Source: an uncultured Pseudomonadota bacterium (GTDB taxonomy: Bacteria; Pseudomonadota; Gammaproteobacteria; Methylococcales; Methylomonadaceae). From it: DNA of 58,164 nucleotides. The notes beneath the pieces are model-generated. The model was not told the DNA's origin. It worked only from the letters and a program-made list of their open reading frames with translations, and ran no database searches. Shown here in pieces: positions 1 to 58,164 of the stretch. The stretch lies in assembly GCA_903867225.1 (NCBI GenBank), contig CAIPQN010000082.1:1-58164 (forward strand), given 5' to 3'. Within the stretch, counting starts at the first letter, position 1. Each line of letters starts with the position of its first letter. The position numbers were made by a program, and so were the translations under genes.

Positions 1-147
1 GTGGTGGTGCACCTTTATCCGTTCTGAAACAGTATATTGAACAACAGCAACGCCCTACTTAAATTTTAAAGCGGGGCTACGCCGATATTCCTTACATCCC
101 CGACCTGAAGAGACGGGGCTTTGCGGAATTTTTGGTAAAATATCGCG
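1..147 (+). mobile_element. Right end of an IS200/IS605/IS607-like element, with possible omega-RNA
   Basis: After the putative tnpB stop lies a structured stretch at about 70-117. It contains CCCCG, a short loop and CGGGG (93-113), and GCGGGG near 71 that can also pair with CCCC. Homology of the opposite-strand pflB gene begins at about 145, so the element boundary lies between about 118 and 147. In known TnpB systems the guide RNA overlaps the 3' end of tnpB and runs past the right end into flanking DNA. Here that flank is pflB. The exact boundary and any target duplication cannot be seen because the left end is outside the window. Confidence 0.5.
3..62 (+). CDS. C-terminal tail of a probable TnpB-type protein (partial)
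   Basis: Only the last 19 codons and a TAA stop are in the window; the tail ends in [13 protein letters not shown] infer a TnpB (IS200/IS605/IS607 accessory, RNA-guided nuclease family) because the stop is followed at once by a GC-rich hairpin typical of the right end of such elements, and because a pflB gene is broken off just beyond it. The fragment is too short for a domain call. It could be the end of another transposon protein. Confidence 0.45.
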
Positions 148-1680
148 GTCATGCAATGCCATTTCAATGCGTTCGTAATGGTATTTATCGTGCATATAAT
201 GAATGGCGTTCAAGGCTTTAACGTAAGTGGTCGCCAACCAATCCATCATGCTATCGAATTTCGCAATCACTTCGTCGTAATCGAGATATTCCGACGTAAT
301 CGGCGTGAAACCGTGGGCGATTTTTACACCTGATTTTTCATCCACGCCGCCATTGATAGCGTAAAGCATCGTTTTTGCGAGATTGCAACGTGCGCCGAAA
401 AATTGCATTTGTTTTCCAACCCGCATCGCCGAAACGCAACACGCAATCGCATAATCGTCACCCCAATGTTCACGCATTAAATCGTCCGATTCATATTGAA
501 TCGCACTGGTTTCAATCGATACTTTTGAGCAAAATTCTTTGAAACCTTTTGGCATTTCAACTGACCACAAAACCGTTAAATTAGGTTCGGGAGCCGCGCC
601 CAAATTGTACAAAGTGTTTAAAAAACGAAAGCTGTTTTTGGTCACTAATGAACGACCGTCTTCACTCATGCCACCGATGGATTCTGTCACCCAGGTGGGA
701 TCGCCTGAAAATAATTGGTCATATTCGGGCGTGCGTAAAAAACGAACCATGCGAAGTTTAATAATTAAATCATCAATCAATTCTTGCGCGGCAGTTTCAT
801 TCAATCGACCTTCTTGAATGTCGCGTTCGATGTAAATATCCAAAAAGGATGAAATGCGCCCAATTGACATCGCTGCACCGTTTTGTTCTTTTATCGCAGC
901 CAAATAACCAAAATATGTCCATTGAATGGCTTCTTGCTCGGTTTTTGCAGATTGAGAAATATCAAAACCGTATTTCAACGCCATTTGTTTTAACTCAGCT
1001 AACGCTCTGATTTGTTCAGAAAGCTCTTCGCGTGTGCGTAAAATGGTTTCGCTAAATTCGCCTTCATCTAATTCAGATTTTTCGCGTTTTTTATCTTGAA
1101 TTAAAAAATCTACGCCATAAAGTGCAACACGGCGATAATCGCCAATAATCCGTCCACGACCGTAAGCATCAGGCAAACCCGTGATAATTCCTGATTTGCG
1201 ACATGCTAAAATGTCAGGACTGTAAACATCGAAAACGCCTTGATTATGGTCTTTGCGATAGAGACCAAAAGCGGTTTCAACGTTAGTATCGAGCTTGAAA
1301 CCATAGGCTTCTAAACCTGATTGCACCATTCGCAACCCACCATTTGGCACAATCGCACGTTTTAACGGCGCATCGGTTTGTAAGCCGACGATTAACTCCA
1401 AATTTTCATCAATGTAACCCGCATCGTGAGCAATGATAGACGTACCAATATCTGCCGAAACATCTAACACACCTTTGATTCGTTCTGCTGCGATTAACGC
1501 AGTCACTTTATCCCACAATTGCTGCGTGCGCGGAGTGCTTGAAACCAGAAAACTATCGTCGCCTGTGTAAGGCGTGTAATTCGTTTGGATAAAATCTCTT
1601 ACTGCCACACCATTTTGCCATTCATTCCCAACAAACCCGCGCCACGCATCTAAACTTATATCTGTTTCGTGTATTTTCAT
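55..1680 (-). pseudogene. pflB: Pyruvate formate-lyase, 3' end cut off by an insertion element
   Basis: The first ~513 residues match pyruvate formate-lyase (pyruvate + CoA to acetyl-CoA + formate). They include the block [18 protein letters not shown], the adjacent catalytic cysteines in [14 protein letters not shown] and the [19 protein letters not shown] block. The match stops after MALHDRDI; the last ~28 residues are read from the insertion element. The usual ~760-residue protein is therefore missing its C-terminal third, including the region that carries the essential glycyl radical. The product should be inactive unless the missing part was moved elsewhere. A 142-residue gene lies 27 bp upstream in the same orientation. 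Identity is certain; loss of function is inferred from the missing glycyl-radical domain. Confidence 0.9.
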
Positions 1681-1707
1681 GTGATTTTATTTTCAAAGTT
1701 TCGGATT

Positions 1708-2136
1708 TTAATTTAAATACATTTTCAAATCATAAATGGCTTCAAATCGGCTTTTTACTTCAGATAAAGAAGCATCTTTGACCAAAATAATATGTGCCGT
1801 TCTACCGTTTTCGTTAATAAATCCTAAATCTTCAGTTTCCAAACCTTGTAAGGAACGATTTATTATCGGAGCTTGAACATTGCCACAGCCACTCCAAACA
1901 ACTTCCGCGCTATTTTCATCACCATGCAAAACAACGTTTGAACACGAACCACAACCGCGTTCAATTGAAGAAACAAAATTGAAAGCCGCTTGACGCGATT
2001 CGACCGTATGCAAATTATTCGGAACAAAAACACACTGATGAATCGGCGCGGCATCTTGAAAGGCAAGTCCACCTGCATTAAATGGGCAAGTTCCCGTCAC
2101 AATCGTAATATTTTCTAGTTTTGTTTGTGCAGACAT
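1708..2136 (-). CDS. Hypothetical cysteine-containing protein upstream of pflB
   Basis: A 142-residue protein that I do not recognise. It has Cys-rich spots (TGTCPFNAGG near the N-terminus, RGCGSCSNVV in the middle and WSGCGNV) that could bind metal or form disulphides. There is no signal peptide or membrane segment. A good ribosome site (CAGGAG) stands 8 bases before the ATG. The gene ends 27 bp before pflB on the same strand, so the two were probably cotranscribed and a role in anaerobic pyruvate metabolism is possible. That link rests on position only. Confidence 0.65.
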   Translation of the reverse strand: MSAQTKLENITIVTGTCPFNAGGLAFQDAAPIHQCVFVPNNLHTVESRQAAFNFVSSIERGCGSCSNVVLHGDENSAEVVWSGCGNVQAPIINRSLQGLETEDLGFINENGRTAHIILVKDASLSEVKSRFEAIYDLKMYLN

Positions 2137-2215
2137 AATTGGAAACTCCTGTGCAAAATTGAGTTGAAAAATTTTACCAACCGTTACTGCTTTGGTGGGT
2201 TATCGTAACTAGATA

Positions 2216-2478
2216 ATGTTACAGTTGGATAACATCAGAATGCTTGGTCAATGGGTGGTGAATTTTAAAGTCCAATCGGTGCTTGGGCTGACGTTGTATG
2301 TTCAACAAGCATTGGTTGTCGCGATACTCATGTTTGTATTTTCGGTTTTATCTCGGTTTTATCGATGCTGGTAGGGATGTTTTTTTATATTTCAGAAGTT
2401 GCTATTGGCTTATCTTCAGAAAAAGAAGAAGAGCAACTGTATGAACTCATGGATGTTATGTCCGAATCGGGCGATTAA
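2216..2478 (+). pseudogene. Frameshifted DUF2721-like membrane protein remnant
   Basis: From ATG 2216 the frame reads a hydrophobic stretch (ALVVAILMFVFSVLS) and stops at 2374. From about 2353 the next frame continues with MLVGMFFYISEVAIGL and a charged tail ending in TAA 2478. The two halves join in frame if one copy of an 11-bp tandem duplication is removed, giving an 83-residue protein with a hydrophobic hairpin and an acidic tail. The joined segment resembles from memory the C-terminal membrane hairpin of DUF2721 proteins. That family call is tentative; the duplication and frame break are directly visible. The rest of the pflB-side/gap intergenic region holds nothing else I can support. 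Confidence 0.5.
2342..2363 (+). repeat. 11-bp tandem duplication breaking the reading frame
   Basis: TCGGTTTTATC occurs twice back to back (2342-2352 and 2353-2363). Removing one copy restores a continuous hydrophobic reading frame across the site, which points to a recent slippage or duplication that created the pseudogene. Confidence 0.75.
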
Positions 2479-2573
2479 AAACTATGTCATTTTTTGTGAT
2501 ACGCTTTTACAGTCGGTTTTGTTATAGTTACCCTACAGAATCGCTGTCTTTTTATTCTTTTTAGGAGGTTTTC

Positions 2574-3587
2574 ATGGTACAAAAAATTGCAATCAATGGT
2601 TATGGTCGAATTGGACGTTGTATTGTTCGAGCGATATATGAAACGAATCGCACCAATGAATTTAAAGTTGTCGCCATCAATGATTTAGGTGACGCAAAAA
2701 CGAATGCACATTTAACGAAATACGACACTGTTCACGGAAAATTCCCTTTTGATGTCATTGTTGACGGTGATTACATCGTTATCAATGGTGATCGAATTCG
2801 CGTATTAGCAGAACGTGATCCTTCTAAATTGCCGTGGAAAGAATTAGAAGTTGACGTGGTACACGAATGCACGGGTTTATTTGTTAGTAAAGCGAAAGCT
2901 CAAGCGCACATTGATGCGGGGGCAAAAAAAGTCATTATTTCTGCACCTGGTGGAACAGATGTTGATGCAACGATTGTTTTTGGTGTGAATCATCAAACTT
3001 TAAAAGCTAGCGATACTGTAATTTCAAACGCTTCTTGTACCACAAATTGTTTGGCTCCATTAGTCAAACCATTACTTGATACGATTGGTGTTGAACACGG
3101 TTTGATGACAACAATTCACTCTTATACAAACGATCAAGTTTTGACTGACGTATTCCACAAAGATTTACGTCGGGCGCGTTCAGCTACACAATCAATGATT
3201 CCAACTAAAACAGGTGCAGCTTCAGCAGTTGGTTTAGTGATTCCTGAAATGGTGGGTAAATTAGACGGTTTCGCGATGCGTGTTCCGACAATTAACGTTT
3301 CAGTTGTGGATTTATGTTTCCAAGCGTCACGCAATACGACTACAGAAGAAATTAACAGTATTTTAAAAACGGCTTCAGAAGGCGCGTTGAAAGGAATTTT
3401 GGCTTACAACGATGAGCCTTTAGTTTCTCATGATTTCAATCACAATCCTGCTTCATCAATTTTTGAATCGTCTTTAACGAAAGTGACAGGTGGTAATTTT
3501 GTGAAAGTGCTTTCGTGGTATGACAACGAATGGGGCTTTTCAAATCGAATGCTCGACACATCTTTAGCGTTAATGAACGCGAAATAA
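2574..3587 (+). CDS. gap: Glyceraldehyde-3-phosphate dehydrogenase, type I
   Basis: A cytosolic glycolytic enzyme that oxidises glyceraldehyde-3-phosphate with NAD(P)+ and phosphate. The 337 residues match the usual family length. The N-terminal Rossmann motif is INGYGRIGR, the catalytic cysteine lies in [12 protein letters not shown] (residues ~152-163), and the C-terminus has [14 protein letters not shown] strong ribosome site, AGGAGG, precedes the ATG. Pyruvate kinase follows after 25 bp, so the two lower-glycolysis genes are probably one transcript. The exact paralogue (glycolytic or gluconeogenic) cannot be told from sequence alone. Confidence 0.95.
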
Positions 3588-3612
3588 TTTACTTCAAAAC
3601 AGGGTTTCCATA

Positions 3613-5058
3613 ATGAGACGCACTAAAATTTTAGCCACATTGGGACCTTCGACGGATAAAGAAGGTGTATTGAAAGCCTTGTTCAAAGCAGGTGTTGACG
3701 TTGTACGTTTGAACTTTTCACACGGTTCAGCAGAAGATCACATTGAACGCGCTAGACAGGTTCGTGAAATTAGTAAAAAAATGAATTGGCAAGTCGGTAT
3801 TCTTGCGGATTTGCAAGGTCCAAAAATTCGGATTGCACGTTTCAAAAATACCAAAGTCGTCTTAAATGAAGGGCAACGATTCGCGCTTGATTTGAATTTA
3901 GGTACAGACGATGGCGATCACGAACAAGTGGGTTTTATTTATGAACCACTTGCCGAAGAAGTTGTGGTTGGCAGCCGTTTGTTGCTCGACGACGGACGAA
4001 TTGTTTTAGACGTTTTAAATGTTGAAAACGGACGGATTAACTGTACCGTTGTAGTTGGTGGTGATTTGTCGAATAACAAAGGTATTAACTTGTTAGGCGG
4101 CGGATTGTCTGCGGCGGCATTAACCGAAAAAGACAAAGAAGACATTATTACGATTGGCAAAATTGATTGTGATTTTGTGGCGGTTTCATTTCCACGTTGT
4201 GCTGAAGATTTGCACGAAGCACGTCGCTTGCTTCAAGAAGTGGGTTGTCATGCGGGGATTGTCGCAAAAGTAGAACGTGCCGAAGCCGTTGCAAATGATG
4301 AAATTATGGACGAAATCATTTTAGCATCTGATGTTGTAATGGTGGCGCGAGGTGATTTAGGCGTTGAAATTGGTGATGCGAAATTACCAGCGATGCAGAA
4401 AAAATTGATTAAACGCGCAAGAACGCTTGATCGCGTTGTTATCACCGCGACACAAATGATGGAATCAATGATTGAAAATGCGATTCCAACAAGAGCTGAA
4501 GTTTTTGACGTAGCTAATGCCGTTTATGACGGTACAGATGCAATTATGTTGTCAGCTGAAACGGCTTCGGGTAAATATCCGATTAAAGCCGTTGAAGCGA
4601 TGAATCGCATTTGTTTAGAAGCTGAAAAACTTGATATTGTCCGTGTATCGCATCATCGGGTAGACCGCGAATTTAAACGCGACGAAGAAGCGATTGCGAT
4701 GGCGGCGATGTACATGGCGAATCATACCAATGTAAAAGGAATTGCCGCATTGACTGAATCAGGTACAACACCTTTATTGATGTCGCGCATTAGTTCTGGA
4801 ATGCCCATTTTTGCGTTAAGTTGTCAGCCAAAAACATTAGGCAAAGTCACGTTATATCGTGGCGTGATTCCGATTTATTTTTCGCATGAATCTCAAACTC
4901 ACGTTGAAGTGAATCGTGATATTATCGCGCAATTGCGGGCTTACGGAATGACTGAAACAGGCGACAAGATTATTATCACAAAAGGTGATTTAGCTGGCGC
5001 GAAAGGCAGTACAAATGATTTAAAAGTCGTTACTGTCGGTCACGAATTAACGCCTTAA
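3613..5058 (+). CDS. pyk: Pyruvate kinase
   Basis: Converts phosphoenolpyruvate and ADP to pyruvate and ATP. At 481 residues it is full length. Visible hallmarks are the N-terminal RRTKILATLGPS, the substrate-lid region LADLQGPKIRIARF, the active-site strand VMVARGDLGVEIG, and the ATQMMESMIENAIPTRAEVFD signature. The C-terminal allosteric domain is present (TESGTTPLLMSRISSGMPIFAL). It sits 25 bp behind gap and 35 bp before an Hpt-domain gene in the same direction. Confidence 0.96.
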   Translation: MRRTKILATLGPSTDKEGVLKALFKAGVDVVRLNFSHGSAEDHIERARQVREISKKMNWQVGILADLQGPKIRIARFKNTKVVLNEGQRFALDLNLGTDDGDHEQVGFIYEPLAEEVVVGSRLLLDDGRIVLDVLNVENGRINCTVVVGGDLSNNKGINLLGGGLSAAALTEKDKEDIITIGKIDCDFVAVSFPRCAEDLHEARRLLQEVGCHAGIVAKVERAEAVANDEIMDEIILASDVVMVARGDLGVEIGDAKLPAMQKKLIKRARTLDRVVITATQMMESMIENAIPTRAEVFDVANAVYDGTDAIMLSAETASGKYPIKAVEAMNRICLEAEKLDIVRVSHHRVDREFKRDEEAIAMAAMYMANHTNVKGIAALTESGTTPLLMSRISSGMPIFALSCQPKTLGKVTLYRGVIPIYFSHESQTHVEVNRDIIAQLRAYGMTETGDKIIITKGDLAGAKGSTNDLKVVTVGHELTP

Positions 5059-5093
5059 AATAAAAAAGTACCAATAAAAAAGGATAAGTGCTT

Positions 5094-5837
5094 ATGAGTG
5101 AGTTTGATACATTATTAAAACAATTACGCGATGAGTTTATTGCGGAATTTCCAGAGCGTTGTGATGGTTTGGAAGAGAGTGTTTTAGCATTTGAACAGGG
5201 TCGTGAAGGGTCATTTGATGATTTATACCGCCGAGTTCATAGTTTAAAAGGTTCAGGCAGTCAATTTGGCTTCTCGTTGGTGACATCGATTTGTCACCAG
5301 TTTGAAAGTTTTTTGAGTAGCGGTAGTTTTACAATAGAACAATTAAGTTTGAGCTATGCGTTAAGTTATGTCGATTTGCTCAAACGAATGGTTGAATTTG
5401 TGGGTCAAGAAGGCGTTTCAACGCACGAAATTGAACATGAATTGGACGATTTGAGAAAATCGAGTATGCCAGGACGTGCAACGGTGTTGTTAATTGAGCC
5501 ATCACCATCACGCCGTAAATTATGCCAAGGCGTTTTAGCTCCACTTGGTGTACGAATTGTGGTGCAAGACCGTGGATTAGCAGCATTAGAACAAATGTTG
5601 CATGAACCATTTGATTTGCTTGTGGCAGCCCGCGAATTGCCTGATTTAAATACGGTAGCGATTGTAGCGGCATTGCGTGAATCGAATTGTCGTAATAAAA
5701 ACGTACCCGTTATTTTGGTCAGTAGTAATTCGACACCTATTTCAGAGCATTTAGCCATTAACGCAGTGCTAGCGCGTGACGCACAATTTATTCCTAATTT
5801 GGCGAAAATCGCGAGTGAAATTCTCAAGCACAAATAA
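5094..5837 (+). CDS. Hpt domain fused to a degenerate receiver domain
   Basis: The N-terminal ~110 residues form a histidine-phosphotransfer domain with the phosphorylatable His in RRVHSLKGSGSQFGF. Residues ~125-245 have a receiver-like fold (VLLIEPSPSRRKLCQ, then FDLLVAARELPDL, then VPVILVSSNS). The strand-3 position that normally carries the phospho-accepting Asp is Ala/Arg here (LVAARELPD), so this looks like a pseudo-receiver that cannot be phosphorylated. I chose ATG 5094 because AGGA lies 9 bases before it; a GTG 6 bases upstream is the alternative. It follows pyk and is closed by a strong terminator. No kinase partner is nearby. Confidence 0.8.
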   Translation: MSEFDTLLKQLRDEFIAEFPERCDGLEESVLAFEQGREGSFDDLYRRVHSLKGSGSQFGFSLVTSICHQFESFLSSGSFTIEQLSLSYALSYVDLLKRMVEFVGQEGVSTHEIEHELDDLRKSSMPGRATVLLIEPSPSRRKLCQGVLAPLGVRIVVQDRGLAALEQMLHEPFDLLVAARELPDLNTVAIVAALRESNCRNKNVPVILVSSNSTPISEHLAINAVLARDAQFIPNLAKIASEILKHK

Positions 5838-5850
5838 GTAAAAAATAGGT

Positions 5851-5888
5851 TTAAGGTAAAAAGTGCAATGCTTTTTACCTTAAATTTT
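5851..5888 (+). terminator. Intrinsic terminator after the gap-pyk-Hpt unit
   Basis: A perfect 13-bp stem, TTAAGGTAAAAAG / CTTTTTACCTTAA, with a 7-base loop, followed by ATTTTTC. Confidence 0.85.
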
Positions 5889-5915
5889 TCAACACTCCTC
5901 CAGCTTTAAACTCTC

Positions 5916-7298
5916 ATGAACATCAATTCTCAAAAACTTTCTAGCGCACGATTCGCGCAAGCTACCGACGCATTTGTTGAAATTTTTACGGCTTCTGTTG
6001 ATTTCGATAAACGCATGGCAAATCAAGATATTCAAGGTTCACTCGCTCACGCAAAAATGCTTTGCGAAGTTGGTGTTTTAACCGAAGAAGAACGCGATTT
6101 AATTATTCGCGGTTTGACGCAAATTCACGGCGAAATTGAACGCGGTGAATTTGAATGGTCGATTCAACAAGAAGATGTTCACATGAATATCGAAGCACGT
6201 TTGACGCATTTAATCGGCATCGCGGGTAAAAAACTGCATACGGGACGTTCTCGAAATGACCAAGTTGCGACAGATATTCGGCTGTATTTGCGCGATGAAA
6301 TTGGTGCGATTGGCGTTGAATTGAAACGTTTGCAAACCGCGATTTTAGATTTAGCTGATAAACACACCGAAACCATCATGCCAGGTTTTACGCATTTGCA
6401 AGTCGCGCAACCGATTGTTTTCGGGCATCATTTAATGGCGTGGTTTGAAATGTTAGCGCGTGATGCGGAACGCTTACAAGATTGTGCAAGACGTTTGAAT
6501 GTTTCACCACTCGGTGCGGCGGCGTTGGCTGGAACAAGCTATCCGATCGACCGCCATTTGAGTGCGGAATTATTAGGTTTTTCACGTCCAAGCGCGAATT
6601 CGCTCGATTCGGTGAGTGACCGTGATTTTGCGATTGAATTTACGGCAACAGCCAGTATTTTAATGATGCACTTGTCGCGTTTTTCGGAAGAATTGATTTT
6701 GTGGGCTTCGGCGCAATTTGATTTTGTTGATATTCCCGATGCGTTCTGTACGGGTTCGTCGATTATGCCGCAAAAGAAAAATCCAGATGTACCTGAATTG
6801 GTGCGCGGAAAATCAGGACGAGTGACAGGGCATTTAGTCGCGTTATTGATGTTGATGAAAAGTCAGCCGCTTGCGTATAACAAAGACAATCAAGAAGACA
6901 AAGAACCGCTTTTTGATACCGTTGATACGTTGTTAAATTGCTTGCGTGCTTACGCCGATATGGTGCCGCATTTAACTGCGAAAAAAGAAAATATGTACCG
7001 CGCCGCAAAACAAGGTTTTGCGACGGCAACCGATTTGGCTGATTATTTGGTTCGCAAAGGGTTAGCGTTCCGTGACGCGCATGAAATTGTTGGTTTGGCG
7101 GTGCGTTTGGGTGTTGAAACAAAACGGGATTTGTCTGAAATTTCGTTGGCTGAATTACAAACCTTTTCGCCGTTAATTGGTGAAGAAGTGTTTGTGGTTT
7201 TATCGCTTGAAGGTTCGGTTGCAGCGCGTTCGCATATTGGTGGCACTGCACCTGAAACGGTCAAAACTGCGATTTCGACAGCACGTCAAAATTTGTAA
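5916..7298 (+). CDS. argH: Argininosuccinate lyase
   Basis: The last step of arginine synthesis: argininosuccinate to arginine and fumarate. The 460 residues are typical. Visible landmarks are [15 protein letters not shown], the catalytic histidine in [12 protein letters not shown] and the fumarase/aspartase-superfamily signature [12 protein letters not shown] (residues ~283-294) with its catalytic Ser. It stands alone between a terminator and an inverted-repeat element, so it is probably monocistronic. Confidence 0.96.
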
Positions 7299-7328
7299 AT
7301 TTGTGATTACAGCGTTTGGTTGACTGAG

Positions 7329-7483
7329 GGGCGTTGGTGCATAAATAAAAGCCTTTAGAATCAAATAATTGTATTTTTTAGTCACGTCAGAAATGGGTAA
7401 AAAGCGTTGATTTTTCCATAAAATCAGGATGCGTTAAAATTCACATATTGGTTTTAATTAAGTTTATTTATGCACCAACGCCC
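7329..7483. repeat. MITE-like element with 21-bp terminal inverted repeats
   Basis: The 21 bases from 7329 (beginning GGGCGTTGGTGCATAAAT) recur as an exact reverse complement at 7463-7483. The 155-bp unit has no reading frame of note and an AT-rich core. The end sequence has the look of IS5/IS903-type ends (G-rich tip, then TTG.TGCATAAAT), which makes a non-autonomous miniature transposable element the best guess. I see no clear target duplication. The alternative is a long-looped RNA structure between argH and dnaE. It fills most of the argH-dnaE gap. Confidence 0.6.
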
Positions 7484-7526
7484 ATAATCACTCGAAACCC
7501 GACATCATTTTTCGTTTCAGCTCCTA

Positions 7527-10500
7527 ATGCCAATGTCCCCCAAATTTATTCACCTTAGAGTTCACACTGAATACTCACTAATCGATGGTTTAGTGAAAAT
7601 CAAACCGTTAGTTAAAAAATTAACTGAATTACAAATGCCTGCGGTGGCAATTACTGACCACGTTAATTTGTTTGGTTTGGTGAAAATGTACAAAACCGCG
7701 ACTTCGCAAGGTATTAAGCCAATTGCGGGTTCGGACGTTCTCATTTTTAATTCCGACGAACCTGATAATCCGTATCGTTTAACGTTGCTCGCGCAAAATC
7801 ACAAAGGTTACGTCACACTAACTGAATTGGTTTCGCAAGCGTATCAGCACGGGCAATCAAAAGACGGCGTGCCGATGATTCGACGTGAATGGATTGAGCA
7901 AAATCACGAGGGGTTGATTGCATTATCAGGCGCAATGCAAGGCGATATTGGACGCGCGTTAGTGGCTGATAAAAAAGATGACGCATTACATTTTGCGATG
8001 TATTGGCAAAACTTATTTCCAAATCGATTTTATTTAGAACTCCAGCGCGTCGGAAAACTAAACGAAGAAAATTACATTGCCGCCGCGATTGATGTGGCGT
8101 TTGCGTTGAATTTGCCAGTGGTTGCTACAAACGACGTGCGCTTTTTAAAACAAACCGAATTTGCCGCACACGAAGTTCGTGTTTGTATCAACCAAGGGCG
8201 TGTTTTAGACGATGCACGTCGTCCAAAAGATTACACCGACCAACAATATCTGCGTAGCGCAGAAGAAATGCAGGCATTGTTTGCCGACATTCCCGAAGCC
8301 TTAGAAAATTCGGTTGAAATTGCTAAACGTTGCAGTCTAACGTTGGTATTAGGTAAAAATTATTTGCCTGATTTCCCCACGCCCGAAGGCATGACGATTA
8401 ACGATTTGATTATCGTTGAATCCGAAAAAGGCTTGCTTGAACGCTTGCAACATCACAAAGTTCCAGACGAAAACGCTTATCACGAACGCTTAAAAATTGA
8501 ACTCGATGTGATTACCCAAATGGGTTTTTCGGGTTATTTCATGATTGTTGCCGACTTCATTCAGTGGGCAAAAAATCATGGTATTCCCGTTGGACCTGGA
8601 CGGGGTTCGGGCGCAGGTTCGTTGGTTGCTTACGTTTTGAAAATTACCGATTTAGATCCGATTGAATTTGAATTGCTGTTCGAGAGATTTTTGAATCCTG
8701 AACGGGTGTCGATGCCTGATTTTGATATTGATTTCTGTATGGATCGGCGCGACGAAGTGATTGATTACGTTGCGGATCATTATGGACGCGACCAAGTTTC
8801 GCAGATTATTACTTACGGTTCGATGGCGGCAAAAGCCGTGATTCGTGACGTGGGGCGCGTTTTGAGTTTGGGTTATGGTTTTGTTGACCGATTAGCAAAA
8901 ATGATTCCGACCGAAGTCGGCATTACGCTATCGGACGCGCTGAAAAATAGCCCTGAAATGCAGCAAGCCTACAACACCGAAGAAGACGTAAAAACGTTGA
9001 TTGATATGGCGTTGATTTTGGAAGGCACGGCGCGAAACGCGGGGAAACACGCGGGTGGTGTCGTTATCGCGCCAACAAAATTAACCGATTTCACGCCGCT
9101 TTATTGTGACCACGAAGGCAATAATCTCGTTACGCAATTCGACAAAAGCGATGTGGAATCTGTCGGTTTGGTGAAATTCGACTTTTTGGGCTTGCGGACG
9201 CTGACGATTATTGATTGGGCGTTGCAAACCATTGACGTGCAAAATGCGAAAAAAGGGCTGCCGCCCGTCGATATTAGCCAAATTCCGCGTGACGATTTTG
9301 CGTCGTATGATTTGCTCAAAAAAGGTTTAACAACCGCCGTTTTTCAGCTCGAATCTCGCGGCATGAAAGAGTTAATCAAAAAACTTTTGCCCGACTGTTT
9401 CAACGACATCATTGCGTTGGTGGCGTTATTTCGTCCTGGACCTTTGGAATCTGGGATGGTTGATGATTACGTCAACGTCAAACATAAACGCAAACCAGCT
9501 GAATACGCGCACCCGATTCTTGAGCCAATTTTAGAACCAACCAACGGCGTTATTTTGTATCAAGAACAAGTTATGCAAATTGCGCGGGAATTGTCAGGGT
9601 ACACGCTGGGTGGCGCGGATATATTGAGGCGGGCTATGGGCAAGAAGGACAGTAAGGAAATGGCAAATCAACGTGCCGTTTTTGTCAGTGGCGCAGTTGT
9701 AAATGAAGTTACTGAAGAAACCGCTAATTACGTTTTTGACCTAGTAGACAAGTTCAGTGGATATGGATTTAACAAAACTATAGCAAAAAATACTCAGGTG
9801 CGTACAATCGTGGGTGATAAGAACATTGAAGATTGCCAAGCGGGCGACGTTGTTTTTAGCATGAATGCCGATGGTTCAGTGGTGCAATCAAACGTTGTTG
9901 CATTGCACGACCACGGCAGCGTTCCGTTATGGCTAGTGGAGTTTGATGATGACACACGAGAAAAATGTACCCTTGACCACAAGTGGCTTACCGACGAAGG
10001 ACAAATCCCGCTCTGGCAAATCCTACAAATGGGAAACCAAGTGTGGGGAAATCGTGCCGAGACTTCGGGACATTTCGATTCACCAAAAACAATGTCCAAC
10101 GTGCATGAGTCAAATTCGCACGGGTCCCAGTTCGGGCAAGGACATCGTAATGTACTGCGGCGAAATTGTAAAAACACACAAAAATCGCAAAGAACATTTT
10201 CAATCGTGCGAGGCATGTCACGTCAGACGGCGCGAAATTCGGGTGCAAACCTGCAAAAATTTAGTGCATACGGACGAAATGCGTCAAAGATATTCGGAAA
10301 CGGCGAAGAAGACATCGGCACGCTCCGATATTCAAGAGCAGCGTTCAGTACAATTAAAAAATTGGCGAGTGGAAAATACCGAAAAATTCGAGGAAATTCG
10401 CGCAAAAGCCTATGCGTCGCCCAAACTATCGAAAATGGAAATGTATTTAGAGCCGTATCTGATCGAAAAGGGTTTTACACGAAGTGTGCGGCTGAGTTGT

Positions 10501-12110
10501 GGCGAATCGAAAACTCTCAAACAAGTCGATTTTGTCCACAAAAAACACAAAATCGTTATCGAAGTGGATGGACCTTGGCATTTTTTGCCGATTCATTCAG
10601 AGGAACAATTAGCCATCGTTCAAGCACGCGACCATTTGCTACATCAAGAAATTATGCGGCGCAATTGGCGGTTAATTCGCTTGTCGATGCAAGGCTTCAA
10701 AGGCAGCACGGGCAAATTGATTACGCCTACGTTGAAAATGTTGTTCAGCAAAATAGACGACAAGATGTGGACGGGGGTGTTGTGTTTCGGAAGCCTGTAC
10801 GAGCTACGTTTTTGGGATGGCATCAAGGTTATGATCTTGAAGTAGATCACCCTGAACACAATTTTTTATTGTCTTCGGGGTTATGTTGTTCAAATTCCCA
10901 TTCTGCCGCTTACGCCCTCGTCGCCTATCAAACAGCCTGGCTCAAAGCCCATTATCCAGCAGCATTTATGGCAGCGGTACTTTCTGCTGATATGGATAAC
11001 ACCGACAAAATCGTTATTAACATCGAAGAATGTCGCGCACTTAAAATCAAAATCGTTCCGCCCTCAATCAATTATTCAGATTTTAAATTTACTGTGAACG
11101 ACAACGGTGAGTTGGTTTACGGGTTAGGCGCATTGAAAGGCGCGGGCGAAGCCGCACTTTTAGACATGATTGCAGAACGAAAAATTAACGGTTTATTTTT
11201 GAGTTTGCATGATTTATGTCAACGTGTTGATTTACGAAAATTTAATAAGCGCGTTTCTGAAGCGCTCATAAAAGCAGGAGCTTTCGACGAATTCGACCCA
11301 AACCGCGCCGCGCATTTGGCAGAATTGCCTACCGCTCTGCAAATTGCTGAACATAAAAACAAAATGAAAATTGCAGGGCAAAGCGATTTATTTGGTTTAG
11401 GGGGCGGTAGCGATGAAACGGAAGAATCTGAAAACAAAACCTATGCCATTAACGTCGAGCCTTGGTCAGAAAAATTTAAATTCAGCGAAGAAAAAAACGT
11501 TTTAGGATTATTTTTAACAGGGCATCCCATTGATCAATATGCCGACGAATTACGAAAACTCGTATCACGAAATTTAGCGACTCGTATCGCAGAAATTGTT
11601 CCAGAGCGGCGTTCTAATCTTGTGAAGGTAGCGGGATTAGCGATTGACATTGGATCACGTCAAAATAAACAAGGAAAATCACGCGGTTTTGCGATTATCG
11701 ATGACAATACTGCACGTTTAGAAATTGTGGCACACCGCGAAATTTATGACGACAACAAGCAATTTTTCACCACCGATTACAAAGACCGTTTGTTAATTAT
11801 CGAAGGGAATTTGGCTCTGGATAATTATTTGAATATGCCAATTTTGACAGTAGATAAAATTTATCCGATTGAGCAAGCACGAAAAACGTTGCAACTTACG
11901 TTCAAAAATAATGCTGCCCAATTTGAAAAATTGGCTGGAATTTTACAAACCGTAAAAGGCGGAGAAACGCAGGTTTTAATTGATTATTACGGCGATAATG
12001 CTCGCGCCACATTACGTTTAAGTAATGCGTGGCAGGTCGAAGCCAGCGATGAGTTGTTGCACGAATTAAAAATATGGCTCGGAAATACTGCGATTCGATT
12101 GAGTTATTAA
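7527..12110 (+). CDS. dnaE: DNA polymerase III alpha subunit, intein-containing precursor
   Basis: The replicative polymerase. The N-terminal PHP domain begins FIHLRVHTEYSLIDG. The polymerase active-site aspartates lie in MPDFDIDF (residues ~395-402). The palm and beta-binding region and the C-terminal OB/tau-binding part follow. The open frame is 1527 codons; removing the 373-residue intein (residues 751-1123) leaves 1154, the normal length for DnaE1. The flanking exteins join exactly at GYGFNK / SHSAAYALV, one of the most conserved sites in the family. ATG 7527 and ATG 7533 are both possible starts. An overlapping gene lies inside the intein in another frame. ampD follows after 3 bp, so the two are likely cotranscribed. 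Confidence 0.95.
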   Translation: MPMSPKFIHLRVHTEYSLIDGLVKIKPLVKKLTELQMPAVAITDHVNLFGLVKMYKTATSQGIKPIAGSDVLIFNSDEPDNPYRLTLLAQNHKGYVTLTELVSQAYQHGQSKDGVPMIRREWIEQNHEGLIALSGAMQGDIGRALVADKKDDALHFAMYWQNLFPNRFYLELQRVGKLNEENYIAAAIDVAFALNLPVVATNDVRFLKQTEFAAHEVRVCINQGRVLDDARRPKDYTDQQYLRSAEEMQALFADIPEALENSVEIAKRCSLTLVLGKNYLPDFPTPEGMTINDLIIVESEKGLLERLQHHKVPDENAYHERLKIELDVITQMGFSGYFMIVADFIQWAKNHGIPVGPGRGSGAGSLVAYVLKITDLDPIEFELLFERFLNPERVSMPDFDIDFCMDRRDEVIDYVADHYGRDQVSQIITYGSMAAKAVIRDVGRVLSLGYGFVDRLAKMIPTEVGITLSDALKNSPEMQQAYNTEEDVKTLIDMALILEGTARNAGKHAGGVVIAPTKLTDFTPLYCDHEGNNLVTQFDKSDVESVGLVKFDFLGLRTLTIIDWALQTIDVQNAKKGLPPVDISQIPRDDFASYDLLKKGLTTAVFQLESRGMKELIKKLLPDCFNDIIALVALFRPGPLESGMVDDYVNVKHKRKPAEYAHPILEPILEPTNGVILYQEQVMQIARELSGYTLGGADILRRAMGKKDSKEMANQRAVFVSGAVVNEVTEETANYVFDLVDKFSGYGFNKTIAKNTQVRTIVGDKNIEDCQAGDVVFSMNADGSVVQSNVVALHDHGSVPLWLVEFDDDTREKCTLDHKWLTDEGQIPLWQILQMGNQVWGNRAETSGHFDSPKTMSNVHESNSHGSQFGQGHRNVLRRNCKNTQKSQRTFSIVRGMSRQTARNSGANLQKFSAYGRNASKIFGNGEEDIGTLRYSRAAFSTIKKLASGKYRKIRGNSRKSLCVAQTIENGNVFRAVSDRKGFYTKCAAELWRIENSQTSRFCPQKTQNRYRSGWTLAFFADSFRGTISHRSSTRPFATSRNYAAQLAVNSLVDARLQRQHGQIDYAYVENVVQQNRRQDVDGGVVFRKPVRATFLGWHQGYDLEVDHPEHNFLLSSGLCCSNSHSAAYALVAYQTAWLKAHYPAAFMAAVLSADMDNTDKIVINIEECRALKIKIVPPSINYSDFKFTVNDNGELVYGLGALKGAGEAALLDMIAERKINGLFLSLHDLCQRVDLRKFNKRVSEALIKAGAFDEFDPNRAAHLAELPTALQIAEHKNKMKIAGQSDLFGLGGGSDETEESENKTYAINVEPWSEKFKFSEEKNVLGLFLTGHPIDQYADELRKLVSRNLATRIAEIVPERRSNLVKVAGLAIDIGSRQNKQGKSRGFAIIDDNTARLEIVAHREIYDDNKQFFTTDYKDRLLIIEGNLALDNYLNMPILTVDKIYPIEQARKTLQLTFKNNAAQFEKLAGILQTVKGGETQVLIDYYGDNARATLRLSNAWQVEASDELLHELKIWLGNTAIRLSY
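9777..10895 (+). mobile_element. Intein in dnaE (373 residues)
   Basis: Splicing blocks are readable in the DnaE frame. Block A is TIAKNTQVRTIVG, followed by EDCQAGDVVFSM. Block B is CTLDHKWLTDEG with the expected Thr-x-x-His. Block F is YDLEVDHPEHNFLLSSG, and the element ends CCSN before extein Ser+1. Unusual points: residue 1 is Thr rather than Cys, Ser or Ala, and the penultimate residue is Ser rather than His. A Trp follows the block B His by two places, as in class 3 inteins, but block F lacks their Cys. Roughly residues 92-336 in this frame show no homing-endonuclease motif, because that domain is encoded in the +1 frame of the same DNA. Confidence 0.9.
9949..10845 (+). CDS. Homing-endonuclease-like protein nested out of frame inside the dnaE intein
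   Basis: This reading frame is +1 relative to dnaE. It could start at ATG 9949 with GGAG 7 bases upstream (ATG 9946 and TTG 9943 are alternatives), giving 298 residues. The N-terminal half carries two copies of the same motif, CGEIV then C-x12-H-x3-C-x2-C, with identical spacing: two tandem zinc fingers. Residues ~165-250 form a PD-(D/E)XK-type core: QVDFVHKKHKIVIEVDGPWHF, then QARDHLLHQEIMRRNWRLIRLS. This resembles Vsr/EDxHD endonucleases and RAP domains. The DnaE frame translation of the same bases shows no motif, yet has no stop codon over ~900 bases. Probable job: cut intein-less dnaE alleles. A pair of compensating sequencing indels is the main alternative. Confidence 0.8.
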   Translation: MTHEKNVPLTTSGLPTKDKSRSGKSYKWETKCGEIVPRLRDISIHQKQCPTCMSQIRTGPSSGKDIVMYCGEIVKTHKNRKEHFQSCEACHVRRREIRVQTCKNLVHTDEMRQRYSETAKKTSARSDIQEQRSVQLKNWRVENTEKFEEIRAKAYASPKLSKMEMYLEPYLIEKGFTRSVRLSCGESKTLKQVDFVHKKHKIVIEVDGPWHFLPIHSEEQLAIVQARDHLLHQEIMRRNWRLIRLSMQGFKGSTGKLITPTLKMLFSKIDDKMWTGVLCFGSLYELRFWDGIKVMILK

Positions 12111-12113
12111 ATT

Positions 12114-12650
12114 ATGAACATTCAAAATCATTGGTTTACTAACATTACACACGTTTTATCACCAAATTTTAATAACCGTCCTGATGAAAATGAAATTTCG
12201 TTGCTGGTAATTCATTGCATCAGTTTACCGCCGAATCAATTTGGTGACGGTTATATTGAAGATTTATTTTGTAACCGATTAAATCTTGATGCTCATTCTT
12301 ATTTTCAAGAAATTCACACGCTGCAAGTTTCCGCGCATTTGTTAATTCGTCGTGACGGAGAATGTGTGCAATTTGTGCCGTTTAACAAACGTGCGTGGCA
12401 CGCGGGAATTTCATGTTTTCAAGCGCGTGAAAATTGTAATGATTTTTCAATTGGCATTGAGTTGGAAGGCTCTGAAACGATTGCTTACACCGAAGCACAA
12501 TATGAAAAATTAAATGCGGTTATTGCCGAATTAGTTGAAGCGTATCCAACATTAAAAAATATCGCAGGACATTCTGACATTGCGCCCGAACGTAAAACAG
12601 ATCCTGGGGCATCGTTTGATTGGTCAAAAATTAAGTCGTTTGGCGCGTAA
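12114..12650 (+). CDS. ampD: 1,6-anhydro-N-acetylmuramyl-L-alanine amidase
   Basis: A cytosolic zinc amidase of peptidoglycan recycling that removes the peptide from anhydro-muropeptides. The 178 residues closely follow enterobacterial AmpD. The first zinc ligand is His34 in LLVIHCISLPP; the others lie in AGHSDIAPERKTDPG (His and Asp). The core VSAHLLIRRDGE...NKRAWHAGIS...FSIGIELEG is intact. It starts 3 bp after dnaE and its last 20 bases overlap the convergent queG. Confidence 0.95.
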   Translation: MNIQNHWFTNITHVLSPNFNNRPDENEISLLVIHCISLPPNQFGDGYIEDLFCNRLNLDAHSYFQEIHTLQVSAHLLIRRDGECVQFVPFNKRAWHAGISCFQARENCNDFSIGIELEGSETIAYTEAQYEKLNAVIAELVEAYPTLKNIAGHSDIAPERKTDPGASFDWSKIKSFGA

Positions 12651-13674
12651 TTGCCCATAAAATATGCTCTCGAACTAATTCTGAATCAAACGTTAAGCGT
12701 TCATTTAAGGCTTTTAAAATAACTTCGCTTTTCGGCGCATTTCCTAAAGCAACAGCGATATTTCGCAACCAACGTTCATAACCAATGCGCCGAATTGCCG
12801 AACCTTCTGTTTTGGTTAAAAACTCCGTTTCAGACCACACGAAAACACTTAACAATTCTTGTGAATTTAAATTGTGGCGCGGATTAAAATCAGATTCTTT
12901 GGTTAAATTCGCAAATCGATTCCACGGGCAAATCAATTGGCAATCATCACAACCGTAAATTCGATTACCAATCAACGAACGAAATTCTTCGGGAATTGCG
13001 CCATGTAATTCAATCGTTAAATACGACACACAACGCCGAGCATCGATTTGATAGGGCGCAATAATCGCTTGAGTTGGACAAATGGTTAAACACGCGCTGC
13101 ATTCGCCGCAATGTGAAGTCATAGGTTCATCAATGGGCAAATCCAAATCGGTGTAGATTTCACCCAAAAAAAACCACGAACCTGCTTTGCGATTGATTAA
13201 ATTTGAATGTTTGCCAATCCAACCTAAACCTGCTTTTTCAGCAATCGCTTTTTCTAAAACCGGCGCACTGTCCACAAAGGCGCGATAACCAAATACGCCG
13301 ATTTCGGTTTGAATTTTGTCAGCTAATTTTTGCAAACGTTGACGCATCAGTTTGTGATAATCGCGTCCAAGCGCGTAACGCGAAATATAAGCCGTATTTT
13401 CAGCGGTTAAAATATGTTTTATTTCATTTTGATTTTCGGGCAAATAATCGAGCCGCACAGAAATAATGCTTTTAGTATTTTCGTGGAGTAGGGCAGGGCG
13501 ACTACGTTTTAAACCGTGCCGCACCATATAATCGAGTTCACCGTGAAAATCGTTTGCTAACCATGTTTGTAAACGCGCTTCAGCTTGAGATAAATCCGTA
13601 TTCGTGATGCCAACTTGTTGAAAACCAAGTTCTTCGCCCCACGCTTTTATTTTTTCACAAAGTATTTTTGACAT
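12631..13674 (-). CDS. queG: Epoxyqueuosine reductase
   Basis: A cobalamin- and iron-sulphur-dependent enzyme for the last step of queuosine tRNA modification. The 347 residues include two [4Fe-4S] motifs, HCGECSACLTICPTQAI and YGCDDCQLICPWNRF, and the C-terminal HEAT-like region (GYERWLRNIAVALGN). It is convergent with ampD, overlapping it by 20 bases at the 3' ends. Upstream lies the terminator of the sppA unit, so it likely has its own promoter close to 13680-13750. Confidence 0.95.
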   Translation of the reverse strand: MSKILCEKIKAWGEELGFQQVGITNTDLSQAEARLQTWLANDFHGELDYMVRHGLKRSRPALLHENTKSIISVRLDYLPENQNEIKHILTAENTAYISRYALGRDYHKLMRQRLQKLADKIQTEIGVFGYRAFVDSAPVLEKAIAEKAGLGWIGKHSNLINRKAGSWFFLGEIYTDLDLPIDEPMTSHCGECSACLTICPTQAIIAPYQIDARRCVSYLTIELHGAIPEEFRSLIGNRIYGCDDCQLICPWNRFANLTKESDFNPRHNLNSQELLSVFVWSETEFLTKTEGSAIRRIGYERWLRNIAVALGNAPKSEVILKALNERLTFDSELVREHILWAITRQTT

Positions 13675-13700
13675 GATTGATGGTGAGTATCGAAATAAAA

Positions 13701-13732
13701 AAACCGCTTTTGAATACTCTCAAAAGCGGTTT
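13701..13732 (-). terminator. Intrinsic terminator after the sppA unit
   Basis: A perfect 13-bp stem (AAACCGCTTTTGA and its complement) with a 6-base loop. On the minus strand it is followed by a run of T residues, so it ends transcription coming from the sppA pair. On the plus strand the following tract is weaker. Confidence 0.8.
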
Positions 13733-13747
13733 TGTTTGAATATATTT

Positions 13748-14122
13748 TTATTGTTCTTTTAATATATTTTGTTTTGGTGGTGGTGGTGGTGGGTTTCTAA
13801 TTAATTCTGCAGCTTCTTCTTCAGCAATTTTCATTTCTCGATATTCGTTTTTACTCATGACTTTCGGCTCAATTTTTGGCGGTGGGAAATACGCTCTAAT
13901 AAATTGCTTTGCAAAGATATTGTCCACCGACAGCACAGGAATCAGCAAAATCAACAATGCGCCAATCGCTACAAATGCAGGATTCATAATGGTTGAAAGC
14001 CAATAAGCCATTAAACCGCCAATAAACAAACGGGTAAAACTTGGCATTTTTACTACTTTTACTGGTGGCTCTTTTTTTACAGGTTCCTCTTTTACCTTTT
14101 TTTCTTTTTTATCTGCCATCAT
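13748..14122 (-). CDS. Small membrane protein partner of SppA-like peptidase
   Basis: 124 residues with no recognised family. The N-terminus is highly charged and Lys/Glu/Pro-rich (KKEKKVKEEPVKKEPPVK). One or two hydrophobic segments follow (FIGGLMAYWLST and AFVAIGALLILLIPVLS), then a charged tail with a run of six prolines. It begins 10 bases after the sppA-like stop, with a clear ribosome site, so it is cotranscribed. Function unknown; a membrane accessory to the peptidase is a guess from position. Confidence 0.7.
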   Translation of the reverse strand: MMADKKEKKVKEEPVKKEPPVKVVKMPSFTRLFIGGLMAYWLSTIMNPAFVAIGALLILLIPVLSVDNIFAKQFIRAYFPPPKIEPKVMSKNEYREMKIAEEEAAELIRNPPPPPPKQNILKEQ

Positions 14123-14132
14123 TTTCTCCTGA

Positions 14133-15083
14133 TTAACGTAATGACACGGGTTGTAAAAAACTACTCAATGCGTGTCCAAATGACGCGCCTAAACGTCCAG
14201 CGAGTCGATCAAATAAATGTTCTTGTGGTGTGAAATTCACTTCATCTTCCGCACCAATGATATTTTTAGCAATTTCATGTTGCGTGGCAAAATCATCAAC
14301 CAAACCTATTTTCACCGCTTCTTCACCCGACCAAACCAAGCCAGAAAACATATCGGGAGATTCTTTTAAACGTGTACCGCGTCCAGTTCTTACGGCTGAA
14401 ATAAATTGTTGATGCACTTGATTTAACAAGTTTTGCATATAAATCGTTTCGTTTTCTTTGCGCGGTGTGAATGGATCAAGCATCGCTTTGTGTGAACCTG
14501 CGGTTAATAAACGACGTTCTACGCCCAACTTTTGCATCACATCGACAAACCCAAAACCATCCATCAACACGCCAATTGAACCCACTAAACTTGCGGAATT
14601 AACAAAAATTTTATCGCTCGCCGAGGCAATGTAATAGCAGCCCGAAGCACACATATCGCTAACAACAGTATAAATTGGCAATGTTGGATGTTCTTTTTTG
14701 ATACGACGAATTTCATCATAAACATAAGCCGATTGAACGGGGCTGCCACCTGGTGAATTCGCGTGCAAAATAATACCTTTCGTATGTTTATCTTCAACAG
14801 CATCACGCAAACCTTCGATAATTGAATCGGCATTTGCATCTTTGTCTTCTGAAATTTGTCCGACTAAATTAATAATGGCGGTGTGATCTTCGCTTTTGGA
14901 AACATGATGATTGCCCATTTTTGGATAAATTGTGGCACCAAAAATTGCGAATAAATAAATAAACAATAGGCTTTTAAATGCGATACCCCAACGGCGAGCG
15001 CGAGTTTGTTCCGTGATTGCAGCAAGAGCGACTTTTTCAATTAAATCGCGTTCCCAGCCTGAATTAGGTGGTGGATGTTCCAT
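14133..15083 (-). CDS. sppA: Signal peptide peptidase SppA-like serine protease (family S49)
   Basis: A membrane-anchored protease that degrades cleaved signal peptides and other membrane peptides. It has 316 residues, the short single-domain type. The N-terminal transmembrane helix is at ~35-52 (SLLFIYLFAIFGATIY). NSPGGSP, the nucleophile Ser in DMCASGCYYIAS and the general-base Lys in AGSHKAMLDPF are all present. The second gene of the unit encodes a small membrane protein. Confidence 0.92.
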   Translation of the reverse strand: MEHPPPNSGWERDLIEKVALAAITEQTRARRWGIAFKSLLFIYLFAIFGATIYPKMGNHHVSKSEDHTAIINLVGQISEDKDANADSIIEGLRDAVEDKHTKGIILHANSPGGSPVQSAYVYDEIRRIKKEHPTLPIYTVVSDMCASGCYYIASASDKIFVNSASLVGSIGVLMDGFGFVDVMQKLGVERRLLTAGSHKAMLDPFTPRKENETIYMQNLLNQVHQQFISAVRTGRGTRLKESPDMFSGLVWSGEEAVKIGLVDDFATQHEIAKNIIGAEDEVNFTPQEHLFDRLAGRLGASFGHALSSFLQPVSLR

Positions 15084-15261
15084 AATATTTTAACCGTTAA
15101 ATTGTAAAAATGTGACTGCGATGAAATTGCGTTGTGTTGAATAATTATAATGATAAACGAAAGAAGCGGTGGTAGTGCTACACTTTTGTCTACAAGATAA
15201 TCAAAAACACAAATCAAGCATCTTGAACCAAAACTATTTACCCTTTAATTCAAATTTTATA

Positions 15262-17034
15262 ATGTTAAAAAAATTTCTTCATTCTTCGTTTTTACCTATT
15301 TATTCAACTGCCTTTTTTTATGCGTTTTATTACTTAATTAGTGCATGGCAATTTGATGTTGAAATGGCATTCACATCCATGCCACTCGATTATTTTTTCC
15401 AGTTAATGCTGGCGTATATTTTATTTGCAATGTCGCGGCGTGCATGGATTTTTCTGATTTTACACGCGCTGATTATGGGGATTTTATATTTGGGTAATCC
15501 CATTAAAATCGCTTTTTTTGGTGGTCCATTGATGCCTGACGATATTTTTGCGTTGCGTTCATTGTTATTAATTTTAAGTGGTTGGAAATTCTTTGCGTTA
15601 GCTTTGCCATTAGTTGCTTTGGGAGGTTTGCTTATTTTCAATCTCAAATTACGCCGATTGCATAATTATATCGGCGGTGTTTTTGCAGGATTATTGACCA
15701 TAACGACGATATATCAGCCGAATGTTATCGTTGAACCCATTGATACTTATATTGGCACAACGCCTTGGAATCAACGCTCTAATTATTTTTGGCAAGGCGC
15801 AACTATTCACACATTAGTTGAAACAGCACGATATTTTTTAACGGCAGATTCTGCACCCGATGAAGACGAAGCAAAACGTGCAGCTAAACAATTACTCAGT
15901 CAGCAATCAGAAACAAATACGTTTGAAGATTTCACGCCGCGCAACGTGCATATTGTGTTGTTGGAATCGTTTTGGGACGCAAATAATTTAACAAAAGTTA
16001 AATTTAAAAAAAATCCGTTATCAGATGATTTTCGTAAATTATGGAAAAGTGCGAATAATTCAACCGCTCTTGTGTCTGTTTTTGCAGGAATGACCGCCAA
16101 TTCGGAATTTGAAGTTTTATGTGGTTTTCCAGTGACTAGAAACACGGTGAAATTTGAACGGCAACTGCTTAATGAAGTGCCTTGTTTACCGCATTTATTA
16201 GCTCAAAAAGGTTACAAAACGGTCGTGTCACATCCAAATGTTCCCGTGTTTTGGAATCGAGTAAACGCGTATCATCGGGTTGGTTTTCAAACATATTGGT
16301 CAGAAAAAGATTTTAATTTGGAAGATATTAACCGCGAATTTTTAGGTGACAGTTCATTGTATCGTCAGGTATTGGACAAAATATCTAATGATTTAACAAC
16401 GCAACAACCGATTCTTGATTATATCGTGACATATTTCGGGCATTGGGATTATCCATTGAATGATAGTCGTCCGCCCGTCATTAGTAGTTCTTCCAAAGTA
16501 GAAGAAGTCACCGCTTATGCCAATACGACTTACTACAAATCACAAGAATTTGCCGATTTCATTAAAGCACTACAAAAGAAAGATCCGAACGGAATTATCG
16601 TAGCATTTGGTGATCACTTGCCATTTTTGGGTGAAAATTTCGCGGGATATGTCGAATCAGGTTTTTTAACAAGTGATCGTGGTGAATTCACGGACGCGAT
16701 GTTTAAATCTTATGTCAGTACACCATTGTTAATTATTGATGGCAAAAAAGGCGCGTTAAAAGTCGGTAGTTTGCCACTTTATCAAGTACCAAAACTGATT
16801 TTAAATTTGCTGCATTTAAATCAAAAAACCATCATGGATTTTACCGCACCAACCAACGACAGAATGATTCGTCCGCTAACGGGTTTGCATTTTGATGAAT
16901 TCAAAGATGGGCGATTAGTCATCTGCAAAGAGCCACCTTATTCGCCCGAATGTCAGCAATCATTAACTTGGTTAAATGCCGTGGAAATTGTGAGCAATGA
17001 CTTGTTTATTGGAAAACAAGAAACCCGACCTTAA
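15262..17034 (+). CDS. LTA synthase/sulfatase-family membrane phosphotransferase
   Basis: A sulfatase-fold enzyme of the alkaline-phosphatase superfamily, akin to LtaS or OpgB phosphoglycerol transferases. About five N-terminal membrane segments cover residues 5-170. The periplasmic catalytic domain begins at NVHIVLLESFWD. Its nucleophile is probably the Thr in FAGMTANSEFEVLCG, and metal ligands lie in YFGHWDYP and VAFGDHLPFLG. I start at ATG 15262 (MLKKFLHSS); the open frame extends 31 codons upstream without a convincing start. In a Gram-negative the likely product is a phospho-decorated periplasmic glucan or lipid, but the substrate is not evident. Confidence 0.8.
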   Translation: MLKKFLHSSFLPIYSTAFFYAFYYLISAWQFDVEMAFTSMPLDYFFQLMLAYILFAMSRRAWIFLILHALIMGILYLGNPIKIAFFGGPLMPDDIFALRSLLLILSGWKFFALALPLVALGGLLIFNLKLRRLHNYIGGVFAGLLTITTIYQPNVIVEPIDTYIGTTPWNQRSNYFWQGATIHTLVETARYFLTADSAPDEDEAKRAAKQLLSQQSETNTFEDFTPRNVHIVLLESFWDANNLTKVKFKKNPLSDDFRKLWKSANNSTALVSVFAGMTANSEFEVLCGFPVTRNTVKFERQLLNEVPCLPHLLAQKGYKTVVSHPNVPVFWNRVNAYHRVGFQTYWSEKDFNLEDINREFLGDSSLYRQVLDKISNDLTTQQPILDYIVTYFGHWDYPLNDSRPPVISSSSKVEEVTAYANTTYYKSQEFADFIKALQKKDPNGIIVAFGDHLPFLGENFAGYVESGFLTSDRGEFTDAMFKSYVSTPLLIIDGKKGALKVGSLPLYQVPKLILNLLHLNQKTIMDFTAPTNDRMIRPLTGLHFDEFKDGRLVICKEPPYSPECQQSLTWLNAVEIVSNDLFIGKQETRP

Positions 17035-17570
17035 AGTAATTCTAACGCAAACATCAATCCATCTTCACGTCCATTCACCGCTTCGTAATAACCTTTACGC
17101 ACGCCGATTTCGTTAAAACCAATCGAATCATAAAGTGCAATTGCGCCCGTATTTGACGGGCGCACTTCTAAGAACATTTGCTCTGCTTCTTTTTTAGCAA
17201 TTGAAATTAAATGTTCTAAAATTTTTCGTCCAATGCCTTGTTTTTGTTCTTTTGGTGACACGCATAAATTCAAAATATGTGATTCACCAACTGCCATCGA
17301 CATAATGCCGTAACCCAAAATGTCGTCACCTAATTCGCAAACCCAGCAGTCATAACGGGTGTTTAAACAATCACGAAAAATATCTTCGCCCCACGGAAAT
17401 TGGTAGCTTGATTTTTCAATGGCGACAACTTGCGGTAAGTCGGAACGGTTCATTTTTCGTAAACGCATCAGCTCTTTGCGCCCCACAGAATCAGGAAAAA
17501 CTTTGGCATAAAACTCCACATCAGCATCATAAATAATAAAATCTTTTAATCGGTCTAATAATCCACGCAT
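17031..17570 (-). CDS. rimI: Ribosomal protein S18 alanine N-acetyltransferase
   Basis: A GNAT-fold acetyltransferase that acetylates the N-terminus of ribosomal protein S18. The core starts near residue 37 (LRKMNRSDLPQVVAIEKSSYQFPWGEDIF). It includes the acetyl-CoA loop SPKEQKQGIGRKILEHL and the C-terminal NTGAIALYDSIGFNEIGVRKGYY. The 179-residue frame has ~30 more N-terminal residues than the usual ~150, so an internal start is possible. It lies 9 bp after the uracil-DNA glycosylase gene, an operon. In enterobacteria the rimI neighbour is holD, which matters for the next entry. Confidence 0.9.
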   Translation of the reverse strand: MRGLLDRLKDFIIYDADVEFYAKVFPDSVGRKELMRLRKMNRSDLPQVVAIEKSSYQFPWGEDIFRDCLNTRYDCWVCELGDDILGYGIMSMAVGESHILNLCVSPKEQKQGIGRKILEHLISIAKKEAEQMFLEVRPSNTGAIALYDSIGFNEIGVRKGYYEAVNGREDGLMFALELL

Positions 17571-17579
17571 TTTTAATTC

Positions 17580-18272
17580 TCAAAGGCTTTTAAACGTCTG
17601 CAACGCAAACTGTAAATCTTGCCACGCTTTACGTTTTTCAGTCAGCGAGCGTAATAAATAGGCGGGATGATAAATAGCAATCAATGGTGTATTTTTAAAT
17701 GAGTAAACATTCCCGCGTAATTTGCCAATTTTCTCGTTAGTTTCCAATAAAGTTTGTGCCGCAATTCGTCCAACGGCAATGATGATTTTTGGCTGAATCA
17801 ACATAATTTGTCGCTGTAAATAATCGTGACATTGTTTAATTTCATCAACGTGGGGATCACGATTTGAAGGCGGGCGGCATTTTAATATGTTGGTTAAAAA
17901 GATTTCTTCGCGCGTCAATTGCATGGCGTGTAACATTTCATTTAACAACTGTCCCGCTTCGCCGATAAAAGGAAATCCTTGTTTATCTTCATGTTCACCA
18001 GGTGCTTCGCCAACAAACATCCAATCGGCATTTACATTTCCTTCGCCAAAAACAGTTTGATTGCGAGTGGTACACAAACTGCATAACTGACAGGAACTAA
18101 CTTCAGTATGTAATTGTTCCCATGAATCAATAACAGGCGTTTCAATCGGTATATTTTCAGACGATTCGAGTGGTGATACGGCGGTGAAGTATTCAGGCAT
18201 AAAACGTGATTGCCAAACAGTAATGCCCATTGAATTTAAATACTGTAAGCGGGTGTGTTCTGAAAATACCAT
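17580..18272 (-). CDS. Family-4 [4Fe-4S] uracil-DNA glycosylase with HolD-like N-terminal peptide
   Basis: Excises uracil from DNA. The catalytic domain starts near residue 60 with the iron-sulphur Cys pair CQLCSLC, then GEAPGEHEDKQGFPFIGEAGQLL, LTNILKCRPPSNRDP, and the C-terminal YHPAYLLR. The extra N-terminal ~30 residues contain LQYLNSMGITVWQSR. This resembles the first residues of the polymerase psi subunit HolD (LQQLGITQWSLR), which bind chi. Its neighbour rimI is the gene that follows holD in enterobacteria. I infer that the glycosylase may carry a chi-binding tail. The glycosylase call is firm; the tail is a hypothesis. Confidence 0.88.
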   Translation of the reverse strand: MVFSEHTRLQYLNSMGITVWQSRFMPEYFTAVSPLESSENIPIETPVIDSWEQLHTEVSSCQLCSLCTTRNQTVFGEGNVNADWMFVGEAPGEHEDKQGFPFIGEAGQLLNEMLHAMQLTREEIFLTNILKCRPPSNRDPHVDEIKQCHDYLQRQIMLIQPKIIIAVGRIAAQTLLETNEKIGKLRGNVYSFKNTPLIAIYHPAYLLRSLTEKRKAWQDLQFALQTFKSL

Positions 18273-18358
18273 ATTTATTTAAATGTAAAAATGCTGTCAT
18301 AATGTGAACATTATAACGCTCAATAAACATCAAAAATTATAAAAACAGGGTTTAACCT

Positions 18359-18889
18359 ATGAAACGTAAAGACATCATACCGACAACTAAAGAACAAATT
18401 ATGCGGGAAGGCGATTTTATCGTGTCAAAAACGGATTTGACGGGTCGAATTACTTATGGAAACGAGATTTTTATCGAGTTTTCTGGCTACGAAGAACATG
18501 AATTACTCGGTAGCCAACATAATATTATTCGTCATCCTGATATGCCGCGTGTTGTTTTCAAACTGCTTTGGGATTATTTATCTCAAGACAAAGAGATTTT
18601 TGCTTTCGTAAAAAATATGTCAAAAGACGGTGGTTTTTATTGGGTATTCACACACGTTGCCCCGATTATTGATAAAAACAAACAAAAAATTGGTTACACA
18701 TCAGTACGCAGAATGCCAAATCCTAAAGCAATCCCGATTGTAGATGGTGTGTATAAAGCGATGGTCGATGCCGAAAGACAGGCAGGGGCAAAAGAAGCGA
18801 TGGCTGCTTCTGGCGCGATTTTAGGACAATTATTAGAGGATAAAGGCGTTAGTTATGAGGGGCTTATCAATGTTCTCCAATCGCTTTAA
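18359..18889 (+). CDS. Aer-like PAS sensor protein without a signalling domain
   Basis: 176 residues. The PAS domain closely follows the FAD-binding sensor of the Aer redox receptor: [35 protein letters not shown], and [13 protein letters not shown]. The segment after the PAS domain ([18 protein letters not shown]) is also Aer-like. There is no membrane or methyl-accepting domain. Its 3' end overlaps the downstream receptor gene by 20 bases, so the two are translationally coupled. It probably senses redox or oxygen status and signals through that receptor; FAD binding is inferred from family. Confidence 0.88.
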
Positions 18890-20504
18890 AATAAACGAAA
18901 AAGTAACATTCTCAGCAGTTGGTTTGATGTGGGGATGTTCATTAGCCTTTAGTTGGCTACATGATAATAATAATTCAACGATTCCTATTGCGTTGACAGT
19001 CGGTTCACTTGTTTCGGTGTGGGCATGGCGTAAGTCCAGTCAAAAAAATAAAGAATTACTCGAAAAAATCATGGATGCCACCGAACATTGGCGTGTGGGT
19101 GAGTCGTATGTTCGAGTGACAAATATCGGCAAAAAAGAAACTGCCTTACAAGCAATGGCATGGGGTTTAAATGATTTGATGGATCAAGTCGAAACTGCTC
19201 AAGTCGATATGTATTATTCAATGGCGTATGTGACTTATGGTGATTTCACCCGCAGAAGTTACCCACAGGGATTACATGGCAGTTTTGCAAGTGCATTGAA
19301 GCGATTAAATATGCTCACAAAGATATTATCTGAAACAACGTGCGGCATTAACGAACTGATGACGGCGTTAAACGCGGGGGATTTTAATAAGCAGGTCGAT
19401 TTGAAAGTAGAAGGTGAATACGCTAAAGCGATTAATAACGCGACGGAAGCTATGCAAACTATGCAAACCATGATTGATGGCATTGGCGAAGTGATGAGTA
19501 AAGTTGCACAAGGCGACATTAGTCATCGTGTTCAAGCGCAAGGACAAGGCGATTTTGCGGTATTAAAAAATAACGTGAATTTATCGTTGGATGCTTTGGA
19601 AGGCAGTTTTCATGACATCGAACGAATTTCTAAAGCACTCGCACAGGGTGATTTAACACAATGTACTGAGAAAGATTATCCTGGAACATTTGGTGAAGTG
19701 CTTTTAGGCATGAATACCACTGTAAACAATCTCAAGGTATTGGTAGGTGAAATTAAAGATTCTAGTGAAATTATTACCCTCGCAGCGCAAGAAATCGCAG
19801 CTGGGAATAATGACTTATCTAATCGAACTGAAGAACAATCTGACAGTTTGAAAAAAACCGCGACCAATATGGAAGAATTCATGGTCACAGTTAGACAAAA
19901 CAGTAAAAGCGCAAATCACGCAAATGAATTAGCACGCGTGTCTTCAAACATCGCACAAACAGGTGTGAAAGCGGTGAATCAAGTGGTTTCAACGATGGAA
20001 GGTATCAATGAATCGTCGAAAAAAATCGTCGATATTATTTCCGTTATTGATGGCATCGCGTTTCAAACAAACATTCTTGCTTTAAATGCAGCGGTTGAAG
20101 CAGCTCGTGCTGGCGAACAAGGTCGGGGATTTGCGGTTGTCGCAACAGAGGTAAGAAGTTTAGCGCAACGTGCAGCGGCAGCGGCAGGTGAAATTAAAAA
20201 TCTGATTAGCGATTCTGTCGAAAAAGTTGAAGACGGCAGTATTTTGGTTGTCAAAGCAGGTAAAACGATGGAAGAAATTTTAAATTCTATTGAAGGCGTG
20301 ACAAACACTATTTCAGAAATTACGACAGCTTCGGACGAACAATCGAAAAGTATTATTCAAGTGAATTCTGCATTATCACACATGGACAATGTTACAAAAC
20401 AAAACGCGGCATTAGTTGGACAAGCCGCATCATCAGCACATTCGCTTGAACAGCAAACCAGTAATTTGACGGCGACTGTCGCCAATTTCAAAATATATCC
20501 TTAG
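18870..20504 (+). CDS. Methyl-accepting chemotaxis protein
   Basis: 544 residues from ATG 18870 (GAGGGG 7 bases upstream; an in-frame ATG lies 15 bases earlier). Two short hydrophobic stretches near residues 15-55 have almost no periplasmic loop, so there is no classical ligand domain. HAMP-like repeats follow ([17 protein letters not shown]), then the signalling hairpin [40 protein letters not shown] and coiled coils. The layout plus the upstream PAS gene suggests an Aer receptor divided into two polypeptides. No CheW-binding abnormality is visible. No terminal methylation-enzyme pentapeptide is present. Confidence 0.92.
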
Positions 20505-20507
20505 GTT

Positions 20508-20555
20508 TCACGTTTAAATGCCGTGTTTTTTATTTCAACAAAAAACGTGATTTTT
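20508..20555 (+). terminator. Candidate terminator after the chemoreceptor gene
   Basis: TCACGTTT and AAACGTGA can pair across a ~27-base loop and are followed by TTTTTC. The loop is long, so this is weak. No better signal is present before nadA. Confidence 0.35.
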
Positions 20556-20648
20556 CGATAAGATGTCACAAATCACACCACACCAATGAAGATTGGGAAA
20601 TAGGGTGAAAAATTGAAGCTATTTTAGAAAAGTAACGAGTTAAATAAA

Positions 20649-21731
20649 ATGACATTATCTATTTATGATTACGCGGCATTAACAGATGAAGAATGTGATG
20701 CTTTAATTGAAAAGGCAAAAGCACGGTTGGGCGACCGTTGTGTGATTTTAGGACATCATTACCAACGCAATGAAGTTTTTAAACACGCCGATTTTTCGGG
20801 TGATTCTTTAAAACTTTCTAAAGATGCGGCGGAATCGACAGCGGAATATATCGTCTTTTGTGGCGTACATTTCATGGCAGAAGTTGCCGATATTTTATCG
20901 CGTCCAAATCAAATTGCGATTTTGCCCGATTTAGCCGCAGGTTGTTCGATGGCTGACATGGCGAATCTCATGAAAGTGAATCAATGTTGGTCTGAACTTG
21001 CACAAGTTTTGGACGTAGAAAACGAAGTCACGCCAGTCACTTACATCAATTCAGCGGCTGATTTGAAAGCCTTTTGTGGTGAACACGGTGGAATTGTTTG
21101 TACATCGTCAAATGCTGAAAAGATTTTGGACTGGAGTTTTTCACGTCGTGAAAAAGTGCTATTTTTTCCAGACCAACATTTGGGACGCAACACCGCGCAT
21201 CGAATGGGCATGAATTTAGACGACATGGTCGTTTGGGATTTCACAAAACCATTGGGCGGTTTAACGGTTGAAGAAATTAAAAATGCCAAAATGATTTTGT
21301 GGAATGGCTTTTGTTCTGTGCATCAAATGTTTAAGCCTGAACATATCGATAATTTCCTCGCACAATATCCTGAAACGAAAGTAATTTCACATCCCGAAGC
21401 GTGTTTGGAAGTGTGTCAAAAATCGGATTATGTGGGTTCGACGGAATTTATATTGAAAACGGTACGCGCTTCAGAATCGGGGAGTCGCTGGTTGGTCGCT
21501 ACGGAATTGAATTTAGTTAATCGGTTAAACGAAGAATGCACCGACAAAAATATACATTTTATGTCGCCGATGTTGTGTATGTGTTCGACGATGTTTAGAA
21601 CCGATCCTCAGCATCTTGCGTGGGTGTTAGAAAATTTGGTTGCGGGTCATGTTGTCAATCAGATTTCAGTGCCAGAAAAAGATGCGTTACTCGCTAAAAA
21701 AGCATTAAATGCAATGTTATCGGTGGTGTAA
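20649..21731 (+). CDS. nadA: Quinolinate synthase A
   Basis: A [4Fe-4S] enzyme of NAD synthesis that condenses iminoaspartate with dihydroxyacetone phosphate. 360 residues, full length. Landmarks are VILGHHYQRNEVFKHADF, VFCGVHFMAEVADILS (cluster Cys), LAAGCSMADM, FFPDQHLGRNTA, SHPEACLEVC, and the C-terminal MSPMLCMCSTMFRT with a cluster Cys. It stands alone, between the chemoreceptor and a pair of convergent terminators. Confidence 0.96.
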   Translation: MTLSIYDYAALTDEECDALIEKAKARLGDRCVILGHHYQRNEVFKHADFSGDSLKLSKDAAESTAEYIVFCGVHFMAEVADILSRPNQIAILPDLAAGCSMADMANLMKVNQCWSELAQVLDVENEVTPVTYINSAADLKAFCGEHGGIVCTSSNAEKILDWSFSRREKVLFFPDQHLGRNTAHRMGMNLDDMVVWDFTKPLGGLTVEEIKNAKMILWNGFCSVHQMFKPEHIDNFLAQYPETKVISHPEACLEVCQKSDYVGSTEFILKTVRASESGSRWLVATELNLVNRLNEECTDKNIHFMSPMLCMCSTMFRTDPQHLAWVLENLVAGHVVNQISVPEKDALLAKKALNAMLSVV

Positions 21732-21756
21732 GTTTTCACACTTCAAAACAAAAAAA

Positions 21757-21773
21757 GCCCGTTTTAAACGGGC
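21757..21773 (-). terminator. Terminator for the rnf-nafY transcript
   Basis: GCCCGTT / AACGGGC stem. On the minus strand it is followed by eight T residues, so it faces transcription leaving nafY. Confidence 0.75.
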
Positions 21774-21813
21774 GTATCTTAATTTTGTAACCTATCACAA
21801 ACCCAGATTTATC

Positions 21814-21849
21814 AAGCCCTGCGTTGCATTTCAACGACGGGGCTTTTTA
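21814..21849 (+). terminator. Terminator for nadA
   Basis: AAGCCC ... CGTTG, loop CATTT, CAACG ... GGGCTT with a small internal mismatch, followed by TTTATTTC on the plus strand. It lies between convergent nadA and nafY and may act on both. Confidence 0.7.
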
Positions 21850-21852
21850 TTT

Positions 21853-22557
21853 CTAATCGTGACTTAAAAATCGTTTCCGCTCTTCAGCAGTACGTCCTAA
21901 CGCTTTTGCCATCCAAGGTGGTGGCGCGTCGAACACTTGTTGAAAGGTTTTTAATTGCTCAACCGCGTCTGTAACCTCTGGCACTTTAATCGGATAAATA
22001 TCTGCGCGAATCACTTTTGCCGCAGCAGGACCTCCAATGGATTGCATGAAAAGTACCTGGCAATCTCTGACCAAATTCACACGAAACAAATTCCGATCAT
22101 CTGAATCATCGGCTTCAACTGTCGAGCGAATATCAATCAAACGGTGTTCATCTTTTGACAATTGATAAACCAAAAAACGAAGACACGAACCAAAATGCCC
22201 ATTTAATAATTCGCCGCTATTTGACGAAACACCAATACGAATAGATTCAGGCATATCGCCGTCTTTATACGCCTGAACTTCAGGCAAATTTTCATCTGTT
22301 TCTTCGCCCCATAAATAACGCACCGCCAGTTTGATATTCGCTAAACCGATGTCAATGTCTTCGCCATCTTCTTCGCCATCCAAACTGCCGATACCTGTTT
22401 TTAAATTGGTAACAGTCACAGATTTAAGTTTTTCATCATCAAGCGGCATACCGACTTTTTCATGCAAAATTTCAATCAGTCTTGGCACGTCAACGTCAGG
22501 TAAAACGCGAGCCGCTAACGCAATTCGCAAAGCTAGTTCTCGTGGTAATTGACTCAT
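21853..22557 (-). CDS. nafY: NafY/NifX-family FeMo-cofactor carrier
   Basis: 234 residues in two parts. Residues 1-95 are a helical domain (LPRELALRIALAARVLPDVDVPRLIEIL), the kind that binds apo-dinitrogenase in Azotobacter NafY. Residues ~100-215 are a NifX/NifB-C-terminal cofactor-binding domain with IRIGVSSNSGELLNGHFGSCLRFLVY, whose His is the likely cofactor ligand, and the CQVLFMQSIGGPAAAKVIRADIYP strand pair. In Azotobacter nafY lies next to the rnf1 genes; here it ends the rnf transcript. Role: hold FeMo-cofactor and hand it to NifDK. Confidence 0.88.
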   Translation of the reverse strand: MSQLPRELALRIALAARVLPDVDVPRLIEILHEKVGMPLDDEKLKSVTVTNLKTGIGSLDGEEDGEDIDIGLANIKLAVRYLWGEETDENLPEVQAYKDGDMPESIRIGVSSNSGELLNGHFGSCLRFLVYQLSKDEHRLIDIRSTVEADDSDDRNLFRVNLVRDCQVLFMQSIGGPAAAKVIRADIYPIKVPEVTDAVEQLKTFQQVFDAPPPWMAKALGRTAEERKRFLSHD

Positions 22558-22566
22558 TTTTCACCT

Positions 22567-22875
22567 CTAAAGTTTGTGGTGTGCCTGCCAACCCGTATAA
22601 CCTTCGTTGAGGCTGTAGACTTCTTTAAAACCAAAATCGCTAAACATTTCCGCCACATGTTCACTGGCGTGACCGTGATAGCAATAAATCAAAAAAGGCT
22701 GCTCTTTTTCGCCTTTTTGAATCAGGCTATCGCGCAGTTTCTCGTGCAAGTGCATGGCATTTTCAAGATGCCCTGCGCGATAATCTTTCACATCACGACA
22801 ATCCAAAATCACAGGCTTTTTGTCAGCGATAAATTGCGCCGCATCACTGATAGCAAGATTTTTGAATGTTGCCAT
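22567..22875 (-). CDS. Single-domain rhodanese
   Basis: 102 residues covering one rhodanese domain: PVILDCRDVKDYRAGHL, and the active-site loop YCYHGHASEHVAEMF with the catalytic Cys. It probably moves sulfane sulphur. It lies 9 bp before nafY and 2 bp after an unknown gene in the rnf transcript, so a role in Fe-S or cofactor sulphur supply for nitrogen fixation is a reasonable inference. Confidence 0.88.
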   Translation of the reverse strand: MATFKNLAISDAAQFIADKKPVILDCRDVKDYRAGHLENAMHLHEKLRDSLIQKGEKEQPFLIYCYHGHASEHVAEMFSDFGFKEVYSLNEGYTGWQAHHKL

Positions 22876-22877
22876 CG

Positions 22878-23438
22878 TTACACTGGCCCGCTGTGTAATT
22901 CTTTTTTCACGAAAATCGTTTTGGTCAAGGCTTCTTCAAACGCAATCGTTTCACCTTTGAATTTGAAATCTTTTGCCGCTTCAAACATCGTAACCACTTT
23001 ATCTTCAGCCGATTGACCTTTTAAATCGGCTTTTTCAATGTAGAGGAATTCAAGCGTTTCATTCCAAACCATGCCGTCACGATATGGCACAAATTTGAAT
23101 GTAAAACCGTCTAATTCAATCTGCATATTGTCTTTAATGTTTTCGACATACATTAAAAGCACGGTTTCAGGTGTTAAAGCCGCTTTGTATTTTGAAATAA
23201 ACTCAGGCACTTGCGCGAGTTCGTGGAACATACCGTTTACAAACACGAATTTTTCGTCAGTCGCTAAAACAGCAGCTTGGTTTAACAATAATTTCGGTGG
23301 CATGTGAACGCCGTCGTTTAATTCGCCTTGAATTAAAATTAAATCGCCACGAAACGCGGTGAATTTTTTATCGCTGGTTTTGCCCAAAACGGACGTGATG
23401 AATAAAAGACCTTCTTTGTCATAATTTGCGAGTAACAT
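22878..23438 (-). CDS. Hypothetical protein in the rnf-nafY operon
   Basis: 186 residues, soluble, with no family I recognise. The sequence is mixed alpha/beta with a beta-rich first half (LLFITSVLGKTSDKKFTAFRGDLILIQGE). It ends 2 bp before the rhodanese and starts 30 bp after rnfH with a GGAG ribosome site. It is expressed with Rnf and NafY by position, which suggests a nitrogen-fixation role and nothing more precise. Confidence 0.7.
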   Translation of the reverse strand: MLLANYDKEGLLFITSVLGKTSDKKFTAFRGDLILIQGELNDGVHMPPKLLLNQAAVLATDEKFVFVNGMFHELAQVPEFISKYKAALTPETVLLMYVENIKDNMQIELDGFTFKFVPYRDGMVWNETLEFLYIEKADLKGQSAEDKVVTMFEAAKDFKFKGETIAFEEALTKTIFVKKELHSGPV

Positions 23439-23468
23439 TTTGATTCTCCTGATTAAAAAACTTTGTGT

Positions 23469-23735
23469 TTAAACATCGACACGGCGACGTTGTACTTGTT
23501 GTGGATCGGCGGTGATTTTGCGGTAAATTTCGATGCGGTCGCCTTCTCGAATTGGCGCGTCCAACTTCGCTAACTTTCCATAAACACCAACCTTTTGGGT
23601 GGTTAAATCGATTTGTGGGTATTGTTTTAAAACCCCTGATAATTCGATGGCTTCTTGAATCGTGCTTTCGTCAGGCACTTCTAAACGAACCCATAATTGC
23701 CGTTCTGCTTCGGCATAGCACACTCCAATGTTCAT
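23469..23735 (-). CDS. rnfH: RnfH ubiquitin-like accessory protein
   Basis: 88 residues with the small beta-grasp RnfH pattern: IGVCYAEAERQLWVRLEVPDESTIQEAIELSGVL, then LDAPIREGDRIEIYRKITADPQ. Its start overlaps rnfE by 4 bases. It is encoded with the Rnf complex; its molecular role is not settled in the family. Confidence 0.9.
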   Translation of the reverse strand: MNIGVCYAEAERQLWVRLEVPDESTIQEAIELSGVLKQYPQIDLTTQKVGVYGKLAKLDAPIREGDRIEIYRKITADPQQVQRRRVDV

Positions 23736-24397
23736 GCTTTTTTCTCCGCTTTTTGGTCAAACAAGCGTTTCATTGCCACTAAAAATCCCAGCATAATGAA
23801 ACCACCTGGCGGCAACGCCGTTAATAAAAAACCTTTGTAATCATCAATCACGGTCAGTTCCATGAAACGGAAACTTTCGCCGAGCAAAACGGAGGCATTG
23901 GCAAACAATGTTCCTGTTGAACTGATTTCGCGCATCGCGCCTAAAATCACCATCACGAGCGTAAAACCCACGCCCATCATGAAACCATCCCAAAGTGACG
24001 GCAGCGGTTCTTGTTTTGAAGCAAAGGATTCGACGCGCCCTAAAATCGCGCAATTCGTCACAATCAACGGAATGAATAAGCCTAAAACCTTGTGCAATTC
24101 GTGCATCCACGCATTGAGGCAAATATCAACCAGCGTCACGAGTGCGGCGATAAGTAAAACGAAAATCGGAATCCGAATTTCAGACGGAATTAAATGGCGA
24201 TTCAAAGACACGATGCCATTCGAGGCGACCATCACGGCAATCGTCGCAAGCCCCATGCCTAAACCATTCGTCGCTGTTCCTGTCACCGCAAGCAACGGAC
24301 ATAACGCTAAATTTTGGGTCAGAACAACGTTGTTATCCCAAAGTCCATCACGGGCAATTCTTTTATATTCGGGTGAAAAAAGTATCGACAGATTCAT
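23732..24397 (-). CDS. rnfE: Rnf electron-transport complex subunit E
   Basis: A membrane subunit of the ion-pumping ferredoxin:NAD oxidoreductase. 221 residues with about six membrane helices, the Rnf/Nqr-DE motif NLALCPLLAVTGTATNGLGMG and IPLIVTNCAILGRVESFA. Both buried Cys-bearing half-helices (ALCPLL, TNCAIL) coordinate a membrane [2Fe-2S] in this family together with RnfA. It overlaps rnfG by 4 bases. Confidence 0.95.
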   Translation of the reverse strand: MNLSILFSPEYKRIARDGLWDNNVVLTQNLALCPLLAVTGTATNGLGMGLATIAVMVASNGIVSLNRHLIPSEIRIPIFVLLIAALVTLVDICLNAWMHELHKVLGLFIPLIVTNCAILGRVESFASKQEPLPSLWDGFMMGVGFTLVMVILGAMREISSTGTLFANASVLLGESFRFMELTVIDDYKGFLLTALPPGGFIMLGFLVAMKRLFDQKAEKKA

Positions 24398-25080
24398 GAT
24401 TTTTCTCCTGTAGCGAGCAACGTGGCTTGATTTGCTTTGTAGAATTCCAATCCGCGTCGAATGGCTAAAACGACTTTTCGAGGTGTAATTGTCGCGCCGC
24501 TGAATTGGTCAAAAATACCGTTGTCTTTTTTAACTGCCCATTGTTCAAAGCTGACGTTGTCGAGCGATTTGCCGTTGAAACTTAAAATCCATTTTGATTT
24601 GCTGATTTCGATTTTGTCGCCTAAACCTGGGGTTTCGGTGTGTGAAATAACCCGCACGCCTAAAATTTCGCCGTTTTTGTCTATGCCCATGACTAAACTA
24701 ATCGCACCTGCATAACCGTCTGGCGCAACGAATTTGAAACACACGGCATTCACGTCGCCTTGTTTTTTCGCCAAATAAACGATGGTTTCAGCCGCACCTA
24801 AATTTGCATCGGCAGATGGCAACGTCACGGTATCGAATAACAAATCATTGTCATGAATTTCAGCGGGGATAACTTCTTCAAGTTTTGCTTTTAAATCTTC
24901 TTCAAGCCGTAATTGAATCACGCCACGTGTCGCTAAATCCGCCATGCCCAATAACAACGCGGCAGCCAACGCAAAACCTGCTAACACGCCTGTTTGATAA
25001 CCTAATTTTGGACGTAATTTTTCTAAATTTTCGGGTTCGAGCCACGCTTTTAATTGAGTTTTTATCATTTCAAAGTTCAT
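24394..25080 (-). CDS. rnfG: Rnf electron-transport complex subunit G
   Basis: 228 residues. One N-terminal transmembrane helix (~30-48) is followed by a periplasmic FMN-binding domain. The covalent FMN attachment motif SGAT with Thr acceptor occurs in FSGATITPRKVV. GLGDKIEISKSKWIL is also typical. It is encoded between rnfD and rnfE, as in gammaproteobacterial rnf operons. Confidence 0.94.
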   Translation of the reverse strand: MNFEMIKTQLKAWLEPENLEKLRPKLGYQTGVLAGFALAAALLLGMADLATRGVIQLRLEEDLKAKLEEVIPAEIHDNDLLFDTVTLPSADANLGAAETIVYLAKKQGDVNAVCFKFVAPDGYAGAISLVMGIDKNGEILGVRVISHTETPGLGDKIEISKSKWILSFNGKSLDNVSFEQWAVKKDNGIFDQFSGATITPRKVVLAIRRGLEFYKANQATLLATGEKS

Positions 25081-25082
25081 GA

Positions 25083-26138
25083 CTAACCTCCCTCGATTGG
25101 TTTGCCGTCACGAGTTCGCCCGTAAATGCGTGGACGAATGTAATGGTCAATCAGTGGCGTGACAGAATTCATCAGCAACACCGCAAAGCCAGTGCCTTCG
25201 GGATAACCGCCCCATGACCGAATCACGAAAATCAACACGCCACAGCCTGTGCCAAAAATCAGTTGTCCAAGCGGAGTATTTGGTGAGGTGACGTAATCGG
25301 TGGCTATGAAAAACGCGACCAGCATTAACGCGCCTGAATTCAAATGTACCCATGCACTTAAATAATGTGTGCTATCGATGAGATTAAAGAGCGTTGAAAG
25401 AAACGTCACCGACGCGAGCAACGACACGGGAATAAACCATTGAATAATGCCTTGACGCATTAACCAAATGCCGCCGAGCAAAATTAGCAATGTTGATGTT
25501 TCGCCCAAACTGCCACGTTCCCAACCGATAAATGCTAGAAAACCTGAATAATCGTTCAGTAAATCGGGCAAAAGTTGGGCTTGCGAAAAACCTGTTTTTA
25601 CAAAACCTAAGGTTGTTGCGCCTGTAATCGCATCGCTGATTTCTACACCTGAAAAGGTAATTTTGAAACTTTCTAAAATGTCCAGTCCTGTGAAAAACGG
25701 TGACACATTCACCCACGTCGTCATTTCAATTGGGAATGAAATCAAGAGCGCGACTCGCGCCAACATGGCGGGATTAAATAAATTTTGTCCCAAACCGCCG
25801 TAGACATGTTTGCCGAGAATAATCGCAAGTCCCGAACCGACAACGCCAATCCACCATGGTGCATAAGGTGGCAACGTCATCGCCACTAATAAACCTGTGA
25901 CAATTACTGAACCGTCACGCAAATACGATTCAATTGTTGAACCTTTGAGTTTTAAACAGACCGCTTCAAAAAATAAGGCGGATAAAACCGTGACCATCGT
26001 TAAAAATAATGCCGACCAGCCAAACAGAAATATCCCAAATCCCAGCGCAGGTAATAGCGCGAGAATGACTTTTTTCATAATGTCATCAACACGCCGCGCT
26101 GAACTGACATGCGGGGAACTAATGGGTTTGATGTTCAT
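25083..26138 (-). CDS. rnfD: Rnf electron-transport complex subunit D
   Basis: 351 residues with multiple membrane helices. The covalent FMN site is the Thr in ITGATTLGF, and LGKHVYGGLGQNLFNPAMLARVALL is the family signature. Start codon ATG at 26138 overlaps the rnfC stop by 4 bases. Confidence 0.95.
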   Translation of the reverse strand: MNIKPISSPHVSSARRVDDIMKKVILALLPALGFGIFLFGWSALFLTMVTVLSALFFEAVCLKLKGSTIESYLRDGSVIVTGLLVAMTLPPYAPWWIGVVGSGLAIILGKHVYGGLGQNLFNPAMLARVALLISFPIEMTTWVNVSPFFTGLDILESFKITFSGVEISDAITGATTLGFVKTGFSQAQLLPDLLNDYSGFLAFIGWERGSLGETSTLLILLGGIWLMRQGIIQWFIPVSLLASVTFLSTLFNLIDSTHYLSAWVHLNSGALMLVAFFIATDYVTSPNTPLGQLIFGTGCGVLIFVIRSWGGYPEGTGFAVLLMNSVTPLIDHYIRPRIYGRTRDGKPIEGG

Positions 26139-27631
26139 GCGTTTTCCTCCTGCGCTTTCGCTTCTGCGGCTTGACGTGCCGCACGCGCTTCCATCACTCG
26201 CCGCGCATCTTCTTCGGCTTCGGCTTTAATTCGTTCCATACGATTGGTTCGATTTTTGGCGAGACGTTTAGTTTGTTCGGCTTTATGTTCGCGTTGTTGA
26301 CGACTGAATAATTCGCCTGAGGCAAATTTAAAATAATGCACTAACGGAATGTTTGATGGGCAAACGTAAGAGCAACTGCCGCAACTGATGCAATCTTTCA
26401 AACCTAAATCCACAGCCGCATCGAGTTTGTTGGCTTTGATGCGACTTGCCATTTCGAGCGGTAACAATCCAACGGGGCAAGCGGTGACGCAACTTGAACA
26501 GCGAATGCACGGTTTCACTTCGGGTTCAAAAATATCTTCATGTGATAACGCTAAAATGCCACTGCTTGCTTTCACAACAGGCACATCAGCGTGAGGCAAT
26601 ACTTCGCCCATCATTGGACCACCCATAATTAAACGGGCAAGTTTTTCGTTTTCAACGTCGCAAAATGCTAAAACTTCCGACATCAAAGTGCCGATTAACA
26701 CTTCGACATTTTGTGGTTTGGAAACTGCGCCACCTGAAACGGTCATGACTCGACTAATCAATGGTTTTGACAAACAAACCGCTTGATAAACGGCGTTAGC
26801 GGTGGCGACGTTGTGAATAATGACACCCACATCAGTTGCTCTGCCGTCTGCGGGAATTTCTTTGCCTGTTAAATAACGCAGCATTTGTCTGTCCCAACCC
26901 ATTGGATAACGAGTGGGAACTTGCACGACGCTGATTTCTGGAAAGTTTTTGCTCGCTTCCGTCATTTCAGAAAATGCTCGCGCTTTGTTGTCTTCAATGC
27001 CGACAATCGCTTTTGGCGCATTCATGCCGCGCAACATCAATCGAATACCGCCGATAATTTCAACTGCGCGTTCTTGCATTAACAAATCGTCGCAGGTTAA
27101 ATACGGTTCGCATTCGCCCGCGTTAATTAGCAGAGTGTGAATTTGATTTTTGCGACCTAAATTTAATTTCACCGCTGACGGAAATACTGCGCCACCTAAA
27201 CCCACAACGCCTGCGCCGCCCACTCTTAAACAAATTTCTTCGGGGGCGAGTTCAAACGGTTTTTCAGGAATCGCGTATTTAAACCATTTTTCCTCACCGT
27301 CGGTTTCAATCACGATGGTGCGAATCGGTAACGCAGATGGATGTGGTGCAGGAAAATCTTGCACGTCGAGAATCACGCCCGAACTCGGCGCATGAACAGG
27401 CGCAGAAATTGTGCCTTGACTGTAAGCGAGCAATTGCCCTTTTAAAACGTGTTCGCCCACTTTCACAATCGGTTCGGCAGGTTTGCCAACGTGTTGTTGC
27501 ACGGGAATATAAAGTTTTTTCGGCAACGGCAAATTTGTGGCAATCGGTTTATCGCAGGTTTCGGCTTTGTGTTCTTCGGCGTGAATCCCGCCGCGAAATT
27601 TAGGATTTTCAAGAAATTCAAACATGGTCAT
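26135..27631 (-). CDS. rnfC: Rnf electron-transport complex subunit C
   Basis: 498 residues. The N-terminal FRGGIHAEEHK, the NADH/FMN-binding region (LRVGGAGVVGLGGAVFPSAVKL), the SLBB-like middle and two [4Fe-4S] motifs, CIRCSSCVTACP and CISCGSCSYVCP (residues ~375-430), are present. The tail from ~450 is a Lys/Glu/Ala-rich coiled coil. This subunit is the NADH-side entry of the complex. Confidence 0.95.
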   Translation of the reverse strand: MTMFEFLENPKFRGGIHAEEHKAETCDKPIATNLPLPKKLYIPVQQHVGKPAEPIVKVGEHVLKGQLLAYSQGTISAPVHAPSSGVILDVQDFPAPHPSALPIRTIVIETDGEEKWFKYAIPEKPFELAPEEICLRVGGAGVVGLGGAVFPSAVKLNLGRKNQIHTLLINAGECEPYLTCDDLLMQERAVEIIGGIRLMLRGMNAPKAIVGIEDNKARAFSEMTEASKNFPEISVVQVPTRYPMGWDRQMLRYLTGKEIPADGRATDVGVIIHNVATANAVYQAVCLSKPLISRVMTVSGGAVSKPQNVEVLIGTLMSEVLAFCDVENEKLARLIMGGPMMGEVLPHADVPVVKASSGILALSHEDIFEPEVKPCIRCSSCVTACPVGLLPLEMASRIKANKLDAAVDLGLKDCISCGSCSYVCPSNIPLVHYFKFASGELFSRQQREHKAEQTKRLAKNRTNRMERIKAEAEEDARRVMEARAARQAAEAKAQEENA

Positions 27632-27636
27632 TTCTC

Positions 27637-28176
27637 CTAAGCTGCCGCAAGTTGAGGTTTATGCCAACGCCACTCACGCAAAGTCACGTCAATTGGGTGC
27701 ATTTGCAAACATTCAGTCGGACAAACTGCCACGCATTTCGCACAACCAATGCACGCATCAGCAACCACGGCATGAATTTGTTTCGGCGCACCGACAATCG
27801 CATCGGTTGGGCAAACTTTGAAACAACGGGTACAACCTGTGCAAGTGTCTTCGCTGACTCGCGCCACCATCGGTTCAGCGTCTTTGGTTTGACTTAAATC
27901 AACGTCTACGCCGAGCAATTTGGCGAGTTGTTCCACTAACGCACTGCCACCAGGTGGGCAAAGTGTCACAGGTGCTGCGCCTAAAACAACGGCTTCTGCC
28001 GCAGGTCGGCAACCAGGAAAACCACATTGTCCACATTGTGAACCTGGCATTAAGGCTTCGACACGTTCAACAAGTGGGTCGGATTCAACTTTGAGATATT
28101 TCGCGGCAATGCCTAAGCTCAAGCCTAAGGCTAATCCTAATAACGTTAAGATGATAATCGCAGAAAAAACGTACAT
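27637..28176 (-). CDS. rnfB: Rnf electron-transport complex subunit B
   Basis: 179 residues from MYVFSAIIILTLL; an in-frame start 96 bases upstream lies inside rnfA and lacks a membrane-anchor logic. One N-terminal helix is followed by the 4Fe-4S domain CGQCGFPGC (plus an earlier/later Cys in LCPPGG), then two ferredoxin motifs, CTGCTRCFKVCP and CIGCAKCVAVCP. It accepts or donates ferredoxin electrons. It follows rnfA by 28 bases. Confidence 0.94.
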   Translation of the reverse strand: MYVFSAIIILTLLGLALGLSLGIAAKYLKVESDPLVERVEALMPGSQCGQCGFPGCRPAAEAVVLGAAPVTLCPPGGSALVEQLAKLLGVDVDLSQTKDAEPMVARVSEDTCTGCTRCFKVCPTDAIVGAPKQIHAVVADACIGCAKCVAVCPTECLQMHPIDVTLREWRWHKPQLAAA

Positions 28177-28204
28177 GACCGCGCCTCTTAGGATTCGTAA
28201 GGGT

Positions 28205-28786
28205 TCATTTGATTGGAAGTCCTGCAAAGCCCATAAAGGCAAGTGACAGAATGCCAGCAGTAATAAAGGCAATCGGTGTTCCCGTAAAAAGTGCGGGGAC
28301 TGACATTAACGCCAAGCGTTCACGCAACCCCGCAAAAAGTACCATCACCAATGTAAAACCTAACGCAGCTCCAAAACCAAATAATAAACTTTGAATAAAA
28401 TTGTATTGTTCTTGAATGTTAAGTAACGCCACACCCAACACTGCACAATTCGTTGTAATTAACGGGAGAAAAATTCCCAATACTTGATATAAAACGGGAC
28501 TGGTTTTGTGAATCACCATTTCAGTAAATTGCACTACCGCAGCAATCACCAAAATAAAACCAAGCACTCGCAAAAAACCAATATCGAACGGAATCAATAG
28601 TCGATGTTCTAAAACCCAACTTGCCGCTGACGCTAAGGTCAAAACGAAAGTGGTCGCCATACCCATGCCAAGCGCGGTGTCGAGTTTGTTCGATACGCCC
28701 ATAAATGGACATAATCCAAGAAACTTAACTAAGACGACGTTGTTGACTAATGCCGTTCCTAAAATGAGTAAGAGATATTCGCTCAT
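28205..28786 (-). CDS. rnfA: Rnf electron-transport complex subunit A
   Basis: 193 residues from [30 protein letters not shown]; the longer open frame upstream runs through the promoter and is not used. About six membrane helices, with the buried Cys motifs GLCPFMGVS and [13 protein letters not shown]. It is the first gene of the operon, with a sigma-54 promoter 33 bases upstream of the start codon. Confidence 0.95.
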
Positions 28787-28818
28787 GACCTTCACCCGCA
28801 ATTGTTTAAATCTACTTT

Positions 28819-28834
28819 TGCACCAACTGTGCCA
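28819..28834 (-). promoter_or_regulatory. Sigma-54 promoter of the rnf operon
   Basis: On the minus strand TGGCAC-N5-GTGCA: GG and GC stand 12 bases apart as required for -24/-12 elements. It lies just before rnfA and 67 bases from the nearest NifA-type upstream site. Confidence 0.82.
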
Positions 28835-28900
28835 ATGAAATTGACAGCGTGAAAGCCGCTGATTTAGGGAATTTTGGGTGAAATCGATGCAATTTTTCTC

Positions 28901-28934
28901 TGTGTGAGATAAGACAATTGTAGGAAACACGACA
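28901..28934. promoter_or_regulatory. Two NifA upstream activator sites shared by rnf and nifLA
   Basis: TGT-N10-ACA at 28901-28916 and again at 28919-28934, two exact matches 2 bases apart. They are positioned about 67-85 bases from the rnfA promoter and 55-73 bases from the sigma-54-like element before nifL, so they could serve both directions. Confidence 0.75.
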
Positions 28935-28988
28935 AAAAAAATTAAATTTAAAGTGTTAAATGTGGCGTTCCGCGTAGAATCGGGAATA

Positions 28989-29004
28989 TGGCGTTCTACT
29001 TGCA
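28989..29004 (+). promoter_or_regulatory. Possible sigma-54 promoter of nifLA
   Basis: TGGCGT-N5-TTGCA has GG and GC at the exact -24/-12 spacing, but two of six bases differ from TGGCAC. It lies 41 bases before the nifL start codon. If real, nifLA is activated by its own product. Confidence 0.5.
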
Positions 29005-29044
29005 TTGCTTAATATAAATCTAGCTGCAACACGAGTATCAAATC

Positions 29045-30643
29045 ATGTCTAAAATCAGTCCCGCATACTTACAAGACCAAATTGCTGCCGAAGTTATTGA
29101 AATTATTTCGCCCGAATTTGAACAGCAAAAAAATCCCATTTCATTACCGCTTTGTTTATTTGTGATAGCTGTTGAACAAACGCCGATTGCGATTTCGATT
29201 ACTGATAAAAAAGCGAACATTCTCTACATCAATGAAGCATTTACAGACGTGACAGGTTATACAGAAACCGAAATTTTAGGCAAAAATGAATCGGAACTTT
29301 CTTATAAATCCACACCGCGTGAAGTTTATAAAGAGTTGTGGCGCACCATTTCACGCAAACAAATTTGGCGTGGACATTTGGTGAATCGCACCAAACAAGG
29401 CAAGCGTTATCTTGCAGAAGTAACGATTGCGCCGATGTTAGATAATCAAGGTGAAATCAGCCATTACATTGGGATGCACCGCGATGTCACCAACACGCAT
29501 CAAGCCGAACAACAGCTTAATAATCAGAAAAAATTGATTGAATCGGTGATTAACGCTTCGCCTGTGGCGATGGTAGTTTTAGATAGCACTTATCGGATTA
29601 TTCTCGATAATCAAATGTATAAAACCTTGATTTCTGAACTTCGCCACGATGAACCTGCGTTATTTTTTATCAATGCGTTGGAACAAGAATTTGGGGATTT
29701 GTGGGCAGATTCCACGTTACGAATACACGGTTTTAGCAATCATGAAATTCGCGTTGAAGGTTTTGGGCAACGTGGCACACGTTGGTTTTCATGTTCAGGA
29801 AATTGGTTTTGTGAAGAAAATACAGAAGCGGATAATTTCTTTTTCAAACAATCAAAAGATTATTTGTTGTTGAGCATTTGCGACGTGACTTTGCAACGTC
29901 AACAACAAGAAAAACTGCAATTGCAAACGTTACAAAACATGATGGCAGAAGAAGAGCATATTCGCAGTATTCGCGAAACGTTGCTCGGCGCGATGCACCA
30001 AATGCGTTTGCCGCTGAATCAAGTCAATGCCGCTGTGCAAATCATGACGCAACGCAACGATAGTCAAAATATGCCGTTAAAAATGCTCCTCACACAAGTG
30101 CAACACATGGGCGAAGAAGCTTTGAATACCTTGCAACGTTGCGTTCCAGAAATTCCCGAATCTGCCGTGATGCCTGTGAATTTGAATCAACTTTTGCATC
30201 AAGTGATTCGTTTATTTAGCAACAAATTTTTAGCGAATGGCATTATCGTAGATTGGTTGCCGAATTCGGTTTTACCTTCCATTTTAGGTTCGGATAACAA
30301 ATTGCGAATGCTCTTTAAACAATTGATTGATAACGCGGTCGATGCCATGAATCGCGCCAGCAGTCGAGAACGTGTAATTAAAATCGGCACGTCGGTAGAA
30401 AACGATTGGGTTTGTGTGACGATTGCAGATACAGGTTCAGGTATCCCCGCCAATCAACGTAGCAAAGTGTTTGAACCGTTTTTCACCACGCAAACCACAG
30501 GCGGTTTTCAAGCAGGAATGGGGCTGGTGATGGCACGAGAAATTGTGAATCAACACGATGGCATGATTGAAATTGACCCTGATTATACGAATGGCTGTTG
30601 TTTTAATTTGCGCTTTCCAATCTGCACAAAAAATACAGGGTGA
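29045..30643 (+). CDS. nifL: NifL, redox- and nitrogen-responsive anti-activator of NifA
   Basis: 532 residues. PAS1 (~45-150; TPIAISITDKKANILYINEAFTDVTGYTE, HYIGMHRDVT) is the FAD redox sensor in known NifL proteins. A second PAS (~165-290), a central helical H-domain with GAMHQMRLPLNQVNAAVQIM and a GHKL ATP-binding domain (KQLIDNAVDAMN, IADTGSGIP, GMGLVMAREIV) follow. It inhibits NifA under oxygen or fixed nitrogen in Azotobacter and Klebsiella. It overlaps the region just upstream of nifA, consistent with translational coupling and 1:1 synthesis. Confidence 0.94.
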   Translation: MSKISPAYLQDQIAAEVIEIISPEFEQQKNPISLPLCLFVIAVEQTPIAISITDKKANILYINEAFTDVTGYTETEILGKNESELSYKSTPREVYKELWRTISRKQIWRGHLVNRTKQGKRYLAEVTIAPMLDNQGEISHYIGMHRDVTNTHQAEQQLNNQKKLIESVINASPVAMVVLDSTYRIILDNQMYKTLISELRHDEPALFFINALEQEFGDLWADSTLRIHGFSNHEIRVEGFGQRGTRWFSCSGNWFCEENTEADNFFFKQSKDYLLLSICDVTLQRQQQEKLQLQTLQNMMAEEEHIRSIRETLLGAMHQMRLPLNQVNAAVQIMTQRNDSQNMPLKMLLTQVQHMGEEALNTLQRCVPEIPESAVMPVNLNQLLHQVIRLFSNKFLANGIIVDWLPNSVLPSILGSDNKLRMLFKQLIDNAVDAMNRASSRERVIKIGTSVENDWVCVTIADTGSGIPANQRSKVFEPFFTTQTTGGFQAGMGLVMAREIVNQHDGMIEIDPDYTNGCCFNLRFPICTKNTG

Positions 30644-30648
30644 AAATT

Positions 30649-32172
30649 ATGAATGAACGATTTTTATTAGTCGAATCAGAACTGGATACGTTGTATTTAG
30701 TCAGTCAACTGCTCAATAGCACTCATAATTTGCGTGACAAACTCAAAGGGATTTTAGAAATTTTGCACAAACGTTCGAGTTTGCATTTTGGCATGATTAC
30801 CTTGCGTGATGACGAAGGAATGAGTATTTGCGAAGTCTACGGCGAAGGTATCGACCGCAATGTGCGTTATCAAGTTGGCGAAGGTTTGATTGGCGCGATT
30901 CTTGATGCTGGCAGTACGATTGTGGTTGAACGCATTTCAGATGAACCGCGTTTTTTAAGTCGGCTTGGTGTTTATAATCCTGATTTACCCTTTATCGGTT
31001 CACCACTTTTAGCTGAACAAGGCGAAATTGTTGGCGTACTCGCTGCACAACCAAGTACAGCTGATTTTTTAGGAGAACGCGCTCGTTTCATGGAAATGGT
31101 GGCGAACTTAATCGCGCATAGCGTGAATATGCTACAAATGATGGAGCGCAAACAGCATGATTTGGAGAACGAGCGCGATTATTTAAAGCAAACACTGGTT
31201 AAAAATTACAAATTTGAAAATATCATTGGGCATTCAGAATCGATGCTAAAAGTGTTCGATATTATTCGCCAAGTGGCGAAATGGCACACGACCGTTTTGA
31301 TTCGTGGCGAATCGGGAACAGGTAAAGAAGTTGTTGCCAGCGCAATTCATTTCAATTCGGCGTGTGCGAATGGCGCGTTTTTGAAACTCAATTGCGCCGC
31401 GTTGCCCGACACGTTATTAGAATCCGAATTATTTGGACACGAAAAAGGCGCGTTCAGTGGCGCGATCGGACAGCGAAAAGGACGTTTTGAATTAGCCGAT
31501 AACGGTACGTTATTTTTAGATGAAATCGGGGAAATTTCCGCCTCGTTTCAAGCGAAATTATTGCGTGTTTTGCAAGAAGGTGAATTTGAACGAGTGGGCG
31601 GTGATAGAACGTTAAAAGTGAATATCCGCATTATCGCTGCGACGAATCGTAATTTAGAACAAGACGTTGCAGACGGTATATTTCGTGAAGATTTGTATTA
31701 TCGCTTAAACGTAATGCCGATTTATATTCCGCCGTTGCGCGACCGAATTGAGGATATTCCCGAATTAGCGACCGCGTTAATTAATCGAATTTCAAAACGA
31801 CAAGGCGGTCGTTTTTTGGAAATCAAAGAAAGTGCGTTACGGATTTTGATGAAGCATCGTTGGTCTGGCAATGTGCGTGAATTGGAAAATCGATTAGAAC
31901 GTGCGGCGATTATGAGTACCGATGGCATTATTGACCGTGACGTAATTGTAAATACGGGGCTAGAAACGGAAATTAGCGTTGCTCATCGTTCGACAAATGT
32001 CACAAAACACGCAGATTTAAATGATGAAAATATGGATGAACGGGAACGAGTGATTGCCGCATTAGAACAAAGTGGTTGGGTGCAAGCGAAAGCGGCGCGA
32101 TTGTTGGATATGACCCCACGCCAGATTGCGTATCGAATTCAAATTTTGAATATCACAATGAAGCAGATTTGA
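30649..32172 (+). CDS. nifA: NifA, sigma-54-dependent activator of nitrogen fixation
   Basis: 507 residues from ATG 30649 (AGGGTG 7 bases upstream; GTG 30640 is an alternative). The N-terminal GAF domain is ~25-170. The AAA+ domain has Walker A GESGTGKE, the sigma-54 contact loop GAFSGA (the usual GAFTGA with Thr to Ser) and Walker B LFLDEIGE. The C-terminal helix-turn-helix is QAKAARLLDMTPRQIAYRIQ. The inter-domain Cys cluster of oxygen-sensitive alphaproteobacterial NifA is absent, in line with control through NifL. It likely binds the TGT-N10-ACA sites listed here. Confidence 0.95.
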   Translation: MNERFLLVESELDTLYLVSQLLNSTHNLRDKLKGILEILHKRSSLHFGMITLRDDEGMSICEVYGEGIDRNVRYQVGEGLIGAILDAGSTIVVERISDEPRFLSRLGVYNPDLPFIGSPLLAEQGEIVGVLAAQPSTADFLGERARFMEMVANLIAHSVNMLQMMERKQHDLENERDYLKQTLVKNYKFENIIGHSESMLKVFDIIRQVAKWHTTVLIRGESGTGKEVVASAIHFNSACANGAFLKLNCAALPDTLLESELFGHEKGAFSGAIGQRKGRFELADNGTLFLDEIGEISASFQAKLLRVLQEGEFERVGGDRTLKVNIRIIAATNRNLEQDVADGIFREDLYYRLNVMPIYIPPLRDRIEDIPELATALINRISKRQGGRFLEIKESALRILMKHRWSGNVRELENRLERAAIMSTDGIIDRDVIVNTGLETEISVAHRSTNVTKHADLNDENMDERERVIAALEQSGWVQAKAARLLDMTPRQIAYRIQILNITMKQI

Positions 32173-32214
32173 AAAAGCCCCGATTTGTGTGATTACAAAT
32201 CGGGGCTTTTTTTA
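32172..32214 (+). terminator. Terminator after nifA
   Basis: A perfect 17-bp stem starting AAAAAGCCCCGATTTGT, 6-base loop, ending in seven T residues. It can also act on the convergent SIR2-like gene. Confidence 0.92.
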
Positions 32215-32229
32215 TTAAAAATTAATGCG

Positions 32230-33072
32230 TTATTTCGTTTTCAAAAAATCCAAAAAATCCTGACAATCCGCTTCAATCAATTCAAAACCCATTTTTTTAG
32301 AATAACGAATTTCTTTTGGCGTGGGATTTTTACGCAAAAACCAACCTTTTGATTCATTTGCCGAATACACAATATCGCTCATTACCATCCGTTCGGAATC
32401 ACGGCACAGCGGCAATCCAATCAATAGATATTTTTTGCCTTTGCGATAATCTTTCAGGAAATCAGGAATTGCAAATCCGCCCATCAATTCGGTAATGTAA
32501 TCGACGTAATCGGCATCGGACGCAATGTAATTCGATTCGGGGACAGGCGTTCCCATTGGTTTAAACAAAATCGGCAAACTTCTGTCAACCATAGTTTGTT
32601 CAATTTCAGCGTATTTTTCACCGTCATAATGAAAAATTTTGAAACGAAACGGCGTTGCCGAAATTCGCGCAAGTCCGACAATTAACGTATGTTTTTTGTT
32701 TGCGTAACTTTCTTGCAACTGCGTATCGCGGTTGATGTCGATAACATAATTCGGTTGAAAACTCGCCAACCAATCGTGCATTGCGGCGCGTGTCCATTTC
32801 GATTCGCCATAAGTTTTATCAAGAAATTTGGTCACAAAATTGCGCCCTTTCTTTAATTCTTGATTCATGGCAGCGCGGGGGAATTCATACATTAATTTTT
32901 GCGCCATTGGTTTTCCGCCATTCATAGCAAGAATCAAACTGTCGCTATCCGCAGGCATCGGCAAACTATTCAATTTACTTTTGGCATCGAACAATACGCC
33001 CGAACCCAAATATGGCACAACTTCATTATTATGAAGCCCCGTAAGAATCTCCGAAAAAACATCGTTAAACAT
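32230..33072 (-). CDS. SIR2-like protein divergent from nifH
   Basis: 280 residues from ATG 33072 (AGGAG 9 bases upstream); 59 more in-frame codons upstream look like non-coding promoter DNA. The N-terminal VVPYLGSGVLFDA is the NAD-binding glycine loop of SIR2-like domains (usual GAGxS). PNYVIDINRDTQLQE matches the second SIR2 strand-loop. No zinc-ribbon cysteines as in deacetylase sirtuins are seen, so it is closer to the SIR2-2 NAD-hydrolase type. It occupies the place where draT sits in Rhodospirillum and Azospirillum, and shares the upstream region with nifH. A nitrogenase-linked role is inferred from position. Confidence 0.75.
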   Translation of the reverse strand: MFNDVFSEILTGLHNNEVVPYLGSGVLFDAKSKLNSLPMPADSDSLILAMNGGKPMAQKLMYEFPRAAMNQELKKGRNFVTKFLDKTYGESKWTRAAMHDWLASFQPNYVIDINRDTQLQESYANKKHTLIVGLARISATPFRFKIFHYDGEKYAEIEQTMVDRSLPILFKPMGTPVPESNYIASDADYVDYITELMGGFAIPDFLKDYRKGKKYLLIGLPLCRDSERMVMSDIVYSANESKGWFLRKNPTPKEIRYSKKMGFELIEADCQDFLDFLKTK

Positions 33073-33186
33073 AAGCCACTCCTGTTGAATATCAAAATAG
33101 GTAATGTCTTGGCAGTTGCAATAATCAATCCAATTCAAAAAATCTAGCAATATCAAGCGTTGCGCGTTAATTTTTAGCTTAAAAAT

Positions 33187-33285
33187 TGTTTGATTCCGTA
33201 CAATCATCTTTATATTTGCGACACAATTATTTGTTCTGTTGTTTATCAAACATTTTCATACAAAATGTTTGTAATACTACCAACA
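33187..33285. promoter_or_regulatory. Three NifA upstream activator sites between the SIR2-like gene and nifH
   Basis: Exact TGT-N10-ACA at 33187-33202, 33237-33252 and 33270-33285. The nearest ends 62 bases before the nifH -24 element. The rest of this ~360-base intergenic region is AT-rich with no other feature I can support. Confidence 0.75.
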
Positions 33286-33346
33286 TTTTAGCTGCAATTA
33301 TTTTTATTTCATTTTAAATTCAATAAGTTAATTAACAAAAAATCAT

Positions 33347-33362
33347 TGGCACAGCTGTTGCT
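33347..33362 (+). promoter_or_regulatory. Sigma-54 promoter of nifHDK
   Basis: TGGCAC-AGCTG-TTGCT, a full match to the -24/-12 consensus. Confidence 0.92.
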
Positions 33363-33370
33363 ATATCTAG

Positions 33371-34312
<942 letters not shown>

Positions 34313-34322
34313 ATAAAACGCG

Positions 34323-34350
34323 GGTTGGATTTGCAACGGCAGATCCAACC
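34323..34350 (+). other. Intergenic RNA hairpin between nifH and nifD
   Basis: GGTTGGAT and ATCCAACC pair across a 12-base loop. No T-run follows. It probably marks a processing or 3'-stabilising site that lets nifH mRNA outlast nifDK. Confidence 0.6.
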
Positions 34351-34415
34351 TGATTGAAAGTTTTCTCAACACGGTTTGTCTGGGGATTACCAGCGACCAC
34401 ATGGAGGATAACATC

Positions 34416-35897
34416 ATGGCAGCCATGACAAGAGAAGAAACCGAAGCCCTTATTCAAGAAGTGCTTGAAGTTTATCCAGAAAAAGCAAAAAAAGATCGCG
34501 CCAAACATTTAGCGGTCAACGATTCCAGCCTTGAAAAGGCTAACAAATGTATCACATCAAACCGTAAATCTTTACCAGGCGTAATGACCGTTCGTGGTTG
34601 TGCTTACGCAGGTTCAAAAGGGGTGGTTTGGGGACCAATCAAAGATATGATTCATATTTCCCACGGTCCAGTGGGTTGTGGGCAGTATTCAAGAGCAGGT
34701 CGTCGGAACTATTACGTTGGAACGACGGGCGTTAATGCTTTCGGAACGATGAATTTCACCTCTGATTTCAAAGAAAATGACATTGTTTTTGGTGGTGATA
34801 AAAAACTCTCGAAAATCATGCTCGAAATTGAACAATTATTTCCACTCAATAAAGGCATCAGTATTCAATCAGAATGCCCAATCGGTTTGATTGGTGATGA
34901 TATTGAAGCGGTCGCTAAAAAAGCAGCCAAAGAAACAGGCAAACCAGTTGTGCCAGTGCGTTGCGAAGGTTTCCGAGGCGTTTCGCAATCATTAGGACAT
35001 CACATTGCAAACGACGCGATTCGTGATTGGGTATTAGAAAACCGTGATGGTGACGACAGTTTCCAAACCACACCTTATGACGTAGCGGTGATTGGTGATT
35101 ACAACATCGGCGGCGATGCGTGGGCTTCAAGAACATTGTTAGAAGAAATGGGCTTGCGTGTTGTCGCGCAATGGTCAGGTGATGGCACAATTGCTGAAAT
35201 TGAAAAAACCCCGAAAGTTAAATTGAACTTAATCCATTGCTATCGTTCGATGAACTACATCGCACGTCACATGGAAGAAAAATACAGCATTCCTTGGATT
35301 GAATATAACTTCTTTGGTCCAACAAAAATTGCTGAATCATTACGCAAAATTGCGGCACTTTTCGACGAAAAAATCCAAGCAGGCGCAGAACGTGTGATTG
35401 CTCGCTACACCGCTGAATATGAAGCGGTTATTGCGAAATACAAACCGCGTCTCGAAGGCAAAAGAGTCATGCTTTACATCGGTGGTTTGCGTCCGCGTCA
35501 CGTTATTGGTGCTTACGAAGATTTGGGCATGGAAGTCGTTGGTACAGGTTATGAATTTGGTCATAACGACGATTACGATCGCACGATTAAAGAAATGGGC
35601 AACGCCACATTACTTTATGACGACGTGACAGGCTACGAATTTGAAGAGTTTGTAAAACGTGTTCAACCCGATTTAATCGGTTCAGGTATCAAAGAAAAAT
35701 ACATTTTCCAAAAAATGGGTGTGCCATTTAGACAAATGCACTCATGGGATTATTCAGGCCCTTATCACGGTTACGATGGTTTCGCCATTTTTGCCCGCGA
35801 TATGGACATGACAATTAACAATCCTTGCTGGAAAAACATTAAAGCCCCTTGGAAAAACCAAGTGGCTAACGATGAAGCCCTCAAAGCGGTAGCGTAA
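34416..35897 (+). CDS. nifD: Nitrogenase molybdenum-iron protein alpha chain
   Basis: 493 residues from ATG 34416 (GGAGGA 7-12 bases upstream). P-cluster ligands lie in [23 protein letters not shown] and [11 protein letters not shown]. The FeMo-cofactor is held by the Cys in [11 protein letters not shown] and the His in [13 protein letters not shown]. The last residues are unremarkable. Encoded between nifH and nifK, each gap carrying an RNA hairpin. Confidence 0.98.
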
Positions 35898-35906
35898 TTT
35901 TTAGGG

Positions 35907-35940
35907 TTGGGTTGTGTGCTTCGCTAATGCCACAACCCAA
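35907..35940 (+). other. Intergenic RNA hairpin between nifD and nifK
   Basis: TTGGGTTGTG and CACAACCCAA form a perfect 10-bp stem with a 14-base loop and no T-run. Confidence 0.6.
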
Positions 35941-35992
35941 CATAATCCAATAAACGTCAGTCCACAGATTAGTGGCACGTTAGGAGAAGATC

Positions 35993-37564
35993 ATGAGCCA
36001 AGATGTCGAAAACATTCAAATGAGCTACCCTTTATTTCGTAGTGACGAATATAAAGACAACCTCGCAAACAAACGCGATGCGTATGAAGAAGCGCATTCA
36101 AAAGAAAAAATCGACGAAGTCTTTAAATGGACGACGACCGAAGAATATCAAAAGTTAAACTTTGAACGTGAAGCCTTAACCGTCAATCCAGCCAAAGCCT
36201 GTCAACCCCTCGGCGCGGTATTGTGTTCATTAGGGTTTGAAAAAACATTGCCTTATGTTCACGGTTCACAAGGTTGTGTGGCGTATTTCCGTTCATATTT
36301 CAACCGTCATTTCAAAGAACCAATTTCATGCGTATCGGATTCGATGACCGAAGACGCAGCGGTATTTGGTGGACAAAAAAATATGATGGCGGGGCTTGAA
36401 AACGCCAAAGCTCTTTACAAACCAGACATCATTGCGGTTTCAACGACTTGCATGGCAGAAGTTATTGGTGACGATTTAAATGCGTTCATCAATAACTCGA
36501 AAAAGGAAGGTTTTATTGAGCAAGATTTCCCAACCCCGTATGCTCACACACCGAGTTTCGTCGGCAGTCACACGACGGGCTGGGACAATATGTTTGAAGG
36601 GATTGCTCGCTATTTCACGTTGAATCACATGGAAGGCAAAGAAGTCGGCTCAAACGGCAAAATCAATTTTGTACCAGGTTTTGAAACGTATTTAGGCAAC
36701 TTCCGCGTTATTTCTCGCATGATGAAAGAAATGGATGTCGATTTCACGTTGTTGAGCGATCCATCTGAAGTGTTAGACACGCCCGCAGACGGTGAATTCC
36801 GTATGTATGCAGGTGGTACAACACAGGCTGAAATCAAAGATGCGCCGAATGCGATTACGACTGTTTTGTTACAACCTTGGCAGTTAGAAAAAACTAAAAA
36901 ATTGGTGCAAGATACTTGGCATCAAAAAGCCCCCAAACTCGAAATTCCAATGGGTTTGGAATGGACTGACAAATTTTTAATGACCATTTCTGAACTGTCT
37001 GGCAAACCAATTCCTAAATCATTGGACGTTGAACGTGGTCGTTACGTTGACATGATTACCGATTCGCACGCTTGGTTACACGGTAAAAAGTTCGCGGTTT
37101 ATGGTGATGCTGATTTTGTATTGGGGATGACCAAATTCATGTTGGAATTGGGCATTGAAGTCACCGATGTTTTAGTCAACCACGCGAACAAACGTTGGAA
37201 AAAAGCCTGTGAAGAAGTGTTGAAAGCGTCGCCTTATGGTCAAAGTGCCACCGTGCATATTGGTTGCGATTTATGGCATTTCCGTTCATTGATGTTCACC
37301 AACAAACCTGATTTTATGGTTGGTAACTCTTACGCGAAATTCATTCAACGCGATACGTTGCATAAAGGTGCTGAGTTTGAAGTGCCATTGATTCGGATTG
37401 GTTTCCCCATTTTTGATAGACATCATTTACACCGTATGACAACGTTGGGTTATGAAGGCGGCATGTATATGTTGACCACGTTGGTGAATGCGGTACTTGA
37501 AAAATTGGATAATGACACGCGCGGCATGGGTACAACCGATTATAACTACGATTTAATTCGTTAG
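35993..37564 (+). CDS. nifK: Nitrogenase molybdenum-iron protein beta chain
   Basis: 523 residues. The N-terminal extension typical of NifK is present. P-cluster ligands lie in PAKACQPLGAVLCSLGF, HGSQGCVAYFRSYFNRHF and STTCMAEVIGDD. It begins after TAGGAGAAGATC, the same leader as nifH. It forms the alpha2-beta2 dinitrogenase with NifD. Confidence 0.98.
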   Translation: MSQDVENIQMSYPLFRSDEYKDNLANKRDAYEEAHSKEKIDEVFKWTTTEEYQKLNFEREALTVNPAKACQPLGAVLCSLGFEKTLPYVHGSQGCVAYFRSYFNRHFKEPISCVSDSMTEDAAVFGGQKNMMAGLENAKALYKPDIIAVSTTCMAEVIGDDLNAFINNSKKEGFIEQDFPTPYAHTPSFVGSHTTGWDNMFEGIARYFTLNHMEGKEVGSNGKINFVPGFETYLGNFRVISRMMKEMDVDFTLLSDPSEVLDTPADGEFRMYAGGTTQAEIKDAPNAITTVLLQPWQLEKTKKLVQDTWHQKAPKLEIPMGLEWTDKFLMTISELSGKPIPKSLDVERGRYVDMITDSHAWLHGKKFAVYGDADFVLGMTKFMLELGIEVTDVLVNHANKRWKKACEEVLKASPYGQSATVHIGCDLWHFRSLMFTNKPDFMVGNSYAKFIQRDTLHKGAEFEVPLIRIGFPIFDRHHLHRMTTLGYEGGMYMLTTLVNAVLEKLDNDTRGMGTTDYNYDLIR

Positions 37565-37575
37565 TTGTTCAATGT

Positions 37576-37603
37576 GTCGGGTTAGATTGATTTCTAGCCC
37601 GAC
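37576..37603 (+). other. Intergenic RNA hairpin between nifK and nifT
   Basis: GTCGGGTTAGA and TCTAGCCCGAC form an 11-bp stem with one G-U pair and a 6-base loop, followed by TTTAC. It may reduce expression of the genes downstream. Confidence 0.6.
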
Positions 37604-37624
37604 TTTACTCATTTGGAGAATGCC

Positions 37625-37837
37625 ATGCCCAGCGTGATGCTCAGAAAACGTGAAGACGGTAAATTGATTTTTTATGTTGCCAAAAAAGATTTGGAAGAAA
37701 CTATTGAGTCCATAGAATTCGATAGTCCAGACAAATGGGGCGGTGAAGTGGTGTTGGGTGATGGTTCAAAGTATGCCTTTGAGATTCTCGATGCGCCGCC
37801 AAAAATCCCCCTAACGCTCCAAGCAAAACGTTTATAA
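37625..37837 (+). CDS. nifT: NifT/FixU protein
   Basis: 70 residues, starting at ATG 37625 after TGGAGAATGCC. The family pattern MPSVMLRKREDGKLIFYVAKKDLEE and WGGEVVLGDGSKYAFEI is complete. A small protein nearly always found behind nifK; its role is not known. Confidence 0.92.
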   Translation: MPSVMLRKREDGKLIFYVAKKDLEETIESIEFDSPDKWGGEVVLGDGSKYAFEILDAPPKIPLTLQAKRL

Positions 37838-37852
37838 ACAAAGGAGGCTGTC

Positions 37853-38044
37853 ATGGCTCTATATATTACTGATGAGTGCATTTCTTGTGGGGATTGTGTT
37901 CCCGTTTGCCCAACGGATTCAATCAAAGAAGGCGCAATCATTTTTGAAATCAGCAAAAAAACGTGTACCGAATGCAACGGTGATTTTGACGTTCCTCAAT
38001 GCGTGAAAGTTTGCCCGATTGATAATTGTATTTTTCCGCTTTAA
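37853..38044 (+). CDS. Small 4Fe-4S ferredoxin
   Basis: 63 residues with CISCGDCVPVCPTDSI and a second motif CTECNGDFDVPQCVKVCP, a spacing seen in nif-associated 2[4Fe-4S] ferredoxins of the FdxN type. It lies 15 bp after nifT. A likely electron carrier to nitrogenase or for cofactor assembly. Confidence 0.9.
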   Translation: MALYITDECISCGDCVPVCPTDSIKEGAIIFEISKKTCTECNGDFDVPQCVKVCPIDNCIFPL

Positions 38045-38048
38045 TGTT

Positions 38049-38084
38049 AATTGTTTCCGTGTCAGAACGCGGAAACAATTTTTT
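38049..38084 (+). terminator. Hairpin with T-run inside the nif operon
   Basis: AATTGTTTCCG and CGGAAACAATT form an 11-bp stem, 10-base loop, then TTTT. It may act as a partial terminator that lowers expression of the next four genes. Confidence 0.65.
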
Positions 38085-38107
38085 AAGCTAACGCTGGAGA
38101 ATCCGCA

Positions 38108-38377
38108 ATGATTACGTCTGAACAATTACAAGTTATTGCCGACACGATTGCCGAGCAACCTTTGAATGATGAGATTGTCAGGTTTTTGCGAGCGCAATTC
38201 CCAGATATTCATTTTACTTATTGCATGGACGACGACGTTTCAGGCGTTCAACCGAAATTGGAAAATCCCCGTTTTAACTTATATCTCATCGATGGTCGTG
38301 AGCATTGTTTATCTTTGACCAAAAATTATGAAGACGCTTCGGGTGTTCTTGTCGCTGAAGTTATCGACGCACGGTGA
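38108..38377 (+). CDS. DUF6129-type nif-cluster protein
   Basis: 89 residues. The N-terminus is helical (QLQVIADTIAEQPLNDEIVRFLRAQFPDIHFTYC), then DDDVSGVQPKLENPRFNLYLIDGREHCLSLT. It resembles the DUF6129 proteins found between nif ferredoxin and lrv genes. Function unknown. Followed 4 bases later by lrv. Confidence 0.7.
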   Translation: MITSEQLQVIADTIAEQPLNDEIVRFLRAQFPDIHFTYCMDDDVSGVQPKLENPRFNLYLIDGREHCLSLTKNYEDASGVLVAEVIDAR

Positions 38378-38381
38378 CGTT

Positions 38382-39140
38382 GTGTCTGAATCAATTGTAA
38401 ATGTCCCGATTGCTGATTGCCGCTTATGTCCATTTCGCAGCAAAACTTTGTTGATGGGGCGTTGTGTACCAAGCGATATTTGCGTTTTTGTCGAAAGTGG
38501 TCGGCAAATCGACCGTTTTTTTCATCTTAATCCTGAATATGCTGTCCATTATTTGAAAGACCCTTTTTGGGAACGTCGCGCGATTGCCGCACGTTACGCA
38601 CCGATTAAGTTTTTAAACGATTTAATTAACGACGAAGACGAAGTCGTGCGTCGCGTAGTTGCTCAACGTTTGCCCGCGCCACAAATCACTTGTTTTTTAA
38701 ACGACCCAGACCGCGAAGTTCGCATGACCGTGGCGGATAGAATCGAGTTCAGCCATCTCGAAAAACTCGCCACCGACTCCGATTACATTGTGCGTTTAAC
38801 GATTGTGAAACGGTTGCCCATTGGGCGATTGTTTCGGTTTATCAAAGATGAAGATTTGCAGGTTCGCAAAAAAGTCGCCGAACGGTTGCCAGAAGTCAGT
38901 TTAGGATTGATGGCAAATGATATTTCGCCAGACGTGCGCCGAATTGTTGCCGAACGAATGTCGCCCGAAGACGCAGCTATTTTGATTCACGATGAAGATT
39001 GGCTAGTGCGTTATACCGTCTCGTTAAAAGTTGAATTGAAATCGCTTCATTTATTGGCAAATGACCCCGAACCCGATGTGCGAGAAGTTGCGCTGCAACG
39101 TCTTAACTCTACAACTCAATCGGAAGAAAATAATGATTGA
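38382..39140 (+). CDS. lrv: 4Fe-4S-binding leucine-rich repeat variant protein
   Basis: 252 residues from GTG 38382, just after the upstream stop; a longer frame into the previous gene is unlikely. The N-terminal Cys cluster CRLCPFRSKTLLMGRCVPSDIC binds an Fe-S cluster in the Azotobacter vinelandii homologue. Then about eight 24-residue LRV repeats follow, with the pattern D.D..VR..VA.RL (RRVVAQRLP, RMTVADRI, RLTIVKRLP, RKKVAERLP). Probably a protein-binding scaffold in nitrogenase maturation. It overlaps the next gene by 8 bases. Confidence 0.88.
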   Translation: MSESIVNVPIADCRLCPFRSKTLLMGRCVPSDICVFVESGRQIDRFFHLNPEYAVHYLKDPFWERRAIAARYAPIKFLNDLINDEDEVVRRVVAQRLPAPQITCFLNDPDREVRMTVADRIEFSHLEKLATDSDYIVRLTIVKRLPIGRLFRFIKDEDLQVRKKVAERLPEVSLGLMANDISPDVRRIVAERMSPEDAAILIHDEDWLVRYTVSLKVELKSLHLLANDPEPDVREVALQRLNSTTQSEENND

Positions 39141-40095
39141 ACCTAAATTTGATCTCGCAGGACAAACGATTACCGAATGCTGTAAAAAAATCGTTCCCGA
39201 TAAAAATGACGCAGTTTTACTCGCAAAATTACAAAGCCTGATTCCAGATTATCCCGTGCGGTTGGCGTTGACGAGTGATGAATGGTATCGATTAGGTGGC
39301 GTGGTCGATCCCGAAGGAAATCGAATTGCAAAAGATTTGGTTGAATGGGCAGAGCGAACTTACATCGAATGTGGGCAAAATTTGCAAACATTGATTGACC
39401 ATACGCTTGAACAGAAATTGATTGCCACCAAACAAACGGGGCGAACACTTTATTTTGTGGTGCAAACGGGTGAAAAAGCTGAAGATTTTACGCTGATTGA
39501 AATCGACAAAACGCATGAAGTCAGTGACCGAATGTTGGTTGATGAAAATTCTCCGCCCGAAGATTTAGAAGAATTTATTGATCCGTTACAACGATTTTGC
39601 ATCGACAGTTTTTGTTTTGGACATTCGCGTTACACTTATCGCAGAAAAACAGATGTCGCGATTTTCATGGAAGTGATTAACGAGCGTCATCCCAATGAAC
39701 ATCCCGTGCAGCGTTTTATGGACGATTGGAATCGGAGCAGTGCGGGGCAGGAAAAACATCTTTCGCAAAGTTGGATTATTCGCCCGTATCGCCACACGGG
39801 GCGATTTGGTGAACAAATTGTGAACGCTGAAATTATCAATATCGAAACGACGAATTTGCCAAATTTAGAAGATTTTGCGGGTAAAAAAGGCAATGCGTTG
39901 AGCAACATTCTCACCCGTTTTGATCGGCAAGCGGGTTATCCGTTTGCGTGGTTTTTTTATATGCTCAAAGGAAAAATGGTTTCAACAGACAGCGCGGAAG
40001 CTGTTTTTCGTGATATTTCAGGGGATTTTTCGTATTTGTCGCCGCGTGATGAAGCGGTTTTGCGTGATTGGATTGCCAGCCCGTATAACGTGTAA
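39133..40095 (+). CDS. Nif-cluster hypothetical protein
   Basis: 320 residues starting at ATG 39133, inside the last codons of lrv. I do not recognise a family. The protein is soluble, rich in charged and aromatic residues (SWIIRPYRHTGRFGEQIVNAE, YPFAWFFYMLKGKMVS). There is no Cys cluster, although CFGHSRYTYRRK and a few scattered Cys occur. Overlaps on both sides imply coupled translation with lrv and the acetyltransferase. Confidence 0.7.
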   Translation: MIEPKFDLAGQTITECCKKIVPDKNDAVLLAKLQSLIPDYPVRLALTSDEWYRLGGVVDPEGNRIAKDLVEWAERTYIECGQNLQTLIDHTLEQKLIATKQTGRTLYFVVQTGEKAEDFTLIEIDKTHEVSDRMLVDENSPPEDLEEFIDPLQRFCIDSFCFGHSRYTYRRKTDVAIFMEVINERHPNEHPVQRFMDDWNRSSAGQEKHLSQSWIIRPYRHTGRFGEQIVNAEIINIETTNLPNLEDFAGKKGNALSNILTRFDRQAGYPFAWFFYMLKGKMVSTDSAEAVFRDISGDFSYLSPRDEAVLRDWIASPYNV

Positions 40096-40538
40096 TGAAA
40101 ATCACACCCGCAACAGTTTCCGATATTCCAAAATTATGTGAATTGCTCGCGCTGTTATTTTCGCAAGAAGCCGATTTCCAACCGAATTACGAAGCCCAAC
40201 ATCGCGGTTTAGTTCATATTTTGAACAATCCAGACGTTGGGCTTATTTTTGTCGCACGAAAAAATGAAAAAGTTGTCGGAATGGTAAATTTGCTTTTTAC
40301 ATTTTCCACTGCGCTCGGTGAAAAAGTGGCGTTGCTGGAAGATTTAATTGTGTTGCCTAATCAGCGCAGAAAGGGAATTGGCTCTAAACTTTTAAAACAA
40401 GCTATTGAATCAGCGCATTTAAATAATTGTCATCGGATTACGTTATTGAGCGATTTAGTAAACGAATCAGCACAGCGGTTTTATCGAAAACACGGGTTTA
40501 GTTTTTCGGCGATGATTCCGATGCGAATTTTGTTGTAA
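40095..40538 (+). CDS. GNAT-family N-acetyltransferase
   Basis: 147 residues with the GNAT fold: VARKNEKVVGMVNLLF, the acetyl-CoA loop VLPNQRRKGIGSKLLKQAIESA, and NESAQRFYRKHGF near the end. Its ATG shares one base with the previous stop, so it is the last gene of the nifH transcript. Acceptor unknown. Confidence 0.85.
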   Translation: MKITPATVSDIPKLCELLALLFSQEADFQPNYEAQHRGLVHILNNPDVGLIFVARKNEKVVGMVNLLFTFSTALGEKVALLEDLIVLPNQRRKGIGSKLLKQAIESAHLNNCHRITLLSDLVNESAQRFYRKHGFSFSAMIPMRILL

Positions 40539-40560
40539 CACTTTCAAAAAAATCCTCGTT

Positions 40561-40576
40561 TGTCGTATTTCTTACA
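40561..40576. promoter_or_regulatory. NifA upstream activator site for nifE
   Basis: Exact TGT-N10-ACA, 44 bases before the nifE -24 element. Confidence 0.65.
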
Positions 40577-40620
40577 ATTTAAAATCAATACAAATTCAAT
40601 AAAATCAAACTATTAAATCG

Positions 40621-40636
40621 TGGCACGCCCGTTGCA
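40621..40636 (+). promoter_or_regulatory. Sigma-54 promoter of the nifEN operon
   Basis: TGGCAC-GCCCG-TTGCA, a full consensus match 32 bases before the nifE start codon. Confidence 0.9.
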
Positions 40637-40668
40637 ATGACTCAATTAAAAGAATATGGAGTTGTGTC

Positions 40669-42096
40669 ATGAAAACCAGTAAAGACATTGCAGAATTATT
40701 AGACGAACCCGCTTGCGAACATAACAAGAAGGAAAAATCAGGTTGCGCGAAACCCAAACCAGGTTCGACCGCAGGCGGTTGTGCGTTCGACGGGGCGCAA
40801 ATTGCCTTGTTACCGATTGCCGATGTCGCCCATTTGGTTCACGGTTCAATTGCTTGCGCGGGTAGTTCTTGGGATAACCGAGGTACACGCTCATCGGGTT
40901 CACAGTTGTATCAAATCGGCATGACCACCGATTTAACCGAACAAGATGTCATCATGGGACGCAGTGAAAAACGTCTTTTCCATTCCATCAAACAAGCCAT
41001 CGATAGCTACAACCCGCCTGCCGTTTTTGTTTATAACACTTGCGTGCCAGCACTCGTCGGCGACGACATTAACGCGATTTGTAAATCCGCCGCAGAACGT
41101 TACGGCGTTCCTGTGATCCCAATTGATTGCGCGGGTTTTTACGGCACAAAAAATTTAGGCAATCGCATTGCAGGTGATGCAATGGTGAATCACGTTATCG
41201 GCACACGCGAACCGCAGCCACAGCCGCAACATCCAAACTACAAAATCCACGACGTAAATTTAATCGGCGAATACAACATTGCAGGCGAATTTTGGCAAGT
41301 TTTACCATTGCTCGATGAAATGGGTTTGCGCGTTTTATGTACGCTTTCAGGCGATGCCCGTTTTCACGAAGTCCAAACCATGCACCGCGCCGAAGTCAAC
41401 ATGATGGTTTGCTCAAAAGCGATGGTCAACGTTGCGCGAAAATTGCAAAAAGAATACGGCACACCGTGGTTTGAAGGCAGTTTTTACGGCATCAGCGACA
41501 CCAGCCAAGCATTACGCGATTTTGCCAAAAATTTGAATGATGCCGATTTAGTTGAACGCACTGAAAAAATCATTGCGCGTGAAGAAGTCAGAATCCACGC
41601 TGCACTCGAACCGTGGAAAGCGCGTTTGAAAGGTAAGCGCGTTTTATTATTCACAGGCGGTGTAAAAAGTTGGTCAGTGATTTCGGCATTGCAAGATTTA
41701 GGCATGGTCGTCGTGGCAACAGGCACGAAAAAATCGACCGAAGAAGATAAAGCCCGAATCCGTGAACTCATGGGCGAAGAAGCCATGATGATTGAAGACG
41801 GCAGTCCGAAAGCATTGCTGAAATGCGTCCGTGATTACAACGTCGATATTTTGATTGCTGGCGGACGCAATATGTACACCGCGCTGAAAGCCAAAATCCC
41901 ATTCCTCGACATTAACCAAGAACGCGAATTCGGTTACGAAGGTTATCAAGGAATGCTCGAACTCGTGCGGCAATTATCCTTAACCATTGAAAGTCCTGTT
42001 TGGGAAGCGGTGCGTGCGCCTGCACCGTGGAAAAGTACATCCCCCCCGCCCCCCTTCGAAGGGGGGCGTTTGACCCGCGAGGTGAATCATGGCTGA
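40669..42096 (+). CDS. nifE: FeMo-cofactor scaffold protein NifE
   Basis: 475 residues. NifEN is the scaffold on which the NifB product becomes FeMo-cofactor. Cluster ligands lie in [28 protein letters not shown] and [12 protein letters not shown]. The normal protein ends near APAPWK; the last ~19 residues ([19 protein letters not shown]) are read through a palindromic repeat and look like an added tail. It overlaps nifN by 8 bases. Confidence 0.96.
42049..42066. repeat. 18-bp palindrome at the 3' end of nifE
   Basis: CCCCCCTTCGAAGGGGGG, a perfect palindrome within a C-rich stretch, unlike its AT-rich surroundings. It codes for PPPFEGG in NifE. The type resembles small dispersed palindromic repeats of other genomes; only one copy is in this window. 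Confidence 0.7.
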
Positions 42097-43489
42097 AATC
42101 ATTAAACGTAACAAAGCCCTTTCAGTAAATCCGCTCAAAGCCAGCCAACCCGTCGGCGGCACGCTTGCCACATTAGGATTTGACCGCGCAATGCCAATGT
42201 TGCACGGTTCACAAGGTTGCACGGCGTTTGCCAAAGTGTTTTTTGTGCGCCATTTCCGTGAGCCAATTCCATTGCAAACCACCGCGATGGATCAAAGTAG
42301 CTCGGTGATGGGCGCAGATGAAAACGTGATTGAAGGCATCAAAGCGATTGCTGAAAAATCGAATCCCACGTTGATTGTGGTTTTGACAACAGGTTTAGCC
42401 GAAACACAAGGCGCGGATGTGCATCGCAATCTAAAAGAATTCCGCGAACAATATCCGCAATTCGACCACATTGCCGTTGTGATGGTGAACACGCCTGATT
42501 TTACAGGTTGCGTCGAAACAGGTTACGCGGCGACGGTTTATGAAATCATCAAAGTATTAGTGCCGAATGCGTCTGAAGCGGGAACAAAACCGAATAACCG
42601 TCCGCGCCAAGTCAATGTCTTAGTCAGTCCGATGCTCACGTCAGGCGATTTAGAAGCCTTGCGCGATACGATTGAACAATTCAATTTGCGTCCTGTGTTT
42701 GTGCCAAATATTTCGGATTCGCTCGATGGTAGTTTGACTGAAGATGATTTTTCACCTGTGACGATTGGTGGCACGCCAATTTCAGAATTAAAAACGCTTG
42801 GCGATGCAACCGCGACGCTGGTTATTGGTGCATCGTTGCAAAAATCGGGTGAACTATTGTATGAAAAAACAGGCGTTCCGACTTACCAGTTTGACCATCT
42901 TTATGGTTTGCAGGCGAGTGACGATTTGATTCTGACGCTTGCCAATATCAGTCAGCAACCTGTTCCAGAACGCATTGAACGCCAACGTTCGCAATTACAA
43001 GATGCGATGCTCGACACGCATTTTATGTTGGGACAATTGCGCGTAGCGATTGCCGCCGACCCTGATCAACTCAATGCGTTTTCACATTTACTCACAGGCA
43101 TGGGCGCAGAAATTGTCGCCGCCGTGACTACAGCACACACGCCCGTTTTAGCCAATATGCCAGTGAAACAAATAAAAATCGGTGATTTAGAAGATTTAGA
43201 ACTGCTCGCCAAAGAACACAAAGCGCAATTGTTAATCGGTAATTCGCACGCCGTCGCCAGCGCAGAACGTTTAGGGATTCCGATTTTACGCGCAGGTTTT
43301 CCGCTTTATGACCTTATCGGCGGCTATCAAAAAACGTGGGTGGGTTATCGCGGTTCACGTCAGGCGTTATTTGATTTAGCGAATTTGGTAATTAACTTCG
43401 CGCATGAAGAAATTGAAGTGTATCACTCGATTTATTCGCAAAAGTTCGATGCCGCTCAACATCACGCTTGCTCGCCATCATGTCATTAG
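42089..43489 (+). CDS. nifN: FeMo-cofactor scaffold protein NifN
   Basis: 466 residues. The NifK-like N-terminus is [46 protein letters not shown], including the cluster Cys in GSQGCTAF. Beta half of the NifEN scaffold. The tail is His/Cys-rich ([11 protein letters not shown]), as in other NifN proteins. Start overlaps nifE. Confidence 0.96.
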
Positions 43490-43533
43490 CTCGCCACATT
43501 TACGTTGTCAAAAACAACGAGGAGAACATTCAA

Positions 43534-43965
43534 ATGGATACCGCTATCAAAGTCGCTTTTGCAACGTCGGATATGTTGCACGTTGACCAACATTTTGGTT
43601 CAGCCCAATCGTTTGCCATTTACGCGGTCAATCCTGAGCAAGCCGAATTACTCGAAGCCGCGCAATTTGGCAATTTAGCCCAAGACGGTAACGAAGATAA
43701 ATTAGCCGTGAAAATTCAATTACTCGAAGGTTGTGCGGCGGTGTATTGCCAAGCAATTGGCGCATCGGCAATTAAACAAATCATCGCGCACGGCATTCAA
43801 CCCGTAAAAGTTCACGAAGGCAGTCGCATTAAAAATTTAGTTGCCGATTTGCAAAATGAAATGAAATCGGGCGCAACCAGTTGGCTCGCAAAAGCAATCA
43901 ATCAAAACAAAGCGCCTGACCCAAAACGTTTTGATGAAATGGCGCAAGAAGATTGGCAAGAATAA
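43534..43965 (+). CDS. nifX: NifX, FeMo-cofactor precursor carrier
   Basis: 143 residues from ATG 43534 after GAGGAG; the longer frame overlapping nifN has no ribosome site. KVAFATSDMLHVDQHFGSAQSFAIY carries the His expected to bind the cofactor; GCAAVYCQAIGASAIKQIIAHGIQPVKV is also typical. It holds NifB-co or the NifEN-bound precursor. Same fold as the NafY C-terminal domain at 21.9 kb. Confidence 0.93.
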   Translation: MDTAIKVAFATSDMLHVDQHFGSAQSFAIYAVNPEQAELLEAAQFGNLAQDGNEDKLAVKIQLLEGCAAVYCQAIGASAIKQIIAHGIQPVKVHEGSRIKNLVADLQNEMKSGATSWLAKAINQNKAPDPKRFDEMAQEDWQE

Positions 43966-43990
43966 TTTTAAAAACCCAGAGGATTTACCC

Positions 43991-44458
43991 ATGAGCGAAT
44001 TAGTTATCCAAGAAAATGACCCGTTTTTAACGTCAGATGTTGTGATTGAAATGTTAAAACAACTCCGTGCGATTGATTCTTACGATACTTACGACGGTTT
44101 GACCGAAGCGCAAATTATCGACCCGTTAATTTTGACTAAAGAACGCCGCCGCGAAATTCCAATCGTTGGCGACCCAGACGAAATCACGTTGGCGCGTGTT
44201 AAAACGTATTACAACAGTATTGCCAATTTGATTGAGAAAAAAACGGGTTTGATGGCAGTTCCCGTTATCAACATCACGCACGAAGGGTTTGGACGCGCGT
44301 TTGTTCTCGTCGGCAAATTGATTGTGGTTGATAAAATTTTGCGTGATGTGCATCGTTTCGGTTTTCCAAGTCTTGAAGAGTTGTGCGTGAAAACTGAAGA
44401 AGTCGTCGAAAAAGCTGCCGCGTTAGTCGAAAAATACCGAGAAGTCGCAGAAGCCTAA
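43991..44458 (+). CDS. NifX-associated protein (DUF269)
   Basis: 155 residues from ATG 43991 (AGAGGA upstream). Typical DUF269 sequence: FLTSDVVIEMLKQLRAIDSYDTYDGL, IVGDPDEITLARVKTYYNSIANLIEKKTG, GFGRAFVLVGKLIVVDKILRDVHRFGF. Usually follows nifX; function unknown. Confidence 0.9.
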   Translation: MSELVIQENDPFLTSDVVIEMLKQLRAIDSYDTYDGLTEAQIIDPLILTKERRREIPIVGDPDEITLARVKTYYNSIANLIEKKTGLMAVPVINITHEGFGRAFVLVGKLIVVDKILRDVHRFGFPSLEELCVKTEEVVEKAAALVEKYREVAEA

Positions 44459-44468
44459 GGAGTTAGAA

Positions 44469-44675
44469 ATGACTGACGAAGAACTTAAAAAATTGGACAA
44501 AGACGTGAAAAAAAATAAACGTCTCGCCAGTGAAAAAGCGATGGAATTACACGATTTAATCGAAGATAAATTGCCTAAGGCTTATGGTGAAATTATGGGC
44601 ATTGCTCAAGCCACTTTCGATGCCTGCAAAGCGTGGGACGAAGCTAACAAAAAATTTCTTGCGGCAAGCGCGTAG
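44469..44675 (+). CDS. CCE_0567-type small metalloprotein
   Basis: 68 residues, two long helices: EELKKLDKDVKKNKRLASEKAMELHDLIEDKLP and then FDACKAWDEANKKF. It matches the small nif-linked helical family (DUF683/CCE_0567) that binds iron or zinc in a cyanobacterial member. Lies 10 bp after the DUF269 gene. Confidence 0.85.
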   Translation: MTDEELKKLDKDVKKNKRLASEKAMELHDLIEDKLPKAYGEIMGIAQATFDACKAWDEANKKFLAASA

Positions 44676-44683
44676 GAGGAATC

Positions 44684-44992
44684 ATGAGCGAATTTGTAAC
44701 AGGCACAACCTTTGGCGGCACAGTTTGGACACCGAATTACGTCACCACGTTAAACCAAAAAACCTGTATTGCGTGTGGTCGGTGTTTTAAAGTTTGCCCG
44801 CGCGACGTTTTCAATTTAATCGACAAAGACGAAATCGTTGAAGAATTTGATGATGACTACGGTGATTTTGATGACGATGACGACAACAGCATGGTGATGA
44901 GTTTGAAAAATCCAGACGATTGCATCGGCTGTGAAGCGTGTTCAAAAGTCTGCCCAAAAAATTGTTTTACTCATCAGCACAAAGCTATTTAG
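44684..44992 (+). CDS. fdxB: Ferredoxin III, nif-specific
   Basis: 102 residues with CIACGRCFKVCPRDVF and CIGCEACSKVCPKNC, two [4Fe-4S] motifs separated by a very acidic insert (FDDDYGDFDDDDDNS). Typical of the nif-specific ferredoxin III found behind nifX and DUF269. Probably an electron donor in cofactor synthesis or to NifH. Confidence 0.93.
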   Translation: MSEFVTGTTFGGTVWTPNYVTTLNQKTCIACGRCFKVCPRDVFNLIDKDEIVEEFDDDYGDFDDDDDNSMVMSLKNPDDCIGCEACSKVCPKNCFTHQHKAI

Positions 44993-45007
44993 AAAGGAAT
45001 TGCAATC

Positions 45008-45331
45008 ATGCCTAGACCCGAAAAACACGTTTTTATTTGTACGCAAAATCGCCCGCAAGGACATCCACGCGGTTCATGTGGCGCGAAAGGTTGCGCCGAT
45101 GTGATGAATGAATTTATGAACGAAATTCAAGCGCGGAATTTGTTTGAAAAAATCGGCTTAACCAACACAGGCTGTATGGGACCTTGTATGTTCGGCACAA
45201 ATGTTTTGGTTTATCCCGAAGGCATCATGTATGGTAATGTGACTAAAGACGATGTGGCAACGATTATCGACGAGCATTTGCTTGGTGGCAAACCTGTTGA
45301 AGCGTTGAAAGTTCCGCCAGAGGTTTGGTAG
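45008..45331 (+). CDS. Thioredoxin-like [2Fe-2S] ferredoxin (Shethna protein I type)
   Basis: 107 residues. HVFICTQNRPQGHPRGSCGAKG supplies two Cys ligands and TGCMGPCMFGTN two more, the pattern of thioredoxin-fold [2Fe-2S] ferredoxins. In Azotobacter the homologue is also in the nif region. Its stop overlaps the next gene's leader. Confidence 0.9.
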   Translation: MPRPEKHVFICTQNRPQGHPRGSCGAKGCADVMNEFMNEIQARNLFEKIGLTNTGCMGPCMFGTNVLVYPEGIMYGNVTKDDVATIIDEHLLGGKPVEALKVPPEVW

Positions 45332-45333
45332 TC

Positions 45334-45702
45334 GTGAACCTAAAAGAGCAAATCGATAATCAACGTGCGTTTGGCAAAATCATTTGTCAGCGCATTAGCG
45401 AAGCGATTGTGAAATTGGGGTTTTCGGTGCAAACACCGATGAGTTTGCCTGATTTCAATGCGGCAGAATTTCGTTTGATTCTTGACCCGCTAACACAAGA
45501 TTCAAATTTAGCGGGTTATTGGTACAACGACAAAAAACAACGCATCGGACAAATTCAATTTAACAGCGACGGCAGTTTTTACGCCGAATACGATGTTGTG
45601 CAACCGCATCCAAGCAAAAAACAATTTTTTGTTGAAGCGATTAACGCTTGGGGACGCGAAGACAACATCAAAACCGAAGCCAAATTACTCGAATTGCCGT
45701 AA
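45334..45702 (+). CDS. Nif-cluster hypothetical protein
   Basis: 122 residues from GTG 45334 (AGAGG upstream; TTG 45325 is an alternative that overlaps the previous stop). A small alpha/beta protein with RLILDPLTQDSNLAGYWYNDKKQRIGQIQFNSDGSFYAEYDV. I do not recognise a family. The stop shares a base with the next ATG. Confidence 0.65.
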   Translation: MNLKEQIDNQRAFGKIICQRISEAIVKLGFSVQTPMSLPDFNAAEFRLILDPLTQDSNLAGYWYNDKKQRIGQIQFNSDGSFYAEYDVVQPHPSKKQFFVEAINAWGREDNIKTEAKLLELP

Positions 45703-46136
45703 TGAACATATTTAAAAATCATCGTTTATTACTTCTCTACAAAGGCGACATCAGCGCGTTAGTTTTGTTTGCTCAACAAGAAAATAGCGGCATTTGTTTT
45801 CCAGAAGCGTTGCCTGCGTTATCTGAAATTCTCGAATTCGACGAAACTGAAATCAGCGAAATCAATCTGCATCCTGCGTTATTACTCAAAGCTCTCAATC
45901 AGCATTTGGATTTAGATGATGATTTGTTGAAAATCGAACCGACTTTTTGTGAACGAATCGACACGCCGAATGGCGTAATGACCGTTTATTTGGCGCGATT
46001 CACTTTGCTTGATCCGCCTCACAAACTGCTTGAAAGCCGTCATTTAAAACTAAAAACCTTAACCGAATTGCGCCGTCAATCGCCCGCCGAAATGGAATTA
46101 TTGCGACGGGCTTACGTCAAAGTGATGGAAGGTTAA
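45702..46136 (+). CDS. Nif-cluster hypothetical protein, coupled to the preceding gene
   Basis: 144 residues from ATG 45702, which overlaps the previous TAA by one base. Leu/Glu-rich and soluble, ending in LRRQSPAEMELLRRAYVKVMEG. No motif I can name. The two genes at 45.3-46.1 kb are presumably a functional pair. Confidence 0.65.
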   Translation: MNIFKNHRLLLLYKGDISALVLFAQQENSGICFPEALPALSEILEFDETEISEINLHPALLLKALNQHLDLDDDLLKIEPTFCERIDTPNGVMTVYLARFTLLDPPHKLLESRHLKLKTLTELRRQSPAEMELLRRAYVKVMEG

Positions 46137-46186
46137 AAACAAAACCATTTAATTATTTATCAATTTTTTACCAAAGGAGTTACACC

Positions 46187-46405
46187 ATGAGCGTTAAAGC
46201 AATTAAAGAATTTTCTGAAAAAGCGAAAGCCAATCCAGAACTTGGCGAAAAATTAAAAGCAGCTGTAAAAATGAAAGAATTACGCGCCCTTTTTGAAGAA
46301 AACGGTTTGGAATATCACGAAGATTCATTTTATCCGCCGAACGAACCGCAATTTGTTGAAGAACAACTTTCTGAAAAAATGGCAAAGGCTTTGTTGAGAG
46401 TTTAA
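46187..46405 (+). CDS. Nif11-like small protein
   Basis: 72 residues. The N-terminal half fits the Nif11 domain (SVKAIKEFSEKAKANPELGEKLKAAVKMKELRALFEENGLEY). No Gly-Gly processing site or core peptide follows, and no modification enzyme is nearby. It is thus more likely a nif-cluster protein than a peptide precursor. A clear AAGGAG precedes the ATG; the next gene begins 6 bases after it. Confidence 0.75.
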   Translation: MSVKAIKEFSEKAKANPELGEKLKAAVKMKELRALFEENGLEYHEDSFYPPNEPQFVEEQLSEKMAKALLRV

Positions 46406-46411
46406 GCCGAA

Positions 46412-47656
46412 ATGTTTGATTTGACGGATTTGGAGTTTAACGAATCAGAACTACCGATTTCGTCTGATTTGTACATTCCAGAAGCCAGTGAATGTATGCG
46501 GTGCGGGCAATGCGTCAGCGGTTGCCCGACGTTTCGTTTGTTTCAAATCCATGAAGAAACGCCACGAAGTCGCATTCGCACAATTAGTAAAATTTTGGTC
46601 GAAAATTTACCCGTTAGCGCGGACGAATTGGCACATTTAAATAATTGTATTCAATGTCGCGCTTGTGAAATAAGTTGTCCGAATCAAATGCGTTATGGCG
46701 AATTATTCGACCAGGCGCAGGCGAAATTACAAACGCCGTTGAAACCATTGGCGAAAGCCGCATTTTATTTGATTGAAAACAAAAAACAATGCGCTGGGTT
46801 GCTGCCATTTGTGAAAGGTTATTTAAAATCTGGGCTGCAAAAACCGTTGCGAAATTCTGGAATTTTAGAAAAATTGAATTTGGCGAATGCTGAAAAACTC
46901 TTGAGTGAACCCGCGTTAAAACCGTTGTTTGAAAATTATCCGACAAATGGCGTTTCGCGTGAAAAGGTTGCTTTATTCACGGGTTGTATTGCCGAACATT
47001 TTGATCGTGAAACGTTGGAAGCGGCGATTAAATTGCTCAACGCTAATGGTTTCAACGTTCAAATTCCAAAAACACAAAGTTGCTGTGGCGCGATTCATCG
47101 GCACAATGGGAAATCTGCTACACATTTAATCGAAAATAATTTTGCTGTTTTGAACGCGCTCGATGTTGACGCGATAATTCACGTTGCGACGGGTTGTGGC
47201 GCGATGTTGAAAGAATATGAAAACGAAGATTTTAAACGGCGGTTGTTTGATATTAACGATTTTTTATTGGCGAATTGGTCAGTTGATTTACAACTTTTGT
47301 CCTCGAATTTAAAAGTTGCCGTTCACGAACCGTGCAGTCAACGAAACGTTTTGAAAAATCAGCAGAGCGTTTATGCGTTGTTGCAAAAAATTCCGAATTT
47401 GACGATTGAAACATTGGCGGATAATCAGATTTGTTGCGGTTCGGGCGGAAGTTATATGCTGACGCATCCTGAAAACTCGGCGCAATTGCGCGATTTGAAA
47501 CAGCAAATTATTAACGATGCGAACATTGATTTAGTGGTGAGCAGTAATTTTGGTTGTGTGATTCATCTCAATTCAGATGAAACAAAAGTTGTGCATCCGT
47601 TGGTTTTTCTTGCGGAACATCAAAAGAAAAATTCGCCTAAAAATTTTACCCTTTAA
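46412..47656 (+). CDS. GlcF/HdrD-type Fe-S oxidoreductase subunit
   Basis: 414 residues. Two [4Fe-4S] motifs, CMRCGQCVSGCP and CIQCRACEISCP, lie in the first 90 residues. Two CCG domains follow (SCCGAIHRHNG and ICCGSGGSYMLTHPE), as in the glycolate oxidase iron-sulphur subunit and heterodisulfide reductases. The flavin partners (glcD, glcE) are absent here. It follows the Nif11-like gene by 6 bp, so it may be part of the nif transcript. Which flavoprotein it serves is not clear. Its 3' end overlaps convergent rtcB by 11 bases. Confidence 0.82.
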   Translation: MFDLTDLEFNESELPISSDLYIPEASECMRCGQCVSGCPTFRLFQIHEETPRSRIRTISKILVENLPVSADELAHLNNCIQCRACEISCPNQMRYGELFDQAQAKLQTPLKPLAKAAFYLIENKKQCAGLLPFVKGYLKSGLQKPLRNSGILEKLNLANAEKLLSEPALKPLFENYPTNGVSREKVALFTGCIAEHFDRETLEAAIKLLNANGFNVQIPKTQSCCGAIHRHNGKSATHLIENNFAVLNALDVDAIIHVATGCGAMLKEYENEDFKRRLFDINDFLLANWSVDLQLLSSNLKVAVHEPCSQRNVLKNQQSVYALLQKIPNLTIETLADNQICCGSGGSYMLTHPENSAQLRDLKQQIINDANIDLVVSSNFGCVIHLNSDETKVVHPLVFLAEHQKKNSPKNFTL

Positions 47657-48842
47657 CGCACAAAATCTGTTTCAACGTATGCACGACTCCCACCAAATCA
47701 CTTTGATTTGCCATGACCACATCAATATCTTTGTATGCCGACGGAATTTCATCCAGCACGCCTTTGTCTTTAGGACAAATCACGCCTTCGGTTTGCGCGA
47801 TTAAATCCGCCGTCGTAAATTCTTTTTCAGCGGCGGTGCGGCTCATTTTTCGACCTGCACCGTGAGCGCAAGAATGAAAACTTTCAGCGTTTCCTTTGCC
47901 ACGCACAATGTAAGATTTCGCGCCCATGCTGCCTGGAATAATTCCTAAATCACCTGCTCTTGCTCGAATCGCGCCTTTTCGCGTTACCCAAACATTCGCG
48001 TCAAAATGATGTTCATGAGCAACGTAATTGTGATGACAATTCACCGCTTCGGTCGTGATTTCAAATGGTGACAAATGCCGTTTCAACGCCGCCAATACTA
48101 AATCGAGCATCGCTTGGCGATTTTCAAAAGCGTAACGTTGCGCCCAATCCACAGCGTGCGTGTAATCATTGAAATGTTCGCAACCTTCGGGAAAATACGC
48201 CAAATCACGGTCGGGCAATTGAATGAACCACTGTTCCATATCTTTTCGCGCCAACTCAATAAAATAATTGCCGATAGCGTTGCCAATCCCACGACTGCCT
48301 GAATGCAACATAATCCAAAGCCGTTGCTGTTCGTCCAAACACAACTCGATAAAATGATTGCCGCTGCCGAGCGTTCCCATTTGGCAAATCCAACTCGATG
48401 ATTTACCAAACGATTTGAGCAATTTCGGATGTTTTTCAGTCATCAACATCAGTTGCGCTTCAAACGGCAACGCCCGTTCAACCAACGCATGGTCTTCTTT
48501 ATGTTGGTCACGTCCGACAGGAATATCACGACTGATTTGGTCAAAAAGCGTTTTTAGCAATTTTTCATCAATGTCATTCGCCGTCAAAGACAAACGGCAC
48601 GCAATCATCCCGCAGCCAATATCCACGCCGACTGCCGCAGGAATAATCGCTTTGTGGCAGGCAATCACACTGCCAATCGTCGCGCCAATTCCCGTATGAA
48701 CATCAGGCATCGCGGCGACGTGTTTGTGAATAAAGGGCAAATTCGCAATGTTGCTGAGTTGTTGTTTGGCACGGTCTTCGATTTCGTCAGTCCAAATTTT
48801 GACAGGTACATTGCCTTCGGTCAGTACGGTTTTAATTGTCAT
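47646..48842 (-). CDS. rtcB: RtcB RNA ligase
   Basis: 398 residues. Joins 2',3'-cyclic-phosphate or 3'-phosphate RNA ends to 5'-OH ends with GTP and Mn2+. MPDVHTGIGATIGSV, AVGVDIGCGMIA, LGSGNHFIEL and LHSGSRGIGN carry the metal ligands. The guanylylated His lies in SCAHGAGRKMSR. It lies 9 bp behind the Doc toxin gene, so it may be expressed with it. No rtcA or rtcR is nearby. Confidence 0.95.
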   Translation of the reverse strand: MTIKTVLTEGNVPVKIWTDEIEDRAKQQLSNIANLPFIHKHVAAMPDVHTGIGATIGSVIACHKAIIPAAVGVDIGCGMIACRLSLTANDIDEKLLKTLFDQISRDIPVGRDQHKEDHALVERALPFEAQLMLMTEKHPKLLKSFGKSSSWICQMGTLGSGNHFIELCLDEQQRLWIMLHSGSRGIGNAIGNYFIELARKDMEQWFIQLPDRDLAYFPEGCEHFNDYTHAVDWAQRYAFENRQAMLDLVLAALKRHLSPFEITTEAVNCHHNYVAHEHHFDANVWVTRKGAIRARAGDLGIIPGSMGAKSYIVRGKGNAESFHSCAHGAGRKMSRTAAEKEFTTADLIAQTEGVICPKDKGVLDEIPSAYKDIDVVMANQSDLVGVVHTLKQILCVKG

Positions 48843-48851
48843 TTCAGTTTC

Positions 48852-49241
48852 TCAATCTCGTTTTATTTCAGAATGTTGTTTAAGCAAAACCGCCAATTCA
48901 GTACGTTGCATTGCATTTGTTGTTACGGCAATAACGGTGTCATAAAGTAATGCGTTACTAATGGTTGGTCGAATACCGTTTTTGACTAAAAACACGAACA
49001 TACAAGCTGTTGCGGTGCGTTTATTACCATCCAAAAATGGATGATTGTTTGCAATCGAATAACAATACTGAGCGGCGGTTTCGTAAATATCTTGCGTGTA
49101 ATGCCAAGTTTGTTGTGCCGCGCCTAAAGCCGATTCAAGCAAACCGTTATCTCGTACACCGTTGAGACCGCCAAAACGTTCAACTTGTTGCTGGTGCATT
49201 TTTAAAGCCAGCGATTTGTTGATAAAAAATAATTCCGCCAT
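48852..49241 (-). CDS. doc: Doc-family Fic toxin
   Basis: 129 residues from ATG 49241, one base after the antitoxin stop. The Fic motif HPFLDGNKRTA is intact. In Doc toxins of phage P1 type this domain phosphorylates EF-Tu. The N-terminal ELFFINKSLALKMHQQQVERFGG is Doc-like. A longer in-frame start 21 bases upstream overlaps the antitoxin. Confidence 0.88.
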   Translation of the reverse strand: MAELFFINKSLALKMHQQQVERFGGLNGVRDNGLLESALGAAQQTWHYTQDIYETAAQYCYSIANNHPFLDGNKRTATACMFVFLVKNGIRPTISNALLYDTVIAVTTNAMQRTELAVLLKQHSEIKRD

Positions 49242-49242
49242 T

Positions 49243-49449
49243 TCACTGTGCCAATTTTTCAAATGTTTCAGCGTACTGTTCCATCAATTGCTCGTGAATC
49301 AATAATGCGTCCGTATCATCTTGAATGCTTTGTTGTTCAAGATTTTTTTTAAGTAATCCAATCACAAAATCTAGCGGTGTCATGTGTTTATTTTGTGCTG
49401 CAATGCTCAATGACATTTCTAATTCGTCAGGAATGGTTAAAGTCATCAT
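49243..49449 (-). CDS. Ribbon-helix-helix type antitoxin of the Doc pair
   Basis: 68 residues. The short beta strand TLTIPDELEMSLSIAAQNKHMTPLDFVIGLL suggests a ribbon-helix-helix DNA-binding part, and the acidic C-terminal tail would cover the toxin. It immediately precedes doc on the same strand. Confidence 0.8.
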   Translation of the reverse strand: MMTLTIPDELEMSLSIAAQNKHMTPLDFVIGLLKKNLEQQSIQDDTDALLIHEQLMEQYAETFEKLAQ

Positions 49450-49463
49450 ATTTTTTGCTCCAG

Positions 49464-49598
49464 TTATAAAAAAGTTTCATCATAAAGTTTTGGCAAAATA
49501 TCACCTGCTTTGCCGTGCATTAGCACAACCAAATGTTTAGCGGTTTTGATTTTTTCGATTAAGGCGGTTGGAATAGTTGGCGCGTTAAATATGTTCAT
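49464..49598 (-). pseudogene. Internally deleted Sir2/CobB-type deacetylase
   Basis: A 44-residue frame with a good ribosome site (GAGGAA). It starts like a CobB-type sirtuin (IPTALIEKIKTAKHLVVL, where TGAGxSxESGIP would follow) and then jumps to what looks like the sirtuin C-terminus (HGKAGDILPKLYDE, as in RGKAGEVLPALV). About 190 residues including the whole active site are gone, in frame. The product should be inactive. The identification rests on two short matches. Confidence 0.55.
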
Positions 49599-49651
49599 GT
49601 TGAATTTCCTCGTCGTTATTTTTTAGGGCGAGGCAATCATAATTTATTAAC

Positions 49652-49671
49652 GCGACATAACTGGACGTTTT
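49652..49671. promoter_or_regulatory. 20-bp motif shared with the WYL regulator promoter
   Basis: GCGACA-N4-TGGACGTTTT. The same 20 bases with three changes stand at 51880-51899 before the WYL regulator gene. Possible common operator. Confidence 0.4.
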
Positions 49672-49676
49672 AGAAA

Positions 49677-49916
49677 TTAAAATGAAAATAATTTTTTAGA
49701 AAAAACAAACCCTTTCGTATTCATTATCGCTAAATAACGAATACGAAAAGACTCGCGGTCTTTGTGTTTGCCTTTGCGTGAATAAACAGTGCGGTCACGG
49801 AAAAATCCCGCTTTATTAACGTGATGAGCAAATTTAGCCACAGGATTTTGCGGTAATTGCTCTTTTAACTTTTGCAACTCAATTTTGAGTTCATGTTTTA
49901 GTTTTTTCTTGGTCAT
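49677..49916 (-). CDS. arfA: ArfA-like ribosome-rescue factor, terminator inside the gene
   Basis: 79 residues, small and basic. NPVAKFAHHVNKAGFFRDRTVYSRKGKHKDRESF resembles the ArfA rescue factor, including the SRKGKH segment, which binds stalled ribosomes lacking a stop codon. The 3' part of the coding sequence contains a perfect 10-bp stem (49713-49722 with 49739-49748) followed on the coding strand by GGGTTTGTTTTTT. E. coli arfA likewise has a hairpin in its reading frame, so that a truncated non-stop mRNA links its expression to tmRNA. This supports the call. Another basic-protein family (DUF7230-like) is the alternative. Confidence 0.6.
   Translation of the reverse strand: MTKKKLKHELKIELQKLKEQLPQNPVAKFAHHVNKAGFFRDRTVYSRKGKHKDRESFRIRYLAIMNTKGFVFSKKLFSF
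49713..49748 (-). terminator. Hairpin inside the arfA-like coding sequence
   Basis: TTTCGTATTC and its complement with a 16-base loop; T-rich tract follows on the minus strand. Transcripts ending here would lack the last ~18 codons and the stop. Confidence 0.6.
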
Positions 49917-49946
49917 AAGTAATCCTCATTGGTTGTGAAAAAAATT

Positions 49947-50111
49947 TTAATACGCATTTTCAGACAAATTCAAAACAAATTGCACCACATCTTTGTCGTA
50001 AGTTTGAAAATATAACGTCCAGTTTTTGATTTGGTATTTTTCGATTTCTAGTGGCAGGAAGTAGCCTATGCCTGATTTGTTTTTGCTAAATTCTGCCACA
50101 GCACACCACTT
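49947..50111 (-). other. 54-codon open stretch in frame behind the mrr-like stop
   Basis: Directly after the TAA of the Mrr-like gene the same frame stays open: KWCAVAEFSKNKSGIGYF ... YDKDVVQFVLNLSENAY, then TAA. There is no good start codon. Its end (DVVQFVLN) resembles the end of the upstream protein (DVAKFVLKYAP). It could be a C-terminal extension cut off by a stop mutation, a readthrough product or a remnant of another gene. Confidence 0.4.
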
Positions 50112-51065
50112 TTATAATCTGAACAACAAATCAGGCGCGTATTTCAAAACAAATTTTGCAACGTCGTCGCCAGCTACTAAATCAATCGGACAACCTATTT
50201 CTTCCGATACTTTTTGAATTTCAGTTTCTAATTGCTCTGTTCTTTGAGCAGTTGTAATTATCATTCCAGCCGATGCACCATATTCTTTTATGCCTGTTTT
50301 AACTTGTCCAACAGCTGTCAAATCGTAATGCTTGTCTTCAAAAGATTTAATTTGTACGACAATTTTATGCTCAAATCCTATAACATTTGTTGTGATAATT
50401 AAATCCGCCCCGTGATCTGATTTCCATCCAAATCCATTTTCATTAACATCGACAACGCCTGCGATTCGTCTAAAAACCATTGCCAAAAAACGCTCTAAAT
50501 CTTTTCCTCTATGAGATGTGTGAATCAATGAGGTTATTTTTTCAAGAAATTTATCTGTTTCATCTCGCAAATGAAAAAGATTTTTACTTTCTCCATTTTG
50601 CAAAGTAACTCTGTTCTGTTTTAGATTCTCTAATGATTGAAGAAAGTCTTGCACAGCATAAATTCTTTGGCATCGTCTCATTGGTCTAAGATTTACGGAT
50701 GGTAAAACATTTTCATTTCGTCTATCGAACTCAATAACACTGTTTTTATCAATTTCAATAACATGCCTAAAATCCACACCCCAACTGCATTTCAATCCTT
50801 CATCAAAAGCATATTTAGCAGTAACTTTTGCGGCTACGCATTTCCCCCAGCTAGGTGTATTGATATGTACAATCCAATCGTCAACTTCTATTTCAAGCAA
50901 AAATAATTGCTTTGAATGGCAGTCAGACCAAGTTTCACCCAGTAAATTATTTTCATCTTTTTCCGACCAACCGAATCTCGATTTACCATTTTTGACTGAT
51001 TGATAAACTAATTCTTTTTCTTTTGCGTATTTGTCTTCAACGCCATTAAAAGCCCATACTTTCAT
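50112..51065 (-). CDS. Mrr-type restriction endonuclease-like protein
   Basis: 317 residues. The C-terminal ~150 residues are an Mrr-cat PD-(D/E)XK domain: GKDLERFLAMVFRRIAGVVDV, GADLIITT, VVQIKSFEDKHYDLTAVGQVKTGIKEYGASAGMIITT, with Asp and Gln-x-Lys in the active-site places. The N-terminal ~130 residues are of unknown type and rich in Trp (SWGKCVAAKV, CSWGVDFRHVI), perhaps for target or modified-base recognition. Mrr proteins cut methylated DNA. No methylase is adjacent. Confidence 0.82.
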   Translation of the reverse strand: MKVWAFNGVEDKYAKEKELVYQSVKNGKSRFGWSEKDENNLLGETWSDCHSKQLFLLEIEVDDWIVHINTPSWGKCVAAKVTAKYAFDEGLKCSWGVDFRHVIEIDKNSVIEFDRRNENVLPSVNLRPMRRCQRIYAVQDFLQSLENLKQNRVTLQNGESKNLFHLRDETDKFLEKITSLIHTSHRGKDLERFLAMVFRRIAGVVDVNENGFGWKSDHGADLIITTNVIGFEHKIVVQIKSFEDKHYDLTAVGQVKTGIKEYGASAGMIITTAQRTEQLETEIQKVSEEIGCPIDLVAGDDVAKFVLKYAPDLLFRL

Positions 51066-51095
51066 TTTTGTTTTCCCACTTGATAATTAAATTGA

Positions 51096-51127
51096 GTTTT
51101 CAGTGTACATGAAAATACACTGAAAAC
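51096..51127. repeat. 12-bp perfect inverted repeat before the mrr-like gene
   Basis: GTTTTCAGTGTA, 8 bases, then its exact complement, 31 bases upstream of the start codon and 12 bases after the ftsE stop. It has no T-run on the ftsE side, so it may be an operator or a mRNA stabiliser rather than a terminator. Confidence 0.6.
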
Positions 51128-51139
51128 GTGTTCGTCTTT

Positions 51140-51832
51140 TCAGCATGAAGGACGCATATCAGAAATAAGTTCCCCATGTTCTAACGTCAAAACTCGATGA
51201 TTCAATTTTGAAATGAGAGAAATATCGTGCGAGACAATCAAAACGGTTATGCCTGTTTTTTGGAATTGTTCAAATAATTTCATAATTTCTGCCGATAAAT
51301 CGGGGTCTAAATTTCCTGTTGGTTCGTCAGCTAAAATCAATTTTTGTTGTGGAACGCCAACGACAACCGCACGGGCAATGCCTACTCGTTGCTGTTCGCC
51401 ACCCGATAAAGTTTCTGGATATTTTTTCTCTTTTCCACGCAAACCGACTTTATCAAGTACAGCTCGCACGCGCCCAGCAATTTCACCAGAACTATAGCCC
51501 ATAACAATCATCGGCAATGCTACGTTATCAAACACAGTGCGACCATTCAGCAATTTATAGTCCTGAAAAATCAAGCCCATTTCCCTGCGAATAAATGGTA
51601 TTTGACTTGATTTCACCTTGGTAAGATTATGATTATTGAAGGTAATTTGTCCGCGTAGCTGATATTTTTCAGCATCTAGCATCAGCGCAATCGATTTAAA
51701 AATCGTACTTTTTCCTGCGCCAGAATGCCCTGTTAAAAAAGCAATTTCGCCTTTTGCTAATTCAAAACTCACATTCCGCAACACCTCGCCAACTTCGGAG
51801 TGACGCACACTAACATTATTGAATTTCAACAT
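51140..51832 (-). CDS. ftsE: FtsE, cell-division ABC ATPase, without FtsX beside it
   Basis: 230 residues clearly of FtsE type: AFLTGHSGAGKST (Walker A), GLIFQDYKLLNGRTVFDNVALP, LSGGEQQRVGIARAV signature, LILADEPTGNLDP (Walker B), IVSHD. FtsE with the membrane protein FtsX controls peptidoglycan hydrolases at the septum. ftsX normally follows at once. Here the next gene on the strand encodes the Mrr-like nuclease, and no FtsX is in the window. It is divergent from the WYL regulator. Confidence 0.92.
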   Translation of the reverse strand: MLKFNNVSVRHSEVGEVLRNVSFELAKGEIAFLTGHSGAGKSTIFKSIALMLDAEKYQLRGQITFNNHNLTKVKSSQIPFIRREMGLIFQDYKLLNGRTVFDNVALPMIVMGYSSGEIAGRVRAVLDKVGLRGKEKKYPETLSGGEQQRVGIARAVVVGVPQQKLILADEPTGNLDPDLSAEIMKLFEQFQKTGITVLIVSHDISLISKLNHRVLTLEHGELISDMRPSC

Positions 51833-51879
51833 TTTTGTTCCTTTTAGTTTTTGTTGAAGCGACAGTGTAAAACATCAAT

Positions 51880-51899
51880 GCGACAAACTTGGACGTTTT
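51880..51899. promoter_or_regulatory. Second copy of the 20-bp motif, between ftsE and the WYL regulator
   Basis: GCGACA-N4-TGGACGTTTT; 17 of 20 bases match 49652-49671. A shorter core, AACTGGACGTT, also occurs on the minus strand at 50012-50027. The site has imperfect dyad symmetry. It is a candidate operator for the adjacent regulator. Confidence 0.45.
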
Positions 51900-51964
51900 C
51901 ATAAAAAATTTCACAATTGATGCTATAGTTTTTGAAACTATCCGCAGACTTTAAAGGAAAACCG

Positions 51965-52996
51965 ATGGAGAGCTTATTACGCTATTTCGATATGTTGTGC
52001 TTGATTCCGAAAGCACCGAATTCAATTTCGACACCTGAAATTTTAGAAAAACTGCAAAATATGGACTACGCCGTTGATTTACGAACGGTGCAACGTGATT
52101 TGGTGAAACTGTCTGCGTCGCCGTTATTTCCGATTGCGAACACTGAAAACACCAAACCGTTGCGTTGGTTTTGGATTGATAATTCAAGTCCGATGCAATT
52201 GCCGATGATTTCAACCGATGAAGCCTTGACGTTCAAATTGGCTGAAATGTTTCTTGAACCGTTGTTGCCGCCTTCGGTTCGAGCGCGTTTAACGGGTTAT
52301 TTTGATTTGGCGGACAAGCGTTTGAAAGAATCCAAATTTGAGCATTGGATTGAGAAAGTTGGCATTGTGCCGAATAATTTGCCTTTGTTGCCAGCCGAAA
52401 TTGAGCCTTCTGTTTTGGCAGTGGTTTATGAAGCGTTACTCAAAAATCTTCGTTTCAAAGCGACTTATCAAGCCGTCAACAAATCGCCAAAAATTTATGA
52501 AATCAATCCGTTGGGTTTGGTTTTTCGCCACAACAGCATTTATTTGGTTGCCACGATTTTTGATTACACCGACGTAAAACAATTGGCATTACATCGATTT
52601 AAAGAGGCAGAATTAAGCGACCGCATTGTTTTGGTGCCAGCGGATTTTGCGTTGGAAGATTACATTGCACAAGGTAGTTTTAGTTACCCTGTCGATAATC
52701 ATTTGAAAGACATCACGCTAAAACTGAAAGTGAATGGTTTTTTGAAACAAATGTTGTTGGAAACCCCGCTTTGCGAGAAACAGAAAATTAGCGATATTGA
52801 CGATGAGCATTATTTGTTAGAAGCCACCGTCACGAACACAGAACAATTGCACTGGTGGATTCGCAGTTTTGGTTCTGGAATTGAAGTGCTTGAACCATTG
52901 GAATTACGCGAAGCATTTGTGTTGGAAGCGGAAGCATTGAGTGAAATGTATTGCAAAAGCGATAATCATCTCAATTCAAAATCGACATTCCTTTAA
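51965..52996 (+). CDS. WYL-domain transcriptional regulator
   Basis: 343 residues from ATG 51965 (AAAGGA upstream). The N-terminal winged helix (LLRYFDMLCLIP...TPEILEKLQNMDYAVDLRTVQRDLVKLS) binds DNA; the WYL domain covers ~160-260 (LRFKATYQAVNK, INPLGLVFRHNSIYLVATIF, QLALHRFKEAEL); a WCX-type C-terminal part (LLEATVTNTEQLHWWIRSFGSGIEVLEP) follows. WYL regulators of this layout (BrxR/CapW) repress phage-defence loci. An Mrr nuclease, a toxin-antitoxin pair and rtcB are close by, but co-regulation is an inference. Confidence 0.88.
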   Translation: MESLLRYFDMLCLIPKAPNSISTPEILEKLQNMDYAVDLRTVQRDLVKLSASPLFPIANTENTKPLRWFWIDNSSPMQLPMISTDEALTFKLAEMFLEPLLPPSVRARLTGYFDLADKRLKESKFEHWIEKVGIVPNNLPLLPAEIEPSVLAVVYEALLKNLRFKATYQAVNKSPKIYEINPLGLVFRHNSIYLVATIFDYTDVKQLALHRFKEAELSDRIVLVPADFALEDYIAQGSFSYPVDNHLKDITLKLKVNGFLKQMLLETPLCEKQKISDIDDEHYLLEATVTNTEQLHWWIRSFGSGIEVLEPLELREAFVLEAEALSEMYCKSDNHLNSKSTFL

Positions 52997-54062
52997 TCTG
53001 CACAAAAACTTCTTTGCCAATTTTCAAATTCAAAATCACTGCTGATTTGCGTGTGATATGCGCTAACAGTGGTTGATTACCAACTTTTAACCGCACAATA
53101 CTTTGTCCACTTTCACCATCGACAATATCCATAATCGTCGCGGGCAACACGTTGAGAATGCTCGTTGCGCGAGGCACTTCCAATACGATACTGACATCAC
53201 GCGCATAAATTTGAACCCGCAAAGGTGTTCCAATTTTCGCTTCAATCGCAGGCAAACTCAGTGAACCACCTTCAAACGCCACGCGGGTTAAATGAAATTC
53301 TGTTTCATGTTCGACGATTGTTACATTCCAAACCGTTGTGGCTTCGCGGTCTTGTGAAAGTGGCAAATCCAAACGGCTCAATGTTTCCGCCAATAATCCC
53401 GAAGCCTGTACTTTTCCCGCTTCCAAAACCACCAAATAATCTGCCAATTGCGCGACTTCTTGATGTGAATGCGTGACGTACAAAACAGGGATATTTAATT
53501 CTTGATTTAAGCGACTCAAAAACGGCAAAATTTCTTGTTTGCGTTTAGGATCTAACGACGCAAGCGGTTCGTCCATCAACAAACAACAAGGATTCAAAAC
53601 CAACGCGCGGGCAATGGCAACCCGTTGTTTTTCACCGCCCGATAAACGCTCTGGCATTCTGTCCAACAAATGCCGAATCCCCAATAAATCCAAAATATGA
53701 TTAAATTTTGGCGTGTCGGAACTCGCTTTAATTCGTTTCAAACCGTAATTTAAATTTTCAGACACGGTCAAATGTGAAAATAAATTCGATTCTTGAAACA
53801 CATAACCAAGCGGGCGTTTATGTGTGGGCAAAAAAATACCCACATCGCTGTCTTGCCAAACACTGCCGTTAATTTCTAAATAACCATGCTGCGCTTGCTC
53901 TAAACCTGCGATGCAACGCAGTAACGTCGTTTTACCTGAACCCGAATGTCCGAACAAAACGGTAATTCCCGAATTCGGCAAACGTAAATTCACCGATAAT
54001 TCAAAGTCGCCGTAATTGAGTTTAAAACGTGCGGTAATCCACTTACTTAATTGATATTTCAT
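52971..54062 (-). CDS. modC: Molybdate ABC transporter ATPase
   Basis: 363 residues from MKYQLSKWIT, whose ATG overlaps the modB stop by 4 bases; the longer open frame upstream is inside modB. Walker A GHSGSGKTT, signature LSGGEKQRVAIARAL, Walker B CLLMDEPLASLDP, then a C-terminal Mop/TOBE molybdate-sensing domain (RATSILNVLPATIMDIVDGESGQSIVRLKVG). Its 3' end overlaps the convergent WYL gene by 26 bases. Confidence 0.94.
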   Translation of the reverse strand: MKYQLSKWITARFKLNYGDFELSVNLRLPNSGITVLFGHSGSGKTTLLRCIAGLEQAQHGYLEINGSVWQDSDVGIFLPTHKRPLGYVFQESNLFSHLTVSENLNYGLKRIKASSDTPKFNHILDLLGIRHLLDRMPERLSGGEKQRVAIARALVLNPCCLLMDEPLASLDPKRKQEILPFLSRLNQELNIPVLYVTHSHQEVAQLADYLVVLEAGKVQASGLLAETLSRLDLPLSQDREATTVWNVTIVEHETEFHLTRVAFEGGSLSLPAIEAKIGTPLRVQIYARDVSIVLEVPRATSILNVLPATIMDIVDGESGQSIVRLKVGNQPLLAHITRKSAVILNLKIGKEVFVQIKGMSILN

Positions 54063-54736
54063 TTGACGTGGGGCGTGGTTTTTAAAACGGTGTAAAGAAT
54101 CAATAAAACGGTGAACGAAAATGCTAATAATCCGCCTGCGAGCCAATGTGCTTGGCTGTATTCCAAGGCTTCGACGTGGTTATAAATTTGCACGGAAACG
54201 ACGCGCGTTTTGTCTGGAATGTTGCCGCCAACCATTAACACCACGCCGAACTCGCCAACGGTATGTGCGAAACCTAAAATCGTAGCGGTTAAAAATCCTG
54301 ATTTCGCTTGCGGAATAACCACGCTAAAAAACGTATCGATTGGACTGGCTCGCAAAGTGGCGGCAGCTTCTAATGGTTGGTTGCCAATACTTAAAAACGC
54401 GGTTTGCAATGGTTGCACCACAAATGGCATCGAATATAAAACCGACGCGACGACTAAACCTGCAAACGTAAATGGCAATGTACCAATGCCTAACCACGTT
54501 GTAAATTCTCCAATTACACCATTTTTACCGAGCAAAATTAGCAAATAAAAACCTAACACTGTTGGCGGTAAAACCAACGGCAAAGCGACAATCGTGTTAA
54601 TCAATCCACGCCATTTTGAACGAGTTCGCGCCAACCACCATGCGAGTGGCGTGCCGAATAGCAACATAAAAATCGTGGCGAGGCTGGCGACTTTGAAAGT
54701 CAGTAACAGTGTGGCGAAATCAGCGGAGGTCAACAT
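54059..54736 (-). CDS. modB: Molybdate ABC transporter permease
   Basis: 225 residues, about five membrane helices, with the EAA loop LEAAATLRASPIDTFFSVVIP contacting ModC. LPLVLPPTVLGFYLL and the start MLTSADFATLLLTFK are typical of ModB. It starts 2 bases after modA. Confidence 0.94.
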   Translation of the reverse strand: MLTSADFATLLLTFKVASLATIFMLLFGTPLAWWLARTRSKWRGLINTIVALPLVLPPTVLGFYLLILLGKNGVIGEFTTWLGIGTLPFTFAGLVVASVLYSMPFVVQPLQTAFLSIGNQPLEAAATLRASPIDTFFSVVIPQAKSGFLTATILGFAHTVGEFGVVLMVGGNIPDKTRVVSVQIYNHVEALEYSQAHWLAGGLLAFSFTVLLILYTVLKTTPHVK

Positions 54737-54738
54737 AA

Positions 54739-55500
54739 TTAGTTTGGTAAGTCGTAGCCATATTTTTGAATAATGGCTTTTGCTGGTGCTGATTTTAAAT
54801 AATCGAGCAACGCCGTTGCCGCTGGATTTTTTGCACCCAACGTTAGCAAAACGGCATCTTGTTTAATCGGCGAGTAAAAAGCTTGTGGCACAATCCAACC
54901 TGAACCGCTGGTGATTTTACCGTTTTCTCTCACTTGTGACATTGCCACAAAACCTAATTCAGCATTGCCTGTGCTGATAAATTGGTGCGTTTGTGAAATG
55001 TTTTCACCGAGTACAAATAACGGTTGCAGTTTGTCGAGCAGATTTTTACTTTTCAAAACTTCGATTGCCGCCGCGCCATAAGGAGCAAGTTTTGCATCCG
55101 CCAACGCGATATGTTGAAAACCGCCTTTTGCTAGAATTTCGCCTTTTTCATCAACATAATTTGTCGCATTTGACCATAAAACTAATTTTCCCAATGCGTA
55201 AGTAAAGTTACTGCCTTCAACGGCAAAACCACTTTGTTGCAATTTAGCAGGGCTTTTATCGTCAGCAGATAAAAACACTTCAAACGGTGCGCCATTTTCA
55301 AATTGCGACACAAATTTCCCTGACGAACCAAACGATAATTGCGTGATGTGACCTGTCGATTTTTCAAATTCAGCGGCGATTTCCGTCATCGGTTTGGTGA
55401 AATTAGACGCGACTGCAACGAGCGTTGTATCGGCGAAACTGGTTGGTGCGATTAAAAGCAAACCAACTAAAAATAATGGTTTCATTGTTTTAAAAATCAT
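54739..55500 (-). CDS. modA: Molybdate-binding periplasmic protein
   Basis: 253 residues from MIFKTMKPLFLVG (AAGGAG upstream), starting with a signal peptide cut near TSFADTTLVAVASNF. ASNFTKPM, SFGSSGKF, FEVFLSADDKSP and ELGFVAMSQV are the residues around the oxyanion pocket. It delivers molybdate to ModBC, which the nitrogenase cofactor requires. Confidence 0.93.
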   Translation of the reverse strand: MIFKTMKPLFLVGLLLIAPTSFADTTLVAVASNFTKPMTEIAAEFEKSTGHITQLSFGSSGKFVSQFENGAPFEVFLSADDKSPAKLQQSGFAVEGSNFTYALGKLVLWSNATNYVDEKGEILAKGGFQHIALADAKLAPYGAAAIEVLKSKNLLDKLQPLFVLGENISQTHQFISTGNAELGFVAMSQVRENGKITSGSGWIVPQAFYSPIKQDAVLLTLGAKNPAATALLDYLKSAPAKAIIQKYGYDLPN

Positions 55501-55513
55501 GGTGTTCTCCTTG

Positions 55514-57007
55514 TTAAAATCGCAACATACTTTGCACATAAAAATAATCGACATCCTGCGTGTCGGGAGCTTTCGGGGCGTTTTTCGCAAATTCACCTTT
55601 GAATAAATGCGCCCAACCTGTTTCAAAATTCAGGCTACTATTGAAATCCCAGCGCGTCGTGAGTTCGATTTGATGACCAATGTAATCATCGGTTTTGCCT
55701 GTTTTGTCTTGCAAGCCAGCAGTTGTCCACGCATCTTTCTTTTCAGCTAACCAATAAAAACGGTGACTTAATCCAACTTGAACATTGGAAAGTGGCGCAA
55801 AACCAACTCGATAAGCAGGTGAATTGATATTGCTTCGCGCAAATGCGCCGTAAATGCCCGTCGCGCCAAATTCAAAACGGCGTGCGCCGTACAAAGTATC
55901 AAAACGTTCATCGTTGCCATCGGTCGGATTTTTATCACCGCTGGCATAATCGTATTCCAACGCGAAACGCGGTTTCCACGGCGCATCAAACGTATAACCG
56001 ACATCAACATGTTGATACCACGCTTCGTGGTCTAAATCTTTACCATCTGTTGCCGCCGCTGTGGCGCGAACTGTGCCGAATTGCCCGATACTTTCCGATT
56101 GAAAATCAAATTTCCCTTTGGTGGGTTTTAAATAAAAACGCATTCCAGGTGTGAAATAACGTCGATTGCGCGTTTGACTTTTCGCACTGTCGCCTTCATC
56201 GAGATGATACAAATACGCTTCGGCGTTAATGCCAAAAGCGACGTTGTACATTTCTAAAAAACCACCTGAAAACCACGTCTTTCCGTTAGCGGTATCAAAA
56301 TCGTGGTCGCCATTCAACAGTGCATTCGCGCTAGTCGGATAACGATTCACAGGCATCGTCGCAAAAGCGTTGAATTGCCAATGGTTATAATCCAAAACGC
56401 GCAACCGCAACCCGTCAAAACTGTTAATCGTATTACGCATTGCATTTCGGGCAATCAAACGACGACTACCAAAATTCAACGATTGCCGACCCGCAATGAC
56501 TTCCGTTCCTAAACCGCTATGAAGAAAATTCTGGTCTGACCAACCCAAATAACCTTGAATAAAATCGGCTTCATCAACGTGCGTATTATTCACGCCTGAA
56601 CCTGAATCTGCGCCAAATTGCCGTGCGTCTAAAAATTCACCACCGACACGAAAATGATTAAAGCGTGCTTCTAAAAATGCGTCTGTTTGCAAAGCGATTT
56701 GTTGATCTCCGCCCATGCCGCCTGCATTAAATCTGCCGTCCATCGTTTCATAACGGGTGCGTTGTTCGACAGAAACCGAAAGCCATTTTGGTAAATTCAA
56801 CGCATCGTGCAAATTCCAAATTGGTTTTTCATATTTGTCATTGCCCAACAACACATCAGACATTTGGCTTTCAAATGCCGCAAATGCAGGTGTTGCGTAA
56901 GTTTTCTTTTCTTCTGCTGCGTTTGAAAAACTTGGCATAAAACTCGCCATGAAGCAGATAGCTTTCAAACAAATGATAGAATTTTTTTGCACATTCATGG
57001 CGAGCAT
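55514..57007 (-). CDS. Outer-membrane porin of the alginate-export type in the mod operon
   Basis: 497 residues (or 494 from ATG 56998). A signal peptide ends near SFSNAAEEK. The body is a beta-barrel of alternating strands (VEQRTRYETMDGRFNAGG, AYRVGFAPLSNVQVGLSHRFYW, HQIELTTRWDFNSSLNFETGWAHL) and ends in a terminal Phe as outer-membrane proteins do. The domain resembles Alginate_exp. It lies 5 bp behind modG and 13 bp before modA, so it is cotranscribed with molybdate uptake; a role as outer-membrane channel for molybdate is inferred from this. Confidence 0.85.
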   Translation of the reverse strand: MLAMNVQKNSIICLKAICFMASFMPSFSNAAEEKKTYATPAFAAFESQMSDVLLGNDKYEKPIWNLHDALNLPKWLSVSVEQRTRYETMDGRFNAGGMGGDQQIALQTDAFLEARFNHFRVGGEFLDARQFGADSGSGVNNTHVDEADFIQGYLGWSDQNFLHSGLGTEVIAGRQSLNFGSRRLIARNAMRNTINSFDGLRLRVLDYNHWQFNAFATMPVNRYPTSANALLNGDHDFDTANGKTWFSGGFLEMYNVAFGINAEAYLYHLDEGDSAKSQTRNRRYFTPGMRFYLKPTKGKFDFQSESIGQFGTVRATAAATDGKDLDHEAWYQHVDVGYTFDAPWKPRFALEYDYASGDKNPTDGNDERFDTLYGARRFEFGATGIYGAFARSNINSPAYRVGFAPLSNVQVGLSHRFYWLAEKKDAWTTAGLQDKTGKTDDYIGHQIELTTRWDFNSSLNFETGWAHLFKGEFAKNAPKAPDTQDVDYFYVQSMLRF

Positions 57008-57012
57008 CCAAA

Positions 57013-57438
57013 TTAGTTGACGGCTAAAATGACAGAACCCGCTTTAAAAATTGCCGTAGCGGCTTGTCCTTCATTCAATCCCAAAATATCAACACTGTCA
57101 TTTGTCACAGTTGCCGCGACTAAATCTCCGCCACTTAATGTAATATCAATTTCAGAATTAACTGCGCCTTGAATTACTTTTGTCACACTACCTTGTAATT
57201 GATTTCGTGCTGACAATCTATAACCGCCCAAATCGGTTGCGATGATGATTTGCGGTGCTTTCACTAACGCAATCACATCCATTTCTTCTTTAATCGCTAG
57301 TACGTCCGCCGATTCCTTCGTGATGGAAGCCACAATCACTTCACCGCCGTTTAAACGCACTTGCACTTCAACATTTACCACGCCAACCGTTACGCCACAA
57401 ACAACGCCTTTAAACTGATTTCTTGCACTGATTTTCAT
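57013..57438 (-). CDS. modG: Di-Mop molybdate-binding protein
   Basis: 141 residues made of two Mop/TOBE repeats. Each begins SARNQ(F/L)(K/Q)G and contains VNVEVQVRLNGGEVIVASIT or VNSEIDITLSGGDLVAATVT. ModG stores molybdate in the cytosol as a trimer of such proteins. First gene of the mod transcript, divergent from modE. Confidence 0.94.
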   Translation of the reverse strand: MKISARNQFKGVVCGVTVGVVNVEVQVRLNGGEVIVASITKESADVLAIKEEMDVIALVKAPQIIIATDLGGYRLSARNQLQGSVTKVIQGAVNSEIDITLSGGDLVAATVTNDSVDILGLNEGQAATAIFKAGSVILAVN

Positions 57439-57513
57439 AACACAACTCCCAAAAAATACGCCAATGTTAAAAAACGATAACTTGTATGATCACCGCTTTC
57501 AGGTGCATTATAT

Positions 57514-57541
57514 ATCGCTATATATCAAAGTAAATAGCGAT
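57514..57541. promoter_or_regulatory. ModE-type operator between modG and modE
   Basis: ATCGCTAT and ATAGCGAT face each other across 12 bases, close to the known ModE site (CGnTATAT ... ATAnCG). It lies 21 bases before modE and 76 before modG, so it could repress both when molybdate is plentiful. Confidence 0.75.
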
Positions 57542-57561
57542 TTGGTTTTTAGGATAAGGCA

Positions 57562-58014
57562 ATGACAACACATATACAAAATAACGACATAACACCTTTA
57601 TGGGTAACGGGTGATTTGCAACTTGCAGGCATTTTAGATAATCGAATTATCGAATTACTTAAAGCCATCAATCAAAGTGGTTCACTCAATCAAGCCGCTA
57701 AACAAGTTGGGTTAAGTTATAAAGGCGCGTGGCAAATTATCGAAAGAGCAAATAACAGTTCGCCCAAAACCTTAGTCGCCACCGCAATAGGTGGCACAAA
57801 AGGCGGTGGAACGGTTCTAACCGAGGCGGGACAAGCCTTGATTCATCTTTTTGAAGAGCTGCAAGGCGCACATCAACTTTTTTTGAAACAACTCAACCAA
57901 AATCCGGCGGCTAATCCTGAAATTAAATATCCAGCCGCACGCGCACAAAAAATTATTCACGCCGCGCCACAATTTAGACCCATTAAACGCGGGGTAAGTA
58001 ACAGTTCGTTTTAA
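57562..58014 (+). CDS. modE: ModE, molybdate-responsive regulator (DNA-binding domain only)
   Basis: 150 residues. The winged helix-turn-helix is clear: RIIELLKAINQSGSLNQAAKQVGLSYKGAWQIIERANN, then GGTKGGGTVLTEAG. The two C-terminal Mop domains of E. coli ModE are missing. The last ~35 residues are low in similarity. An IS607-like element starts within a few bases of the stop, so a longer modE could have been truncated. HTH-only ModE proteins that work with a separate ModG are also known. Confidence 0.88.
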   Translation: MTTHIQNNDITPLWVTGDLQLAGILDNRIIELLKAINQSGSLNQAAKQVGLSYKGAWQIIERANNSSPKTLVATAIGGTKGGGTVLTEAGQALIHLFEELQGAHQLFLKQLNQNPAANPEIKYPAARAQKIIHAAPQFRPIKRGVSNSSF

Positions 58015-58044
58015 TCTATGATTATCTATGCTAATATATGCTTA
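58015..58044 (+). repeat. Three 10-bp imperfect direct repeats before the IS607-like tnpA
   Basis: TCTATGATTA, TCTATGCTAA and TATATGCTTA stand in tandem directly before and touching the recombinase start. Short repeats of this kind are the subterminal binding sites in IS607-type elements. Confidence 0.6.
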
Positions 58045-58164
58045 TGGAGAAGAAATTAGTCAAGATAGGCGAAGCTGCAAAGTTACTTGGAACAAGTCCC
58101 GACACATTGAGAAAGTGGGAAGTTTCAGGTGAACTATTGCCAAAGCGCAAAACCAAAGGCGGCA
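58044..58164 (+). CDS. tnpA: IS607-type serine recombinase TnpA (partial, 5' end)
   Basis: The first 40 codons only, running off the window: a MerR-like DNA-binding start (LVKIGEAAKLLGTSPDTLRKWEVSGELLPKRKTKGG) as found at the N-terminus of IS607 TnpA. The serine-recombinase domain would follow. A free-standing MerR-type regulator or excisionase is the alternative, but the tandem repeats favour IS607. Confidence 0.75.
   Translation, partial: MEKKLVKIGEAAKLLGTSPDTLRKWEVSGELLPKRKTKGG

What the first reader, a model, noticed from the sequence alone, without database searches (positions are those of the whole stretch)
9777..10895. Endonuclease gene nested out of frame inside the dnaE intein
In the DnaE frame the splicing blocks A, B, F and G are readable at both ends of a 373-residue insert, but its middle has no recognisable domain. 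The +1 frame over 9949-10845 encodes a convincing nuclease with zinc fingers and its own GGAG-ATG start. Both frames are free of stops over about 900 bases. Because the nuclease is rich in Lys, Asn, Asp and Glu codons (AAn, GAn), any T-ending codon before one of them would make a stop in the DnaE frame. None occurs across dozens of chances, which implies selection to keep both frames open. Homing endonucleases are normally in frame with the intein. Here the intein would splice with a ~245-residue filler encoded by the antiphase of the nuclease gene, and the nuclease could be made independently of dnaE splicing. I know of no described intein with this layout.
Basis: partly seen in the sequence, partly recalled or inferred. 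Interest (0 to 1): 0.95.

Follow-up and report, generated by a model that had tools for sequence, protein, structure and literature searches.

The report
Endonuclease gene hidden inside an intein
Inside this bacterium's DNA polymerase gene lies a predicted self-splicing protein insert whose middle also carries, in a shifted reading frame, a second gene predicted to make a DNA-cutting enzyme that likely spreads the insert; the same layout, with both frames free of stops over that middle part in most copies, occurs in 28 other distinct bacterial and viral sequences.

The parts
7527..12110 (+). dnaE (DNA polymerase III alpha), continuous through the intein; the only DNA_pol3_alpha match in the held genome
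   Evidence: Pfam PF07733 5.5e-103, PF17657, PHP, HHH_6; one match in G000, 94.86% complete
9777..10895 (+). intein, 373 codons in the dnaE frame; GYGFNK|TIAKNTQV...GLCCSN|SHSAAY
   Evidence: junctions from empty sites in congeners and from relatives; profile matches DnaE inteins
9777..10061 (+). N-terminal half of the splicing (HINT) domain
10062..10772 (+). host-frame filler, 237 residues without predicted fold, mostly the antiphase reading of the nuclease gene
   Evidence: pLDDT below 50 over residues 96-332; filler identity 0.23-0.57 vs nuclease 0.44-0.81 in the window's ten pairs
10773..10895 (+). C-terminal half of the splicing domain (blocks F and G), ends CCSN before Ser+1
9938..9941 (+). 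GGAG, Shine-Dalgarno-like, 7 nt before ATG 9949, inside host codons Val-Glu
9949..10845 (+). endonuclease gene in the +1 frame (298 codons plus TAG); ATG inside Asp-Asp codons, stop TAG inside the Val-Asp codons of block F; ATG 9946 and TTG 9943 are alternative starts
10042..10104 (+). zinc finger 1 (C-x12-H-x3-C-x2-C), nuclease frame
   Evidence: sequence and alignment
10156..10218 (+). zinc finger 2 (C72...H85...C89-x2-C92), nuclease frame
   Evidence: C72, H85, C89, C92 nearly invariant (90% or more) in the 32-row alignment
10420..10815 (+). Vsr-like (EDxHD-type) catalytic domain, residues 160-291 of the 300-residue ORF; D196, E207, D209, H213, D230 invariant

Best explanation
This is a predicted cis-splicing DnaE intein whose likely homing endonuclease is encoded not in the intein's frame but as an overlapping gene in the +1 frame, probably translated on its own from an internal ribosome-binding site. 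Two readings share 9949-10845. A ribosome that starts at dnaE would read straight through and make DnaE interrupted by a splicing domain plus about 237 residues of unstructured filler; the intein would excise itself together with the filler. A ribosome that starts at the internal ATG would make a free two-zinc-finger, Vsr-like nuclease of about 34 kDa. That nuclease would cut intein-less dnaE alleles at the GFNK|SHS site, and repair would copy the intein in. The host frame must stay open because dnaE is single-copy here and essential in bacteria (established knowledge), so T is excluded before AA-, AG- and GA- codons; the nuclease frame is held by homing. Shown: both frames open, stop avoidance, conservation of the nuclease over the filler, recurrence, patchy distribution. 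Predicted from models: folds. Inferred: splicing, internal initiation, homing, target site.
Against: No expression, splicing or cleavage data. 'Nested' is defined by an open host frame, so the zero count is conditional; the weight lies in the 5-33 stops expected per locus (21 loci) and the gap between 0 and 18. Loci are related, so P values are nominal. Stop-making T is also mildly rarer than other T in closed loci (381/897 vs 673/1,322, p 9.7e-5), a context effect that the nested loci would share. Filler identity is above the synonymous null in all 12 pairs tried (z 0.5-2.5 in 11, 4.3 in L005-L007), so some filler constraint is not excluded. In L002 the nuclease has an internal TGA, and in L007 a stop lies between the ATG and the zinc finger: 2 of 9 bacterial copies look broken. 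L008 lacks a GGAG match; L012 and L015 lack the ATG at the homologous place. Only 15 of 31 homologous proteins carry the leader from that ATG as called. Thr1 and penultimate Ser are atypical (recalled), so splicing is not assured. The nuclease's Foldseek E-value is 4.9e-3, pTM 0.46; Pfam DUF559 is under its cut-off for the window; PHROGs labels its best match HNH endonuclease (phrog_559, E 1.7e-9), at odds with the Vsr-like fold.
Confidence: 0.87

Rival explanations
1. Two compensating frameshift errors (assembly or sequencing, or real mutations) in an ordinary intein whose endonuclease was in frame.
For: An in-frame layout is the norm: a congener (G010) has an in-frame LAGLIDADG intein at the same site.
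Against: The same +1 overlap is in 8 of 8 full-length bacterial relatives from other assemblies and in 22 of 45 viral loci; 0/1,706 stop-making junctions.
Confidence: 0.01
2. Programmed ribosomal frameshifting: ribosomes shift from the intein N-half into the +1 frame, making an N-half-nuclease fusion, rather than starting anew inside.
For: The nuclease frame opens at 9937, inside the N-half, so a shift is geometrically possible. Some loci lack a good internal start signal (L008, L012, L015, L020).
Against: ATG with GGAG/GGGAG upstream in most loci with the standard block B, and AGGAG-ATG at a different place in L017 and L019. I did not scan for slippery sites.
Confidence: 0.06
3. Decaying element: the nuclease is a relic and both frames are open by chance or recent arrival.
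For: L002 and L007 carry a stop in the nuclease frame; L033 has lost the nuclease middle.
Against: In the window's ten pairs nuclease codon positions 1 and 2 are 0.57-0.89 identical and position 3 0.36-0.64, so the nuclease protein has been under selection; 0 of 3,000 resamplings leave the window's host frame open.
Confidence: 0.05
4. The insert is removed at RNA level (intron) and the intein halves are incidental.
For: Endonuclease genes out of frame with the host are usual in group I introns (recalled).
Against: No Rfam match at E up to 1 in 9500-11100; splicing-domain fold and conserved junctions; selection for an open host frame would be pointless if the RNA were spliced.
Confidence: 0.01

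Closest known systems
ShiLan insertion in mycobacteriophage methylases (Arsenault, Gosselin and Gogarten 2025, PMC11855218; abstract, first part of Results, section 3.6 and Discussion read)
   Same: Host frame stays open through the insert; an endonuclease with zinc fingers lies in another frame; the host-frame reading shows no nuclease fold.
   Different: HNH, not Vsr-like; no splicing domain, so the authors think the insert stays in the protein; a methylase they call non-essential; no ribosome-binding site detected.
Fractured genes with split inteins and a free endonuclease gene between the halves (Dassa et al. 2009; paper not held, recalled)
   Same: Homologous nuclease at a DnaE site; 23 of 45 viral loci here have the host frame closed, and 10 of the 12 printed show a separate C-half ORF.
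   Different: Host gene in separate ORFs, with 18-54 stops in the frame that nested loci keep open; nuclease in the other phase relative to the N half.
Conventional cis-intein with in-frame LAGLIDADG endonuclease
   Same: Congener G010 has one at the identical GFNK|SHS site.
   Different: One frame, Cys1 and His-Asn ending, endonuclease part of the spliced intein.
I-Bth0305I / EDxHD homing endonucleases and Vsr
   Different: No credible sequence match in the PDB; I-Bth0305I is intron-encoded (recalled).
Split DnaE inteins of cyanobacteria (Npu, Ssp)
   Same: Nearest splicing-domain profile and fold.
   Different: Inserted three residues upstream, split, no endonuclease (recalled).

Membership tests
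Intein (HINT splicing domain) | HINT fold formed by both ends of the insert | tested here: met
Intein (HINT splicing domain) | block B T-x-x-H, last residue Asn, Ser/Thr/Cys at +1 | tested here: met
   window CTLDH and Ser+1; His68 and Asn373 invariant in 18 rows
Intein, class 1 | Cys or Ser at position 1 and penultimate His (recalled definition) | tested here: not met
   window Thr1 and Ser372; Thr or Ser at position 1 in 18 of 18 rows of A2; L036, L084, L088 have Cys1 and end HN
Conventional endonuclease-bearing intein | endonuclease in frame with the splicing domain | tested here: not met
   nuclease in the +1 frame
Vsr-like / EDxHD homing endonuclease | Vsr-type fold with conserved acidic and His residues | tested here: met
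Vsr-like / EDxHD homing endonuclease | cleaves intein-less allele and drives homing | not testable with these tools
   patchy distribution only
HNH endonuclease | HNH motif and fold | tested here: inconclusive
   phrog_559, labelled HNH endonuclease, E 1.7e-9 over residues 26-248; no HNH family in Pfam for the window at E up to 0.1
Fractured gene / split intein | host gene in separate N and C ORFs | tested here: not met
   single 1,527-codon ORF
ShiLan-type out-of-frame insertion | out-of-frame nuclease without a splicing domain | tested here: not met
   a HINT domain is present

The most novel reading that the evidence does not exclude
Antiphase inteins are an undescribed class of mobile element: an overprinted homing endonuclease and a translated, stop-purged filler share the same DNA inside a working intein. 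Because the nuclease already has its own start and stop, this layout is the missing link by which a one-piece intein can fall apart into a split intein with a free endonuclease gene, so nested and fractured loci are two states of one lineage.
Probability: 0.3. Interest if true: 0.92.

Novelty: new variant of a known kind. Interest (0 to 1): 0.85.

Why it matters
It is a long (about 900 bp) same-strand gene overlap conserved over deep divergence, with a plausible reason for each frame: an essential host gene needs one open, a mobile nuclease needs the other coding. It would separate nuclease production from protein splicing. It may explain inteins reported as lacking an endonuclease (the Candidatus Thiomargarita nelsonii dnaE intein, PMC4853749, not examined here; a Thiomargarita relative, L006, hides one). 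It tells annotators to read the other frames of large 'domain-less' inteins, and it makes the origin of split inteins testable by comparing nested and fractured relatives.

Tried and rejected
Assembly or sequencing error: rejected by 8 independent bacterial loci. RNA intron: no Rfam match. Host-frame filler as a hidden functional domain: no fold predicted, identity only a little above the synonymous null. Sequence match of the nuclease to a solved structure: none credible (the one hit is a ribosomal protein, E 0.69). Named phages and plasmids: no match, so the viral relatives are all unnamed metagenomic contigs. Wider genome samples: only the own genome matched among 369 of the class and 398 of the phylum, with at most 5-6 candidates scored per genome; 5 of 237 in the family, two of them contig-end fragments. 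The viral scan with the single protein found no relative. The last viral scan returned only contigs already held.

The tree holds 20 nested and 11 split rows: L033 (shortened nuclease), L037, the near-copies and the loci found later were left out. Of the 31 homologous proteins the DNA was not fetched as such, so their layout is not counted. Dual-frame dN/dS proper was replaced by codon-position and resampling tests; one search computed 55 pairs and printed 23. I used 29 loci for but 21 for the expected-stop figures.

Full report
Observation. The dnaE ORF (7527-12110, 1,527 codons) is unbroken and contains an insert between GYGFNK and SHSAAYA; in the +1 frame an ORF of 300 codons (TTG 9943; ATG 9946 and 9949; stop TAG 10843) lies inside it. 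Codon-position G+C changes phase over 10077-10676, as expected if the nuclease is the main coding frame there. DnaE is the only DNA_pol3_alpha match in the held genome, which is 94.86% complete.

Recurrence. A protein search found 31 relatives; 15 of them carry the antiphase leader over block B, 14 called from the Met homologous to the window's and one (P0002) from further upstream; the other 16 are called from later or lack it. In genome contigs 10 loci matched; the 8 full-length ones (Methylococcaceae, Thiotrichaceae, Ca. Venteria ishoeyi, Beggiatoa, Thiomargarita, Ca. Parabeggiatoa, Ca. Thiosymbion, Methyloprofundus) all have dnaE open through with the nuclease at +1 (L007 ends at its contig edge). 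The alignment scan of viral contigs gave 26 loci: 13 nested at +1, 13 not nested. The next gave 42 loci, 19 of them on new contigs: 9 nested at +1, 10 not. None was nested in the other phase. Distinct nested loci: 29, after leaving out L022 and L082; the closest pair of nuclease genes is 83% identical. 27 of the 29 hosts look like DnaE (Pfam run on the window, L012, L017, L021; the rest by the conserved junction). L075 and L077 lie in another phage gene without a DnaE family (weak head-maturation-protease matches, E 2.2e-6 and 0.0088).

Selection for two open frames. A host-frame stop arises exactly when a nuclease codon ends in T and the next begins AA, AG or GA. Such T occurs at 0 of 1,706 junctions in the 29 nested loci and at 1,648 of 4,466 other junctions (the first 21 loci). 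In 22 closed relatives T occurs at 539 of 1,180 junctions of that kind and 851 of 1,722 others, with 18-54 stops per locus; the mild deficit there (p 9.7e-5 in the 12 loci) shows a context effect, far short of zero. Resampling codons from each host's extein predicts 5.1-32.9 host stops per nested locus; 19 of 21 loci had no stop-free draw in 3,000, L008 had 16 and L021 3. Because 'nested' is defined by openness the count is conditional, but the loci read fall into two groups with nothing between 0 and 18 stops.

Which protein is selected. In the 23 pairs printed, nuclease amino-acid identity (0.44-0.81) always exceeds filler identity (0.21-0.57); nucleotide identity at nuclease positions 1/2/3 is, for example, 0.74/0.78/0.46 for window-L003. 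Filler identity is above a synonymous, stop-avoiding null in all 12 pairs tried, z 0.5-2.5 in 11 and 4.3 in L005-L007; some excess is expected from shared ancestry. So the filler seems kept open rather than kept as a sequence. A 33-codon gain in L004, L005, L006 and L009, in the zinc-finger part, keeps both frames.

How the nuclease is probably made. Of 15 nested loci whose block B reads CTxDHKW, 13 have a +1-frame ATG in the Asp-Asp region just upstream (not L012, L015); in L007 and L016 a stop follows it before the nuclease core. The Trp-Glu codons upstream read TGGGAG in 10 of 11 loci with Glu there, where the hosts' own usage predicts 3.6 (P 3.6e-5 only if loci were independent). The next Glu, two codons on, is GAA in 7 of 8 loci that have it. 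In L017 and L019, whose nuclease starts further downstream, AGGAG stands 5-6 nt before the ATG; L008 has no GGAG, L016 has GGAGG 13 nt away and L020 only AGGA at 16 nt. This fits independent initiation; it does not prove it.

Mobility. In 18 genomes of the genus only the window's has the nuclease; 12 have the site continuous, G010 has a LAGLIDADG intein at exactly this site, G011 and G014 an intein at another site (LAGLIDADG by Pfam in G014), G012 a split match at that other site, G017 is cut off. Nuclease and host similarity disagree: Methyloprofundus L009 is 0.65 identical to the window in extein but 0.63 in nuclease, against 0.55 and 0.73 with Thiotrichaceae L003. Viral contig IMGVR_UViG_3300037520_002447 carries nested inteins in two different genes (L072, L075).

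Relation to fractured genes. In 10 of 12 closed loci printed, a separate downstream ORF carries the C-half of the intein at its start (not seen in L023, L030), and in 10 of the 11 whose N part is held the nuclease's open frame overlaps the N-half coding region (not L035). On an unrooted tree nested (20) and split (11) nucleases fall on the two sides of one branch (94/100 support, just under the tool's star; 96% of 200 bootstrap trees), so direction cannot be read. L036 and L035 are long branches of unsure place.

Literature. Searches of the open-access PMC library gave one closely similar design: the ShiLan and Pacc40 insertions in phage methylases (PMC11855218; abstract, first part of Results, section 3.6 and Discussion read), out-of-frame HNH-like genes without splicing domains. 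PMC12613952 (listing only) mentions another such methylase. PMC4853749 (passages) reports that, of four inteins in Ca. Thiomargarita nelsonii, the dnaE one was the exception in lacking an endonuclease domain; its sequence was not examined here, but the related L006 has the hidden nuclease. PMC6390638 (passages) describes a 415-residue DnaE intein in Desulfonema; not examined. PMC3943268 (passages) was used for EDxHD enzymes. Passages of PMC3229294, PMC6293099 and PMC7765530 held nothing on out-of-frame endonucleases in inteins. Dassa et al. 2009 is recalled; most subscription papers and bioRxiv are outside the library, so novelty is claimed only for these searches.

Verdict. A real, conserved arrangement that I found unreported in these searches: a nested, out-of-frame Vsr-like endonuclease gene within a DnaE intein. 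I file it as a new variant of intein plus homing endonuclease, because both parts are known kinds and their layout is what is new.

Noticed in passing
L036:5934-7160: Nested nuclease placed near the intein's N-terminus, before the block B region, rather than after it; an insertion point unlike that of the other nested inteins aligned, and a very long tree branch.
   Followed up: partly
L033:5709-6359: Nested intein with the nuclease shortened to 145 codons and the intein to 217; the host frame stays open, as expected if only the host frame is essential.
   Followed up: partly
L075:2367-7412 and L072:2832-6602 (same contig): Nested inteins in two different genes of one viral contig, with nuclease DNA 77% identical over 403 aligned bases; the host of L075 shows no DnaE family.
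   Followed up: partly
window:9777-9779: Thr at intein position 1; Thr or Ser in 18 of 18 aligned DnaE inteins of this type, with penultimate Ser. Thr1 would be unusual for a splicing nucleophile (recalled).
   Followed up: no
L002:5503-6402 and L007:2454-3347: Stops in the nuclease frame (one inside, one in the leader) while the dnaE frame is intact.
   Followed up: partly
L064 (G010), L065 (G011), L066 (G014): Congeners carry conventional dnaE inteins (LAGLIDADG by Pfam in G010 and G014), one at the same site and two at a second site (ILRR|C...HN|CMGKK).
   Followed up: yes
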